Source of the DNA: Actinomycetes bacterium
GTDB taxonomy: Bacteria > Actinomycetota > Actinomycetes > Nanopelagicales > Nanopelagicaceae
Reading direction: 5' to 3'
Length of the DNA stretch: 52,235 nt
Assembly: GCA_023252155.1 (NCBI GenBank)
Contig: JAHEXJ010000007.1
Coordinates: 1 to 52,235, forward strand
This document shows, one piece after another, positions 1-52,235 of the stretch. The notes below the pieces were generated by a model. It had not been told where the DNA came from, did not search any database, and saw only the letters and a program-made list of their open reading frames with translations. Position 1 is the first letter of the stretch, and every line of letters begins with the position of its first letter. The position numbers and the translations under genes are program-made.

Positions 1-1
1 A

Positions 2-244
2 GAACTTCAAGGAAAGATGAAATTTGCGTGTTTGTTTATCAGCCACAATTTAGCCGTGGTTGACATTCTGGCCCACCGAATTGCCGTAATGCAGGATGGA
101 CGATTGGTTGAGGTTGGAGACCGCGATCAGATTCTTAATCACCCAAAGGATCCCTACACTCAGCGTTTGTTCGCTGCCGTGCCAGTGCCAGATCCTGCGG
201 AACAGCGGATTCGTAGAGAAGCTCGCCTCGCCGCTAAACAATAG
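2..244 (+). CDS. Oligopeptide/dipeptide ABC transporter ATPase, C-terminal fragment
   Basis: This is the 3' end of a gene that begins before the window; the reading frame is already open at base 2. The visible 80 residues hold the H-loop (FISHNLAVV), the stretch VAVMQDGRLVEVGD-like that follows it, and the C-terminal DPYTQRLFAAVP segment. That last segment is typical of the oligopeptide-transporter ATPases (OppD/OppF, DppD/DppF), which power peptide import at the inner face of the membrane. Walker A, signature and Walker B lie outside the window, so substrate and subunit identity cannot be resolved. The gene ends 43 bases before the stop of the convergent M13 peptidase gene. Confidence 0.85.
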   Translation, partial: ELQGKMKFACLFISHNLAVVDILAHRIAVMQDGRLVEVGDRDQILNHPKDPYTQRLFAAVPVPDPAEQRIRREARLAAKQ

Positions 245-287
245 AAAAGTTCAGGGGAGGTTCTGGGGTCCTTTGGGCAGTTACCTG

Positions 288-2228
288 CTACCAAATTTGT
301 GTTCTATTTTCTGGACTCATATAGAGCGAGTCGCTGCTCTTGACTTCAAAAGCCGCATAGAAGGCATCCATATTTCTGACGACCTGGTTGGTGCGGAACT
401 CAACGGGGGAGTGAGGGTCGCTTGCAATCTGACGACGCAGCGCTTCAGGACGTGTTTTGCCTTGCCACGCTTGCGCCCACGCGTAGAAGAAACGTTGATC
501 TCCGCTTAACGAATCCATTATTGGCGCTGGAGTGCCGTTTAAAGCCAGTTGATAGGCCTTATAGGCGATGGTAAGCCCGCCTAGGTCACCAATGTTCTCT
601 CCTACGGTAAGCGCGCCGTTAACGGTGATATCGGGCGCCTCTTCCGGAGCAAGCGCGTTGTACTGCTCGATAAGAATACGAGCCCGCACCTTGAATTCAT
701 CGCGATCTCCTTGCGTCCACCAATCATTCAAATTTCCGTCGCCGTCGTATTTGGAACCTTGGTCGTCAAATCCGTGACCAATCTCATGTCCGATCACCGC
801 TCCAATCGAGCCGTAATTGGCAGCGTCATCGGCGTCGATATCAAAGAAGGGTGGCTGCAAGATTGCGGCCGGAAAGACGATCTCGTTCATCCCCGGGTTG
901 TAATAGGCGTTGACCGTCTGCGGAGTCATGTACCACTCGGTGCGATCAACGGGTGCTCCGATTTTTGCCAACTCGAAATCTCGAGAGAATTTGGCAACAC
1001 GTGAAGTGTTGCCCATGAGGTCGAGTGGATCAATGACTAGATCTGAGTAGTCGCGCCACTTATCCGGATAGCCGATCTTCGGCGTGAACTTGTCCAACTT
1101 CTCTAGAGCCTTCTCTTTGGTCTCCTGGCTCATCCAATCCAAATTGGAAATGCTGTGACGATAGGCCTCGACGAGATTGCCAACCAACTTCTGCATTGCC
1201 GCCTTTGAGGTGGCCGGAAAATGTTTTTCGACATAAACACGACCGACCGCTTCACCAATGGCGCTTTCGACGACGGAAACTGCTCTCTTCCATCGTTCGC
1301 GAAGTTGTGGGGTGCCATTCAATGTCGTGCCATAAAACGCGAAGTTCTGTTGCACCATCGCATCATGAAGATATGGAGCTGCCCCGCTTATTACTTGCCA
1401 GCGAAGCCATGTCACCCATTCGTCACGGTTGAATTGAGTGAGTAGTTGCCCGACTCCGGTGAAGAATTCTGGTTCGCGAACAATCGTTGTTTCAAAGCCT
1501 AGGTCGGGGATTTCACCAGCCCTGAGCCAGGTGGCCCAATCCAAACCAGGAGAGAGGGCCTCTAGTTCCTGGCGTGTGAATTTGTTGTAAGTAAGAGTTG
1601 CGTCGCGATCTTTAACTTGATCCCAGTGGTAGGTCGCGATTGCCGTTTCTAGCGAAAGAAGTCGAGAAGCTTGAATCGCTCCGTCTTTCATCCCTACTAA
1701 CGCGAACATTTTTTCAGCATGCTCCACAAAAGCGTCGCGGATCGGTTGGTACTGCTCTTCACGGTAGTAAGCCTCGTCGGGAAGGCTCAGACCCCCTTGG
1801 CTCAGATAGATGATGTTGGAAAGAGAGTCCATGTGATCGGTGTAGATCGAGGCCGAAAATAATCCGCCAAATCCGTCGAGTTCGATCTTGCCAAGGACGC
1901 TTAGAAAATCTTGCACGCTGGTCACCGCGTCAACCATTTCGAGATACGGCTTGATTGGGGCGATGCCCAACTCCTCAATGCGGGAGGTGTCCATGAAACT
2001 CGCGTACAGGTCAGAGATTTTCTGGCTCACAATAGATGCGGGGGTGGCCTCGATGATTTCCCGCACCTGGCGTTCTGCCTGCTCGTGAAGTTTGTAGCCC
2101 ACTCCATCCGAAGCGCGATCCGGCGGAATCTCGTGTGTCGCCAGCCACTTGCCATTGAAATGGCGGAATAGGTCGTCTTGAACCCGCACGTTCTGGTCAA
2201 TATAAGAGGTATCTATCCCGCTTTTCAT
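288..2228 (-). CDS. M13 family zinc metallopeptidase (PepO/neprilysin-like)
   Basis: Zinc endopeptidase of family M13, which in bacteria cleaves oligopeptides. From the ATG at 2228 it has 646 residues, close to the family norm. Residues 481-485 are the HEIGH zinc motif inside GHEIGHGFDDQGSKYD, and the third ligand is Glu544 in ENIGDLGG. The substrate-binding NAYYNP motif is near 440 and the conserved RFFYAWAQAW near 580; the chain ends in Ile-Trp as family members do. No signal peptide is visible, so it is probably cytoplasmic, like other actinobacterial M13 enzymes. A TTG eight codons upstream is possible, but the ATG has a GGAA just before it. Divergent from a MarR gene that may control it; the peptide ABC transporter next door fits peptide use. 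Confidence 0.9.
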   Translation of the reverse strand: MKSGIDTSYIDQNVRVQDDLFRHFNGKWLATHEIPPDRASDGVGYKLHEQAERQVREIIEATPASIVSQKISDLYASFMDTSRIEELGIAPIKPYLEMVDAVTSVQDFLSVLGKIELDGFGGLFSASIYTDHMDSLSNIIYLSQGGLSLPDEAYYREEQYQPIRDAFVEHAEKMFALVGMKDGAIQASRLLSLETAIATYHWDQVKDRDATLTYNKFTRQELEALSPGLDWATWLRAGEIPDLGFETTIVREPEFFTGVGQLLTQFNRDEWVTWLRWQVISGAAPYLHDAMVQQNFAFYGTTLNGTPQLRERWKRAVSVVESAIGEAVGRVYVEKHFPATSKAAMQKLVGNLVEAYRHSISNLDWMSQETKEKALEKLDKFTPKIGYPDKWRDYSDLVIDPLDLMGNTSRVAKFSRDFELAKIGAPVDRTEWYMTPQTVNAYYNPGMNEIVFPAAILQPPFFDIDADDAANYGSIGAVIGHEIGHGFDDQGSKYDGDGNLNDWWTQGDRDEFKVRARILIEQYNALAPEEAPDITVNGALTVGENIGDLGGLTIAYKAYQLALNGTPAPIMDSLSGDQRFFYAWAQAWQGKTRPEALRRQIASDPHSPVEFRTNQVVRNMDAFYAAFEVKSSDSLYMSPENRTQIW

Positions 2229-2267
2229 CAATTTCCAATCTTCTTCAGACAATATGGGGTCAAAACT

Positions 2268-2296
2268 AGTTGAACTTTCAACTTATCGCGTACAAT
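2268..2296 (+). promoter_or_regulatory. Palindromic operator and promoter of the marR gene
   Basis: A perfect 7-bp inverted repeat, AGTTGAA-ct-TTCAACT (2268-2283), covers the likely -35 region (TTGAAC, 2270-2275). A -10 hexamer TACAAT lies at 2291-2296, six bases before the ATG at 2303, so the transcript is probably leaderless. The size and position fit a MarR dimer site for autoregulation. It could also affect the peptidase gene, whose start is 40 bases away on the other strand. Binding is inferred. Confidence 0.5.
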
Positions 2297-2302
2297 ACGG
2301 TC

Positions 2303-2794
2303 ATGGCACAAAACGCTACCTCACAAGCCCCAAAGTGGCTTAATCCCACCGAGATGAAGGCTTGGCGTAAATATATTGTCTCGAGCCGAGGTTTGCTGGA
2401 GGCCCTAGACCTTGACCTTGCCGACCATGACCTTTCAATGGCCGATTATGAAATCTTGGCCCAACTTAGCGAGGCTCCAGACCGACGAATGAGAATGAGC
2501 GAATTGGCCGAAGTAGCGATGCTCTCTCGTTCTCGGCTTTCTCATCGAATGAAGGTCATGGAAACGGCTGGGTGGATAAAGCGAGAATCGTGCCCGAGTG
2601 ATAAACGCGGCAGTTTTGCCGTGATGACCGCAAAAGGTTGGAAGGCCATAGTCGCTGCAGCCCCAGATCATGTCGAAAGTGTTCGCAACCGTTTTATCGA
2701 CCATTTATCCAAGGCCGACCAAGTTGCCCTTGCCACGATATTTGAGAAAGTGGGCAATGCCCTAAGGAAAGAGTCGTGCAATCTGGAGAAGTGA
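2303..2794 (+). CDS. MarR family transcriptional regulator
   Basis: Winged-helix regulator of 163 residues, the usual MarR size. The DNA-binding part is clear: the segment DYEILAQLSEAPDRRMRMSE leads into ELAEVAMLSRSRLSHRMKVM (recognition helix) and then the wing GWIKRESCPSDKRGSFAVMT. The C-terminal helices form the dimerisation region. The ATG at 2303 is chosen because a TACAAT hexamer ends six bases upstream, the leaderless spacing repeated across this window; a TTG at 2270 in frame would sit inside the operator. The ligand is unknown. The divergent M13 peptidase is the obvious candidate target, as MarR proteins often control the gene next door. A bidirectional terminator follows 28 bases after the stop. 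Confidence 0.9.
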   Translation: MAQNATSQAPKWLNPTEMKAWRKYIVSSRGLLEALDLDLADHDLSMADYEILAQLSEAPDRRMRMSELAEVAMLSRSRLSHRMKVMETAGWIKRESCPSDKRGSFAVMTAKGWKAIVAAAPDHVESVRNRFIDHLSKADQVALATIFEKVGNALRKESCNLEK

Positions 2795-2822
2795 TCGCTC
2801 TGTAATTAGTCTGGAGAATAAA

Positions 2823-2854
2823 AAAAGACCCGCCACTTTCGTGGCGGGTCTTTT
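2823..2854. terminator. Bidirectional rho-independent terminator
   Basis: A perfect 14-bp stem (AAAAGACCCGCCAC, loop TTTC, GTGGCGGGTCTTTT) has a T tract on either strand. It lies between the convergent marR and histone-like genes and should end both transcripts. Confidence 0.93.
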
Positions 2855-2862
2855 CAATGTCG

Positions 2863-3291
2863 TTACTTGGCAACTACTGCCTTCTTGCGACGACGCTTTT
2901 TTGGTGCAGCTGCAGGAGCAGCAACAGCCTTCTTAGCGGCGGCCTTCTTGCGGCGCTTGGGTGCTGCCTTTTTGGCAACAGCCTTCTTAGCGGCCTTCTT
3001 GCGCTTTGGTGCTGCCTTTTTGGCAACAGCCTTCTTAGCGGCCTTCTTGCGCTTTGGTGCTGCTTTCTTAGCAGCGGCCTTCTTGCGCTTTGGTGCTGCC
3101 TTTTTGGCAACAGCCTTCTTAGCGGCCTTCTTGCGCTTTGGTGCTGCCTTCTTAACGGCGGCCTTCTTGCGCTTTGGAGCCACTGCCTTCTTAGCAGCGG
3201 CCTTCTTGCGACGCTTTGGCGCTACTGCTTTAGCAGCGGCCTTCTTGCGCTTTGGAGCAGATTTCTTAGCTGCAGCCACGTACTTCTCCAA
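2863..3291 (-). CDS. Lys/Ala-rich histone H1-like DNA-binding protein
   Basis: A 142-residue protein made almost entirely of Lys, Ala, Arg, Pro and Val. It is arranged as imperfect 16-residue repeats around KKAAPKRKKAAKKAVA. It resembles the basic tails of actinobacterial HU proteins and histone H1-like (Hc1/AlgP-type) proteins, so nonspecific DNA or RNA compaction is the likely role. There is no folded HU domain in front: the frame is closed by a TGA six codons before the TTG chosen as start. That TTG is the only usual start codon between the stop and the repeats, and the ribosome site is weak. A hidden N-terminal extension by frameshift cannot be excluded. The gene ends nine bases before a strong bidirectional terminator. 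Confidence 0.75.
   Translation of the reverse strand: MEKYVAAAKKSAPKRKKAAAKAVAPKRRKKAAAKKAVAPKRKKAAVKKAAPKRKKAAKKAVAKKAAPKRKKAAAKKAAPKRKKAAKKAVAKKAAPKRKKAAKKAVAKKAAPKRRKKAAAKKAVAAPAAAPKKRRRKKAVVAK
2961..3188. repeat. 48-bp coding repeats in the histone-like gene
   Basis: Near-identical 48-bp units begin at 2961, 3009, 3057, 3093 (after a 36-bp short unit) and 3141. Each encodes one basic 16-residue module on the minus strand. Lengths are multiples of 12 bases, so gain or loss of units keeps the frame. Copy number may vary between strains. Confidence 0.8.
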
Positions 3292-3464
3292 TCGGAATGG
3301 TCCGATCCGTCACCGGACCTGTTCATGGATAAGCGTGTCAGTAATTGGTGAACAATGCCAGCATTGTGTGACAAATATTTGAGTGCGTGTCGCGAAATAG
3401 TTTTTGACCAAATCTGTGCTGTCGTGAAAAAAATTACGGCTTCCAAAACAAAAATGTTGAAGAA

Positions 3465-4637
3465 CTAGGTATTGGATTTCCGAATTCTTCGTTGTTCGAC
3501 GGCGAACTCGTTGGTCTCGACATCGTATTTGCGAAGTTTGGGGAGAAAACTGGCCAGTACGATGACAGCAATTACGCATATAACTCCGCCAGAAGTTACT
3601 GAAATGGACAATGAAGTAACCGATGCGATTGTTGCTGCCCGAAGTTGGCCCGCAAGAGGACCAATTGAGTAGGAAAGCAGTTCGATTCCGGCCAAACGCC
3701 CACGAAGTTCGTCTGGAATGGTCTGGTTCCAGATCGCAGATCGAAACAAACCGCTGATCATGTCAGCGGCACCGGCAATGGCGATTCCCAACCCATCCGC
3801 TGGTAACTGTGACGAAGAAGGCACCGACAACTCCGGCGGAATAGAGGAAGCCAAGTGCCCATGGCGCGTGAAGTTGATCTGCCCAAAATGGAAAGAGCGA
3901 ACTTGGCATTGCAAAAAACATGGCGGCAAGATCAATCAGGTAGGTGCCAAGCAAATCCTGTCGGCTCATTGCGTATCGAAGGCCCTCAAATAGGCCTGCC
4001 AGAGATGGCTTTTCTTGCTTTCCAGAAGGTGGTACCGATCCAACTCGCGAAAGAAACATTAACGAGATAACAAAAGAGATTATGTCGACGGTAAATCCTG
4101 CCGAAACACTGGAGGTTGAAATAATCACACCACCGATGGTGGGTCCGATGATGACACCAAATTGATAGCGAAGACTCATGAGAGCGCTTGCTGATGGGAG
4201 ATCGTCATGACCGACGATCCTTGGCAAAATCGCCCCGGCACTGGGTCGTTGCAATCCGTCCACCGCCGCGAATAAACCGGTGACTACATAGATGAGTAAC
4301 AAACTGGGATGGCTCTGGAGCGAGTTCACGAGAAGGATTGCCGTCAAGGTCATGAGGCCCGCTTCGGTTGCCCAGAGCATCTTCTTGCGGTCGACGGCAT
4401 CGGCGAGCACTCCGCCTAGAGACCAAAAACGATCAGGGGTGCCAATTCAACGGCGCCGCTAAGTCCCACCGCGAGGTAGGAGTGGGTCATGTTCTTTATC
4501 TGGAAAGGAATCGCGACATAGGTGATCATGGATCCGAGGTAGGAGACAACCCCTGAAGCCCAGAGATTTCGAAAATTTTTGTAATTCTTCAGGGGAGTTA
4601 TATCAATGGTGAACTTATTGATGAACTTTGACACCAT
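3465..4637 (-). pseudogene. MFS exporter (enterobactin-exporter-like), disrupted
   Basis: Remains of a major facilitator superfamily transporter with good similarity along its length. Part one (4637 to about 4416) starts at an ATG that overlaps the panB stop as ATGA and ends in LAPLIVFGL followed by TAG. The next frame continues at once with LADAVDRKKMLWATEAG, so a single-base loss explains the break. A second frame change near 3770-3800 joins TSGW to GLGIAIAGAADM. There, about 25 residues normally present in the family also seem to be missing. The last part (RSAIWNQTIPDELRGRLAGI, then YSIGPLAGQ) is typical. Two separate lesions plus a deletion argue for decay rather than a read error. It probably was an efflux pump co-transcribed with panB. 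Confidence 0.8.
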
Positions 4638-5461
4638 CAGTGAAAGGTTTGCTCGGGTCCGGGAAATATCCCGTTTCGGACATCCTCGGCCCACTCTTTC
4701 GTGCCGTCGAGGATTTCTAACCGGAGGTTTCGGTATGCCTTAGCCAGCTTCGGCGGATTCTTCGTCAGACCCATCAAGTCGGTCCACACCAAAACTTGGG
4801 CGTCGCACGTATTTCCTGCCCCGATTCCAATAGTGGGGATAGTCAATGAGTCGGTGATCCGCTTGGCTAATTCGGTCGGAACCAATTCGAGGACGATGGA
4901 GAAAGCGCCCGCGTCCTGCAATGCCAGAGCCGCATTGAGCATTGCGTCGCCATCATCGCGACCTTGGACCCGATATCCACTTAGTTGGTGAATCGATTGA
5001 GGAGTCAGTCCCAAATGTCCCATGACGGGGATTCCAGACGAGGTAAGTTTTCGAACTTGATCAATTTGCGCTCCTTCAAGTTTGACGGCGTGCGCGCCAG
5101 CTTCTTTGAAGAACCGAATTGAGGTCGCAAGTGCTTGATCTGCCGATGCTTCGTAGGATCCAAAGGGCAGATCCGCAACGACCATGGCTCGGTGAGAACT
5201 TCGCACAACAGCGCGCACCAAAGGCACCATTTCATCTACCGTGACGGGGATCGTGTTCTCCTCGCCAAGAAAATTGTTTCCCGCGCTGTCGCCAACTAAA
5301 AGGACAGGGATGCCTGCTTCATCAAATATTCCGGCGGTCATCTGCTCGTAGGACGTGAGCATCGCCCACTTTTCCCCCCGCGTTTTCGCCTGCATGAGGT
5401 CGCGGATAGTTACCCGACGATGAGTAGCGCCGCCGTAAAGGGATTGGGATTGTTCGGACAT
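4637..5461 (-). CDS. panB: 3-methyl-2-oxobutanoate hydroxymethyltransferase
   Basis: First enzyme of pantothenate synthesis: it transfers a hydroxymethyl group from methylene-tetrahydrofolate to ketoisovalerate, giving ketopantoate. The 274-residue chain shows the family blocks: TSYEQMTAGIFDEAGIPVLLVGDSAG near the N terminus, then DLPFGSYEAS, AVKLEG, PVMGHLGLTPQS and the TIGIGAG loop. The ATG at 5461 is preferred over an upstream start because AGGAGGT lies seven bases before it. Its stop overlaps the ATG of the broken MFS gene. The pathway's other genes are not in the window. Confidence 0.95.
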   Translation of the reverse strand: MSEQSQSLYGGATHRRVTIRDLMQAKTRGEKWAMLTSYEQMTAGIFDEAGIPVLLVGDSAGNNFLGEENTIPVTVDEMVPLVRAVVRSSHRAMVVADLPFGSYEASADQALATSIRFFKEAGAHAVKLEGAQIDQVRKLTSSGIPVMGHLGLTPQSIHQLSGYRVQGRDDGDAMLNAALALQDAGAFSIVLELVPTELAKRITDSLTIPTIGIGAGNTCDAQVLVWTDLMGLTKNPPKLAKAYRNLRLEILDGTKEWAEDVRNGIFPGPEQTFH

Positions 5462-5552
5462 GAAAAGACCTCCTACCTCAAGGCCTGCCAATCAGGTCCC
5501 TGGGAACTCTGGGTACATTATCGCTACTTAAACCTGCCCACGGAAGAACGGG

Positions 5553-5663
5553 CTCGAGATTAAAAGAAAGAGCACAATCTCTTCGCATCGACCCTCACCC
5601 CGACTCATAGAGGGTCGAACTCGAGATTAAAAGCAAGACCACAATCTCTTCGTTTCGACCCTC
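5553..5663. repeat. Two 44-bp direct repeats with internal hairpins
   Basis: Copies at 5553-5596 and 5620-5663 differ at only four or five positions and sit between the divergent panB and nadE genes. Each copy contains GAGATT and AATCTC, which could pair across a 14-base loop, and ends in TCGACCCTC. The spacer holds GAGGGTCGA (5610-5618), complementary to both of those ends, so alternative stems are possible. No protein or known RNA family is recognised. The repeat may be an operator pair or a small intergenic repeat. Confidence 0.7.
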
Positions 5664-5708
5664 TCTTCGCCTCATTCGCATAATCGTTGACCCTTGTAGG
5701 CTGGTTCA

Positions 5709-7430
5709 ATGTTGGCCCCACTGCGTTTAGCCCTCGCCCAGATCAATCCGACAGTGGGGGATCTTGCTGGCAATTGTGAACTAATTGCGCAATCGGTGGT
5801 TAAGGCGGCGGAAGAGGGCGCTCACTTAGTTGTATTTCCAGAGATGGTTGTAACTGGATATCCCGTAGAGGATCTTGCTTTGCGACCAAGTTTTCGCCAG
5901 GCCAGCAAGAAGGCGTTGAGAGATTTAGCCAAACGCGTATTCGATGACGGCTACGGCGATTTGGTGTTGGTCGTGGGCTACTTGGATGAGGCAGAAGATT
6001 TCGTAAATCGCTTGGGTCAGCCCCTGGGAGCTCCTCAAAATGCTGTGGCCATCATTCACGAGGGTGAGATCAAAGCCAGATACGTAAAGCACCATCTGCC
6101 AAATTATGGAGTCTTCGATGAATTTCGGAATTTCGTTCCGGGGGATTCTTCCTTGGTAGTGCGCGTCCACGGTGTCGACGTGGGAGTGGCTATCTGCGAA
6201 GACATCTGGCAAGAAGGCGGAACCGTCGCCGAACTCGCCTTGAGAAAACCAGGACTCGTCGTTGTTCCAAACGGAAGCCCGTACGAGCGAAACAAAGACG
6301 ATGTTCGCCTGGCACTTGTCAGACAACGAGCCGCAGGAATGCACGCACCGATTGTTTATGTGAACATGACTGGCGGGCAAGATGATCTTGTCTTCGACGG
6401 CGACACGATCGTGGTCGATGGCGACGCCAACCTGATTGCGAGAGCTCCGCAATTTGAAGATTGCTTGCTTTATGTAGATCTCGAACTTGAAGTGGGGAGT
6501 TCCAACCCCGATCTGGTCATTCACGAAAAGACTCTGCCCCCTTTCCCTATCCGTGAAAGCCACATTGCACCTCGATTAGATGATCTTGCCGAAGTATGGA
6601 ATGCCCTCGTTGTGGGGGTGCGCGATTACATATCCAAGAATAATTTCAAGACCGTCGTCGTCGCGATTTCAGGTGGCATTGATTCGGCCCTTGTCGCGGC
6701 AATTGCGGTCGACGCCCTCGGCGCGGATCGCGTCTATGGGCTGTCTTTGCCTACTAAATATTCATCCGACCATTCCATATCCGATGCCGAAGAATTGGCT
6801 GCCAATACGGGGCTGCATTATCGAGTCATTGAGATTGAACCAATCGTGGCCTCTTTCCTTAAGTCGATTCATCTTGAAGGGATCGCCCAAGAAAATCTTC
6901 AAGCCCGAGTCAGGGGGGTGACGTTGATGGGGATTTCTAACCAAGAGGGACATCTTGTTCTGGCAACGGGAAACAAGAGTGAACTAGCAGTTGGTTACTC
7001 AACGCTCTACGGCGATGCTGTCGGGGCTTTTGCGCCGATCAAAGATATCTACAAGACCGATGTTTGGGCGTTATCGAATTGGCGCAACGAGCAAGCGCGG
7101 ATTCGAGGTGAAGTAGCGCCGATTCCAGCTGGATCGATTACTAAGGAGCCCAGCGCTGAACTTAGACCCGGCCAGAAGGATTCAGATTCTTTGCCTGAAT
7201 ATCATCTCTTGGATGAAGTTCTCCTTCGATATGTTGAAGGAGATGAAGGCGGAGCGGCGCTAATAGCATCAGGTCTAGATGCCTCTCTAGTGAAAAGAGT
7301 GATCACTATGGTGGATCGAGCCGAATACAAAAGGCGGCAATATCCGCCAGGGACGAAGGTTTCTCCGCGTGCATTTGGCAAAGATCGACGCCTTCCTATT
7401 ACTTCACGTTGGAATGAAGGCTCACATTAG
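5709..7430 (+). CDS. nadE: Glutamine-dependent NAD+ synthetase
   Basis: Makes NAD+ from nicotinate adenine dinucleotide, ATP and ammonia taken from glutamine. The 573 residues form two domains. Residues 1 to about 275 are a nitrilase-type glutaminase with the triad Glu45 (FPEMVVTGYP), Lys127 (YVKHHLPNYG) and Cys163 (AICEDIWQ). The C-terminal synthetase has the ATP-binding loop SGGIDS at 321-326 and LATGNKSELAVGYSTLYGD further on. The ATG is leaderless: TAGGCT at 5697-5702 ends six bases before it. The gene is monocistronic and divergent from panB, so two cofactor pathways share the 247-base repeat-bearing gap. Confidence 0.96.
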   Translation: MLAPLRLALAQINPTVGDLAGNCELIAQSVVKAAEEGAHLVVFPEMVVTGYPVEDLALRPSFRQASKKALRDLAKRVFDDGYGDLVLVVGYLDEAEDFVNRLGQPLGAPQNAVAIIHEGEIKARYVKHHLPNYGVFDEFRNFVPGDSSLVVRVHGVDVGVAICEDIWQEGGTVAELALRKPGLVVVPNGSPYERNKDDVRLALVRQRAAGMHAPIVYVNMTGGQDDLVFDGDTIVVDGDANLIARAPQFEDCLLYVDLELEVGSSNPDLVIHEKTLPPFPIRESHIAPRLDDLAEVWNALVVGVRDYISKNNFKTVVVAISGGIDSALVAAIAVDALGADRVYGLSLPTKYSSDHSISDAEELAANTGLHYRVIEIEPIVASFLKSIHLEGIAQENLQARVRGVTLMGISNQEGHLVLATGNKSELAVGYSTLYGDAVGAFAPIKDIYKTDVWALSNWRNEQARIRGEVAPIPAGSITKEPSAELRPGQKDSDSLPEYHLLDEVLLRYVEGDEGGAALIASGLDASLVKRVITMVDRAEYKRRQYPPGTKVSPRAFGKDRRLPITSRWNEGSH

Positions 7431-7470
7431 TTGCGAGTAGTTCGCATTTAGTTCTTTTGAATTCGATTGC

Positions 7471-7476
7471 TACCAT
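7471..7476 (+). promoter_or_regulatory. -10 hexamer of the cysK leader transcript
   Basis: TACCAT ends six bases before the ATG of the leader ORF at 7483, the same spacing as at the other leaderless genes here. No clear -35 is seen. Confidence 0.5.
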
Positions 7477-7482
7477 TGACCC

Positions 7483-7566
7483 ATGCTAGAAATCAATGAC
7501 TGGTTATTCACGCGTCGTCGTGTCATTGATTTCGGTCGCGCCTGCACTAGCGCATGCCGTAGCTAA
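7483..7566 (+). CDS. Putative cysteine-responsive leader peptide of cysK-cysE
   Basis: A 27-residue ORF starting at a probably leaderless ATG and ending in RRRVIDFGRACTSACRS. The pattern of arginines, then I-D-[FL]-x-R, then two cysteines near the stop matches the short leader peptides found upstream of sulfur and cysteine genes in actinobacteria. In those, ribosome stalling at Cys codons controls the genes downstream. The ORF contains the inverted repeat AAATCAATGAC / GTCATTGATTT (7490-7500 and 7522-7532). A second one, CTAAAAACT / AGTTTTTAG (7563-7571 and 7582-7590), straddles its stop. Ribosome position at the two TGC codons could switch these stems. The function is inferred from pattern and context. 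Confidence 0.65.
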   Translation: MLEINDWLFTRRRVIDFGRACTSACRS

Positions 7567-7590
7567 AAACTGCATCACAAAAGTTTTTAG
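7563..7590 (+). promoter_or_regulatory. Hairpin at the end of the cysK leader ORF
   Basis: A 9-bp stem CTAAAAACT / AGTTTTTAG with a 10-base loop begins within the leader ORF stop region and ends 57 bases before cysK. A translating ribosome at the Cys codons would cover its left arm, so it is a plausible switch element. It lacks the GC-rich stem of a classical terminator. Confidence 0.4.
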
Positions 7591-7647
7591 TTCTGCAAGC
7601 CCCAGGCCACCCGAAGCAATAGCCAAATACATTACATTGGAGAAAAA

Positions 7648-8577
7648 ATGAAGGTTTACAGCAACATTACCGAAGTAGTCGGAAACACCCCGCTCGTCCG
7701 TTTAAATCGAGTTACCGATGGCGCCGCTGCGAACGTGTACGCGAAATTGGAGTTCTACAACCCGACTTCATCAGTTAAAGACCGTATCGGAATTGCCATG
7801 GTGGATTCGGCGGAGAAGAAGGGTGAACTCAAAGCCGGAGGAACAATCGTTGAAGCAACTTCTGGAAACACCGGAATTGCACTCGCGATGGTTGGAGCTG
7901 CTCGCGGTTACAAAGTTATTTTGACCATGCCTGATTCAATGTCGAAGGAACGCCGTATGTTGTTACGCGCCTTCGGCGCCGAACTTGTCCTGACGCCTGC
8001 GGCTGAAGGCATGCGTGGTGCGATTGCTAAAGCAGAGGAACTCGGATCCAAAGATGGTGCTGTACTTGTTCGCCAATTCGAAAATGAAGCCAACGTTCAA
8101 ATTCACCGCGAGACAACCGCCGAAGAGATTTGGCGCGATACTGACGGGAACGTTGCCGCAGTAGTTGCAGGCATCGGCACGGGCGGAACAATCACCGGTG
8201 TCGGACAAGTTTTGAAAGAGCGCAATCCAAACATCAAAATATTCGCAGTAGAGCCTGCAGCCTCTCCGTTGCTTACTGGCGGATCAGCCGCTGGCCATCC
8301 AATTCAAGGCATCGGCGCCAACTTCATCCCCAATATTTTGGATACGAAAATTTATGACGAAGTCTTTGACGTAACTGCCGATGACGCAGTTGCCTATGCG
8401 CGGCGAACTGCAGCAGAAGAAGGAATCCTTGTCGGCATATCGTCTGGTGCTGCAATCTGGGCTGCCTCGCAGGTTGCAAAGCGACCTGAGTTTGCCGGCA
8501 AGAGCATCGTTGTGATCGTTCCATCCTTTGGGGAGCGCTACCTGTCGACAATCTTGTACAAGGATTTGGCAGAATAA
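7648..8577 (+). CDS. cysK: Cysteine synthase (O-acetylserine sulfhydrylase)
   Basis: Pyridoxal-phosphate enzyme that makes cysteine from O-acetylserine and sulfide. The 309 residues match the CysK norm. Lys44 in [10 protein letters not shown] is the Schiff-base lysine, TSGNTG (71-76) grips the substrate carboxylate, and the glycine-rich [12 protein letters not shown] loop holds the phosphate. A TTGGAG ribosome site precedes the ATG. cysE starts three bases after the stop, so both steps from serine to cysteine lie in one operon. The short leader ORF upstream suggests control by cysteine supply. Confidence 0.96.
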
Positions 8578-8579
8578 AA

Positions 8580-9086
8580 ATGGCCCTTCATATCCGTGAA
8601 GACATCGACACCGCTCTAGCTCGCGATCCCGCGGCAAGAAGTCGTCTCGAAATACTTCTCGCCTATCCGGGAATTCACGCCGTGTGGGCGCATCGAATGG
8701 CGCACTGGCTATGGGTTCATGATTTCAAACTGATAGCTCGGGTTTGGTCCAATTTCACCCGTACAGCTACAGGCATTGAAATTCACCCGGGGGCCACAAT
8801 CGGTCGTCGATTCTTCATCGATCACGGAATGGGCGTGGTGATCGGGGAAACGGCGATCATTGGCAACGATGTTCTCATGTATCACGACGTAACCCTTGGC
8901 GCTCGTTCCTATAAGAAAGGCAAGCGTCATCCCACGATTGGCGATGGCGTCATTCTTGGGGCCGGAGCGCGTGTAATTGGGGACGTTACGGTAGGCAAAG
9001 GCGCCGTAATCGGGGCAAATGTGCTCATCACCAAGGACGTTGCTGAGCGTGCAACCCTAGATACGGCTGAATTTTTCGTCATCTAG
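8580..9086 (+). CDS. cysE: Serine O-acetyltransferase
   Basis: Makes O-acetylserine from serine and acetyl-CoA for CysK. At 168 residues it is the short form common in Gram-positives, lacking most of the N-terminal helical domain of the enterobacterial enzyme. The left-handed beta-helix is clear from hexapeptide repeats ([23 protein letters not shown] and on). The Asp81-His82 pair is in the catalytic position. The C terminus ends in AEFFVI; a terminal isoleucine is what CysK grips in the cysteine synthase complex. It is translated from an ATG three bases after the cysK stop. Confidence 0.94.
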
Positions 9087-9097
9087 CCACTCTAGGC

Positions 9098-9118
9098 ACG
9101 TGTTAACACGTCCGTAAC
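9098..9118 (+). promoter_or_regulatory. Palindrome and GlnR-like half-sites upstream of glnA2
   Basis: A perfect 14-bp palindrome ACGTGTTAACACGT (9098-9111) overlaps TTAAC-n6-GTAAC (9103-9118). That arrangement is close to the actinobacterial GlnR consensus gTnAc-n6-GaAAc. It lies 23 bases before the glnA2 ATG. Nitrogen control is inferred; each half-site has one mismatch. Confidence 0.35.
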
Positions 9119-9140
9119 GAAGCCTTGCAACGATGCTTCC

Positions 9141-10451
9141 ATGAATGCCGATTCCCATGTGAGCAAGCAAGAGGAGTTCGTTCTTCGGACCATCGAAGAG
9201 CGCAATATCCGTTTCGTGCGTCTTTGGTTCACGGATGTCCTCGGATTTCTAAAATCTGTGGCGATCGCACCTGCTGAACTTGAAAATGCTTTTGAAGAAG
9301 GAATTGGCTTTGATGGTTCGGCGATTGAAGGTTTCGCTCGCGTGAGCGAGTCGGACATGTTGGCAAAGCCGGACCCGAGTACTTTCTCAATCTTGCCGTG
9401 GCGAACTGAGGCTCCAGGAGCAGCTCGAATGTTCTGCGACATCGTGATGCCTGACGGAAGTGCGTCTCTTGCAGATCCTCGCCACGTACTGCGAAGGACC
9501 CTCAATAAAGCAGCGACGATGGGTTACACCTGTTACACACACCCCGAAATCGAATTCTTCTTATTCAAGGAACGGCCCGAGCCGGGAAAGAAACCAGAAC
9601 CAGTTGATTCGGGTGGCTACTTTGATCAGACCCCAGCTGTTGTAGGTCACGATTTTCGCCGTCAAGCGATCACAATTCTTGAAGCGATGGGCATCAGCGT
9701 TGAATTCAGTCACCATGAGGGTGCTCCTGGCCAGCAGGAAATCGATCTTCGCTATGCAGATGCTCTAAGTACGGCCGATAACATCATGACATTCCGCCAC
9801 GTTGTAAAAGAAGTTGCATTGGATCAGGGGTTCCACGCATCCTTCATGCCAAAACCCTTTGCTGATCATCCTGGTTCTGGAATGCACACTCACGTATCGC
9901 TGTTCGAAGGCGAGAGCAATGCGTTCTACGACGTGAACGACGAATACAACTTATCCAAAGTTGGTCGCTCTTTTGTGGCCGGACTTTTGCGCCACGCACC
10001 GGAGATTACGGCTGTGACCAATCAATGGGTCAATTCATACAAGCGACTTCATGGTGGGGGAGAAGCCCCTGCCTTTGCCAACTGGGGTCGCAGTAATCGA
10101 GGCGCGCTAGTTCGCGTCCCGATGTACAAGCCAAAGAAAGAAAATTCAACACGCATCGAATTTCGCTCACCTGATTCGGCGTGCAACCCCTACCTTGCCT
10201 ACGCCGTGATGTTGTCCGCTGGATTGAAAGGCGTCGTAGAGGAATATCCCCTGCCTGAGTCCACCGAAACGGTTGCATTGCCGAGCAATCTACACGAGGC
10301 GATTATCACCATGGAGGGAAGCGAACTTGTTCGCGAGACTCTAGGCGAACACGTATTCGAGTATGTTCTGCGGAATAAGCGCGCCGAATGGAACGACTAT
10401 CGACACCAAGTCAGCGCCTACGAATTGGATCGCTACTTACCAATTCTCTAA
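9141..10451 (+). CDS. glnA2: Type I glutamine synthetase, GlnA2 type
   Basis: Condenses glutamate and ammonia to glutamine with ATP. At 436 residues and with an opening nearly identical to mycobacterial GlnA2 (EEFVLRTIEERNIRFVRLWF, DVLGFLKSVAIAPAELENAF), it belongs to the second actinobacterial GSI type, not the adenylylated GlnA1. Catalytic blocks are present: GFDGSAIEGF, YFDQTP, EFSHHEGAPGQQEIDL, GSGMHTHVSL, NSYKRL and RIEFRSPDSACNPYLAYAVML. The NLYDLP adenylylation loop of GlnA1 is missing. The gene follows cysE by 54 bases with its own palindrome, so it probably has a separate promoter. Confidence 0.93.
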   Translation: MNADSHVSKQEEFVLRTIEERNIRFVRLWFTDVLGFLKSVAIAPAELENAFEEGIGFDGSAIEGFARVSESDMLAKPDPSTFSILPWRTEAPGAARMFCDIVMPDGSASLADPRHVLRRTLNKAATMGYTCYTHPEIEFFLFKERPEPGKKPEPVDSGGYFDQTPAVVGHDFRRQAITILEAMGISVEFSHHEGAPGQQEIDLRYADALSTADNIMTFRHVVKEVALDQGFHASFMPKPFADHPGSGMHTHVSLFEGESNAFYDVNDEYNLSKVGRSFVAGLLRHAPEITAVTNQWVNSYKRLHGGGEAPAFANWGRSNRGALVRVPMYKPKKENSTRIEFRSPDSACNPYLAYAVMLSAGLKGVVEEYPLPESTETVALPSNLHEAIITMEGSELVRETLGEHVFEYVLRNKRAEWNDYRHQVSAYELDRYLPIL

Positions 10452-10471
10452 TAATCGTAAATACTTGACTC

Positions 10472-10918
10472 ATGAACATGTCGCATAGTGATGCTCTTAT
10501 CGATCTGATGGATTCAGCAATTCGTCTTGCGGAAACGGCCGTTGAATCATCAACCTCTGATGACGGATGGACACCTGTAACCATAATCGGTCACGTCAGC
10601 GATGTAGATGAGCAAGTGTGGCACGCTCGCATAAATCTCATGGTTGATGCATTCCACCAAGGACTTCCTGCGCCATCCTTGAGCTGGTGGGAACCGGATG
10701 CGGCGGCCACTGAATTGAGGTACCGCAACTATTCCCTTGAACAGGCTATCGCTCGCCTCTTTATGACGAGGGCGGCAATGATTCAAACTTTGGGTCGTCT
10801 TACGACCGAGGAATGGGAAGCCAGTGCGATGCATGACACCTTTGGAAAACTGACCGTTACTTTGCTTCCCGAGAAAGTCTTGTCACACGACGAAGAGCAC
10901 TTCGAAAGTCTTGGATGA
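10472..10918 (+). CDS. DinB-like four-helix protein
   Basis: A 148-residue protein that looks like the DinB/YfiT (DUF664-like) superfamily. It has an N-terminal helix, then GHVSDVDEQVWHARI near 39-53, and a C-terminal VLSHDEEHFESL. These two histidine-bearing stretches are where that family binds a metal. Members include thiol-dependent transferases acting with mycothiol or bacillithiol, but many have no known reaction. The start is ATG 10472 or 10478. AATACT six bases upstream is a weak leaderless -10 hexamer. The gene lies 21 bases after glnA2. Confidence 0.6.
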   Translation: MNMSHSDALIDLMDSAIRLAETAVESSTSDDGWTPVTIIGHVSDVDEQVWHARINLMVDAFHQGLPAPSLSWWEPDAAATELRYRNYSLEQAIARLFMTRAAMIQTLGRLTTEEWEASAMHDTFGKLTVTLLPEKVLSHDEEHFESLG

Positions 10919-10928
10919 GTAGAAGTCG

Positions 10929-12164
10929 ATGAAGGCGTATGAGCGAAACAATACCCTTCTGCTTGGACGCGCTGATTGGCATTTGCTAGCAAATGCGCTG
11001 GTGATCATTTACCTCATCGCAGCATTAATTTCAGGGGTAATTCAGAAGAGTGGTGAAGGTGGCGAACCGGTTTGGCTAACCGTCCATCTCTTTCTTCTTG
11101 GTGCCGTGACAAATGCAATCATCACTTGGAGTGATCACTTTGTCAGCGCTCTGCTTTGGGCACGCTCGCAGGATCGCAGGCGTCAAATGACAATAGTTAC
11201 CCTTTTGAATATTGGCATCGTAGGTGTATTGATTTCAGTGTCACGCGATATTCAGTGGTTGGTTATCGCAAGTGCTGCACTGATTGTCGCCGTAATCAGT
11301 TTCTATTTACGAGGGATAGGAACTCTAGTAAAAAAATCGCTAAACAAAAGATTTAAGGGCGTCATCGCTTTCTACCAATTTGCGGCGTTGTTCGTAATAG
11401 TCGGGATTGTATTGGGCGTCGTTGACGCACCCAAAAATGATACGGACCAATGGCAACCTCGGTTAACTCTTGCCCACTTGCATGCCAATCTACTTGGGTG
11501 GGTTGGTCTGACAATCATTGGAACTCTCGTAACGCTTTGGCCCACCGTTTTGCGAACTCAGATGGACCCGGGGGCAGTTGAGAAGGCGAAACTCGGTCTG
11601 AAATTTCTTGCAATCGGAACCGTCGGAGTAATTATCGGGTCGGTTGTTAGCCACCCTTGGCTTTCGGTAGCAAGTTTGGTTTTCTATCTAGCCGGACTCA
11701 TCATCGCTTTGGTTCCAGCTGCCTTATTGCTTCGCCGTCGCATACCCGATCGTTCAAGTGCATGGATGATGTTTACTGGCGCGGTTGGTCTGGTTGCATT
11801 GCTCGTTGCCGACATTCTTGCTTTTCTAATCCTTTCTTCGCCCGAAAAGATACTGAGTGCGATTGAGACTCACTTGATTCTGGTGTTTACCTTATGGCTA
11901 TTGCCGGTGTTGCTCGGTGCATTGACTTATCTTCTCCCTGTAGTCCTAGGAAGAGGTCCAGCTTCGAATCGTCAATTGGAAGCCATTTTGAATCTTGGAT
12001 GGAAGTGGCGTTTGCCCCTCTTGCCCCTTTCCTCCGTTTTGCAAATACTCCCGAAAATGTTCCACATCGTGGGTTTTCTCTTCGCAGCGCTTGCGCTAGG
12101 GGTTTTCCTCGTCCTCGCCGTTGTTGCGATGCGTCAAGCGCGCAGGGTTACTGCTTCGTTATAA
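10929..12164 (+). CDS. Multi-pass membrane protein related to the membrane part of actinobacterial multicopper oxidases
   Basis: A 411-residue integral membrane protein with about ten hydrophobic segments. Two blocks are telling: HLFLLGAVTNAIITWSDHF (about 57-75) and the segment LAHLHANLLGWVGL followed by GTLVTLWPTVLRTQ (mid-protein). Both resemble the N-terminal membrane region of large actinobacterial multicopper oxidase/NirK-like proteins. The histidines in these segments could hold heme or copper. Here the copper oxidase domain is absent: the chain stops after the last TM helix. The gene follows the DinB-like gene by ten bases, so they may be co-transcribed. Substrate and partner are unknown. 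Confidence 0.6.
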   Translation: MKAYERNNTLLLGRADWHLLANALVIIYLIAALISGVIQKSGEGGEPVWLTVHLFLLGAVTNAIITWSDHFVSALLWARSQDRRRQMTIVTLLNIGIVGVLISVSRDIQWLVIASAALIVAVISFYLRGIGTLVKKSLNKRFKGVIAFYQFAALFVIVGIVLGVVDAPKNDTDQWQPRLTLAHLHANLLGWVGLTIIGTLVTLWPTVLRTQMDPGAVEKAKLGLKFLAIGTVGVIIGSVVSHPWLSVASLVFYLAGLIIALVPAALLLRRRIPDRSSAWMMFTGAVGLVALLVADILAFLILSSPEKILSAIETHLILVFTLWLLPVLLGALTYLLPVVLGRGPASNRQLEAILNLGWKWRLPLLPLSSVLQILPKMFHIVGFLFAALALGVFLVLAVVAMRQARRVTASL

Positions 12165-12207
12165 ATAATCCCACTAAAAGCCAAGGCGTACCCTTAGTAT
12201 CTGCCAG

Positions 12208-13104
12208 ATGAAAAGGGGCGAAAACGTGACGACAATCTTGGATGCAATCGGCAATACTCCACTTATTCAAATCGAAGGTATTTGGGTGAAGATGGAATAT
12301 CTCAATCCGTCTGGCTCAATAAAGGCACGCATCGCGAAGTACATTATTGAGCGAGCTGAGCGCGAAGGTCTTCTAAAGCCCGGTGACACGATCGTTGAGG
12401 CATCTAGTGGTAACACAGGTAATGCCATGAGCATGGTTGCTGCAGTCAAGGGTTACAAGATGTTGGTGATCATGCCGAACGGAATGAGCCCCGAACGCAC
12501 CGCGATTTCTCGAGCCTTTGGTGCCGAAGTTCATACCATCGGAGATTTCCATGTTAATGATGCACTTGCTGAGGCCCGTCGTCGCGGTTCGCTACCTGGA
12601 TTTTTCGCACCGCAGCAATTTGACAACGAGTGGAACGTTGATGAGAACCGCGAATGGCTCGGTCAAGAGATTTTGGAACAGATGCCAGTGAAACCCGATC
12701 TTGTCATTGGCGGGATTGGCACCGGTGGAACCATCATCGGGGTAGGTCAAGCGTTAAAAGCATCGAATCCAGATTGCAAAGTCATCGCCCTGGAACCTGC
12801 CGAATCTTGCACCATTCTTTGCGGTGAAGTGGCCAAGCACCTGATCGAAGGCATCGCGGATGGCTTCGTGCCCGGAATCATTGCGCGACACCGAGAGTCC
12901 ATTGATGGATTCGTCGACGTTCATTCAGACGAGGCAATAGTCGAAATGCGTCGTCTCGCCAGCGTCCATGGGCTCTTCGTCGGACCTTCATCAGGGGCAC
13001 ACATGATCGCGGCAAAGAAACTAAAGATTGAATACGGCGTCGAGAATGTCGTCACCTTCTTCTGCGATGAGGGAGAGAAGTACATCTCAGACTATTGGCT
13101 GTAG
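12208..13104 (+). CDS. PLP-dependent cysteine synthase/cystathionine beta-synthase family enzyme
   Basis: Second fold-type II PLP enzyme of the window, 298 residues. Lys39 (NPSGSIKARIA) is the cofactor lysine, SSGNTGN (66-72) the substrate loop, and [13 protein letters not shown] the phosphate loop. It differs from the CysK at 7648 (PTSSVKD, TSGNTGI). The PSGSIK motif is commoner in CysM-like and cystathionine beta-synthase-like enzymes, so the sulfur donor or amino acid substrate may differ. A TAGTAT hexamer seven bases before the ATG suggests a leaderless transcript; a GTG at 12226 with AGGGG upstream is an alternative start. No C-terminal CBS domains are present. Confidence 0.75.
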   Translation: MKRGENVTTILDAIGNTPLIQIEGIWVKMEYLNPSGSIKARIAKYIIERAEREGLLKPGDTIVEASSGNTGNAMSMVAAVKGYKMLVIMPNGMSPERTAISRAFGAEVHTIGDFHVNDALAEARRRGSLPGFFAPQQFDNEWNVDENREWLGQEILEQMPVKPDLVIGGIGTGGTIIGVGQALKASNPDCKVIALEPAESCTILCGEVAKHLIEGIADGFVPGIIARHRESIDGFVDVHSDEAIVEMRRLASVHGLFVGPSSGAHMIAAKKLKIEYGVENVVTFFCDEGEKYISDYWL

Positions 13105-13130
13105 TTCATACCCTGAACTAGCATGAATGC

Positions 13131-14042
13131 ATGCCAACGCCGGCGATTTCATTGCAAGGTCTGACCAAGTATTACGGTCACGACCTAGGAGTCGCTAACG
13201 TCACCTTTGACGTGTACCCCGGTGAGGTAATCGGCTTTCTTGGACCTAATGGCGCAGGAAAGACAACGACAATGCGCTCCCTGGTGGGGCTTTTAAATAT
13301 CACCTCGGGCCACGCCCAAATTTTGGGCCAAGAAGTGAGCGTTAGTTCCACCGCGCTTAGGGCGGAGATCGGATACCTTCCTGGCTCGCCTGCGCTGTAT
13401 AAGAATCTCACCGCCGGGGAGCATCTGAAATTTCTATCAAAGATGCGTGGCATCGATTGCAGCGCGCAAATCCACTCGATGGCGGAAGTGTTTGACCTTG
13501 ATTTGAGTCGCCACATTCATGAGCTTTCGAAGGGAAACCAGCAGAAAGTCGGAGTAATTCAGGCATTCATGCACAAACCCAAGGTTTTGATTCTCGACGA
13601 GCCAACGTCAGGATTGGACCCAATCGTCCAACGCGAATTCAGCGCCATTGTCGATCAGCGGCAAAAAGACGGGGCCGCGATTTTGCTTTCATCCCATGTG
13701 TTGAGCGAAGTCGAACACCTTGCAGATCGGGTTGTCATCGTTAATGCCGGAAAACAATTGCTTGTTGAAGAGATTTCGCGATTGAAGGAAAAAACTGTAC
13801 GAACGATAGATCTTTATTTTCATTCGGATGTATCGGTAAGCATTTTCGAGGGGATTACCGGTGTTCGAGATATTCGGACATACGGCAATCGCGTTTCATG
13901 CACTGTGGTTGGAGGCGAGAATGCGCTGTTGCGACGCGCTGTAGAAAATGGCCTTGAAAGTGTCCAAACTCATGAATCGAGTTTGGACGACATCTTCTTT
14001 TCCTTAGTTTCAGGGGGTGATGAAAATGACTCTGGTGCTTAA
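13131..14042 (+). CDS. ABC-2 type transporter ATPase
   Basis: ATP-binding subunit of a drug/antibiotic-type exporter, 303 residues. Walker A GPNGAGKTT is at 38-46, followed by the signature LSKGNQQKVGV, Walker B VLILDEPTSGLDP and the H-loop LLSSHVLSEVEHLADRV. The last third is the small regulatory extension usual in the CcmA/DrrA-like group. TAGCAT lies six bases before the ATG (13119-13124), indicating a leaderless transcript. The permease gene overlaps its end by 17 bases, so the two form one exporter. The substrate is unknown. Confidence 0.93.
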   Translation: MPTPAISLQGLTKYYGHDLGVANVTFDVYPGEVIGFLGPNGAGKTTTMRSLVGLLNITSGHAQILGQEVSVSSTALRAEIGYLPGSPALYKNLTAGEHLKFLSKMRGIDCSAQIHSMAEVFDLDLSRHIHELSKGNQQKVGVIQAFMHKPKVLILDEPTSGLDPIVQREFSAIVDQRQKDGAAILLSSHVLSEVEHLADRVVIVNAGKQLLVEEISRLKEKTVRTIDLYFHSDVSVSIFEGITGVRDIRTYGNRVSCTVVGGENALLRRAVENGLESVQTHESSLDDIFFSLVSGGDENDSGA

Positions 14043-14817
14043 GACCGCTAAGGATCACTGGAAAGCATTCTTCTTCTGGACAATTGGACTCGTCGCGATG
14101 GTCGCGATTCAGTTATCTGTCTATCCGACTGTTCGTTCATCCGCAGCGGGTTTGGCATCTTTTCTCGATAACTATCCCAAAGCACTTCGTGAAATATTCC
14201 GCATGGAGGACTACACCTCGGGTCCCGGGTATCTATCCACCGAACTCTTCAGCATGATGCTTCCACTCATCTTTATTTCCATTGGCGCAAGTTGGGGGAG
14301 CAACGCAACTGCGCAAGAAGAGGAGCGTAGAACCGCTGACTTGTTACTTACTTTGCCAATCTCCCGAGTGAGAATTCTGCTCACCAAGATTGCCACAGCC
14401 GTGCTTGCCCAATTGGTGCTTGCAATCGTGCTGGTAATATCGCTTGTAATCGGGATTCGTTTCGTTGATCTTCCACTGGCCACCATGAAGATCATCGCCG
14501 GCGCACTTACCGGCGTTTTGTTGGGGATTTTGTTTAATGCAATTGCCACATTTGTTGGAGCTGCCTGGGGCAAGAGGAGTGTGGCCCTTGGTGGGGCGAT
14601 CGGCTTGGCGATAGCCGGTTTTCTTTTTTACTCTCTTGCACCGCTCGTGCATACCTTCGATCGCATAACGCCAGTTAATCCATTTCAATGGACCTTAGGC
14701 AGTCGCCCGCTGTATGACGGCATCGACTGGGGTTACACGACGTTCTCACTCCTATTGGCAGCAGTTTTGTATGTGTCATCTTTATTCGTTTTCAAACGCC
14801 GCGACATTCAGGCTTAA
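14026..14817 (+). CDS. ABC-2 type transporter permease
   Basis: Membrane subunit for the ATPase just upstream, about 263 residues with six hydrophobic segments. After the first TM comes a loop (YPKALREIFRMEDYTSG), then a long block with EEERRTADLLLTLPISRVRIL, the conserved coupling motif of ABC-2 permeases that contacts the ATPase. It ends in FKRRDIQA, typical of this group. The ATG at 14026 is chosen because AGGGGG lies eight bases before it; GTG 14017 and ATG 14020 are in frame and possible. It ends 19 bases from the convergent acetyltransferase gene. Confidence 0.88.
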   Translation: MTLVLKTAKDHWKAFFFWTIGLVAMVAIQLSVYPTVRSSAAGLASFLDNYPKALREIFRMEDYTSGPGYLSTELFSMMLPLIFISIGASWGSNATAQEEERRTADLLLTLPISRVRILLTKIATAVLAQLVLAIVLVISLVIGIRFVDLPLATMKIIAGALTGVLLGILFNAIATFVGAAWGKRSVALGGAIGLAIAGFLFYSLAPLVHTFDRITPVNPFQWTLGSRPLYDGIDWGYTTFSLLLAAVLYVSSLFVFKRRDIQA

Positions 14818-14836
14818 AACCCGCAGCCTTCCGTAA

Positions 14837-15313
14837 TCACTGTGTTTTCCCAAGTTTTTTTAGCGCTCGGCCTGAGAGCCTGAAGACAGTCCATTCATCC
14901 ATCGCTACTGCGCCCAACGATTTGTAGAACTCGATAGATGGTTGGTTCCAATCCAGTACCCACCACTGCAAGCGTTCGTAATCGCGCTCAACACAGATTC
15001 TGGCCAATTCCTTAAGCAAAGCCATGCCATGTCCGTGCCCGCGTTCCTGCGGAACGACGAAAAGATCTTCTAGGTAAATGCCGTGTTTGCCCAGCCAAGT
15101 CGAATAGTTGAGATGCCATATCGCGATGCCGACGACTACGCCTTCGCGAGTAGCCACATGGCAAAAGACTTGCGGGTTTTCGCAGAAAAGGCAGGCTCTT
15201 AAATCCTCTTCGGTGGCGGTGACTTCATCGAGGGCTTTTTCATACTCTGCCAGTCCTCTAATTAATGCCAATATTTCCGGGACATCGCTGGCAAGCGCTG
15301 GGCGTACAGACAT
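14837..15313 (-). CDS. GNAT N-acetyltransferase (diamine/spermidine acetyltransferase-like)
   Basis: A 158-residue single-domain acetyltransferase. It opens with the GNAT helix VRPALASDVPEILALIRGLA. The acetyl-CoA motif A is EDLFVVPQERGHGHGMALLKEL, and WWVLDWNQPSIEFYKSLGA closes the fold. The layout GLAEYEK...EDLFV...LDWN...FY is like SAT1-type polyamine acetyltransferases, but the true acceptor is unknown. AAGGATCC precedes the ATG at a good distance. It is divergent from the leuA leader with 72 bases between. Confidence 0.85.
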   Translation of the reverse strand: MSVRPALASDVPEILALIRGLAEYEKALDEVTATEEDLRACLFCENPQVFCHVATREGVVVGIAIWHLNYSTWLGKHGIYLEDLFVVPQERGHGHGMALLKELARICVERDYERLQWWVLDWNQPSIEFYKSLGAVAMDEWTVFRLSGRALKKLGKTQ

Positions 15314-15373
15314 GAGGATCCTTCTGGTTTAGGGCTTGGATGGAAGAATTTGCTGATTGTCTCATCTGGCGGT

Positions 15374-15379
15374 TACCCT
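15374..15379 (+). promoter_or_regulatory. -10 hexamer of the leuA transcript
   Basis: TACCCT ends six bases before the ATG of the leader peptide at 15386, giving a leaderless mRNA start. Confidence 0.5.
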
Positions 15380-15385
15380 TCACCC

Positions 15386-15433
15386 ATGAATTCGCGCAGT
15401 CTCCTCCTTCGCTGCCGTGGCGGGGTCCTCTAA
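15386..15433 (+). CDS. leuL: leuA leader peptide
   Basis: A 15-residue ORF, MNSRSLLLRCRGGVL, with three consecutive leucine codons and a fourth at the end. It lies 80 bases before leuA, as in other actinobacterial leuA leaders. The ribosome should stall at the CTC-CTC-CTT run when leucyl-tRNA is scarce, which would choose between the stems that follow. The ATG has a TAnnnT hexamer six bases upstream and no ribosome site. Confidence 0.8.
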   Translation: MNSRSLLLRCRGGVL

Positions 15434-15489
15434 CCGGTCCCCTCGTCGCGGGGTTTCGTCACACCGGTAAAACCCTTAAAACCCCCGCG
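15434..15489 (+). promoter_or_regulatory. leuA attenuator region with competing stems
   Basis: Three pairings compete. ACCGGT (15433-15438) can pair with ACCGGT near 15463. CCCC (15439-15442) can pair with GGGG (15450-15453). CGCGGGGTTT (15447-15456) can pair with AAACCCCCGCG (15479-15489) with one bulge. The last would leave the leuA ribosome site AAGGAG (15498-15503) just outside the stem. There is no classical T tract, so control could be by terminator or by access to the start. Confidence 0.55.
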
Positions 15490-15498
15490 AATTAATAA

Positions 15499-17229
<1,731 letters not shown>

Positions 17230-17251
17230 GGCCTGCCATTACGGTTAGTTC

Positions 17252-17983
17252 ATGAGCCTCTACCGTGATCAAGCGGTTGTTATACGCACCCAGAAGTTGG
17301 GGGAGGCCGATCGCATCATCACGATGCTCACTCGCGATCACGGTCGAATTCGCGGAGTAGCAAAAGGCGTGCGCCGGACGAGATCAAAATTCGGCGCTCG
17401 CCTCGAACCCGGTAGTCATATTGATGTTCAACTTTTCGTCGGAAAAACTTTTGACACCGTAACGCAGGTTGAAGCCATCGAGAATTTCGGCGACGTCTTA
17501 TCAAAAGATTATCGACGTTGGACGATTTCATCAGCAATTTTGGAGACCTCCGAGAGATTTACGTCGCAAGAGCGCGAACCAGCTCTTCAGGAATATCAAC
17601 TTGTGGTCGGTGGTTTGAGATCACTCGCTGAGGACCGTCACGATCCTTCGCTCATTCTTGATGCATTTCTCCTTCGTTCGTTGGCGTTGGGTGGCTATGC
17701 GCCGTCGATGACTATCTGCTCTCGTTGCGAAAAACCCGGCCCTCATCGATATTTCTCTTTAGTAGGGGGCGGAAGCGTCTGCACAGATTGTCGCCCCTCT
17801 GCCTGTGCAACCCCGGCAACGGAGACCCTTGAGTTGATGTCGGCACTACTTAACGGCGATTGGAATACGGCCGATGAAAGTGAAGGTAAACATCGTCGCG
17901 AAGCAAGTGGTCTGATTGCTGCCTATTTGCAATGGCATTTGGAGCGCGGACTCCGAAGTTTGTCGATTGTGGAGCGAGCATGA
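17252..17983 (+). CDS. recO: DNA repair protein RecO
   Basis: Recombination mediator that helps load RecA on gapped DNA with RecR. The 243 residues show the N-terminal OB fold ([40 protein letters not shown]), a helical middle, and a zinc site with Cys156, Cys159, Cys177 and Cys180 (CSRC and CTDC). TACGGT ends six bases before the ATG, so the transcript is probably leaderless. The stop overlaps the uppS ATG (ATGA), coupling the two genes, as widely seen in actinobacteria. Confidence 0.94.
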
Positions 17984-18735
17984 CTCGCGCACCCAAGCCT
18001 CATCGTTCGGGCGCACTGCCTCCTAAATTTGCGGCACAGGCCATACCGAATCATGTTGCAATCGTTATGGACGGAAATGGACGATGGGCGCAAGAAAGGG
18101 GATTGCCTCGCACAGCCGGACACGAAGCTGGGGAGGCCGCTCTCTTTGATGTAGTTGAAGGCGCGATAGAAATTGGAATCAAAGAGATAAGTGCATTCGC
18201 TTTTTCCACGGAGAATTGGCGACGGTCACCGGATGAAGTGAAATTTTTGATGGGCTTCAATCGAGATGTCATCCGGCGACGCCGCGATGAAATGAACGAA
18301 TTGGGTGTGAGAGTGCGTTGGGTAGGACGGCCCAAGAGATTGTGGCGAAGTGTCATCAAAGAGTTGGAAGTTGCCGAAGAGTTGACACAAAGAAATGAAG
18401 TTTTAACGCTGAATATGTGTGTCAATTATGGCGGCCGAGCAGAAATCGTTGACGCTGCTGCAGCTATGGCTCGAGACGTGGAGGCAGGCATTCTCGACGC
18501 GAGTGCAATCACCGAGAAAGTGTTTAGCCGCTATTTGGATGAGCCGAAGATGAGCGATGTTGATTTATTCCTCCGTTCATCTGGTGAAATGCGGACGAGC
18601 AATTTTCTTCCGTGGCAATCTGTTTACGCGGAATTGGTTTTTATGGATGTTCTATGGCCCGATGTCGACAGACGAATCCTTTGGCGCGCAGTGGAGGAAT
18701 ATGCCCTCAGGGAACGACGATTCGGCAAGGCCTAG
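17980..18735 (+). CDS. uppS: Isoprenyl transferase (undecaprenyl diphosphate synthase family)
   Basis: Makes the long-chain isoprenoid carrier for cell wall synthesis by cis addition of isopentenyl diphosphate. With the ATG at 17980 it has 251 residues. Asp31 in [16 protein letters not shown] is the catalytic magnesium ligand, FSTENWRRS follows, and [19 protein letters not shown] with [13 protein letters not shown] forms the second substrate site. The start is set by the ATGA overlap with recO and a GGAG upstream; the frame is open further upstream, but that part overlaps recO deeply. Product chain length cannot be read from the sequence. Confidence 0.94.
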
Positions 18736-18799
18736 TTTGCCTATCTTCACGGAGTCAAACAGGTTATTCTTTGACGAAGGCCTAGGGCGAAAGGCATAG

Positions 18800-19447
18800 A
18801 TGAAGATTGAAAGAAAATCTAACGGGATGGACGAGGGAGACGTTTTCTACGTCGAGCCAATGCGCGCAAGTGCAGTCGCCAAAGGTTCCACTACCCGCAG
18901 GATTTTTCGGCGATTCATTCCCTTCGTAATAACGGCAATACTCGCATCGGCTCTCACCTTTGGAGTCGTGAGGTACACCGAGCCTGAGCATTTCGGTTTG
19001 GCCTTCGCCCTTCAGGCGGCCAAAGGAAAAGTGGCCCTTACGCAAGCCCAGTTGAGGGATTTGGTAGTCGGGGAAGGGCTGATCGTCTACTGGCTTGGAC
19101 CAGAGGTGGGGGCCCGCTACACCCTTGTCTCGGTTAATAAGAATCAGAACTACGTCCGGTATCTGCCTGGAGGAGTAGGTCTTGGCGATGCCGGGGCGAA
19201 TTTCAGGGTGGTCGGAACCTATGAAACCAAAGATGCCTTCTTGGTTACCCAGAATCAGGGGAAGGGGGCCAACTCTGTTGAGTTCACTAACTCAGATGGG
19301 GATTCCGTCTATTACAATACGCAACGTCCCTTGAGCGTCTATGTTGGACTAAAGAACACCGATGACCAGATTGAGCTGTTCAACCCCATCGCCGGCCAGG
19401 CGCTGACGGATGCAAAGACACCCGGACTTATTACTCGAATCTCCTAA
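18800..19447 (+). CDS. One-TM exported protein, unknown family, member A
   Basis: I do not recognise a named family. The 215 residues have a basic cytoplasmic start (TTRRIFRRF), one TM segment (about 39-57) and a C-terminal domain of about 150 residues that should lie outside. It is clearly related to the genes at 19795, 47694 and 51674. Shared marks are a helix after the membrane, YWLGPEVGARYTL at 97-109, YLPGG about ten residues on, a G-T-Y segment, and VYYN...VYVGL near the end. No cysteine pair or catalytic signature is seen. It lies 64 bases after uppS, between uppS and zur where actinobacteria usually have neither gene. It is likely co-oriented with member B but 347 bases from it. Confidence 0.8.
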   Translation: MKIERKSNGMDEGDVFYVEPMRASAVAKGSTTRRIFRRFIPFVITAILASALTFGVVRYTEPEHFGLAFALQAAKGKVALTQAQLRDLVVGEGLIVYWLGPEVGARYTLVSVNKNQNYVRYLPGGVGLGDAGANFRVVGTYETKDAFLVTQNQGKGANSVEFTNSDGDSVYYNTQRPLSVYVGLKNTDDQIELFNPIAGQALTDAKTPGLITRIS

Positions 19448-19451
19448 CGAT

Positions 19452-19477
19452 CGCGTCTTCTGAGGGCTTTAGACGCG
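19452..19477 (+). terminator. Possible terminator hairpin after family member A
   Basis: CGCGTCT (19452-19458) and AGACGCG (19471-19477) form a 7-bp stem with a 12-base loop just after the stop of member A. There is no T tract, so termination would be weak. Confidence 0.35.
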
Positions 19478-19542
19478 CGAATTGACCTCGATACTCCAAA
19501 TATGTCTATTTGACCCCTTTTGACATTTCCAAGTGGTAACCA

Positions 19543-19617
19543 ATGCCTTTATTTTGGTACTCTGGCTGCCGTGAGTTTCAACAACTCCGAGGTTTTGCCC
19601 CCCGTTTGGGGGGCTAG
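19543..19617 (+). CDS. Possible 24-residue ORF ending in a GC hairpin
   Basis: In the 347-base gap between family members A and B an ATG opens a 24-codon ORF (MPLFWYSGCREF...). Its last codons and stop sit in a perfect stem GCCCCCC-GTTT-GGGGGGC (19597-19614). There is no clear ribosome site. A TTGACA at about 19520 could be part of a promoter. The overlap of stop and hairpin recalls leader-peptide control, but there is no T tract and no codon bias that names an amino acid. Low confidence that it is translated. Confidence 0.25.
   Translation: MPLFWYSGCREFQQLRGFAPRLGG
19597..19614. other. GC hairpin between family members A and B
   Basis: Perfect 7-bp stem GCCCCCC / GGGGGGC with a GTTT tetraloop. 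It would be very stable in RNA but has no following T tract. It might pause or end transcription, or separate expression of member B from upstream. Confidence 0.7.
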
Positions 19618-19658
19618 GAGTTCTCAATTTCAATCAAGATGGGAATTCGAGGTAAAGG

Positions 19659-19790
19659 ATGCCTGCTCGAATTTCCACAAGTTCCTCTGGCATGAATGGT
19701 TACTACACGACGACGTCAACTGACATGTTCAAATTCACTTGGGGGAGTCGCCAGATAAAGAGGAAAATCTATAAAAAGGTCAGAGGATAG
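19659..19790 (+). CDS. Possible 43-residue basic small protein upstream of member B
   Basis: An ATG with GAGG seven bases upstream opens a 43-codon ORF. It starts MPARISTSSSGMNGYYTTTS and ends in a basic tail (FKFTWGSRQIKRKIYKKVRG). Its stop is only four bases before the ATG of family member B, the spacing of coupled genes. No homology is recognised. A 21-residue ORF (47618-47683) with a similar aromatic-basic end, FTFNNWKRENR, lies before family member C. Both may be real small proteins or leader ORFs, or chance. Confidence 0.35.
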   Translation: MPARISTSSSGMNGYYTTTSTDMFKFTWGSRQIKRKIYKKVRG

Positions 19791-19794
19791 CGAC

Positions 19795-20397
19795 ATGCTT
19801 GACAGCGGCATACGTGAAGTCACGGGTATATATGAGCCCGTGCGGAAAGTGCGTTTTCGTCGCGTAATTCCCTATGTCGTGACGGCCCTGATTTTCTCAA
19901 CAGTTAGTTTTGGCGCAGAGTATTACTTCAACACGAAGCGGTCGGCTTCAGAAGAAGTCTTGCTGGTTCTGCACGGCGGCAAAGCTGTCGATGAAGCCGA
20001 ACTTCGCCATGTGGTGGCTGCAAACCACCTCACTGTCTATTGGGTCGGCCCTGAAAAAGGGGCCAAGTATGTATTAAACGCGGCCGTTCTCAGCAGTATT
20101 TCACTTAGGTATCTTCCACAAGGCTCGTCGCTGACGGATACAACTTCGACGTATCGCGAAGTCGGCACATTCACATCCCCTGACGCTTTCAACGTTACTC
20201 AAAAGGCCGGAACGCAAGCCAACGGCGTGGGCTTTGTGAACGTCGATGGCAATGCAGTTTATTACGATTCACGAGATCCAAAAAATGTTTATATAGGCAT
20301 AAAGGGCAAAGATATTCAGGTGGAAATTTTCGACCCCCGTCCAGATCAATCGTTAGCGGCCGCCATCATGCGCCATCAAGTACAGCAGATTAAGTAG
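19795..20397 (+). CDS. One-TM exported protein, unknown family, member B
   Basis: A 200-residue paralogue of the gene at 18800. It has a basic N-terminal end (VRKVRFRRV), a TM segment near 24-40, then the outer domain with YWVGPEKGAKYVL at 82-94, RYLPQG at 105-110, EVGTFTSPDAFNV, GNAVYYDS and NVYIGIKG. The order of blocks is the same as in member A across the whole length, so this is a duplication that has diverged strongly. An AGAGGA ribosome site precedes the ATG. It ends in an inverted repeat shared with the convergent zur gene. Function unknown; the insertion beside the zinc module may be coincidence. Confidence 0.8.
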   Translation: MLDSGIREVTGIYEPVRKVRFRRVIPYVVTALIFSTVSFGAEYYFNTKRSASEEVLLVLHGGKAVDEAELRHVVAANHLTVYWVGPEKGAKYVLNAAVLSSISLRYLPQGSSLTDTTSTYREVGTFTSPDAFNVTQKAGTQANGVGFVNVDGNAVYYDSRDPKNVYIGIKGKDIQVEIFDPRPDQSLAAAIMRHQVQQIK

Positions 20398-20410
20398 CCG
20401 AATTACTTAA
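20390..20410. terminator. Weak bidirectional stem between member B and zur
   Basis: TTAAGTA and TACTTAA pair across seven bases, exactly in the gap between the two convergent stops. AT-rich, so only a weak terminator. Confidence 0.4.
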
Positions 20411-20776
20411 CTAGCAATCTGAGCATGTGCCGAAAATTTCCGCGCTGTGCCCGACATCCCTAAAGCCATTTTTGTTCGCAACGGTTTCCGCCCATTTTTC
20501 AATAACGCCACCTTCAATTTCAACTGTACGTCCGCATTTTTTGCAAACAAGATGATGGTGATGTTCATTTCCGCATAATCTGTAGATGGCTTCGCCGTCA
20601 TCGCGACGAAGCACGTCGACAAAATTATCTTTCTGCAAACTCTGCAAGGCGCGGTAGATCGTCGTAAGCCCAATCCGATCGCCCTGGCGCGTGATGAGTT
20701 GGTGAACTTCTTGGGCGCTTGCGAATCCGCCAACATGCTCGAGGGTCTTTAGGACCTTGGTTGCGGATTTGTTCAT
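20411..20776 (-). CDS. zur: Zinc uptake regulator, Fur family
   Basis: Zinc-sensing repressor of 121 residues. The winged helix is seen in VGGFASAQEVHQLI and GLTTIYRALQSL. The sensing and dimer part has HHHH (72-75), CKKC (78-81) and the final CSDC (118-121), the two cysteine pairs of the structural zinc site. The ATG at 20776 overlaps the ZIP stop (ATGA); the longer open frame upstream lies wholly inside the ZIP gene and is not used. Zur rather than Fur is chosen because of the ZIP partner, the Zur-type operator at 21537 and the glyS neighbour, which is the mycobacterial furB context. Confidence 0.9.
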   Translation of the reverse strand: MNKSATKVLKTLEHVGGFASAQEVHQLITRQGDRIGLTTIYRALQSLQKDNFVDVLRRDDGEAIYRLCGNEHHHHLVCKKCGRTVEIEGGVIEKWAETVANKNGFRDVGHSAEIFGTCSDC

Positions 20777-21519
20777 GCGATTCCGATGTGACCGACTACT
20801 AACCACATGAAGACCACGCCGACCAGTGTCGCCACCATGGTCAGTTTGGACGGGTGTCGAGAGTGAGCTTCCGGCAAAATATGCGAGGTAGCCAGATAGA
20901 TAACGAATCCCGAGAAGATGGCCAGATAGATCCCAAGTATTGGGTCGCTTATCTTGATATGAGTGCCGAGCGTCGCGCCGCTTATGCGCATAACTGCATC
21001 CAAGCCGAGTAGCCAGAGCGCTCGCTTTTTCCAATGACCGCTCTTGATGAGGAAAGAAACCGTGTTTAGCCCGTCGCTAAAGGCGTGGGCCAAGATGGCG
21101 ATGAAGACCGCAATGCCGAGAGCGTGGCTGACTTGGAAGGCCAAACCTAGAGCAACACCGTCGAGAAAAACGTGACCGCCCATGGCGATACCACCGATTG
21201 TTCCGGCGATGTTGGCAGCGTGGTTGTGCTCGTGGCCATAATCGGACTCGCTGGGTTCGTGGGAAGCAAATAACTGTTCAGCAAAATGGAGGGTGAAAAA
21301 TCCGACGACAAAGGCAATCGAAACCGTCGGAACATTTCCAATCGTGGATTTATTAATGGTGAAGACTTCTGGCAGAAGATCAAAAGCCACCAGACCGAAG
21401 AGCAATCCCGCGGCAAGACCGAGCACCAGATGGAGGCGGTCCCGAGAGCGATGAGCTAGAAACCCACCGACCGAAGTCGAGATCGCCGTAAGGGCTGCTA
21501 GCCCGATGGCTACGTTCAT
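20773..21519 (-). CDS. ZIP family metal transporter
   Basis: Probable zinc importer, 248 residues from the ATG at 21519. It has about eight TM helices, and its core shows the metal-binding helices MGGHVFLDGVALGLAF (TM4) and AILAHAFSDGLNTVSFL (TM5). A cytoplasmic loop with HEPSESDYGHEHNHAAN is rich in His, as usual in ZIP proteins. TACGGT ends six bases before the ATG, so the mRNA is probably leaderless. The Zur operator is 18 bases upstream, covering the promoter. Transporter and regulator form an operon that should open when zinc is low. Confidence 0.9.
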   Translation of the reverse strand: MNVAIGLAALTAISTSVGGFLAHRSRDRLHLVLGLAAGLLFGLVAFDLLPEVFTINKSTIGNVPTVSIAFVVGFFTLHFAEQLFASHEPSESDYGHEHNHAANIAGTIGGIAMGGHVFLDGVALGLAFQVSHALGIAVFIAILAHAFSDGLNTVSFLIKSGHWKKRALWLLGLDAVMRISGATLGTHIKISDPILGIYLAIFSGFVIYLATSHILPEAHSRHPSKLTMVATLVGVVFMWLVVGHIGIA

Positions 21520-21536
21520 AGGCCGACCGTAGCAGA

Positions 21537-21561
21537 AATGAAAATGATTGTCATTTTCATT
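21537..21561. promoter_or_regulatory. Zur operator
   Basis: A perfect palindrome with 11-bp arms, AATGAAAATGA-ttg-TCATTTTCATT. It matches the mycobacterial and streptomycete Zur box pattern TGAAAATGATTNTCATTTTCA. It overlaps the promoter region of the ZIP-zur operon, so Zur would repress the transporter and itself when zinc is ample. It lies 110 bases before glyS on the other strand and may or may not affect it. Confidence 0.9.
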
Positions 21562-21670
21562 AATCGCGCTCAAGGGATGCCAAGGAATGGCTCGTATGCC
21601 AGTAAAGTTGACGCGAGGTTACAACTACATCGGTTGTGCACCGCCGACAGCCAGCCGGATGGAGAAAATC

Positions 21671-23047
21671 ATGGCCGATCGTCTAGAGACCATTGTTAGT
21701 TTGGCCAAGCGCCGAGGCTTTGTATACCCCTCAAGCGAGATTTACGGCGGATTGCGTGCCGCCTGGGATTACGGCCCCTTGGGCATCGAGCTCAAGAACA
21801 ACGTTAAGCGCCAATGGTGGAAATCGATGGTTACCGGGCGAGAAGACGTCGTCGGTCTTGATTCTTGCGTAATTCTTGCCCGGGAAGTCTGGGAAGCATC
21901 TGGCCATGTCGACACATTCTCTGATCCTTTGACCGAATGCACTGCCTGCCACAAGCGATACCGTGCAGATCACCTTGAAGAGGCATTCGAAGCCAAGAAC
22001 AAGCGCGCTCCACAGTCCCTTGCTGAAGTCAACTGTCCTGCCTGCGGGAACAAGGGGCAGTTCACGACGCCAAAACAATTCTCTGGTTTGTTAAAGACGT
22101 ATCTAGGCCCTGTTGAAGATGAGTCTGGACTTGCCTACCTTCGCCCTGAAACTGCACAAGGAATTTTTATAAATTTCGACAATGTCGCAACGACCTCGCG
22201 GAAGAAACCTCCATTTGGTATCGGTCAAATTGGAAAATCTTTTAGAAATGAAATCACGCCTGGTAACTTTATTTTTAGAACGCGCGAGTTCGAGCAAATG
22301 GAGATGGAATTCTTTGTCGTTCCTGGCACCGATGAAGACTGGCATCAATACTGGATCGATACGCGCTTGGCTTGGTACAAGGATTTGGGAATTAATCCGA
22401 TGCGTCTGCGCATTTATGAGCATCCGAAAGAAAAACTCTCGCATTATTCCAAGCGAACTGCCGACATCGAATACAAATTTGATTTTGCCGGTACTGAGTG
22501 GGGAGAGCTCGAGGGCATTGCCAATCGCACTGATTTCGACCTCAAAGCGCATTCGGCCGCATCAGGTAAAGATCTCACGTGGTTTGATCAAGAGAAGAAT
22601 GAACGCTGGACACCGTATGTAATCGAACCTGCAGCCGGAGTAGATCGTGCAACCCTGACTTTCTTGATGGATGCCTTCACTGAAGATGAAGCGCCAAATG
22701 CCAAAGGTGAGATGGAAAAGCGTTCTGTGCTAAAAATCGATTACCGACTGGCACCCGTAAAGGTGGGCGTACTCCCACTTTCTAGAAATGCTGACCTTTC
22801 TCCAAAAGCACGCGATTTAGCAGCGCAATTGCGTAAGAATTGGAACATCGATTTTGATGATGCAGGAGCAATCGGGCGACGCTATCGTCGCCAAGATGAG
22901 ATTGGAACGCCATTCTGCATAACCATCGATTTTGATACTCTCAACGATCAGGCCGTCACCATTCGACATCGAGACACAATGCAGCAAGAGCGCATCGCTC
23001 TCGATCAGGTAGAGGCATGGTTAGCGCCACGACTCCTCGGCTCGTAA
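21671..23047 (+). CDS. glyS: Glycyl-tRNA synthetase (dimeric, class II)
   Basis: Charges tRNA-Gly. The 458 residues match the alpha-2 type used by actinobacteria. The N-terminal signature is [25 protein letters not shown]. The class II motifs follow: [20 protein letters not shown] (motif 2, binds ATP) and the C-terminal [14 protein letters not shown] (motif 3). The anticodon-binding domain closes the chain ([11 protein letters not shown]). The ATG at 21671 has GGAGA seven bases before it; the frame is open for 41 codons upstream without family similarity. The end overlaps the dus start by 31 bases. Confidence 0.95.
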
Positions 23048-24183
23048 CACCTTTAACGCTTCGGCTGGCTAGTGGCGATTATGTAATTGATCCGCCTGTT
23101 GTCCTAGCTCCGATGGCAGGGATTACCAATGCGCCCTTTCGAACTCTTGCTCGTGAACAAGGCGCTGGCCTCTTTATTTCTGAAATGGTGACTGCCCGCG
23201 CACTCATTGAAAGACGACCAGAGACATTGAGAATGATCCTGCCTGGAAAGGGGGAATGGCCGCGTTCAGTTCAGCTCTATAGCGTAGATCCTCATGTGAT
23301 GAAGGCCGCCGTCACGATGATCGGCAAGGAAAATCTTGCAGACCATATCGATATGAATTTCGGATGTCCCGTTCCAAAAGTGACTCGAAAGGGCGGGGGA
23401 GCTGCCCTTCCTTACAAGCGCCGACTTTTTAATTTGATTGTTGCAGCTGCAGTGGATGCAGCGAAACCTTTCGGGATTCCAGTAACGGTGAAGATGCGCA
23501 TTGGTATCGATAGCGATCACCAAACTTATTTGGAGGCTGCCAAAAGCGCAGCAGATCTTGGCGTCAACTGGGTTGCTTTGCACGCACGCACGGCCGCGCA
23601 AATGTACGAAGGCAAGTCAGATTGGGATGCAATTTCTCGGCTTGTAGATCACTTGAAGCCGACTGGAGTACCAGTGTTGGGCAACGGGGATATTTGGAGT
23701 GGTGCCGATGGCGTTGCGATGGTTGAGCAAACCAGATGCGCGGGAGTAGTTGTAGGACGCGGTTGTCTGGGTCGCCCATGGCTGTTCAAGGATCTGGCCG
23801 CAGCATTTGCGGGGGATGAGTCCCGACATCTGCCGACACTTTTTGAAGTGCGCGAAGTTATGTTCCGACATGCTCAGTTGATTGTTGAGTACTTCGAGTC
23901 CGAGGAACGCGGATGTCGAGACCTCCGCAAACATATGGCGTGGTATTTGAAGGGGTTTAGGGTCCCAAGTGAATTGCGACGCCAGTTCGGGATGGTTTCC
24001 TCCCTTCAAGAATTGCGCTCATTGCTCGATCAATTGGTCGATCAGCCATACCCGGAAGCCATTGGAGAATCCCCGCGAGGTCGTACAAGTCATGGACGGC
24101 CAGTGACTTTGCCGGATGGATGGCTAAGGGATCCAGATGAATTAGTCGAGCTCGAGCTCGAAGACGCTTTTTCAGGCGGGTGA
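23017..24183 (+). CDS. dus: tRNA-dihydrouridine synthase
   Basis: FMN enzyme that reduces uridines in the D loop of tRNA. The 388 residues show the family blocks: [19 protein letters not shown], then [20 protein letters not shown]-like around the catalytic Cys near 110, [22 protein letters not shown] and [13 protein letters not shown]. It belongs to the DusB-like group common in Gram-positives. The ATG at 23017 is inside the glyS end with AGAGG upstream, a 31-base overlap. No usual start lies closer to the glyS stop. The next gene starts one base after its stop. Confidence 0.93.
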
Positions 24184-24184
24184 G

Positions 24185-24817
24185 ATGTTCTTATTCAAGT
24201 TAGTGCGACGAATTATCAGCGCAGTGATACTCATTGCGATCGTTGTACCGCTATTCACTCTTGGAAGAACATGGTTTGCGGCGCACAATTCGCAAGCACA
24301 TAAAGCAGATGTCATCGTGGTTCTGGGGGCTGCACAGTTCAACGGCCGACCGAGTGCTGCCCTGGAAGCTCGCCTCGTCGAGGCAAAGCGCATCTTCGCC
24401 CTCGGATTCGCACCGGAAATAATCACTGTCGGAGGCGGCGCACCAGGTGATCGGACCACTGAAGCGGCTTCAAGCAAAGAGTGGTTGCTAACCCACGGAG
24501 TTTCGGCGTCTGCGGTTTCGTCGATACCCAAGGGGCGCGACACTTTGGTAAGTACGCAAAGTTATATCGCTGAAATGAAACGCAGGAATCTTCGCCAGGT
24601 CATCATTGTCACTGATCCCTACCACTGCTTACGGGCGATGGCGATGGCCAAGGATCTTGGCGCCAAAAGTTATTGCTCGCCAGTGCGTACTGGTGCCAAT
24701 TCGCTTTCGCATCTCAATCTTCACTATTTAGTCCGAGAAACCGGGGCCTACCTGGCCTATGTAACCCTCGGCCGACGAGGAATTAATCTCAGCGATCACC
24801 TGGGTTCGGGTCATTAG
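24185..24817 (+). CDS. DUF218 (YdcF/ElyC/SanA-like) membrane-anchored protein
   Basis: A 210-residue protein with one N-terminal TM segment (about 10-29), followed by the DUF218 fold. Its marks are ADVIVVLGAAQFNGRPS, the ITVGGGAPGDRTTEA loop, KGRDTLVSTQSYIAEMKRR and VIIVTDPYHCLRAMAMAKD. Homologues act in envelope integrity (ElyC, SanA), but the reaction is not established. The start sits one base after the dus stop and dgt starts one base after its stop, so dus, this gene, dgt and dnaG form one tight operon. Confidence 0.85.
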   Translation: MFLFKLVRRIISAVILIAIVVPLFTLGRTWFAAHNSQAHKADVIVVLGAAQFNGRPSAALEARLVEAKRIFALGFAPEIITVGGGAPGDRTTEAASSKEWLLTHGVSASAVSSIPKGRDTLVSTQSYIAEMKRRNLRQVIIVTDPYHCLRAMAMAKDLGAKSYCSPVRTGANSLSHLNLHYLVRETGAYLAYVTLGRRGINLSDHLGSGH

Positions 24818-24818
24818 T

Positions 24819-26060
24819 ATGGGTTTCGTGCAGGGATACAGCAGCCACGACTTAGAGCGGTTTGTATCCGAGCCTGCCAAGAGAGCGGGCCGAACAGAAT
24901 TCATGCGAGACCGCGCGCGCGTCATTCATTCCGCATCTCTACGACGACTTGGTGCGAAGACTCAAGTGGCCGTTCCTTGGGAAAATGACTTTCAGCGAAC
25001 TCGTCTTTCACATTCCCTCGAGGTAGCCCAGATTGGGCGCGAACTCGGAGATTCACTTGGTGCCGATCCCGACCTTCTAGATACGGCATGCCTTGCGCAT
25101 GATTTGGGGCATCCGCCATTTGGCCATAACGGCGAAGATGCGCTCGCACATATTGCGCGAAGCGCGGGTGGATTTGAAGGAAATGCACAAAGTTTTCGAT
25201 TGCTAACTCGTCTTGAAGCTAAAACACTCGATGAACTTGGACGATCAGTTGGACTTAATTTAACGCGCGCATCATTGGATGCGGTTACAAAATATCCGTG
25301 GCAAAAAACTGGCGACCAAGTCAAGTACGGCGTCTATGCCGAGGATCTAGAGATTTACGAATGGATGAGACGTGGCGCCCCATCTAGGGAGAGATGCATC
25401 GAAGCGCAAATCATGGACTGGTCCGATGACGTTTCATATTGTGTACATGATCTAGAGGATGCATTAGTGGCGGGACAAGTCAGCGTCACCGACTTCTCCG
25501 AAGATCTACCATTGCTCTTTGAAGTTATGGTTCGAGATTATGCGGTGGATGCGACGGAGCCAGAGGCGAGAGCCGCCCTTGGCAGATTGCAAAAATTATC
25601 TTGTTGGCCTTCTTACTATGACGGTACGCACCGCGGCCTTGCGCGGATCAAGGATCTCACGAGTCAACTTATAGGACGCTTTGTGCTGTCGGCCGAACTT
25701 GAGACACGCAAACTTCATGGAACCGATAACCTAATTCGATACAGCGCAAATCTTGAAGTACCTCGTGAGCAGCGCATTGAAGTCGGTCTCCTCAAATCTG
25801 TTGCCGGCCTTTACGTTATTGGCACTCCATTAGCTCAAGATCGCTACGCCAAACAACGGGTGGTGATCTCAGATCTTGTTGAGATGCTCCTTGCAACTGC
25901 GCCAGCAAGTTTAGATTCGATCTTCTTGGCGGATTGGGAAGCGGCAAATAACGATACTGAGCGCTTACGTGTGATCGTCGATCAGGTCGCAAGCCTGACC
26001 GATCCTGCCGCGTATACCCTTCATGCTCGATTGACCTCGCAGATAGACTTCAAATCGTGA
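24819..26060 (+). CDS. dgt: Deoxyguanosinetriphosphate triphosphohydrolase-like protein
   Basis: HD-domain enzyme that cuts dNTPs to nucleoside and triphosphate. The 413 residues carry the metal site: His in RTRLSHSLEVAQIGREL, the His-Asp pair in ACLAHDLGHPPFGHNGED (near 95) and the last Asp in DWSDDVSYCVHDLED. The N-terminal RDRARVIHSASLRRLGAKTQ is typical of the actinobacterial Dgt group. The stop overlaps the GTG of dnaG (GTGA). Pairing dgt with dnaG is conserved in this phylum and fits a role in nucleotide balance at replication. Confidence 0.94.
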   Translation: MGFVQGYSSHDLERFVSEPAKRAGRTEFMRDRARVIHSASLRRLGAKTQVAVPWENDFQRTRLSHSLEVAQIGRELGDSLGADPDLLDTACLAHDLGHPPFGHNGEDALAHIARSAGGFEGNAQSFRLLTRLEAKTLDELGRSVGLNLTRASLDAVTKYPWQKTGDQVKYGVYAEDLEIYEWMRRGAPSRERCIEAQIMDWSDDVSYCVHDLEDALVAGQVSVTDFSEDLPLLFEVMVRDYAVDATEPEARAALGRLQKLSCWPSYYDGTHRGLARIKDLTSQLIGRFVLSAELETRKLHGTDNLIRYSANLEVPREQRIEVGLLKSVAGLYVIGTPLAQDRYAKQRVVISDLVEMLLATAPASLDSIFLADWEAANNDTERLRVIVDQVASLTDPAAYTLHARLTSQIDFKS

Positions 26061-27886
26061 GTGGGCGCATTAAAGATGAAGACGTCGCATACATTCGCGA
26101 TCGTGCCCCGATTGATGAAATTGTCGGTGATTTTGTACAACTAAAGAATGCCGGCGGGGGACAGAAGAAAGGTCTTTGCCCCTTCCATGATGAAAAATCG
26201 CCCTCTTTCCACGTAACGCCTAGCAAGGGATATTTTCATTGCTTTGGCTGCCAGGTGGGCGGAGATGTCATTGCTTTTCTTATGAAGATTGACCACCTTT
26301 CCTTTACCGAGGCCGTTGAACGCCTTGCCGAACGAATTGGTTACACCCTCCGTTACGAAGAAAGTAAAACGGGTAAGTCTGCACCAACTGGACAACGTTC
26401 GCGGCTCATTGCTGCAAATGCACTCGCTGCGAAGTTCTATCAGGATCAGCTTAACCAATCACCTCAAGCCCAAGTTGGCAGAGAACTTCTCACCAAACGA
26501 GGTTTCGACAAGGATGCGTGCGCGAGCTTTGAGGTTGGTTACGCACCTGACGAGTGGGATGCGTTGACGAAATACATGCGCGGCCAAGGCTTCACAATTG
26601 ATGAGCTAGAACTTGCTGGACTTTCCAAGATGGGACAGCGAGGTCCGATTGACCGTTTTCGAAATCGGTTAATGTGGCCGATCCGAGATATTTCAGGCGA
26701 TGTAGTTGGATTTGGTGCCAGGAAACTTGCGAGCGACGAGGTTGATTCCGGGCCAAAATATCTAAACACCCCCGAAACTCCTATCTACAAAAAGAGTCAA
26801 GTGCTCTACGGGCTTGATCGCGCCAAGAAGGAGATCGCTAAGAAACGCCAGGTCGTTATCGTCGAGGGGTACACCGATGTGATGGCCGCGCATCTTGCAG
26901 GAATTCCTACTGCGGTCGCCACGTGCGGAACTGCCTTTGGACCTGACCACATCCGAATTCTTCGCCGGCTGCTCATGGATGATGATGCGTTCAGGGGCGA
27001 AGTGATTTTCACATTTGATGGAGATGCCGCCGGACAAAAAGCCGCGCTTCGAGCTTTTAGTGATGACCAGAAATTTGTTACACAGACTTTTGTAGCGGTG
27101 GAACCAAGCGGATTAGACCCGGCAGAGCTTCGACTAGAAAAGGGCGATCTGGCGCTTCGGGATTTGATCGCACGTCGGGTGCCGCTTTTCGAATTTGCAA
27201 TTCGCACCGAACTACATCAGCACAATCTCGGAAGCGCCGAAGGTCGAGTCAACGCGCTCAACGCTGCGGCTCCGATTGTTGGTCAGATTCGCGATAAATC
27301 TCTTCGACCTGAATATGTGCGATTGCTTGCTGGCTGGCTCGGAGTAGAAGTGGAAACGGTCGCAAAAGCCGTCGCGCAAGGTGCGTCGACAATCGCTCGC
27401 GAAGAACCCGCGGAAGTTGTTGATTCCTCATGGCGACCAAGTCCTTCCGAACCACGTCTGGCGCTCGAACGTGAAGTTCTAAAGGCACGACTTCAAATGC
27501 CAGAACTCGTTGTTGGCTGGCTCGAAATTGAGGGAGAGGCATTCACGCATCCCGCATATCGGCAACTTCGGATTCTTATCGATGAACATGTGGATGCCAA
27601 AGTGCGTATGGACCAAACAACTGACGAGCGAATGAAGGCCTTGGTTGCTGAACTCTCCGTCGAACCCATTCGCACCGACGGAGAAATATCGGGTCGCTAC
27701 GTTCAAAGCATTGTTGCCAGGCTTAGGGAAGTATCGTTGAGTCGGAAAATTGCTGAACTTAAATCAACCCTTCAGCGCATTAATCCCGTGACCGACGAAG
27801 CCGAGTACACCTCACTTTTTACCGATTTAGTTGCTCTAGAGGCGGCACGGCGGGTACTCCACGACCTCGCGCTAGGCGAGATTTAG
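26057..27886 (+). CDS. dnaG: DNA primase
   Basis: Makes RNA primers at the replication fork. The 609 residues have the zinc site Cys41, His44, Cys62, Cys65 (CPFH...CFGC), the RNA polymerase core with TPETPIYKKSQVLYGLDRAK, and the Toprim motif VVIVEGYTDVMAAH near 270. ATCGTAFG and the acidic pair in FTFDGDAAGQKAA follow. The C-terminal helicase-binding domain is the long helical tail. The GTG start overlaps the dgt stop by four bases. A leucine and glutamate rich end and no zinc loss suggest it is fully functional. Confidence 0.95.
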   Translation: MSGRIKDEDVAYIRDRAPIDEIVGDFVQLKNAGGGQKKGLCPFHDEKSPSFHVTPSKGYFHCFGCQVGGDVIAFLMKIDHLSFTEAVERLAERIGYTLRYEESKTGKSAPTGQRSRLIAANALAAKFYQDQLNQSPQAQVGRELLTKRGFDKDACASFEVGYAPDEWDALTKYMRGQGFTIDELELAGLSKMGQRGPIDRFRNRLMWPIRDISGDVVGFGARKLASDEVDSGPKYLNTPETPIYKKSQVLYGLDRAKKEIAKKRQVVIVEGYTDVMAAHLAGIPTAVATCGTAFGPDHIRILRRLLMDDDAFRGEVIFTFDGDAAGQKAALRAFSDDQKFVTQTFVAVEPSGLDPAELRLEKGDLALRDLIARRVPLFEFAIRTELHQHNLGSAEGRVNALNAAAPIVGQIRDKSLRPEYVRLLAGWLGVEVETVAKAVAQGASTIAREEPAEVVDSSWRPSPSEPRLALEREVLKARLQMPELVVGWLEIEGEAFTHPAYRQLRILIDEHVDAKVRMDQTTDERMKALVAELSVEPIRTDGEISGRYVQSIVARLREVSLSRKIAELKSTLQRINPVTDEAEYTSLFTDLVALEAARRVLHDLALGEI

Positions 27887-27964
27887 CGTGGAAAGGGAGG
27901 ATTTCGAGCCACCCGTTCTGGTGCGCTAGAGTTTGCGCCTGTTGCACCCTATGAATTAAGTCAG

Positions 27965-28037
27965 TCCCTGATAGCTCAATTGGCAGAGCAGCCGGCTGTT
28001 AACCGGCAGGTTCTTGGTTCGAGTCCAAGTCAGGGAG
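27965..28037 (+). tRNA. tRNA-Asn (GTT)
   Basis: Folds as a full cloverleaf: acceptor TCCCTGA with TCAGGGA, D arm GCTC/GAGC, anticodon stem GCCGG/CCGGC with loop CTGTTAA (anticodon GTT at 27998-28000), and T arm CTTGG-TTCGAGT-CCAAG. Discriminator base G. The CCA end is not encoded. No integrase or repeated tRNA end lies nearby. Confidence 0.97.
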
Positions 28038-28071
28038 CAAATACTCAAGGTTGGGATATATTCTTAAGATC

Positions 28072-28980
28072 ATGGCTTCCCCAGCACGTACATTTATTCG
28101 ATCGGTTGTCGCGTCGTGGCGGGCCCAATCACCTGCCGTACGCGTAATTCGCCTCTGGCTCGGTATTACCTGGGTATATGGCGGCTGGAACAAGGCAACT
28201 GATCCTGGTTTTCTAAGCGTGACTGGTCGCGACTACATCGGCAAGCAATTGACTGGGTACGCGGGCAACTCTCCTCTTGGATTCCTATTCCGCCGAATGA
28301 TCGAACATGCCCCCCTTGTCGGAATCGGCGTCACGATTACCGAGTTCGCCATCGGTATCGCAACACTCCTTTGGATCGCGCCGACCTTCGTCGCATTCAT
28401 TGGCTTCATCATGTCAATGGGATTGTGGATTGCGGCGACTTGGCATGTGCATCCATATTTCTTGGGTAGCGATACCGCATATGCAATCTTGTGGCTTTCC
28501 TATTTCCTGACGCTTGTCGGCAAACGACGGAAAATCGACGTTGCACTTGATCGACGCGGAGCAATTCGAATTGGTGGGTTAGGTGTTGTATCCGTTGCCG
28601 CAATGCTGGTGGGCAAGTTCATTTTCCAACCATCGACTTCGAGCCCTGCCCCTGTGGCTTCGGGGACTGGCGCTGCGGCTCCCAATCAAATAATTAAGCT
28701 TGCTGATATGCCAGTGGGTCAGACACATGAGTTTGCAACCCCAGACGGGCAGCCAGCCATTCTTTTCCGGACAAAAAACGGAGTCTTCGCGTATTCAGAA
28801 ATATGCACGCATCAAGGTTGCACGGTTTCATACTCAGCCCCGGATAAGGCGCTCGTTTGCCCTTGTCACGGCGCGGTTTACGACGCCTTCAACAGTGCGG
28901 CGGTGATCGCAGGTCCCGCGCCTTCGCCTCTTCCTCCCGTGAAAGTAGCTATCAACGGTGATTGGATTGTGCTTGCCTAA
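28072..28980 (+). CDS. DoxX-Rieske fusion membrane protein
   Basis: A 302-residue protein joining two parts. Residues 1 to about 180 are a DoxX/TQO-like four-helix membrane region (LGITWVYGGWNKATDPGF, then helices). After a Ser/Ala/Pro linker, a Rieske domain near 215-302 has CTHQGC and CPCHG, the Cys-His pairs that hold a [2Fe-2S] cluster. The linker places the cluster outside the membrane. It is probably an electron-transfer protein; the donor and acceptor are unknown. The ATG at 28072 starts the clean N terminus; TATATT nine bases upstream is a likely -10. It lies 34 bases after tRNA-Asn. Confidence 0.85.
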   Translation: MASPARTFIRSVVASWRAQSPAVRVIRLWLGITWVYGGWNKATDPGFLSVTGRDYIGKQLTGYAGNSPLGFLFRRMIEHAPLVGIGVTITEFAIGIATLLWIAPTFVAFIGFIMSMGLWIAATWHVHPYFLGSDTAYAILWLSYFLTLVGKRRKIDVALDRRGAIRIGGLGVVSVAAMLVGKFIFQPSTSSPAPVASGTGAAAPNQIIKLADMPVGQTHEFATPDGQPAILFRTKNGVFAYSEICTHQGCTVSYSAPDKALVCPCHGAVYDAFNSAAVIAGPAPSPLPPVKVAINGDWIVLA

Positions 28981-29011
28981 GCGTTGCAAGTGGGCTAAAA
29001 CTCTAATCAAA

Positions 29012-29079
29012 CTTTCAGCCAATCGTTAGTTTAGCGATACTCTAAATCGCTAAGTTGTCGTTATCGCTTTAGCTGAAAG
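29012..29079 (+). promoter_or_regulatory. Nested inverted repeats before htrA
   Basis: Outer arms CTTTCAGC (29012-29019) and GCTGAAAG (29072-29079) enclose TTAGCGAT (29031-29038) and ATCGCTAA (29046-29053). If all is transcribed, the outer stem hides the GAAAGG ribosome site of htrA. If instead TTTCAG-N17-GATACT (29013-29041) is the promoter, the repeats act as DNA operators. The sequence alone does not decide. Confidence 0.45.
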
Positions 29080-29087
29080 GTTGAGAC

Positions 29088-30236
29088 ATGTCTCAAATTG
29101 TGAAAGATGTGAAGACCCGAATTGGTCAATCGACATCATTAAAAGTCGGCGTTGGATTCTTACTCGGAGCCACAATTGTTGGAGGAGTCGCTACCGCCGT
29201 AACGCCCACATCTCCTGCCCTGAAGGCGTGCATTGATAACAGGACCGCTGCTATGTATTACTCCGCGGACGGAACCTGCCTGAAGACTCGAACCCTTGTA
29301 GACCTGGGCGCTGGCTCAGGGATGAGTGTTAAGACTGTTGCCGCGGCTGCCACACCAAGCGTCGTTTCGGTAGATGTCACAACCGCCACGGGCGGAGATA
29401 CAGGCTCTGGTTCGATCATTCAAACGAGCGCGACATCAAGTTACATACTTACCAACAACCACGTCATTGATGCGGCATTTGGAGGAGCTGGAACAATCGA
29501 TATCGAATTTAACAACGGGGACACGGCACGTGCCTCCATTGTTGGTCGGAACACGACCTATGACTTGGCAGTTCTCAAGGTTCAAAAGGGAAATCTCCCA
29601 GTAATTGCATTCGGAGATTCGTCAAAATTGAGCATTGGAGATCCAGTGGTTGCCATCGGCTCGCCTTTGGGGCTCGCCAGTACCGTGACAAGTGGAATCG
29701 TCTCGGCGCTAAATCGCCCGGTCACGACAGGAAACGTCGGAGCCGAGTCATATATCGACGCTATCCAAACTGACGCCGCAATTAATCCAGGAAATTCTGG
29801 TGGCGCCCTGCTTGATTCGCAGGGAAGAATTGTTGGAGTCAACTCGGCGATCGCCTCGCTCTCCTCAGGTAGCACAAGTGGAAGCATCGGTCTTGGATTC
29901 TCAATTCCAATCAACGAAGCAAAGCGAGTTGCAACCGAAATTATCAATACTGGTACTTCCACGAAGCCAGTTCTTGGGGTGTACTTCGACGGAACTTATA
30001 CCGGCGTTGGAGCAAGGATCTCGAGTGTGAGCGCGGGACAAGCCGCCGATCTTGCTGGTATTCCTGCTGGCGCGGTCATCCGTTCTATCGATGGGATCAG
30101 AATTGCCGATGAGGTGACAGCCGTTGTTCGTATCCGTTCATATGCTCCTGGAGCGGTCGTCTCGATCGTGGCGGACTTGCCATCTGGGACTTCCAAGACC
30201 TTCAAAGTCACACTCGGATCCGCTCCATCTCCATAA
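29088..30236 (+). CDS. HtrA/DegP-like serine protease with PDZ domain
   Basis: Membrane-anchored quality-control protease, 382 residues. One TM segment (about 19-38) leads into a short Cys-containing linker (Cys48, Cys64) similar to a surface motif of other actinobacterial proteins. The trypsin-like domain has His125 (TNNHVID), Asp159 (TYDLAVLK) and Ser237 (NPGNSGGALLD). A PDZ domain covers about 295-375 (GARISSVSAGQAADLAGIPA). It should act outside the membrane on misfolded proteins. GAAAGG lies before the ATG at 29088 and may be hidden by a hairpin, hinting at control by temperature or a repressor. Confidence 0.92.
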   Translation: MSQIVKDVKTRIGQSTSLKVGVGFLLGATIVGGVATAVTPTSPALKACIDNRTAAMYYSADGTCLKTRTLVDLGAGSGMSVKTVAAAATPSVVSVDVTTATGGDTGSGSIIQTSATSSYILTNNHVIDAAFGGAGTIDIEFNNGDTARASIVGRNTTYDLAVLKVQKGNLPVIAFGDSSKLSIGDPVVAIGSPLGLASTVTSGIVSALNRPVTTGNVGAESYIDAIQTDAAINPGNSGGALLDSQGRIVGVNSAIASLSSGSTSGSIGLGFSIPINEAKRVATEIINTGTSTKPVLGVYFDGTYTGVGARISSVSAGQAADLAGIPAGAVIRSIDGIRIADEVTAVVRIRSYAPGAVVSIVADLPSGTSKTFKVTLGSAPSP

Positions 30237-30315
30237 GGAATTCTGCGGGCCTGATTGAAATCGGAAATTTACATGTAGTTCATGTGCAGAAAGTGGTGTC
30301 GGGATAAGGTGAGAC

Positions 30316-30555
30316 ATGGCGATTTTTAGATTACATGTCTCACTTCCTGACCGACCAGGCTCACTTGGTGCGGTCGCATCGGCTATCGGTTTCGCCGGTG
30401 GCGACATTCGCGGACTAGTCGTCATGAAAAGCGAAGAAGGTCGTGGTTACGACGACATTACCGTTGCGATTCCAGGGAGCGATCCGACTGATCTGCTTAA
30501 TATTCTTGGCGATATTGGCGGAGTCGAAGTCCTCCGCATCGTGCCAGTCGAATAA
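30316..30555 (+). CDS. ACT domain protein
   Basis: A 79-residue protein that is one ACT domain: FRLHVSLPDRPGSLGAVASA, then GGDIRGLVV, DDITVAIPG and a closing strand VEVLRIVPVE. ACT domains bind amino acids and act as regulators; here it is not joined to an enzyme. AAGGTGAG precedes the ATG. It ends directly against the convergent glpK stop. The ligand and partner are unknown. Confidence 0.85.
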   Translation: MAIFRLHVSLPDRPGSLGAVASAIGFAGGDIRGLVVMKSEEGRGYDDITVAIPGSDPTDLLNILGDIGGVEVLRIVPVE

Positions 30556-32052
30556 TTAATCGACCCAATCTAACGATCGAGCCACAGTCTTTTTCCATTG
30601 GTCGATTCCTGCATTTCTCTCTTCCGGGGTACTGCTTGGATGCCACGTTTGAGATCGTTGCCATTGAATCCGTATTTCATTCAAAGTCCAGAAACCAACC
30701 GCGAGTCCTGCCGCGTAAGCCGCGCCGAGCGCCGTGGTTTCTTGAATTTGCGGTCTCACAATTTCAAATCCCAAAATATCTGATTGCATCTGCATGCAGA
30801 GCGCGTTGGATGTAATCCCCCCGTCGACTCTCATTTCGGTTAGCGCAATGCCACTGTCGTTGGACATGGCATCAAGAATTTCCTTTGTTTGATAGCAGAT
30901 GGCCTCCAAAGTGGCACGGGCCAAGTGAGCCTTTGTCGCTGCTCTCGTAAGTCCAACAATTACTCCCCGTGCATCACTTCGCCAATAGGGTGCGAAAAGT
31001 CCAGAGAAGGCAGGGACAAAATAAACTCCTCCGTTGTCTTTGACGGAGGAAGCTAATGACTCGATTTCACTCGCTTCAGAAATTACTCCCAATTGATCAC
31101 GCAACCATTGGATTGCCGATCCAGTGACAGCTACGGAGCCCTCGAGAGCAAAATGTGCTGGACCGTTTTCGAATTTGAAGAGCACTGTGGTGAGTAAGCC
31201 GTTCTTTGACTTCACTTTCGAAGTGCCCGTATTCAATAAGGCAAAATTGCCCGTGCCGTATGTGGTTTTGGACTGACCCTTATCAAAGCAGGCTTGTCCC
31301 ACCATTGCGGCTTGTTGGTCGCCAAGGATTGCCGCGATGGGAATGCAGGCTTTGAACGGTCCGTTCGCATCCGTCATCGCGAATTTGCCGGATGAGGGCT
31401 TAATTTCGGGAAGAACCGAACGTGGGATTTTGAAAATATCGAGTAATTCCGAATCCCAATCAAGGGTGTCAAGGTTCATGAGAAGTGTGCGACTTGCGTT
31501 GGTCACGTCGGTGCAATGGACGCCTTCTTTGACCCCGCCCGATAGGTTCCAAAGAAGCCAAGAGTCGATCGTGCCCGCCCTGGCCGTGCCGGCCTCGATT
31601 GCTTCATGAATGGCGGGCCTGTTTTCGAGCATCCAGTGCAATTTGCTTGCTGAAAAATATGGAGCAACCGTTAGTCCGGTTCGCTCCCGGAGAATTGTCG
31701 AATCTTTAGTCGAAATCGAAGAGAGGTATTCGCTGGTTCGGGTGTCTTGCCAGACAATCGCGTTTCCAAGTGGTTTTCCCGTACTAATGTCCCAGAACAA
31801 AGCAGTTTCGCGTTGGTTGGTAATTCCGACGGCTACTAGGTCCTCACCCTTGATCCCCGCTTTTTGCAATGCAAGGACGATGACTTCTTGAGTTCGGGCC
31901 CAAATTTCGGCGCCATCGTGTTCAACCCAACCTGGCTGACTAAGTATTTGCTGATGTTCACGTTGGTGTTGAGCGACAACCTTTCCTTCGTGGTCGAAAA
32001 TCATAAACCGGGTGCTACTTGTACCTTGATCCAAACTTCCGATGAAAGACAT
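30556..32052 (-). CDS. glpK: Glycerol kinase
   Basis: Phosphorylates glycerol to glycerol 3-phosphate. The 498 residues have the FGGY kinase marks: SLDQGTSSTRFMIFDHEG at the start, TNQRETALFWDISTGKPL-like, and AGTIDSWLLWNLSGG. GDQQAAMVGQACFDKG and the C-terminal MRVDGGITSNALCMQMQSDI follow. The ATG at 32052 has GAGGTGG upstream. Divergent from glpD across a 60-base gap, so glycerol uptake into glycolysis needs only these two steps; no GlpF or GlpR is in the window. Confidence 0.96.
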   Translation of the reverse strand: MSFIGSLDQGTSSTRFMIFDHEGKVVAQHQREHQQILSQPGWVEHDGAEIWARTQEVIVLALQKAGIKGEDLVAVGITNQRETALFWDISTGKPLGNAIVWQDTRTSEYLSSISTKDSTILRERTGLTVAPYFSASKLHWMLENRPAIHEAIEAGTARAGTIDSWLLWNLSGGVKEGVHCTDVTNASRTLLMNLDTLDWDSELLDIFKIPRSVLPEIKPSSGKFAMTDANGPFKACIPIAAILGDQQAAMVGQACFDKGQSKTTYGTGNFALLNTGTSKVKSKNGLLTTVLFKFENGPAHFALEGSVAVTGSAIQWLRDQLGVISEASEIESLASSVKDNGGVYFVPAFSGLFAPYWRSDARGVIVGLTRAATKAHLARATLEAICYQTKEILDAMSNDSGIALTEMRVDGGITSNALCMQMQSDILGFEIVRPQIQETTALGAAYAAGLAVGFWTLNEIRIQWQRSQTWHPSSTPEERNAGIDQWKKTVARSLDWVD

Positions 32053-32112
32053 CAACCACCTCGCTTTGGCGATAGATTACACTGCACCTAAGCAGAGACC
32101 GGAGTGGGGAGC

Positions 32113-33789
32113 ATGATGTTTGATTCGCGACTAGATCCGCAACAACATCGCGATGCCCTCAAAGCCCTTGCAACGGAAAAGTTCGATGTCCTCGTCCTTG
32201 GCGGGGGTATTACAGGTGTCGGCGCCGCCCTTGATGCCGCGTCACGAGGTTTGCGCGTAGCGCTAGTCGAAGCGCATGATCTCGCGTCGGGAACTTCGAG
32301 CCGCTCCAGCAAGCTCATCCACGGCGGTCTGCGATATTTGGAACAGTACGATTTTCGCCTTGTGCGCGAGGCGCTTCAGGAACGTGAAGCGCTCGTCACT
32401 TCCCTAGCGCCTCATCTTGTAAAGCCAGTGGCATTTCTTTACCCACTCCATGAGAAACTCAAAGATCGCACCTACGTTGGCGCCGGACTTGCCCTGTACG
32501 ACGTACTTCGCGGATTTCAGCGCGCTCTGCCGTGGCATAAACACTTAAGCCAGAAGAACGTGGCCCAAGTGGCACCGTCCTTGAGACAAGACATCGTGAC
32601 GGGAGCGATTAAGTACTTCGACGCCCAAGTCGATGATGCTCGCTACACGATGATGGTTGCCCGAACAGCGGCTCGTCATGGTGCAGTAATTGCAACTGGT
32701 GTCTCGTGCGAGTCCTTGATTAAAGAAGGAAAGAGAGTCGTGGGGGCGGTCGTACGTAATATGGAGACGGGCGAACTCATTCACGTTAGCGCCGGTGTCA
32801 CGGTGATGTGTGCGGGTGTCTGGAGCGACGAACTCCACGAGAAATTTGGTCTCAAAGCGGGATACGAAGTTCGAATGAGTAAGGGAGCTCACATTGTGCT
32901 TCCTGGTTCGACCATCAAGTCCGATGTCGGCATCATCCTAAAAACTCCAGTGTCCGTTCTTTTTGTTATTCCCTGGGAAGATAAATGGATTGTTGGAACG
33001 ACAGATACTGAATACAACGGCGACCGAAATGAGCCACTCGCCAATCGCGACGACATTGACTACATCCTTGCGCAAGCAAACAGAGTTCTCGAACCTCAGC
33101 TTAAGGCCGAGGACATCATTGGCGTTTACGCGGGACTAAGGCCTTTGGTCTCCAGAAAGGCAGATGCTTCGACAACGAAGCTCTCGCGCGAGCATACGGT
33201 CGATCGACCCGCACCTGGATTTGTGAGCATCGCCGGCGGCAAATACACGACATATCGCGTTATGGCAGAAGACGTTCTCGATCTTGCGTGCAAGGAGTTG
33301 AAGAAGGAGATCCGAGAATCGGCCACCGATCGACTTCCAATTGTCGGTGCCGACGGTTACAACGCCTTAGTTCAGCAGATTAGTTTGATTTCTGCTGAGA
33401 CGCGTTTGACTGAAGCAACGGTGACTCATTTGCTGAACCGTTACGGTTCGCTCATAAGTGAAATACTGGAATTGATTTCAAAGGATTCTTCTTTGTCTAC
33501 GCCGCTCAGTTCAGATCTGCCCTACCTGCGAGCAGAAATTCATTATGCGGTAAGCCACGAAGGAGCGCGGTCTGTCGAAGACGTTGTTGCTCGGCGAACG
33601 CGAATGGCCTTTGAAGCCAAGGAGAACGGCTCAGCGCTACTTGAGGAAATTGCCGAGATTATTGCTCCCCTACTTGATTGGAGCAAGAAAGAGCGGGCAG
33701 AATCGGTACACCAATACCAAGTGATTCTTGAGCGCGAAAGAGCCGAAGCCGCAAGACTTCTAGAGCAAGATAGCGTGGTTAATTCTTAA
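32113..33789 (+). CDS. glpD: Glycerol-3-phosphate dehydrogenase, aerobic
   Basis: FAD enzyme at the inner membrane surface that oxidises glycerol 3-phosphate to dihydroxyacetone phosphate and feeds quinone. The start is ATG 32113 or 32116 (GGAGTGGGGAG upstream). Residues near 28-60 are the FAD fold, DVLVLGGGITGVGAALDAAS. SSRSSKLIHGGLRYLEQYDF is the family signature, with GLRPLV, SIAGGKYTTYR and a helical C-terminal domain. Paired with glpK by divergent promoters. The last 11 bases overlap the end of the convergent lysozyme gene. Confidence 0.95.
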   Translation: MMFDSRLDPQQHRDALKALATEKFDVLVLGGGITGVGAALDAASRGLRVALVEAHDLASGTSSRSSKLIHGGLRYLEQYDFRLVREALQEREALVTSLAPHLVKPVAFLYPLHEKLKDRTYVGAGLALYDVLRGFQRALPWHKHLSQKNVAQVAPSLRQDIVTGAIKYFDAQVDDARYTMMVARTAARHGAVIATGVSCESLIKEGKRVVGAVVRNMETGELIHVSAGVTVMCAGVWSDELHEKFGLKAGYEVRMSKGAHIVLPGSTIKSDVGIILKTPVSVLFVIPWEDKWIVGTTDTEYNGDRNEPLANRDDIDYILAQANRVLEPQLKAEDIIGVYAGLRPLVSRKADASTTKLSREHTVDRPAPGFVSIAGGKYTTYRVMAEDVLDLACKELKKEIRESATDRLPIVGADGYNALVQQISLISAETRLTEATVTHLLNRYGSLISEILELISKDSSLSTPLSSDLPYLRAEIHYAVSHEGARSVEDVVARRTRMAFEAKENGSALLEEIAEIIAPLLDWSKKERAESVHQYQVILERERAEAARLLEQDSVVNS

Positions 33790-35440
33790 TCTGATATTTG
33801 CAACTATCGACAACTGGCGCCGGACTTGGTTTTGTAGTCGGCGTGGGTGTTGCAGTTGGAGATGAGGTTGGGGTGGGTGTCGGGGTCGGAGTCGGAGCCG
33901 GCAAGATAGTTAGTTGAACGGGAGCCGAACTCGTTGCATGAGTACCTGAAACGTCAGTAAATACGATGGATCCGTTCCACGTTCCAGCGGGTAAACCTTT
34001 GACGGTGAGGGTCCAACTGCCGCTGGATGAGCGCACTGCGCTTTGAATAGGTGTCAGATTAAGGCCGCTGAGTGGGTCGGTACTAAATTTCACTGTCCCT
34101 GTGACCACAGGTAGCCCAGTTGGGCGATTCACGTCGACCATGAAGACCACGGGTTTATTCGCGGTCGAAGCGAGCGTTGATTTTACGGTTGTCACGCTCG
34201 GTTCGAGCACTGGCATGAGGTCGGCGGCTTGTGGTGTCCATGTGCCTTGTACCAATTCCAAAAAGGCGTCGGGTGTGCCACGGAAAACGTCGAGATCGAC
34301 TCGAGTACCTGGTACTCCATATTTACCTGCAATGCCACAAGATGTGTATTGCCAGACTGTCCAGAGAGATGAGCAATCTGCGGTGGTCCATGAACTCACA
34401 AAACATCCAGCCGTTTTAAGTCCAGGTTGAGAGAGCGGATCAAATGGGTTTAGAGAGTAGTGAGCAACCCACAATGGATATTGCAATAGGTCGGCGCTTC
34501 GCGTCATAGCGTTTTCCAAGAACTGAGGATAGGAATAAATGATGGGTGCGCGACCGGTTTTATCGGCGACTGCGGCAAGCCATGTTGTCGCCCACAAAGT
34601 TACAAAGTTGCGAGATGTGTATTTTGTGCAGGTGCCGCTGCTAGAAACGCGGACACAGTTGTTCTCCAGATCCAGGGCAAATGAGAGATCTCGGTTGGTG
34701 TAGCCGCCCAAACTCGCAAGTCGCCAAATGGCCTTCTGTGCCTGAGCCTGCGCATCGCGAACAATGATTGCAGTATCCGTGCTGTCGGGGAGCGTGGCGT
34801 AGTAGTAATACCCTGTATAAATGCCCGCAGATTGAGCCGCGTTATGGTCCATGACTAGGTATTTCAACGCCTGAGCATCGGCGAGATCATGACTATCGGC
34901 CGCCTTAATCATGACGAATCGAATGCCCGCCTTGTACATCTTCACAAAATCAATCGGCGCATCGGCGGGATGCTGCCATTTGCTGATATCCATGCCGTGG
35001 ATTCGACCACCTGGCCCCTGTTCAGTAATCAGCGACGTTGGGTCAGGGTTGCTCATTACTGGAATCTGTTTAACGGTCACCGAACGGGCGACTGAATATA
35101 TTCTTTTAGAACCAATGACTGCGACGGCTCGATAGTTCACTTTTGCATTAAGCGCTGTGGCTACGGCTTCAACTTTCCATGTGCCAGATGGCGTTGTCGT
35201 CGCGGTCAGGGTGGTTCCTTGCCACTTGCCCTTGATTTGGACTTCTATCTTCACCTTTTGCGCCTTAATAACTGGTTTTATTTGCCCATACAGGGTGACG
35301 ATCGGATCGGTGGCACTTGGCGTCTGTCTTACGGTCATTGAAAGCTTAAAAGTTGTTGCTACGGCTGAGGAAAGGTTGGAATTAGCAGCCGCAATGAGGA
35401 GGCAGAGCAGTAACGGGAAGGTGCGGTTTGAAATCTTCAT
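33779..35440 (-). CDS. Secreted GH25 lysozyme-like muramidase
   Basis: An exported cell wall hydrolase of 553 residues. It has a signal peptide (1 to about 28), an Ig-like region (about 30-125) and a GH25 domain (about 145-395). The catalytic acids are Asp151 (GMDISKWQ) and Asp257/Glu259 (FALDLEN), and WQYTSCG with VDLDVFRG closes the barrel. A second Ig-like domain (about 415-513) is followed by a Pro-Thr rich tail (514-541) ending in a short unmatched piece. It cuts peptidoglycan glycan strands, for growth or against rivals. The ATG overlaps the stop of a small upstream gene (ATGA). Confidence 0.9.
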   Translation of the reverse strand: MKISNRTFPLLLCLLIAAANSNLSSAVATTFKLSMTVRQTPSATDPIVTLYGQIKPVIKAQKVKIEVQIKGKWQGTTLTATTTPSGTWKVEAVATALNAKVNYRAVAVIGSKRIYSVARSVTVKQIPVMSNPDPTSLITEQGPGGRIHGMDISKWQHPADAPIDFVKMYKAGIRFVMIKAADSHDLADAQALKYLVMDHNAAQSAGIYTGYYYYATLPDSTDTAIIVRDAQAQAQKAIWRLASLGGYTNRDLSFALDLENNCVRVSSSGTCTKYTSRNFVTLWATTWLAAVADKTGRAPIIYSYPQFLENAMTRSADLLQYPLWVAHYSLNPFDPLSQPGLKTAGCFVSSWTTADCSSLWTVWQYTSCGIAGKYGVPGTRVDLDVFRGTPDAFLELVQGTWTPQAADLMPVLEPSVTTVKSTLASTANKPVVFMVDVNRPTGLPVVTGTVKFSTDPLSGLNLTPIQSAVRSSSGSWTLTVKGLPAGTWNGSIVFTDVSGTHATSSAPVQLTILPAPTPTPTPTPTSSPTATPTPTTKPSPAPVVDSCKYQIKN

Positions 35441-35697
35441 GTTCCATCAACTACATCCACTTCGGCGCCAGTGACGGCCTGAATTGCTTGTTGTAGTGCC
35501 GCCCTATGTTGATTGTGAATGTTGCCGTAGTCGAGGTTTCCCGCGAACTTTCTGCTATCCGAAAAATCCAAGTGCAGTGTGGTGCCATCTAGTTTGGCCA
35601 ACCGTGCATCAAAGAATGCGATCCACGCCATGCGATCAATCCGCTCGAGGTAATCAAGGACGTCGGCCCACTGCGCACGAAGAGTTTGAACGTCCAT
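35437..35697 (-). CDS. Small protein resembling the C-terminal domain of DnaX (gamma/tau)
   Basis: An 86-residue protein with the layout of the last domain of actinobacterial DNA polymerase III gamma/tau. It opens LRAQWADVLDYLERIDRMAW, then FDARLAKLDGTTLHLDFSDS, then HRAALQQAIQAVTGAEVDV. The match is by pattern (W..VL, DG.TL.L.F, H...L..A...V.G). It has no other domain, so it is a stand-alone version. It is translated into the GH25 gene by an ATGA overlap, an odd pair. It might be a decoy or replication partner, or a domain fold reused for another job. Confidence 0.5.
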   Translation of the reverse strand: MDVQTLRAQWADVLDYLERIDRMAWIAFFDARLAKLDGTTLHLDFSDSRKFAGNLDYGNIHNQHRAALQQAIQAVTGAEVDVVDGT

Positions 35698-35746
35698 GAT
35701 TACGACGATACCCGATCAAACTTAAGAACGGCGACCTGAGGCAGGG

Positions 35747-36415
35747 TTAGTGGCGAGGAGCACCGATCCATTTGTTGTATTCGATTGTCATCAGCACTCG
35801 CAAATTATGGCTTCGATCAGGGGTTATGCCTAAGTGTCCGGCGATTCGCGCCACGATCTGTTCGACAGATTTCTCGCTCACATATCTCTGGCGCCCAATC
35901 TCGCCATTGCTGAGTCCTAAGGCAACTAAGCGCAAAGTCTCAGCTTGTACATCAGTAAGTTGATTTACAGTGGTGATGAAAGCTTTTTCGTGACGGGATG
36001 CAAATCTATTGACCCATTGCACATCTTCCTTGCACTGCAAGGCATGAATTGAATCAGGGATTGCCTCACACAAGGATTTGAGATCCGAAAGTGATCGCTT
36101 CAGCACTATCTGAGATCCCGAAGGGATATCTCCCTCCCGAAGTCCGATGAGGCGAAGATCGGGACAAGCAGTTGTCAGAACCAAACCGAGATTCGGCTCT
36201 GACTGTCTCATCGATTGGGCCAGAGTTATTCCTTGACGATGGTCAAACTGGGCGTCGATCACAACGACGTCGGGCTTCAGGGTATTGAAAAGGTTTTGCG
36301 CGGCGGCGGGAGTATGCGCCTCACCGACAATATTTATCCCTCGAAGCCGCATCGCCTCGGCAAGTGTAATTAATTCGAAAGTATCGTCATTAACGAGTAA
36401 CACTCTCTGAGGCAT
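35747..36415 (-). CDS. Orphan response regulator with LuxR-type HTH
   Basis: A 222-residue regulator. The receiver domain opens VLLVNDDTFELI and has the phosphoryl Asp54 in VVVIDAQFD and a Lys in VLKRS. The HTH part is LTDVQAETLRLVALGLSNGE with YVSEKSVEQIVARIAGHLGI. No kinase gene is adjacent. ATG 36415 is chosen: TACTTT lies five bases before it, and the longer frame would overlap nnrD. The last helix LRVLMTIEYNKWIG is typical of NarL-type ends. Targets are unknown. Confidence 0.8.
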   Translation of the reverse strand: MPQRVLLVNDDTFELITLAEAMRLRGINIVGEAHTPAAAQNLFNTLKPDVVVIDAQFDHRQGITLAQSMRQSEPNLGLVLTTACPDLRLIGLREGDIPSGSQIVLKRSLSDLKSLCEAIPDSIHALQCKEDVQWVNRFASRHEKAFITTVNQLTDVQAETLRLVALGLSNGEIGRQRYVSEKSVEQIVARIAGHLGITPDRSHNLRVLMTIEYNKWIGAPRH

Positions 36416-36458
36416 GGTTAAAAGTAACTTGTAATGCAAAGACTTCGTGGAAGTCTGT

Positions 36459-37298
36459 TTACATTCTTTTATGCAATAGGTCACTTACGACTTTTGGGAT
36501 CGAATGCGCAACTCCGAGGGCAGATATCGGCCCACCGATAGATGAATGTTCTGCAGCGCGAGCATGAATGAGGCAAGCAGTTGCTGCTATTCCGGCAAGG
36601 AATTCTGTGTTTTCTGCAATCTCGTTTACATGGGTTGCTACGAGGGCACCAAGAATTCCGGCAAGAACATCTCCCGTACCCGCGCTGGCTAACCACGGGG
36701 ATGCGGCTGGAAGCTCGATCTCACGATCTTTAGAAGCCACGTAGGAGATGTTTCCTTTTAGGAGAACAGTTACCTGCAGGGTGTCGGCGGCAAAGCGAGC
36801 CCACTTCTTTGGGTCATTTTTAATCTCGGTACCAGAAACCTTGGCGCCACCAGAGTTCAGGAGTGCGGCCAATTCTCTATAGTGCGGCGTAATGAGCACT
36901 GGCCCCTTCTTCATTGATAAGAAGGAAAGTCCGCCTGCATCGAGGACCACGGGTAGACCTTCTTCAAGTTTTTGCCTTATCCGTTGTTCTCGTCGCCAAC
37001 CAACCTGATGTACGTCCAGTCCTGAACCGATCACCCAGGCCTGAACCTTCCCATCTTTGACAACGACTTCGGGGCGATGGGTGAGCACAAGGTCTTGGAC
37101 TCTGCGTGGACCCAGATAGCGGACCATTCCTACACCAGTTCGGATCGCTGCTTCGCACACCAGCACGCCTGCCCCTGGATACTCCCTAGAGCCAGCAATA
37201 ACGCCTACAACACCGCGTGAATACTTATCGTCGGTGGTTTTGGGAGTAGCAAAATGCAATCGAGCATCATCATCTGTCCAGATTTGCCAATGCTCCAT
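36459..37298 (-). CDS. nnrD: ADP-dependent NAD(P)H-hydrate dehydratase
   Basis: Repairs hydrated NADH and NADPH. A stand-alone ribokinase-like domain of 279 residues, without the NnrE epimerase that is fused to it in many bacteria. Marks: GVVGVIAGSREYPGAGVLVC, LDAGGLSFL, VLITPHYRELAALLN, VTVLLKG and WLASAGTGDVLAGILGAL with the catalytic Asp. The C-terminal part contains IGGPISALGVAHSIP. The gene precedes the orphan response regulator by 43 bases on the same strand. Confidence 0.9.
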   Translation of the reverse strand: MEHWQIWTDDDARLHFATPKTTDDKYSRGVVGVIAGSREYPGAGVLVCEAAIRTGVGMVRYLGPRRVQDLVLTHRPEVVVKDGKVQAWVIGSGLDVHQVGWRREQRIRQKLEEGLPVVLDAGGLSFLSMKKGPVLITPHYRELAALLNSGGAKVSGTEIKNDPKKWARFAADTLQVTVLLKGNISYVASKDREIELPAASPWLASAGTGDVLAGILGALVATHVNEIAENTEFLAGIAATACLIHARAAEHSSIGGPISALGVAHSIPKVVSDLLHKRM

Positions 37299-37468
37299 GT
37301 GTTACCTGCCGTAATCCTCAATCTGAGTATATTTCGCATTTTCTCCAATGACTATCTCTGCAAAAGCCCCACTGTGTAACGATCCGATAAATCCGCAGAT
37401 TTCGAGCATTTTTGCTTAGCGATTGATCGCGGCTGTGCTTTGATTTCATCCACGCCACGGAGGAAATC

Positions 37469-40078
37469 ATGAATATCAAGGCAAGTAGCGGCAAGTTCTT
37501 TCGAACGTACCTGATTGTAGGAATCGTTGGCGCGATGTTCTCGGTGTTCCTTCCTGAAGTCGCCTTCGCGACTCCCTCGACCGTTCATCTGACAATTCAC
37601 TATCAACGACCTGGCGATGATTACGCAGGTTGGAACCTCTGGCTTTGGAAGAACGTGGCCGGTACCGCCGGAGATGTAACCGTTTCGACAAGTGGAGTGG
37701 AGTTCAACGGTTCTGACTCATTCGGAAAAGTTCTCACAATCGATATTCCTGGGATGCAGAATTTTGACAATGTCGGATTTATCATCCGACTCAATAATTG
37801 GGCTTCGAAAGATATCTCAGATGACCGATTCATTAGCAATTTTGATGCCAACGGAAATGCGGAAATTTGGCTGATACAAGGCGATACCCAGATCTACACA
37901 TCAGCGCCTACTTCGTCATCGACAATCAGATCGGCCAGCATTGATGGGTTTCGCCAGATAACGGTAAGCCTTAGCGCCCAGCTTGCCCTGACTGGAACCG
38001 GAAACGAGGGATTTACTCTCTCCGACGGGTTGAATGTGACATCAGTGAGGCCACTCAATGGGAGCGCAAGTAGCGCTAGTAAATTGGAATTGGATTTGGA
38101 TGCCGATCTGGCCCTAGGCAAGACATACACGGTGAGCCAGACCAAATTCGGTACGGCAAAAACGACGCCGGGGCAGATCATGAATTCAGATTCATTTAAC
38201 TCGCGCTACACATATGCAGGAGATGATCTGGGCAACACCTACACGCCTCAACAAACGCAATTTCGAGTCTGGGCTCCGACCGCTACTGCTGTCAGCCTTG
38301 TTACCTACCCAAATGCAGCGGCATCTGCCGGCGTTGTGACACCGATGGTTCAGTCGGTAAACGGAACCTGGCTTCTCGTCGCCAAGGGCGACCTCAACGC
38401 AACGATCTACAACTATCGAGTCACTGTTGGGGGAGTGGAACGAGAAGCCGTCGATCCTTATGTTCGAGCGACGACGATCAACGGCATTCACGGTGTGGTT
38501 GTTGACTTGTCAAAGACGAATCCGAAGTCTTGGACAAACACGAAGCCGACATTCAGCGGGAAATCAACCGACGCTGTTATCTATGAATTGCACGTTCGCG
38601 ATCTATCCATGGATTCCTCGAGCAATATCCCTGTGGCCCACAGGGGAAAATATCTGGCGCTTACCGATGTAAAGACCTCATCGAGTTCGGGTGTCCCAAC
38701 TGGTGTCAATGCTATAAAGGATCTGGGTGTCACGCACGTCGAACTACTCCCTGTTTTCGATTTTGCGTCAGTGGACGAGGCCTCACCATCGTTCAACTGG
38801 GGCTATGACCCACAAAATTACAATGTGCCGGAAGGCTCGTACTCGACGAATCCGAGCAATCCCCAGACGCGAATTACCGAATTGAAGAGTGCCGTACAGG
38901 CTCTTCATAACGACAAGCTTCGAGTGATGATGGATGTCGTCTATAACCACGTCTTCAACGCTTCGGACTTCAGCGAGGAGAAGATCGTTCCGGGCTACTT
39001 TTTCCGAACTAACTCTGATGGCACGCTTACCAATGGGAGCGGGGTGGGCAACGATGTTGCCTCCGAACGTCCGATGGTTCGCAAGTTCATTGTGGATTCT
39101 GTTAAATATTGGGCGTCCCAGTATCACTTTGACGGATTCCGCTTCGACCTGATGGGCCTGTTGGACCTCACAACGATGCAAGAGATTCGAAAGGCGCTCA
39201 ATGCGATTGACCCAACTATTCTCATCATTGGTGAAGGGTGGGATATGGGCACGCTTCCAGATGCAATTCGAGCCAACCAGAAGAACATCGAATCTCTTGC
39301 AGGTATAGCCGCATTCAACGACGAGTTGCGCGATGGTATCAAGGGATCTGTTTTCGACTCAGCCGATCCCGGCTACGCGACGGGCAAGGTTTCTCAGATC
39401 GGTCACGTTAAAGTTGGCATCGTTGGCAACATCGATTACAGCAGTAGTGTGAGCGGAAATTGGACTACCAACGATCCCACTCAGTCGGTCAACTACGTCG
39501 AATCCCACGACAATCTGACCCTCTTCGATAAATTAACGGCAAGTGTGAAGGCCGCGACTCCGGCAAAGATCGAAGCATTGGATCGACTTTCTGCATCGAT
39601 TGCATTGTTGGCACAAGGGGTTCCGTTTATGCAGGCCGGTCAAGAATTCTTGCGGTCTAAGAATGGCGACCCAAATAGTTATAAGTCGAGTGATTCTGTC
39701 AATTCATTGAAGTGGAATCTTCGCGCGACGAATAAGAGTACGGTCAATTATTACAAGGGATTGATCGCTTTACGAAAGGCACATCCAGTCTTTAGGATTT
39801 CGACGGCTGCTCTCGTGCGAAGAGATTTGGTCTTCCTCAAAGAGCCAAATAATGTAATTGCCTACTCCCTAAATGGCAATGGGCTCAAGGATTCTTGGCA
39901 CACCGTTGTGGTAGCTCATAATCCCAACGCCACGGCCACGTTGATTTCCTTGCCTGCTAAAGGTGATTGGAAGGTCGTCGTTCAAGGCGCAAGCGCAGGC
40001 ACGAAGGCTCTAGCAACGCTCAAGAGTGTTCAGAGTGTCAAGGTTCAGGGGCAATCCACTTTGGTTCTTGAAAAATAG
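37469..40078 (+). CDS. pulA: Secreted type I pullulanase
   Basis: Cuts alpha-1,6 branches in pullulan, glycogen or starch outside the cell. The 869 residues have a signal peptide (1 to about 34), an alpha-glucan-binding CBM41 (about 38-145), a linking Ig-like part, CBM48 (about 262-345) and a GH13 barrel. The nucleophile is Asp560 (GFRFDLMG), the acid Glu589 (IIGEGWD) and the third acid Asp681 (ESHDN). VVYNHV is at 490-495 and the typical SFNWGYDPQNYNVPEGSYS near 441-459. GGAGG precedes the ATG. No partner glycan genes are close. Confidence 0.94.
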   Translation: MNIKASSGKFFRTYLIVGIVGAMFSVFLPEVAFATPSTVHLTIHYQRPGDDYAGWNLWLWKNVAGTAGDVTVSTSGVEFNGSDSFGKVLTIDIPGMQNFDNVGFIIRLNNWASKDISDDRFISNFDANGNAEIWLIQGDTQIYTSAPTSSSTIRSASIDGFRQITVSLSAQLALTGTGNEGFTLSDGLNVTSVRPLNGSASSASKLELDLDADLALGKTYTVSQTKFGTAKTTPGQIMNSDSFNSRYTYAGDDLGNTYTPQQTQFRVWAPTATAVSLVTYPNAAASAGVVTPMVQSVNGTWLLVAKGDLNATIYNYRVTVGGVEREAVDPYVRATTINGIHGVVVDLSKTNPKSWTNTKPTFSGKSTDAVIYELHVRDLSMDSSSNIPVAHRGKYLALTDVKTSSSSGVPTGVNAIKDLGVTHVELLPVFDFASVDEASPSFNWGYDPQNYNVPEGSYSTNPSNPQTRITELKSAVQALHNDKLRVMMDVVYNHVFNASDFSEEKIVPGYFFRTNSDGTLTNGSGVGNDVASERPMVRKFIVDSVKYWASQYHFDGFRFDLMGLLDLTTMQEIRKALNAIDPTILIIGEGWDMGTLPDAIRANQKNIESLAGIAAFNDELRDGIKGSVFDSADPGYATGKVSQIGHVKVGIVGNIDYSSSVSGNWTTNDPTQSVNYVESHDNLTLFDKLTASVKAATPAKIEALDRLSASIALLAQGVPFMQAGQEFLRSKNGDPNSYKSSDSVNSLKWNLRATNKSTVNYYKGLIALRKAHPVFRISTAALVRRDLVFLKEPNNVIAYSLNGNGLKDSWHTVVVAHNPNATATLISLPAKGDWKVVVQGASAGTKALATLKSVQSVKVQGQSTLVLEK

Positions 40079-40116
40079 AATCCAGCGCTGATATCTCCTT
40101 AGTTGGACTTGCACTA

Positions 40117-40145
40117 TTGACATTGTATTTGCGCAGTTCTATAAA
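40117..40145 (+). promoter_or_regulatory. Consensus promoter in the pullulanase-SHOCT gap
   Basis: TTGACA (40117-40122), a 17-base spacer and TATAAA (40140-40145). This is the closest match to the vegetative consensus in the window. It points right, with start expected near 40152, into a 499-base gap with no clear gene. Confidence 0.65.
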
Positions 40146-40151
40146 TGGCTT

Positions 40152-40427
40152 GTCTCATTAATTCGGATTAAAAACCTGAATTTATGGGAAGCGGATCGGG
40201 AAACAATTCTGGTACTTCGCCTAGCGAGGTTATCAACACGGCGACGACGTGGGGGTTGGTGAAACGGCAGATTCGAGTCGGACTACATTGGGTGAGTTCT
40301 TCTCAGGAAACTGGGAAAACGCTAATCCGTCGGCTTTCGTTGGTCGATAGTGAAGAGAGAATCTAATCACCGTTCGTAGCGTGACGACATAGTGGGCCCC
40401 TCGAACATCTATTTCGAGGGGCCCCAC
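40152..40427 (+). ncRNA. Candidate small transcript of unknown kind
   Basis: From the strong promoter to the hairpin at 40394-40424 is about 275 bases. Within it, an ATG at 40184 opens a 60-residue frame (MGSGSGNNSGTSPSEV...) ending at 40366, without a ribosome site and with no family match. Either a small protein, a remnant or a noncoding RNA is possible. The rest of the 499-base gap (40428-40577) holds only the likely promoter of the SHOCT gene. Confidence 0.25.
40394..40424. terminator. 12-bp GC hairpin
   Basis: A perfect stem GGGCCCCTCGAA / TTCGAGGGGCCC with a seven-base loop, extended by a few more pairs with one bulge. No T tract follows, so it may be a terminator of an unusual form or a stable RNA end. 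Confidence 0.6.
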
Positions 40428-40577
40428 ACATGTATTAAGCCATAGGGCAACTCGAAACCCCGGGCAGACACGCTGAGGGAATTTTCTTCATGGAATCTTT
40501 AGCATTCGCCTGTTCGATCTCCATGTTCAATCCCTACTATTCAAGTAGTTGATTAGTTCGTTGAGACCGAAAAGGGG

Positions 40578-40850
40578 ATGGACATGATGGGTTGGTATCG
40601 TGGAGACGGATACGGATGGATGAGCGGCGGAGGATGGCTCATGATGGGGCTGTTCTGGATTCTCATAATCGGCATCGGAATTTGGCTGGTCACGTGGTTG
40701 ACGCGCAAGGAGAAATCAGTTGTTCGAGAAGAGTCACCACGCCAGATTCTTGATCGTCGATTGGCTTCGGGCGAAATCGACCCCGCTCAGTATGCTCAAG
40801 CGCGGAGGCTAATCGAGGGGCACTCTCCGGACGCGGGTGAGAACAAGTAA
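40578..40850 (+). CDS. SHOCT-domain small membrane protein
   Basis: A 90-residue protein with a Met/Gly/Trp-rich start (MDMMGWYRGDGYGWMSGGG), one TM helix (about 21-42) and a C-terminal SHOCT motif ILDRRLASGEIDPAQYAQARRLI. Such proteins often sit beside copper-response genes, and the Met-rich start could touch copper. AAAAGGGGA precedes the ATG. It is the first gene of the row with the OmpR regulator and kinase, whose GTG is 38 bases after its stop. Confidence 0.8.
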   Translation: MDMMGWYRGDGYGWMSGGGWLMMGLFWILIIGIGIWLVTWLTRKEKSVVREESPRQILDRRLASGEIDPAQYAQARRLIEGHSPDAGENK

Positions 40851-40887
40851 TCTAAAGGTTCCTCTTACATTGAAGAAGTGGGAACAG

Positions 40888-41592
40888 GTGAGCCGGAGAC
40901 TTCGAGTACTGGTCGTTGAGGACGAGGTTGAGTTGGCGAAAGTTGTCGCTAACTACTTCGAGCATGAGGGATATCTGGTTGAAACGGCGATCGACGGCCC
41001 TTCTGCGGTGGAGAAGGCTAGAGCGAGTAAACCCGATTTTATAGTTTTGGATTTGATGCTTCCTGGATTCGACGGCATTGAAGTCTGCAGGCAGGTCAGG
41101 ACTTTTTCAGACGCGTACATCTTGATGCTGACCGCCCGCGAAGAAGAGGTGGACAAAATTGTTGGTTTTGCTGTTGGTGCAGATGATTATCTAGTCAAGC
41201 CATTCTCGCCACGCGAACTGATTGCCCGTTCCAAAGCGATCATGCGGCGGCCTCGATCTCAAGGCCAAGACGGACGTGAAGAAAGTTCTACCGCATTGCA
41301 ATTTGGTGACCTGAAAATCGATCCGGCGTCGCGCGTGGTTAGTGTCAACGGCAACCCAGTCGAACTGACTCGGATTGAGTTCGACTTGTTGGAGATTATG
41401 GTCGAGAGTCCAAGGAATATTTTTTCGCGACGTCAACTTCTCGAACTAGTTTGGGGAGGAGATTGGTACGGCGAGATCCATGTCGTTGATGTACATGTGG
41501 GGCACCTACGGAAGAAATTGACAGATGCTGGGATGCCTTTAAGCACAATTCGTACTGTTCGCGGTGTTGGCTACGGGATGGAAATGCTGTGA
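40888..41592 (+). CDS. OmpR/PhoB family response regulator
   Basis: A 234-residue regulator. The receiver has the acidic pair VEDE, Asp55 (FIVLDLMLPG) and Lys in DDYLVKPFSP. The winged-helix output domain (about 130-232) has ELTRIEFDLLEIM, IFSRRQLLELVWGGDW, VVDVHVGHLRKKL and TVRGVGYGM. The GTG at 40888 is the best start: it begins just before the first strand and lies downstream of GGGAAC; the longer frame overlaps the SHOCT gene. The stop overlaps the kinase GTG (GTGA). The copper genes opposite suggest a metal or redox signal. Confidence 0.92.
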   Translation: MSRRLRVLVVEDEVELAKVVANYFEHEGYLVETAIDGPSAVEKARASKPDFIVLDLMLPGFDGIEVCRQVRTFSDAYILMLTAREEEVDKIVGFAVGADDYLVKPFSPRELIARSKAIMRRPRSQGQDGREESSTALQFGDLKIDPASRVVSVNGNPVELTRIEFDLLEIMVESPRNIFSRRQLLELVWGGDWYGEIHVVDVHVGHLRKKLTDAGMPLSTIRTVRGVGYGMEML

Positions 41593-42704
41593 AATCCCGG
41601 CGTAAGCCCCGACTCGTCACTCAACTGTTAGTGGGCCAAGTTGTTTTGATTGTGATTGCCGGTGCGACATTGATAGCAACCGCATTGCTAGTGGCACCTT
41701 CGATATTCAACAGACACATGCGTGAGGCCGGCATCGATACGAGTTCAGCGAAAAAGCACATAACCGAGGCATTCGCAGGTTCATTCAGTCTCTCCTTAGG
41801 CATCGCCATGATCACCTCATTGTTGGTTGCCGGGATTCTGGCTTGGTATTTAATGCAAAGAATCGCCGATCCAATTGAGAGTCTGGCAATTTTCGCAGAA
41901 TCTTTGTCGTTGGGCGATAGCTCTCAGAAAGCGACGATCGAGAGTTCGACTCCGGAGATTGACCGCCTTGCCGTGGCGCTCACCGGCATGTCTACCGAGT
42001 TGTCCAAGATTCACAATGATCAGGCTCGGATGCTGCGCGATTTAGCCCACGAACTGCGAACTCCAATTGCGACCATCGGCGCCTTGGTCGACGGGATAGA
42101 AGATGGCGTCGTCAAAGGTGATGCCCATTCCTGGAACACGATGCGAGAACAGTTGAACAGGCTCAATCGCCTCTCCCGCGATGTTCGGGACGTATCACAT
42201 TCATATGATCAAACGTTGAGTACTCAAAAAACACCGGTCAGCCCAGATGAAATCGGTCGTTCAGCCATTGCGGCATGGCTTGCTCGATTTGAGAAGAAAG
42301 GCGTCGTTCTCGAACTTAAGACATCCGAGGATGCCCCGCTCATACATGCGGATCCCTTACGGATCGGACAAGTACTTTCCAATCTCTTAGAGAACGCATT
42401 ACGCCACACTCCGAAATCGGGAAAAGTGGAATTGAACATTCGATCCGTTGAGAGCCAAGTGATCTTCTCAGTCCACGATACTGGTGAAGGTATTTCCGCT
42501 AGCAAGTTACCTCATATCTTTGATCGGCTGTATCGCGGCGACAGCGCCAGACAAGCCGGTGATACAGGCTCCGGTCTAGGATTGACTATTGCCCGAAGTA
42601 TTGCGGAAAGTCATTCGGGTTCACTCACGGCTTCAAGCCGTGGGCGCGGCCAAGGTTCGACATTTACGTTGATGCTACCGGCTATGCGCAATGCAAAGAA
42701 TTAG
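41589..42704 (+). CDS. Sensor histidine kinase
   Basis: Partner of the OmpR-type regulator, 371 residues. TM1 (about 11-37) and TM2 (about 64-90) enclose a short outer loop of about 30 residues. A HAMP linker follows, then the H-box [18 protein letters not shown] near 150. The ATPase has [18 protein letters not shown] and [14 protein letters not shown]. The outer sensor is small and shows no clear metal-binding cluster. GTG start, overlapping the regulator's stop. It converges on the copA end with a 4-base overlap. Confidence 0.92.
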
Positions 42705-45175
42705 ATTGAAGGGCGCCATCTTCGCAATCTATTTGCATTGAGAACGACGGAAAGAGAACTCAGCGCCATAGCGGCGGCGGCAATCATGGGGCTCAAGCGC
42801 AAACCGAAGAATGGGTAGAGCACGCCTGCTGCAATTGGCAGTCCGAGTCCGTTATACACGAGCGCGAAAAAAAGATTCTGGCGGATGTTTCTCATCGTCG
42901 AACGGCTAAGTTCAATTGCCGTGACCACACCTGCGAGCGATCCTGACATAAGGGTGATATCCGCAGCTTCAATTGCCACGTCCGTTCCGCTTGAAATAGC
43001 GAACCCCACGTCGGCCTGCGCCAATGCAGGGGCGTCGTTGATGCCATCTCCCACCATGGCGACACGAAATCCTTGCTTCTGCAGTTCCGAAACCGCCGTG
43101 GCTTTATTTTCTGGGAGGACTTGCGAACGAATATCGGCTTCTCCAATCCCAACTTGTGCCCCAATAGCGTTGGCAGTTCTTGGGTTGTCACCTGTGATCA
43201 TGAGGATGCGAAGTCCTAACCGTTGAAGTGCCGCGATTGACGATGTGCTATTTGCCCTAACCGTGTCTGCGACAGCGATCACGCCGGCGGCTCTTCCATT
43301 TATTGCAATGAGCATTGCAGTTTTGCCTTCGGACGCCATGCGATCGGCGATGGAGGTGAGGACGCCTGAATCGACATTGCTTTCGTCTAGAAGTTTTTTG
43401 TTACCTACAAGAACCAAGTCCTTGTTAATCAGGGCACGAACGCCGCGTCCAGTAATTGAATTAAATTCCTCAGTTTTGGATAGCGCCAGTTCTTTGCTGC
43501 GCGCTCCTTCCAGAATTGCAGAAGCAAGTGGATGCTCACTTTCCTGCTCCGCCGCGGCAACGAGTGCCAAAAGGTAATCTGACTCGTAACCTTCCAAAGT
43601 CACGACGTCGGTTAAAACAGGTTTTCCTTCTGTGATGGTTCCAGTCTTATCGAGGATCACAGCATCAATTTTGTGCGCACTCTCAAGTGCCTCGGCCGAG
43701 CGGATTAAGACACCGGCTTGTGCTCCTTTGCCAGTACTAACCATGATGGAAAGGGGAGTGGCCAATCCAAGCGCGCATGGGCAAGCGATGATGAGTACGC
43801 TCACAGCTGCCACCAGAGCGTAAGTGAAGACTGGTGAGGGCCCCACGAGATACCAACTGGCAAATGTCGCAATTGCAATAGCAATAACCGTGGGAACAAA
43901 TACGGCGCTGATCGAATCTGCCAGACGTTGGATGGGCGCTTTGGTTGCTTGTGCTTGTTGAACCATCTTGATTATTTGAGCCAGAACTGTGTTGACTCCA
44001 ACCTTGCTCGTTCGTATGTGCAGGGCACCCGTTCCATTGAGGGTCGCCCCTATCAGCGTGTCACCGGGCACTTTTTCGATTGGAATCGATTCACCCGTAA
44101 CCATCGACTCATCGACCGCTGAGTGACCACTCTCGACGATGCCATCCACCGGGATCTTCTCTCCAGGTCGAACGACCACTTCGTCGCCAACGACCACTTC
44201 TTCCATTGGAATCTCCACCTCAATTCCGTTTCGAAGTACTCGCGCAGTTGGTGGCTGAAGATCCAAAAGAGCACGAATAGCCTCGCCGGTACCGGCTTTG
44301 GCTTTAGTCTCTAATAGTCGCCCGAAGAGTATGAGAGTGATAATGACGCCGACCGCTTCAAAGTAAACATCGCGCACGGTCGTTGGCAATATCCTTGGAA
44401 TAAAGGTGGCGATTACGCTATAGCTGTATGCGGCAGTTGTTCCGAGGGTGATGAGAGTGTTCATTTCGGCACTTCGGTGTCGAAGCGTTAGCCACCCAAT
44501 GGAATGGATAGGCCAACCAACATAAAACATGACTGGTGTGATTAACGCGAACTGTGTCCAACGGTTCATCAATAAAGAGGGAATACCAATTCCCAGCGCG
44601 TCGCCCATGACGGCAACAAGTACAGGAAATGTGAGGACGGCTCCGATGATTACGCGTCGTGTAAGGTCTCGAATTTCAGATTTTCTACCTATCGCAGCGT
44701 TTTCTTCATCTCCGGCGAAGTCGCTCATATTCTCTGGGTTAAATTCATTCTCCTCTGCCGGAAACGTTGATAGTTGTGAACCAGTCGAAACGGAGTTGGT
44801 GGTGGGATTTACCATTAATTTTCCATGAACCATATTCATCCCGCACGCGAACTCATAAGTGCCAGTTTTGTCAGGTGTAAAAATCACAGTGGTACGTTTG
44901 TTTGCGGGTAAATCGGCAGCAATGAGGAACGCTGGGATTATCACCTTCTCCGTGCATGAACCGCTCTCTTGGCGGTTAAAAGTAATATGAAGCGGAACGC
45001 CGACGGTAGCCTGGACCGTGTCAGGAGAGTATCCACCTTTAACGACTATCTCGATGCTTTGATTACTACCTTCACTCTTGGTATGAGTGGCCTTCCTAGG
45101 GGCAAAAAAGAACCACCCGACAGCGGATAAGAGCACTCCGGTGCTGATGAGTACTGCAACATCAGATCCGCTCAT
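42701..45175 (-). CDS. copA: Cu+-exporting P-type ATPase with N-terminal cupredoxin-like domain
   Basis: An 824-residue P1B-type ATPase. Unusually, an extra TM segment (about 8-24) and a cupredoxin-like domain (about 38-122) with Cys74, Cys111 and His117 ([12 protein letters not shown]) precede the pump. The usual CxxC heavy-metal domain is missing. The pump has TGES (360-363), the CPC metal site at 465-467, DKTGT (Asp509 phosphorylated), EHPLA and the hinge [16 protein letters not shown]. The outer domain may take or give copper at the membrane face. The ATG at 45175 follows AGGGG. Last gene of a run that begins at ccdA. Confidence 0.93.
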
Positions 45176-45180
45176 AACCC

Positions 45181-45345
45181 CTATTTCTCCTTGTTGTGGT
45201 CCATTTTCTCCTTGTTGTGGTCCATCCCGCGCATCATGAAGACCATCATGACAGGGCAAACGAGTACTAACAAGAGTGGCGGAGAAACTCCTGCGATTAA
45301 GAGCGCTATCGCTATTGCTGCAACCACGAATAATGGTTTTGTCAT
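45181..45345 (-). CDS. 54-residue membrane protein (DUF2933-like)
   Basis: A small gene that starts by an ATGA overlap with the upstream glutaredoxin-like gene and ends six bases before the copA ATG. It is mostly one or two TM segments ([20 protein letters not shown], then a Val/Leu run), followed by [18 protein letters not shown] and a second copy of MDHNKEK. The Cys-Pro-x-Met-Met...Met-Met-x-Gly-Met pattern with a following His is like small DUF2933 proteins near copper genes. Met, Cys and His could carry copper. The repeat of seven residues comes from a 21-bp DNA duplication. Confidence 0.7.
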
Positions 45346-45602
45346 TTTTTTGCGCCCTCCTGATCTAATTTGGACTTCAATTTCTTTTCCGAGAGCCGTC
45401 CAAAGCCAAACAGCTCGCCGTCGATCAAAATCCCGGGCGCAAACATCACTCCGTTTTTGATCGCCAGATATCTTCCTTCATCGGTCTGCAGATCAACTTC
45501 GCTGATATCCAATGCGTAGTCGGGTGCAAGACGAGAAAGTATTTCTTTAGCCTGATCGCAATACGCACAGGAAGGCTGGGTGAGGAGGGTGATACTAACC
45601 AT
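45342..45602 (-). CDS. Glutaredoxin-like thioredoxin-fold protein
   Basis: An 86-residue protein with a single thioredoxin-like fold. The redox pair is Cys12-Ala-Tyr-Cys15 ([17 protein letters not shown]), the cis-proline lies in [17 protein letters not shown], and a basic end follows. It matches the small glutaredoxin-like proteins related to NrdH and to the MJ0307 type. The ATG overlaps the redoxin stop (ATGA) and its own stop overlaps the next ATG. In this operon it may reduce or deliver thiols or copper. Confidence 0.85.
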
Positions 45603-46279
45603 CAAACTCGGCCAGTCTTCATATCCTTGAGCATCTGATCGACTGGGACATACATTGTGTACTTCGGTGGACCACCGTAGTCCGCGCGCCAACCAATCGT
45701 GCCATCTGGACGGACAAGGACAAATGAATGTCCATCTCGAGAATCACCCATCATTCCGTATTGATTTGCATTGTAGATTTTGGAGATTGCCAAGTTTATG
45801 TCGCCTAGGGCTATCGCTGAAAGATGATCGTCGGCCATCTTTTGTGCGATCAAGTTAGTTGGTCCACTGGTGATCGTAAGAAGTTGGTCAATTCCGGCAG
45901 CCTTCAATTTTGCGCGATCGTTTTCCAGATCTCGTATCTGGTCCCAACATGGTTGACATCCGATGCCCTCGTGAAAAAAGAGCAGGACCGTCTCTCCGTG
46001 GTAATCACTAAGTTTGACGTCCCCTCCTTTTGTCGATGGAAGGGTGAAATCCGGCGCCGTGGCTCCTTTCCCTGGATTGGCGACGGCGTAGGGGAAGGCT
46101 GTTTTCTTGTCTCCGGCATTTGATATCCCAGTGCGACTAGCGAACGCAAAAAACGAAATAAGTACTAGAGAACTAAGGACTACTAAAACTTTGGTCAGGT
46201 TCCTTTTCTTAATCGTATTGATCTGCTTTGGCCCCGGTGTAGTAGGAGGCGCTGCCTGCCATTTCTTTTTTGAAGTCAT
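45602..46279 (-). CDS. Membrane-anchored redoxin (AhpC/TSA fold)
   Basis: A 225-residue protein with a basic N-terminal tail, one TM segment (about 29-47) and an outer peroxiredoxin/thioredoxin-like domain from about 70. The redox motif is Cys108-Gln-Pro-Cys111 in FFHEGIGCQPCWDQI. The C-terminal part has HSFVLVRPDGTIGWRADYGG. The fold fits thiol exchange outside the membrane, fed by the CcdA-like protein whose gene overlaps its ATG. Likely a ResA/TlpA-type reductase for copper proteins or cytochromes. Confidence 0.85.
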   Translation of the reverse strand: MTSKKKWQAAPPTTPGPKQINTIKKRNLTKVLVVLSSLVLISFFAFASRTGISNAGDKKTAFPYAVANPGKGATAPDFTLPSTKGGDVKLSDYHGETVLLFFHEGIGCQPCWDQIRDLENDRAKLKAAGIDQLLTITSGPTNLIAQKMADDHLSAIALGDINLAISKIYNANQYGMMGDSRDGHSFVLVRPDGTIGWRADYGGPPKYTMYVPVDQMLKDMKTGRV

Positions 46280-47250
46280 TTCTCTAATCCATTCTTCTCA
46301 GACTCTTTTACACAGTTGGGACAAGGGATCTCCTCGAGTGAGCCGCCGCTGTCTTCCACAAATTCTTTCTTTGCCCGATGTGCTTTCCACAGAAGAAGTG
46401 CGAGGGTTCCGAAAATCAATCCTGTGAAAATCCACCCAGGTGCAAATGAGAGGAAACGCTGAATGACTGCGGCTGAATGTCCAAGAGCCGCAGTAACTTG
46501 TACCTGCCATCCATCGGTTGCCATTCCCGGACCGCGAACAGCCAGTACGACGGTCAAAATCCCCATTGCAATCACGAGAAACCCTGACACCATTGTGATC
46601 CATGGGATTCGTCGCTTCGCTCCGGGCCAGAACGGAATAAGCCGCGTGGAAAGCAAGCGGGATTCGCCCCAGTTTTTTCGATCCCAAGCAAGTGCGAGTA
46701 GGCAAAGTGGCGCGATCATTCCGAACACATAGGCAACGCCTACTGCAAGGGCCGACGTCAGAGAAGATGTTGCTCCGGACAGTGCAGCGACACCTGCCAA
46801 CACTGGAGCGCAGCATGCGCTACTAGCACCAGAGAAAACGCCAAGTCCATAAACGGAGCCAATGCCAGACGTGCCGCCTTTTCGGGACGGCATCGGCAGC
46901 ATCATTTTCCAACCTAGCAAGGTAGCAATTCCCACGCCGAGCATGACTAGCCCAATGGTAGAAAAGATCCAGAAGTGGTATCCAAAAATAGCCCGACTGA
47001 CTGCAGCAGCTCCCAAGGCGATCGGCAAGATAATCGTGCCAACACCGGCGGCAAAAACGAGGGTCATGCCCAAAATTTGGCGACGTCGCCGAAAAGTCGA
47101 TGCGAAGTAGGCGGGCAGCATTATTGAGACACAGCATGGAGCCATGAGCGCCACAATGCCCCCAAGAAATGAGGCCAAAATCGTTGTCGAAAACAGAACT
47201 TGACCCATGTCTGCAGTCTCGGGGGTTTGTGCCACGAAACGGTTAATCAT
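46276..47250 (-). CDS. CcdA/DsbD-type thiol-transfer membrane protein
   Basis: Carries electrons from cytoplasmic thioredoxin across the membrane. About 324 residues from ATG 47250, with eight or so TM segments. The two active Cys sites are APCCVSIMLPAY (TM1) and GASSACCAPVLAG (TM4). Each has adjacent cysteines rather than one alone, an unusual feature. The tail ends with CPNC, which may bind metal. A TTG at 47283 and an ATG at 47208 are alternative starts. The ATG 47250 overlaps the stop of an upstream frame (ATGA). It feeds the redoxin whose gene overlaps its end. Confidence 0.82.
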   Translation of the reverse strand: MINRFVAQTPETADMGQVLFSTTILASFLGGIVALMAPCCVSIMLPAYFASTFRRRRQILGMTLVFAAGVGTIILPIALGAAAVSRAIFGYHFWIFSTIGLVMLGVGIATLLGWKMMLPMPSRKGGTSGIGSVYGLGVFSGASSACCAPVLAGVAALSGATSSLTSALAVGVAYVFGMIAPLCLLALAWDRKNWGESRLLSTRLIPFWPGAKRRIPWITMVSGFLVIAMGILTVVLAVRGPGMATDGWQVQVTAALGHSAAVIQRFLSFAPGWIFTGLIFGTLALLLWKAHRAKKEFVEDSGGSLEEIPCPNCVKESEKNGLEK

Positions 47251-47474
47251 TTCGTAAAGATTTGGAAAAGATTGAAAGGGCAATCGGCCTGAAACCCCAG
47301 AGTCAGGGGTTGTATGTGACTAAATCGGCGGTACTCTGGAATTACGAATCTGGTCATTTCTTCATCCGTTTTGGTGGTGACCATGCGTAGCGAAAATGAA
47401 GCCAAACGTCGCCCACGAAGGCAGTTTTTCACCTTCACACTTTTGTGGCAAAGATCGCAGCATCCGGTTCGCAC
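47247..47474 (-). CDS. Possible 75-residue protein upstream of ccdA
   Basis: An open frame of 75 codons whose stop overlaps the ccdA ATG in the ATGA manner used throughout this operon. It begins MRTGCCDLCHKSVKVKNC, with four cysteines that could bind metal, and ends in a hydrophobic tail. No family is recognised, and an internal GTG or ATG start would leave a shorter chain. It crosses an inverted repeat that might be the operon operator, which argues against it being coding. The rest of the gap to 47693 has no other supported gene on this strand. Confidence 0.25.
   Translation of the reverse strand: MRTGCCDLCHKSVKVKNCLRGRRLASFSLRMVTTKTDEEMTRFVIPEYRRFSHIQPLTLGFQADCPFNLFQIFTK
47293..47311. promoter_or_regulatory. 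Inverted repeat upstream of ccdA
   Basis: AACCCC-n7-GGGGTT, a perfect palindrome 43 bases before the ATG of ccdA. It may be an operator for a metal sensor of the CsoR type or a hairpin. It is inside the possible 75-residue frame. Confidence 0.35.
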
Positions 47475-47617
47475 ATAGTGTCAAAATGGCTTGCTCTAAG
47501 TACACAAGTTGATAATGCAAAAGTTAAGACTGTGACTGGAAATACATTTTTCTTCTGCTCCGTGTAGGCGGACAAAGGCGGAAGCACGCCAAAGAGTTGG
47601 GTGAGACTTATCACCGC

Positions 47618-47683
47618 ATGAGGTCATTGCAGAAGAGCGCGCCAGAATTTACATTCAATAATTGGAAGCGGGAAAATCGATAG
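47618..47683 (+). CDS. Possible 21-residue leader ORF before family member C
   Basis: Starts at ATG 47618 and ends ten bases before the ATG of member C. It reads MRSLQKSAPEFTFNNWKREN and a final Arg. No clear ribosome site. The aromatic-basic end is loosely like that of the 43-residue ORF before member B. Might be chance. Confidence 0.2.
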   Translation: MRSLQKSAPEFTFNNWKRENR

Positions 47684-47693
47684 GGGAATATTC

Positions 47694-48320
47694 ATGCCCA
47701 AAAATGCGAGTACTCTCAGGCGCTTAGCAATGCGCGAGAGGATCTTACGGCGGCGATATCACCGCTCCCATCCACATTTCAAGAGAAATATCGCAGTGGA
47801 CGCAATTGTATCCTGCCTCCTAGTCGTCATTCTGTTTGGCGAAATCAATCACGTCTCCGAAAATTCACGACTTCAGACTTTGATGCGTTCAGGGGCAATT
47901 GCCATGACCGCTCACCAGCTTGTTAATCACGTCAAATCCGCGAGCGTAGATGCGTACTGGTTCGGTCCCATCTCCGGCTACAAGTACACGATCATCTATG
48001 TAAATCCAAAAGAAATTATTGTTTCCTATGTTCCGCAAGGAGTAAGCCTCAATACTCCGGATCGATACAACCTCACGGTTGAAACGTATTCGAAGTCTGC
48101 TTCAAACGAACTGCCCGGTAAATCAAATGTTTCCACCGACAAAGACGACTTTCTGACATCAAGTGGAGCGATATCAAGTATCTACTCGGACCATCCGCAA
48201 ACCGTGAAGTACGTTGTTCCTCGGAGCGATAAGTACGTAGAAGTCCAATACCCATCTAACACAAGTATTTTTGATGTTTACAAAGGCGAGGGACGTTTGA
48301 AATTGATTTCAGAATCGTAA
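47694..48320 (+). CDS. One-TM exported protein, unknown family, member C
   Basis: A 208-residue relative of the genes at 18800 and 19795 and closest to the split gene at 51674. The basic N-terminal segment (RERILRRRYHRSHPHFKRN) precedes a TM segment near 33-49 (AVDAIVSCLLVVILFGE). SGAIAMTAHQLVNHV, YWFGPISGYKYTI at 88-100 and YVPQG then begin the outer domain. The C-terminal part keeps the strand pattern (VKYVV...VEVQYP). AGGGGA precedes the ATG. Its end overlaps the convergent cfa gene by 12 bases. Function unknown. Confidence 0.8.
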   Translation: MPKNASTLRRLAMRERILRRRYHRSHPHFKRNIAVDAIVSCLLVVILFGEINHVSENSRLQTLMRSGAIAMTAHQLVNHVKSASVDAYWFGPISGYKYTIIYVNPKEIIVSYVPQGVSLNTPDRYNLTVETYSKSASNELPGKSNVSTDKDDFLTSSGAISSIYSDHPQTVKYVVPRSDKYVEVQYPSNTSIFDVYKGEGRLKLISES

Positions 48321-49559
48321 TCTGAGCGGCAAATTATTCTGGCCATCAGCATTGTTTTCTACGCCTAAGAACTGGTGGATCTGAATCGAATTTGTTTCGA
48401 AGCCGATCTGGCTGAGGGACATGTAAAGGTTCCAGATCCTTGCCCGATTTACACCAACTTCAGCGACTGCGTCTTCCCAATTGGCCTGAAGGTTTTCGCA
48501 CCATTTACCTAGAGTCTTTGCGTAGTGTTCGCGGAGATTCTCGCTGTGGCGCAATTCGAACCCTGAGTCGTGCATTGCTTGCACTACGCGACTAGGAGCC
48601 GTGAGTTCTCCATCGGGGAAGATGTACCGATCGATAAAAGCGCCAGTTCTTGCTCGTTGAAGCGAGGTCGGTCTAGTAATGCAATGGTTGAGTATTCGCC
48701 CCTGTTCTTTGATTCGCTGATGCAATTGTTTGAAATAGAGATTGAGCTTTGAGTCGCCTACGTGCTCGCTCATCCCCACCGACGAAATGGCGTCAAAATC
48801 AGTCTCGGTAACTTCGCGATAGTCCTGAAGTCGGATCTCAACTGATTCTTGAAGATTTGCCTGAGAAACCCTTGATTGCGCCAAGGCGAGTTGATTTCCG
48901 CTCAATGTGACGCCCACGGCCTTCACGCCATATTCCTTAGCGGCGTGCAACACGAGCGTTCCCCACCCACATCCGACATCGAGTAATTTCATCCCCGGTT
49001 TGAGATCGAGTTTTCTGCAGATCAAGTCGATTTTCTCCATTTGTGCCGTCTCTAGGGTTGATTGCTCGGAGTCGAAGACGGCGCACGAGTAGACCATGGT
49101 CGGGCCGAGAATCATCGAGTAGAAATTATTGGAGACGTCATAGTGATGTTGGACGGCGGACTTGTCGCGAGTTAGTGAATGCAGGAGTCCGCGTCGATAT
49201 CGAGGGGGAGCCTCCTCGGCTGGAAGATCGGGACGAACTACTGCGGCGGGGCCGACGGCGGTTGCAAGTTTGGCCAGCCCGTCGACTGGGATCGGGTGCT
49301 TGATGAAGTCCTTTAGAGCCAGAAGAGTCTGATGGATGTCGCCTCTGATGTCCAAATGATTTGTGATGTAGGCCCGGGCAAGACCGAGATCGCCTGGGTG
49401 GCTCAGTATGTAGCGCAAGGCGAGGGGTGATTTGATTTCGAGGATATTGGATGAATCAAGATTGCCAGCGGCACTTCCATCGAAGGCTGAAAATTTAATG
49501 GGCACGGCATCACCAAAGAGAGACGATACCTTCTGCGCGATCATCTTTGTCTCTGACAT
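48309..49559 (-). CDS. cfa: Cyclopropane-fatty-acyl-phospholipid synthase
   Basis: Adds a methylene group from S-adenosylmethionine across double bonds of membrane lipids. About 416 residues from ATG 49559 (GGAG upstream). The N-terminal part (SHPGDLGLARAYITNHLDIR) is the lipid-binding cap. The methyltransferase core has HHYDVSNNFYSMILGPTMVY, LLDVGCGWGTLVLHAAKEYG near 190, and SVGMSEHVG. The end has FPDGELTAPS and YAKTLGKWCENL. Changes membrane fluidity under stress. Divergently placed from nothing: it ends inside member C and its start faces the two-component pair. Confidence 0.92.
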   Translation of the reverse strand: MSETKMIAQKVSSLFGDAVPIKFSAFDGSAAGNLDSSNILEIKSPLALRYILSHPGDLGLARAYITNHLDIRGDIHQTLLALKDFIKHPIPVDGLAKLATAVGPAAVVRPDLPAEEAPPRYRRGLLHSLTRDKSAVQHHYDVSNNFYSMILGPTMVYSCAVFDSEQSTLETAQMEKIDLICRKLDLKPGMKLLDVGCGWGTLVLHAAKEYGVKAVGVTLSGNQLALAQSRVSQANLQESVEIRLQDYREVTETDFDAISSVGMSEHVGDSKLNLYFKQLHQRIKEQGRILNHCITRPTSLQRARTGAFIDRYIFPDGELTAPSRVVQAMHDSGFELRHSENLREHYAKTLGKWCENLQANWEDAVAEVGVNRARIWNLYMSLSQIGFETNSIQIHQFLGVENNADGQNNLPLRLRF

Positions 49560-49661
49560 TACGGTTCTCCAGTCCGCGCATTTTGCCGATTGCGATGCTG
49601 TACTAAGAGAATAATCCAAAATCCGGCTCAGGTCACCGAATTTTCAGTCCTAAAAAGTTGG

Positions 49662-50771
49662 TTATTCAAAAGGTACTTGGAGTGAGACTCGTGTGCCGAA
49701 GCCTGGTTGGCTTTCAATGGTGAGTCTGCCGCCGACTAATTCGGTCCGCTCATACATTCCCTGAATGCCAAGGGATCTCGAGGGACTTGGGCCGAAGTTC
49801 CACATCCCTATGCCATTGTCGGTCACCGTGATCTCAAAGGTTTCGCCGACGTAGTTCCAGAGAACTTTCACAGCGGTGGCTCTAGAATGCTTTTCGATGT
49901 TATGAAAGGCCTCCTGCATTACGCGAAATATATGAATGAGATCTTGGTTGGGAATTGCTCGTGGCTCCCCGGTCGTTTCAAAGTCCGACTTGATCCCGGT
50001 GCGGTTCTCCATTTCGCGGGCGATCCATTCGACTGCTGGAATTAGACCCATCGAATCAAGAAGCATCGGTCGAAGTTCTTCGCAATACCGACGGATGGCG
50101 TCAGAGGTCATGGCGATGGTCTCTTTCGCGCGAAGCATCTGTTTGCGAGTCTCCTCCGGATCTTCAGCGCGAATAGCTCCATCTATCTGACGTGTGACAG
50201 TGGCTAGAAGCTGGAGCGAATCATCATGAAGATCTCTCGAGATTCTCCTGCGTTCATTTTCCTGCGCCTCGCTGGCGAGCTTGAAATACCTATCCTTCTC
50301 TCGAATCATCTCGTTCATCCGGTCGTTAAGCCCTTGCATGCTCTGCCGAGAGGCTCCATCGCGCGAGACTAATATCGCAACGATTACTGCCATCACGGAA
50401 ATAACCGTGAATCTGGCAGCTAGAACATGATCGTAGGACACCGGCCACCAGGAATAGATTTTCGGAATTAAGAAGATGGAAGTTAGAAGGATGGTGAAAA
50501 TGACTGCCGTCGTTCCGAAGATGATGGCTGACGAGAGTGTGGCGATCAGATAGAAGAACACGAAGGCCTGTAGAGCGAACGAATTCTCCAGTCTAAATGT
50601 GAGTGCTCCGGCATTTTCGACCCGCGAAGGCAGCGATACGATTTCGATGCAACTAACGAGGTTCAAAACTTGTATAAGCCAGAAGCGAAAATCTCTGTAT
50701 GGAGGAAAGTTTTTGCGTAGAAAATCGCGCGTGGGGTTGCTATCGGCCGGCAAATTCACTGAAGCCTTCAA
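49662..50771 (-). CDS. NarL-type sensor histidine kinase
   Basis: A 369-residue membrane kinase for the adjacent response regulator. Four or five TM segments fill residues 28-135, with little outside, so it probably senses something in the membrane. A coil leads into the HisKA_3 H-box ERRRISRDLHDDSLQLLATV with His182. The ATPase is at the end (DNGIGMWN, RSLGIQGMYERTELVGGRL, PGFGTRVSLQVP). A TTG two bases after the regulator's stop or a GTG at 50759 with GAAGG before it may be the start. The operon order is regulator then kinase. Confidence 0.9.
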   Translation of the reverse strand: MKASVNLPADSNPTRDFLRKNFPPYRDFRFWLIQVLNLVSCIEIVSLPSRVENAGALTFRLENSFALQAFVFFYLIATLSSAIIFGTTAVIFTILLTSIFLIPKIYSWWPVSYDHVLAARFTVISVMAVIVAILVSRDGASRQSMQGLNDRMNEMIREKDRYFKLASEAQENERRRISRDLHDDSLQLLATVTRQIDGAIRAEDPEETRKQMLRAKETIAMTSDAIRRYCEELRPMLLDSMGLIPAVEWIAREMENRTGIKSDFETTGEPRAIPNQDLIHIFRVMQEAFHNIEKHSRATAVKVLWNYVGETFEITVTDNGIGMWNFGPSPSRSLGIQGMYERTELVGGRLTIESQPGFGTRVSLQVPFE

Positions 50772-50773
50772 AG

Positions 50774-51451
50774 TTACGGCAGCTGAATCGAACGGTCACG
50801 TATGGCTTTTGTGACGGCTTCTGTCCGCGAGGAAACGTCAAGTTTCATAAATATATTATGCATGTGCACTTCTATTGTTCGATTGCTCAGGTTTAGATTC
50901 TCACCGATGTTCTTGTTAGTGATTCCTCGCGCAGCCAACTCCAAAATCTGAATTTCGCGTTTAGTAAGTCCGAAAGAATTAACAACTTGCGCTGAAGGGT
51001 CTGGATTTTCTGGGAAGAGGGCAATCGAAGGAGTAATCACTGTGGTCCCGCTAAGTACGGTCAGGATCGCCTGGCGAAGTTCGGGTGTAGTCGCTGTTTT
51101 GAGAAGATAGCCATTTGCACCTGCCTTAAGCACCGTTCGAACTCGGTCGATTTCTGCAGTCGCCGAAAGAACAATAATTTTAGTTTTAGGAAAATCGGCT
51201 TTGATCATTTGAGTGGCCTGCAATCCTGGAATTCCAGGCATGTGGCAATCCAACAGGACTACGTCGGGTTCGAGAGCAGCGATCAAGTCATACGCTTGCT
51301 GTCCGTTCTCAGCTTGTCCAACAATCTCAATGGCCTCGGCGCCGCCGGCTAGTTCTTCGCACAGTCCCGCGCGAAAGATGGGATGGTCATCCACGACCAA
51401 CAATCGGATGCCCGAGGGTTTTGGAGTGCGCGCGACGGTGCTAGTGGGCAT
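50774..51451 (-). CDS. NarL/FixJ family response regulator
   Basis: A 225-residue regulator with the start at ATG 51451. Receiver domain: VVDDHPIFRAGL, Asp68 in VVLLDCHMPG and Lys118 in GYLLKTA. LuxR-type HTH: LTKREIQILELAARGITNKN, then LSNRTIEVHMHNIFMKLDVS. GGAGG and AGGA both lie before the ATG; a GTG at 51463 is possible. Divergent from the fourth family member across 222 bases, so that gene is a natural target. Confidence 0.9.
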   Translation of the reverse strand: MPTSTVARTPKPSGIRLLVVDDHPIFRAGLCEELAGGAEAIEIVGQAENGQQAYDLIAALEPDVVLLDCHMPGIPGLQATQMIKADFPKTKIIVLSATAEIDRVRTVLKAGANGYLLKTATTPELRQAILTVLSGTTVITPSIALFPENPDPSAQVVNSFGLTKREIQILELAARGITNKNIGENLNLSNRTIEVHMHNIFMKLDVSSRTEAVTKAIRDRSIQLP

Positions 51452-51603
51452 CGTTCCTGCCACCTCCGTAGGTACTGCAAAAAATATGACTGGTCATTAT
51501 CGCCCGATCATCCGCAAAATATCGGGAACACGCTCATCGACCTGGAACCTCTGGCCCCAGTAGGTGTATCCCACATACCAAGTATGGGGGGTTCGCGTAT
51601 TCC

Positions 51604-51616
51604 CTCACAATGTGAG
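51604..51616. promoter_or_regulatory. Palindrome upstream of family member D
   Basis: CTCACA-a-TGTGAG, a 13-base palindrome 58 bases before the ATG at 51674. GAGTGCT follows twice (51614-51620 and 51649-51655). It may be a site for the NarL-type regulator encoded on the other side. Confidence 0.35.
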
Positions 51617-51673
51617 TGCTGTCACTCTACAAGAGTCTAACTCCAGAAGAGTGCTACTTAACGAGGTGACGGG

Positions 51674-52235
51674 ATGGTGATGGCAATGCCTGACCTGGTT
51701 TCCCCGATGAGGCGAGAGGCCGGTGTATTCCTTCGGTACAGTCGATCGCGGCCGCGGTTCAGACTTCACCTTGCAATCGATGCCATCGTTTCGGTTGCTT
51801 TTGTGCTCATTGTTTTTCACCTCGCCGGGGGGGGTTTCGCAAAGAGAGAATGCAGACACGTTGAAGCTTTCTGGCGCCATTGCCATGAGTGGGGGAGAGC
51901 TCTCCTCCTTCATCCATCATGAGAATCTTTCGGCGTATTGGGCCGGGCCCTCACCAGATGCTAAGTACACCTTGATTGCCACAACCCCCGGGGAGGTGAC
52001 CATCACTTATTTCCCGAAGGATGCCGACATCTCGCAAGTGGGAACCGGTTCGCTAGTCGTTCAGACTCATCGACATTTCTCTTCACATGACGCCGAAGCG
52101 TACGCTCAAGATGTGTCAGGACCGGGAAGTTTTCTCCTGAATCAAGGAAGTGAAGGCCGCGCAATTCACTATAACCCCGCAACTCCAACGCGAGTCACTC
52201 TTACGTTTAACGATCATTTTGAGGTGGTAACAATC
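51674..52235 (+). pseudogene. One-TM exported protein, unknown family, member D, split at a G8 run; incomplete at the window end
   Basis: The first frame has a basic start and a TM segment near 36-52 (LAIDAIVSVAFVLIVFHLAG). After eight Gs (51827-51834) it leaves the family and stops at 51922. The next frame continues exactly where members A-C do: VSQRENADTLKLSGAIAMSG, then YWAGPSPDAKYTL, ITYFPKD and more, open to the end of the window. Seven Gs instead of eight would restore one full protein. So this is a phase-variable gene, a recent knock-out or a homopolymer read error. It is the closest relative of member C. It is divergent from the NarL pair. Confidence 0.7.

Follow-up and report, generated by a model that had tools for sequence, protein, structure and literature searches.

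RseB/MucB-type proteins pass envelope signals to regulators in other bacteria, and adhesive surfaces typically bear collagen-like proteins. In bacteria, most knowledge of collagen-like proteins comes from pathogens and spores, and little is understood of how the cell surface holds, modifies and senses them. Among the collagen-like surface proteins of bacteria are Scl and BclA, the latter of which is known to be glycosylated (PMC8968730). In the PclR/PclA system of pneumococcus, a collagen-like gene lies divergent from a regulator gene (PMC9276737).

Here we describe a family of small membrane proteins from uncultured, small-genome actinobacteria. The main point beyond the original prediction for this DNA is that the family is recurrently linked both to collagen-like proteins and to a membrane protein of GT-C-like layout. 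The window, by which we mean the whole stretch of 52,235 nucleotides that was analysed, is one whole contig (C57) of a metagenome-assembled genome (G000; 1.81 Mb, 83.8% complete).

Family members in the window

The original prediction had grouped four genes of the window into one family of exported proteins. These genes and their neighbours are as follows.

17932..18735, + strand: uppS (undecaprenyl diphosphate synthase), assigned from sequence, upstream of member 1
18800..19447, + strand: family member 1 (P0001), 215 aa, intact ORF
19795..20397, + strand: family member 2 (P0002), 200 aa, layout as member 1, intact ORF
20411..21034, − strand: ORF with zur (Fur-family regulator), which bounds the insertion on its other side
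47694..48320, + strand: family member 3 (P0003), 208 aa, divergent subgroup, convergent with the CMAS gene
48309..49619, − strand: cyclopropane fatty-acid synthase (CMAS; PF02353), adjoining member 3
49662..51463, − strand: histidine kinase and LuxR-type response regulator, divergent from member 4
49662-50771, − strand: the histidine kinase of this pair (PF07730/PF02518)
50774-51463, − strand: the LuxR-type response regulator of this pair (PF00072/PF00196)
51674..52235, + strand: family member 4, with a frameshift in a run of eight G, cut by the contig end

The four-gene observation held overall and needed one correction. Members 1 to 3 (18800, 19795 and 47694) are intact ORFs at their predicted positions, but the gene at 51674 is broken, its frame stopping at 51922 after 82 aa. 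The membrane part of member 4 lies in the 51674 frame and its outer domain in a different one (51723 onwards), the change of frame occurring at the run of eight G (~51827-51834). In G013 its relative is uninterrupted, with an ORF of 209 aa. Another contig of the same genome, C113, begins at the G run with a stretch (L108:1-403) nearly identical to the one that follows in the window, and the same gene lies downstream of the member 4 counterpart in C113 and in G013. The end of C57 and the start of C113 are therefore probably one locus in two haplotypes, in what looks like an assembly fork, and the 12 family matches of the genome amount to about 11 genes, which bears out the expectation of many copies. 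The extra G may be real, phase-variable or an assembly error.

Sequence, topology and selection

As predicted, the members form one family with a shared layout of an Arg-rich tail, a single membrane helix and an outer domain of ~140 aa, and they align over the YW-x-GP, Y-x-P and beta-rich region. In P0001 the AlphaFold model and hydropathy place the membrane helix at about residues 34-60 and the outer domain at about 76-215, with the N-terminal tail presumably cytoplasmic. Hydropathy detected a single membrane segment in every member tested, among them P0001, P0003 and the N-terminal part of copy 4, except P0002, which fell below the threshold used. Surface exposure, which had also been proposed, agrees with this layout, and we infer from it a topology with the tail inside and the domain outside. 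Identity to P0001 in the first four-row alignment was 40, 26 and 24%, and P0001 as query found the other members in the G000 genome at E values from 1.9e-39 to 9.9e-9; judged by sequence comparison, the resemblance among members is far beyond chance. Six residues of the outer domain (G, W, G, Y, Y and T) do not vary across 26 aligned members.

No family match to Pfam, NCBIfam or PHROGs was found among 29 members scanned, nor any match in a sequence search of PDB, in agreement with the view that the proteins belong to no family that could be named. A single Amidase match in one member (E 0.003) was taken as chance. Gly-X-Y repeats are absent from the aligned members, which gave no PF01391 match, and we found no paper on the family in the literature on collagen-like proteins or on its fold group. 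The family is thus a real and uncatalogued one of small single-pass membrane proteins with an outer domain.

The original prediction had further taken the genes for old duplicates kept under selection. Both uppS-linked genes have orthologues throughout the carrier clade, as expected of old duplicates. The dN/dS against G013 was 0.04 for the gene at 19795, 0.10 for that at 47694 and 0.05 for uppS; other pairs were saturated at silent sites, and these two members, the only ones testable against G013, show values close to that of uppS, which supports selection on both.

Predicted fold of the outer domain

The AlphaFold model of P0001 had a mean pLDDT of 82.8, with the outer domain mostly above 90, and that of P0003 a mean pLDDT of 78.3. 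The outer domain was predicted as alpha-beta3-alpha-beta4-alpha. The proposal that the members share one fold was checked on these two models, which have the same order of elements except for one helix and match the same solved structures, so that differing folds, which would have counted against the proposal, were not seen; the alignments behind them share rows, so the models are not independent. The nearest solved structures for both were DIP2269 (3v7b), which we take to be a DUF4245 (PF14030) member, the RseB/MucB small domain, Tsi3, TP0453, Mog1p, PsbP and Apa. The best Z scores, 6.5 and 5.7 for the two models, are weak, as unrelated models commonly reach Z 7-8, and Foldseek against PDB returned no E below 1e-3. 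The best single match, 3v7b, had Z 6.5 and rmsd 4.6 over 114 residues with one model and Z 4.7 with the other, values which unrelated models often exceed. A relation to DUF4245 by sequence was set aside, with a profile-profile probability of 0.2% and E of 0.25, and no family member scanned had a Pfam match to PF14030. PsbP, Mog1p, Apa and TP0453 presumably belong together as the Mog1/PsbP-like fold, and the models suggest a fold of this kind in outline only, the matches being a coherent but statistically weak group.

Distribution and gene trees

In the window genus 10 of 21 genomes carry the family, with 2-12 copies each, and 11 have none. The first four-row profile found no match in 16 genomes of other genera of the same taxonomic family (G021-G036) or in 23 further members of the class. 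A phylum-wide draw of 396 genomes added two carriers, both of another class, in which 10 of 149 genomes, spread over 7 genera, were then found to carry the family with single or tandem domains, the tandem proteins being two copies of the same outer domain. A scan of named genomes by closer alignment returned 12 loci, from uncultured actinobacterial MAGs of lakes and groundwater. The expectation that the family would be widespread in actinobacterial proteomes was not borne out, for it is confined to one clade of one genus and scattered members of another class; it is neither universal nor an orphan.

In the gene tree, whose branch supports were not inspected, the members of the window genus cluster together and are nested within the diversity of the other class. 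Because of this nesting, a single horizontal acquisition into the genus with later expansion is suggested by the sequences. A RecO+UppS tree splits all carriers of the genus from all non-carriers (support 76). The carriers are a single group in the genus tree, and co-occurrence within the genus therefore counts as one event.

The uppS-zur insertion site

Orthologues of uppS were found in 20 of the 21 genus genomes. The junction is readable in nine carrier genomes, and in all of them uppS and zur are separated by one to three family genes; in non-carriers zur follows within a few bases of uppS or after a different gene of ~380 aa. The observation that the first two genes sit inside a conserved uppS-zur-glyS block is thereby confirmed, since the non-carrier genes abut or are separated by an unrelated gene. 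This ~380-aa gene was seen at the junction of four non-carriers, G020, G010, G014 and G009 (L202, L204, L206 and L208; ~2.2-3.4 kb), and the site therefore accepts insertions repeatedly. The position between uppS and zur tells little on function.

Collagen-like neighbours

In the genus, genes for secreted Gly-X-Y proteins directly adjoin family genes at 10 places in six genomes (G000 C11 and C55; G002 C14, C16 and C63; G013 C122; G015 C2:34k; G017 C41 and C79; G018 C113). At two more places (G015 C2:954k and G006 C39) a Gly-X-Y repeat lies inside the neighbouring regulator, so that collagen-like genes or collagen-linker regulators adjoin family genes in 7 of the 10 carrier genomes. By hand count, and among the matches listed, these genus genomes hold at least about 31 collagen-like ORFs, from which, with positions also counted by hand, 0.4-0.6 adjacent pairs would be expected by chance. 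The adjoining places fall into at least three ancestral sites, and raw Poisson values therefore overstate the evidence. On the gene tree, the collagen-linked genes of the genus fall into two groups on separate branches. In the other class a collagen-like gene was found within about 3 kb at 5 of 11 loci, against 0.09 expected. In both classes, such genes lie close to the family much more frequently than chance would predict. Most family loci, including all four of the window, have no collagen-like gene alongside. Three further members (G003 C25, G004 C6 and G013 C18) lie at contig ends, where our guess is that a Gly-X-Y repeat may have interrupted the assembly. The genus has many collagen-like genes, in non-carriers too, and collagen-like proteins therefore do not need the family.

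An LCP gene follows a set of one collagen-like and two family genes in G000 and adjoins a family gene in G013. We also noticed that a gene for a protein starting with ..KKGQ..VIYLPEG.. follows the pair of collagen-like and family gene in six genomes (L103:5796-6500, L107:7301-8320, L121:2832-3650, L127:7143-8039, L130:5750-6670 and L132:1173-2144). The L107 copy resembles a SipW-type signal peptidase, with 26% identity over 175 aa; it seems to be without the catalytic Ser and His and may therefore be an inactive signal peptidase.

The GT-C-like membrane protein

At 5 of 11 loci of the other class (G437, G403, G506, G461 and G480), the gene immediately downstream of the family gene encodes a multi-membrane protein of ~800 aa, and at a sixth (G532) this gene lies about 2 kb away. 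The protein has 8-13 hydrophobic segments, and an LDD motif (residues 117-119) in an early loop, which would be an outer one, is invariant in 10 homologues. This agrees with the GT-C layout, in which 8-13 membrane helices are combined with an acidic motif in one of the first outer loops. Searches of Pfam, NCBIfam and PDB sequences returned no match for the protein, known GT-C families included, and the label 'GT-C' therefore refers to the layout only. In the genus the gene is present in 9 of 10 carriers and in none of the 11 non-carriers, at places not linked to family genes; G005 has the family and lacks the GT-C-like gene. In the other class it is present in 6 of 10 carriers vs 11 of 139 non-carriers (Fisher p 1.4e-4). 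A hidden divergent family member beside lone GT-C-like genes was looked for in 15 stretches and none was found; the GT-C-like protein often occurs without the family, as in these 11 genomes.

Genes for GT2 and DUF2304 proteins lie near the GT-C-like gene of both G000 and G532. Near that of G506 and that of G013 there is a GT2 gene; the DUF2304 of G532 and the GT2 of G013 were recognised by eye. Near the GT-C-like gene of G004 (L189:9406-11349) there is a SipW/archaeal-type signal peptidase gene (TIGR02228) with small secreted proteins alongside, a layout reminiscent of fibre-forming surface proteins.

Regulators beside the divergent subgroup

The gene tree has a divergent, fast-evolving subgroup that includes window copies 3 and 4, the latter through its C113 version. 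Its members often adjoin regulators, which belong to a LuxR-type family in 9 loci (11 genes). In the genus all 11 full-length members of this regulator family adjoin a family gene and none was found in non-carriers, although the profile was built from 8 of those 11 genes and the exclusivity is weaker than it looks. That these regulators are generic was considered and rejected, as full-length ones were found only beside family genes, with a profile made mostly from those. The member in G000 C46 has an ECF sigma/zf-HC2 (anti-sigma) pair as its neighbour, and this gene order recurs in G018 C80 and G013 C128. In the two-domain protein of G461 (L061:437-1852) an Mrr_N-like winged helix stands before the membrane helix (E 5e-5, below the Pfam cut-off), and its sequence suggests a one-protein membrane-spanning regulator. 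The idea of surface sensors, put forward originally for the family as a whole, gains support for the divergent subgroup, whose members stand beside LuxR-type regulators, a two-component pair or an ECF sigma/anti-sigma pair, and a sensory role for part of the family is supported.

Two LuxR-type (GerE) regulators adjoining a family gene, in G015 (L105:7067-8047) and G006 (L143:4873-5844), carry a long Gly-X-Y segment (PF01391) between the N-terminal and the DNA-binding domain. A collagen-like linker in a cytoplasmic regulator is unusual.

Discussion

The family, its layout, predicted fold, distribution and neighbourhoods are shown here. From the recurrent collagen-like, GT-C-like and regulator neighbours it follows that the family probably serves the cell-surface coat, which it would help to build, hold or sense. 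We tentatively propose, at a probability of roughly 0.4, that its members are membrane-anchored outer adaptors of a cell surface that is collagen-like and probably glycosylated, and that a sensory branch has split off from them. This adaptor reading is preferred because it ties most of the evidence together, with a primarily sensory role next; it is built on the neighbourhoods, and the binding partner, glycosylation, signalling and topology in it are deduced. The Arg-rich tail would stay in the cytoplasm while the single helix anchors the protein, and the outer domain would bind a secreted Gly-X-Y protein, or a glycan on it that could have been placed by the GT-C-like membrane protein with its GT2/DUF2304 partners. 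The outer domain may then hold, present or monitor the bound client at the membrane, different paralogues perhaps being dedicated to different clients, and the fast-evolving subgroup, coupled to adjoining regulators, would probably report the state of the surface to transcription. A sharper version, in which conserved paralogues of a receptor/adaptor family hold the collagen-like proteins of a glycosylated coat and fast-evolving ones signal the state of that coat to paired LuxR-type regulators, some with a collagen-like segment, appears doubtful to us.

It is possible, if on the unlikely side, that the proteins are foremost transmembrane sensors which pass an envelope signal through the single helix to an adjoining cytoplasmic or membrane regulator, the links to collagen-like and GT-C-like genes being secondary. 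The company of all 11 full-length LuxR-type regulators, of the two-component pair at 49662-51463 in the window and of the ECF sigma/anti-sigma pairs argues for this, as do the winged helix of the G461 protein and the RseB/MucB small domain among the nearest folds. However, besides the partly circular regulator profile, the regulator linkage is found mostly in the fast-evolving subgroup, the conserved uppS- and collagen-linked members being mostly without it, and the cytoplasmic tail of most members is short. It seems improbable to us that the proteins assist, as accessory subunits, a pathway of lipid-linked glycans (GT-C-like enzyme, GT2, DUF2304, uppS and LCP) by positioning or handing over glycans for the cell wall at large, with collagen-like genes as mere co-residents of variable regions. 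Such a role would account for the direct gene order with the GT-C-like protein at 5 of 11 loci of the other class, for the presence pattern of that protein in the genus and for the uppS and LCP neighbours. But uppS adjacency is probably a mere insertion site, because the uppS-zur block exists without the family, and the GT-C-like gene of the genus is located away from its family genes.

We think it quite unlikely that the proteins are adhesins or variable antigens of the surface whose many copies help the cell to evade phages or grazers. The multiple copies, the exposed position, the fast-evolving subgroup and the collagen-like neighbours would fit this, but the strong purifying selection on the two members that were compared with G013 (dN/dS 0.04 and 0.10) and the tethering of one small domain close to the membrane speak against it. 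That they are immunity or toxin-like proteins of the Tsi3 kind is hardly credible: Tsi3 is among the nearest folds at Z 5.2-5.8, which is below the range common for unrelated models, and no recognisable toxin gene was met in the neighbourhoods, which were read rather than searched systematically for toxins. The suggestion of toxin-like partners thus found no support beyond this weak likeness to an immunity protein.

If the adaptor reading is true, it would provide a candidate parts list for a collagen-like surface in small-genome freshwater and groundwater actinobacteria, consisting of a domain family in two actinobacterial classes, a GT-C-like enzyme and, in one subgroup, regulators, and an uncatalogued domain would gain a testable role.

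Compared with known systems, the family resembles DUF4245 (PF14030) in having one membrane helix and one outer domain, in actinobacteria. DUF4245 occurs, however, as one copy in most members of the class and is absent from the window genome G000, whereas this family is multi-copy and patchy. The Mog1/PsbP-like group is matched weakly by both models, at Z about 3 to 5, which does not imply a common function. The RseB/MucB small domain is similar in outline (Z 5.1-5.8) and the family likewise stands near regulators; but RseB/MucB has a large lipid-binding domain, which this family lacks, being membrane-anchored with a single ~140-aa domain after the helix, and the partner of this family would not be of the RseA type, except possibly at the ECF-linked loci. 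With the collagen-like surface proteins such as BclA and Scl the likeness lies in the Gly-X-Y genes that are recurrent neighbours, while the family itself is without Gly-X-Y repeats and would be a partner rather than a collagen. PclR/PclA has no known involvement of this family, whereas in the genomes described here regulators adjoin a gene for a membrane-anchored domain.
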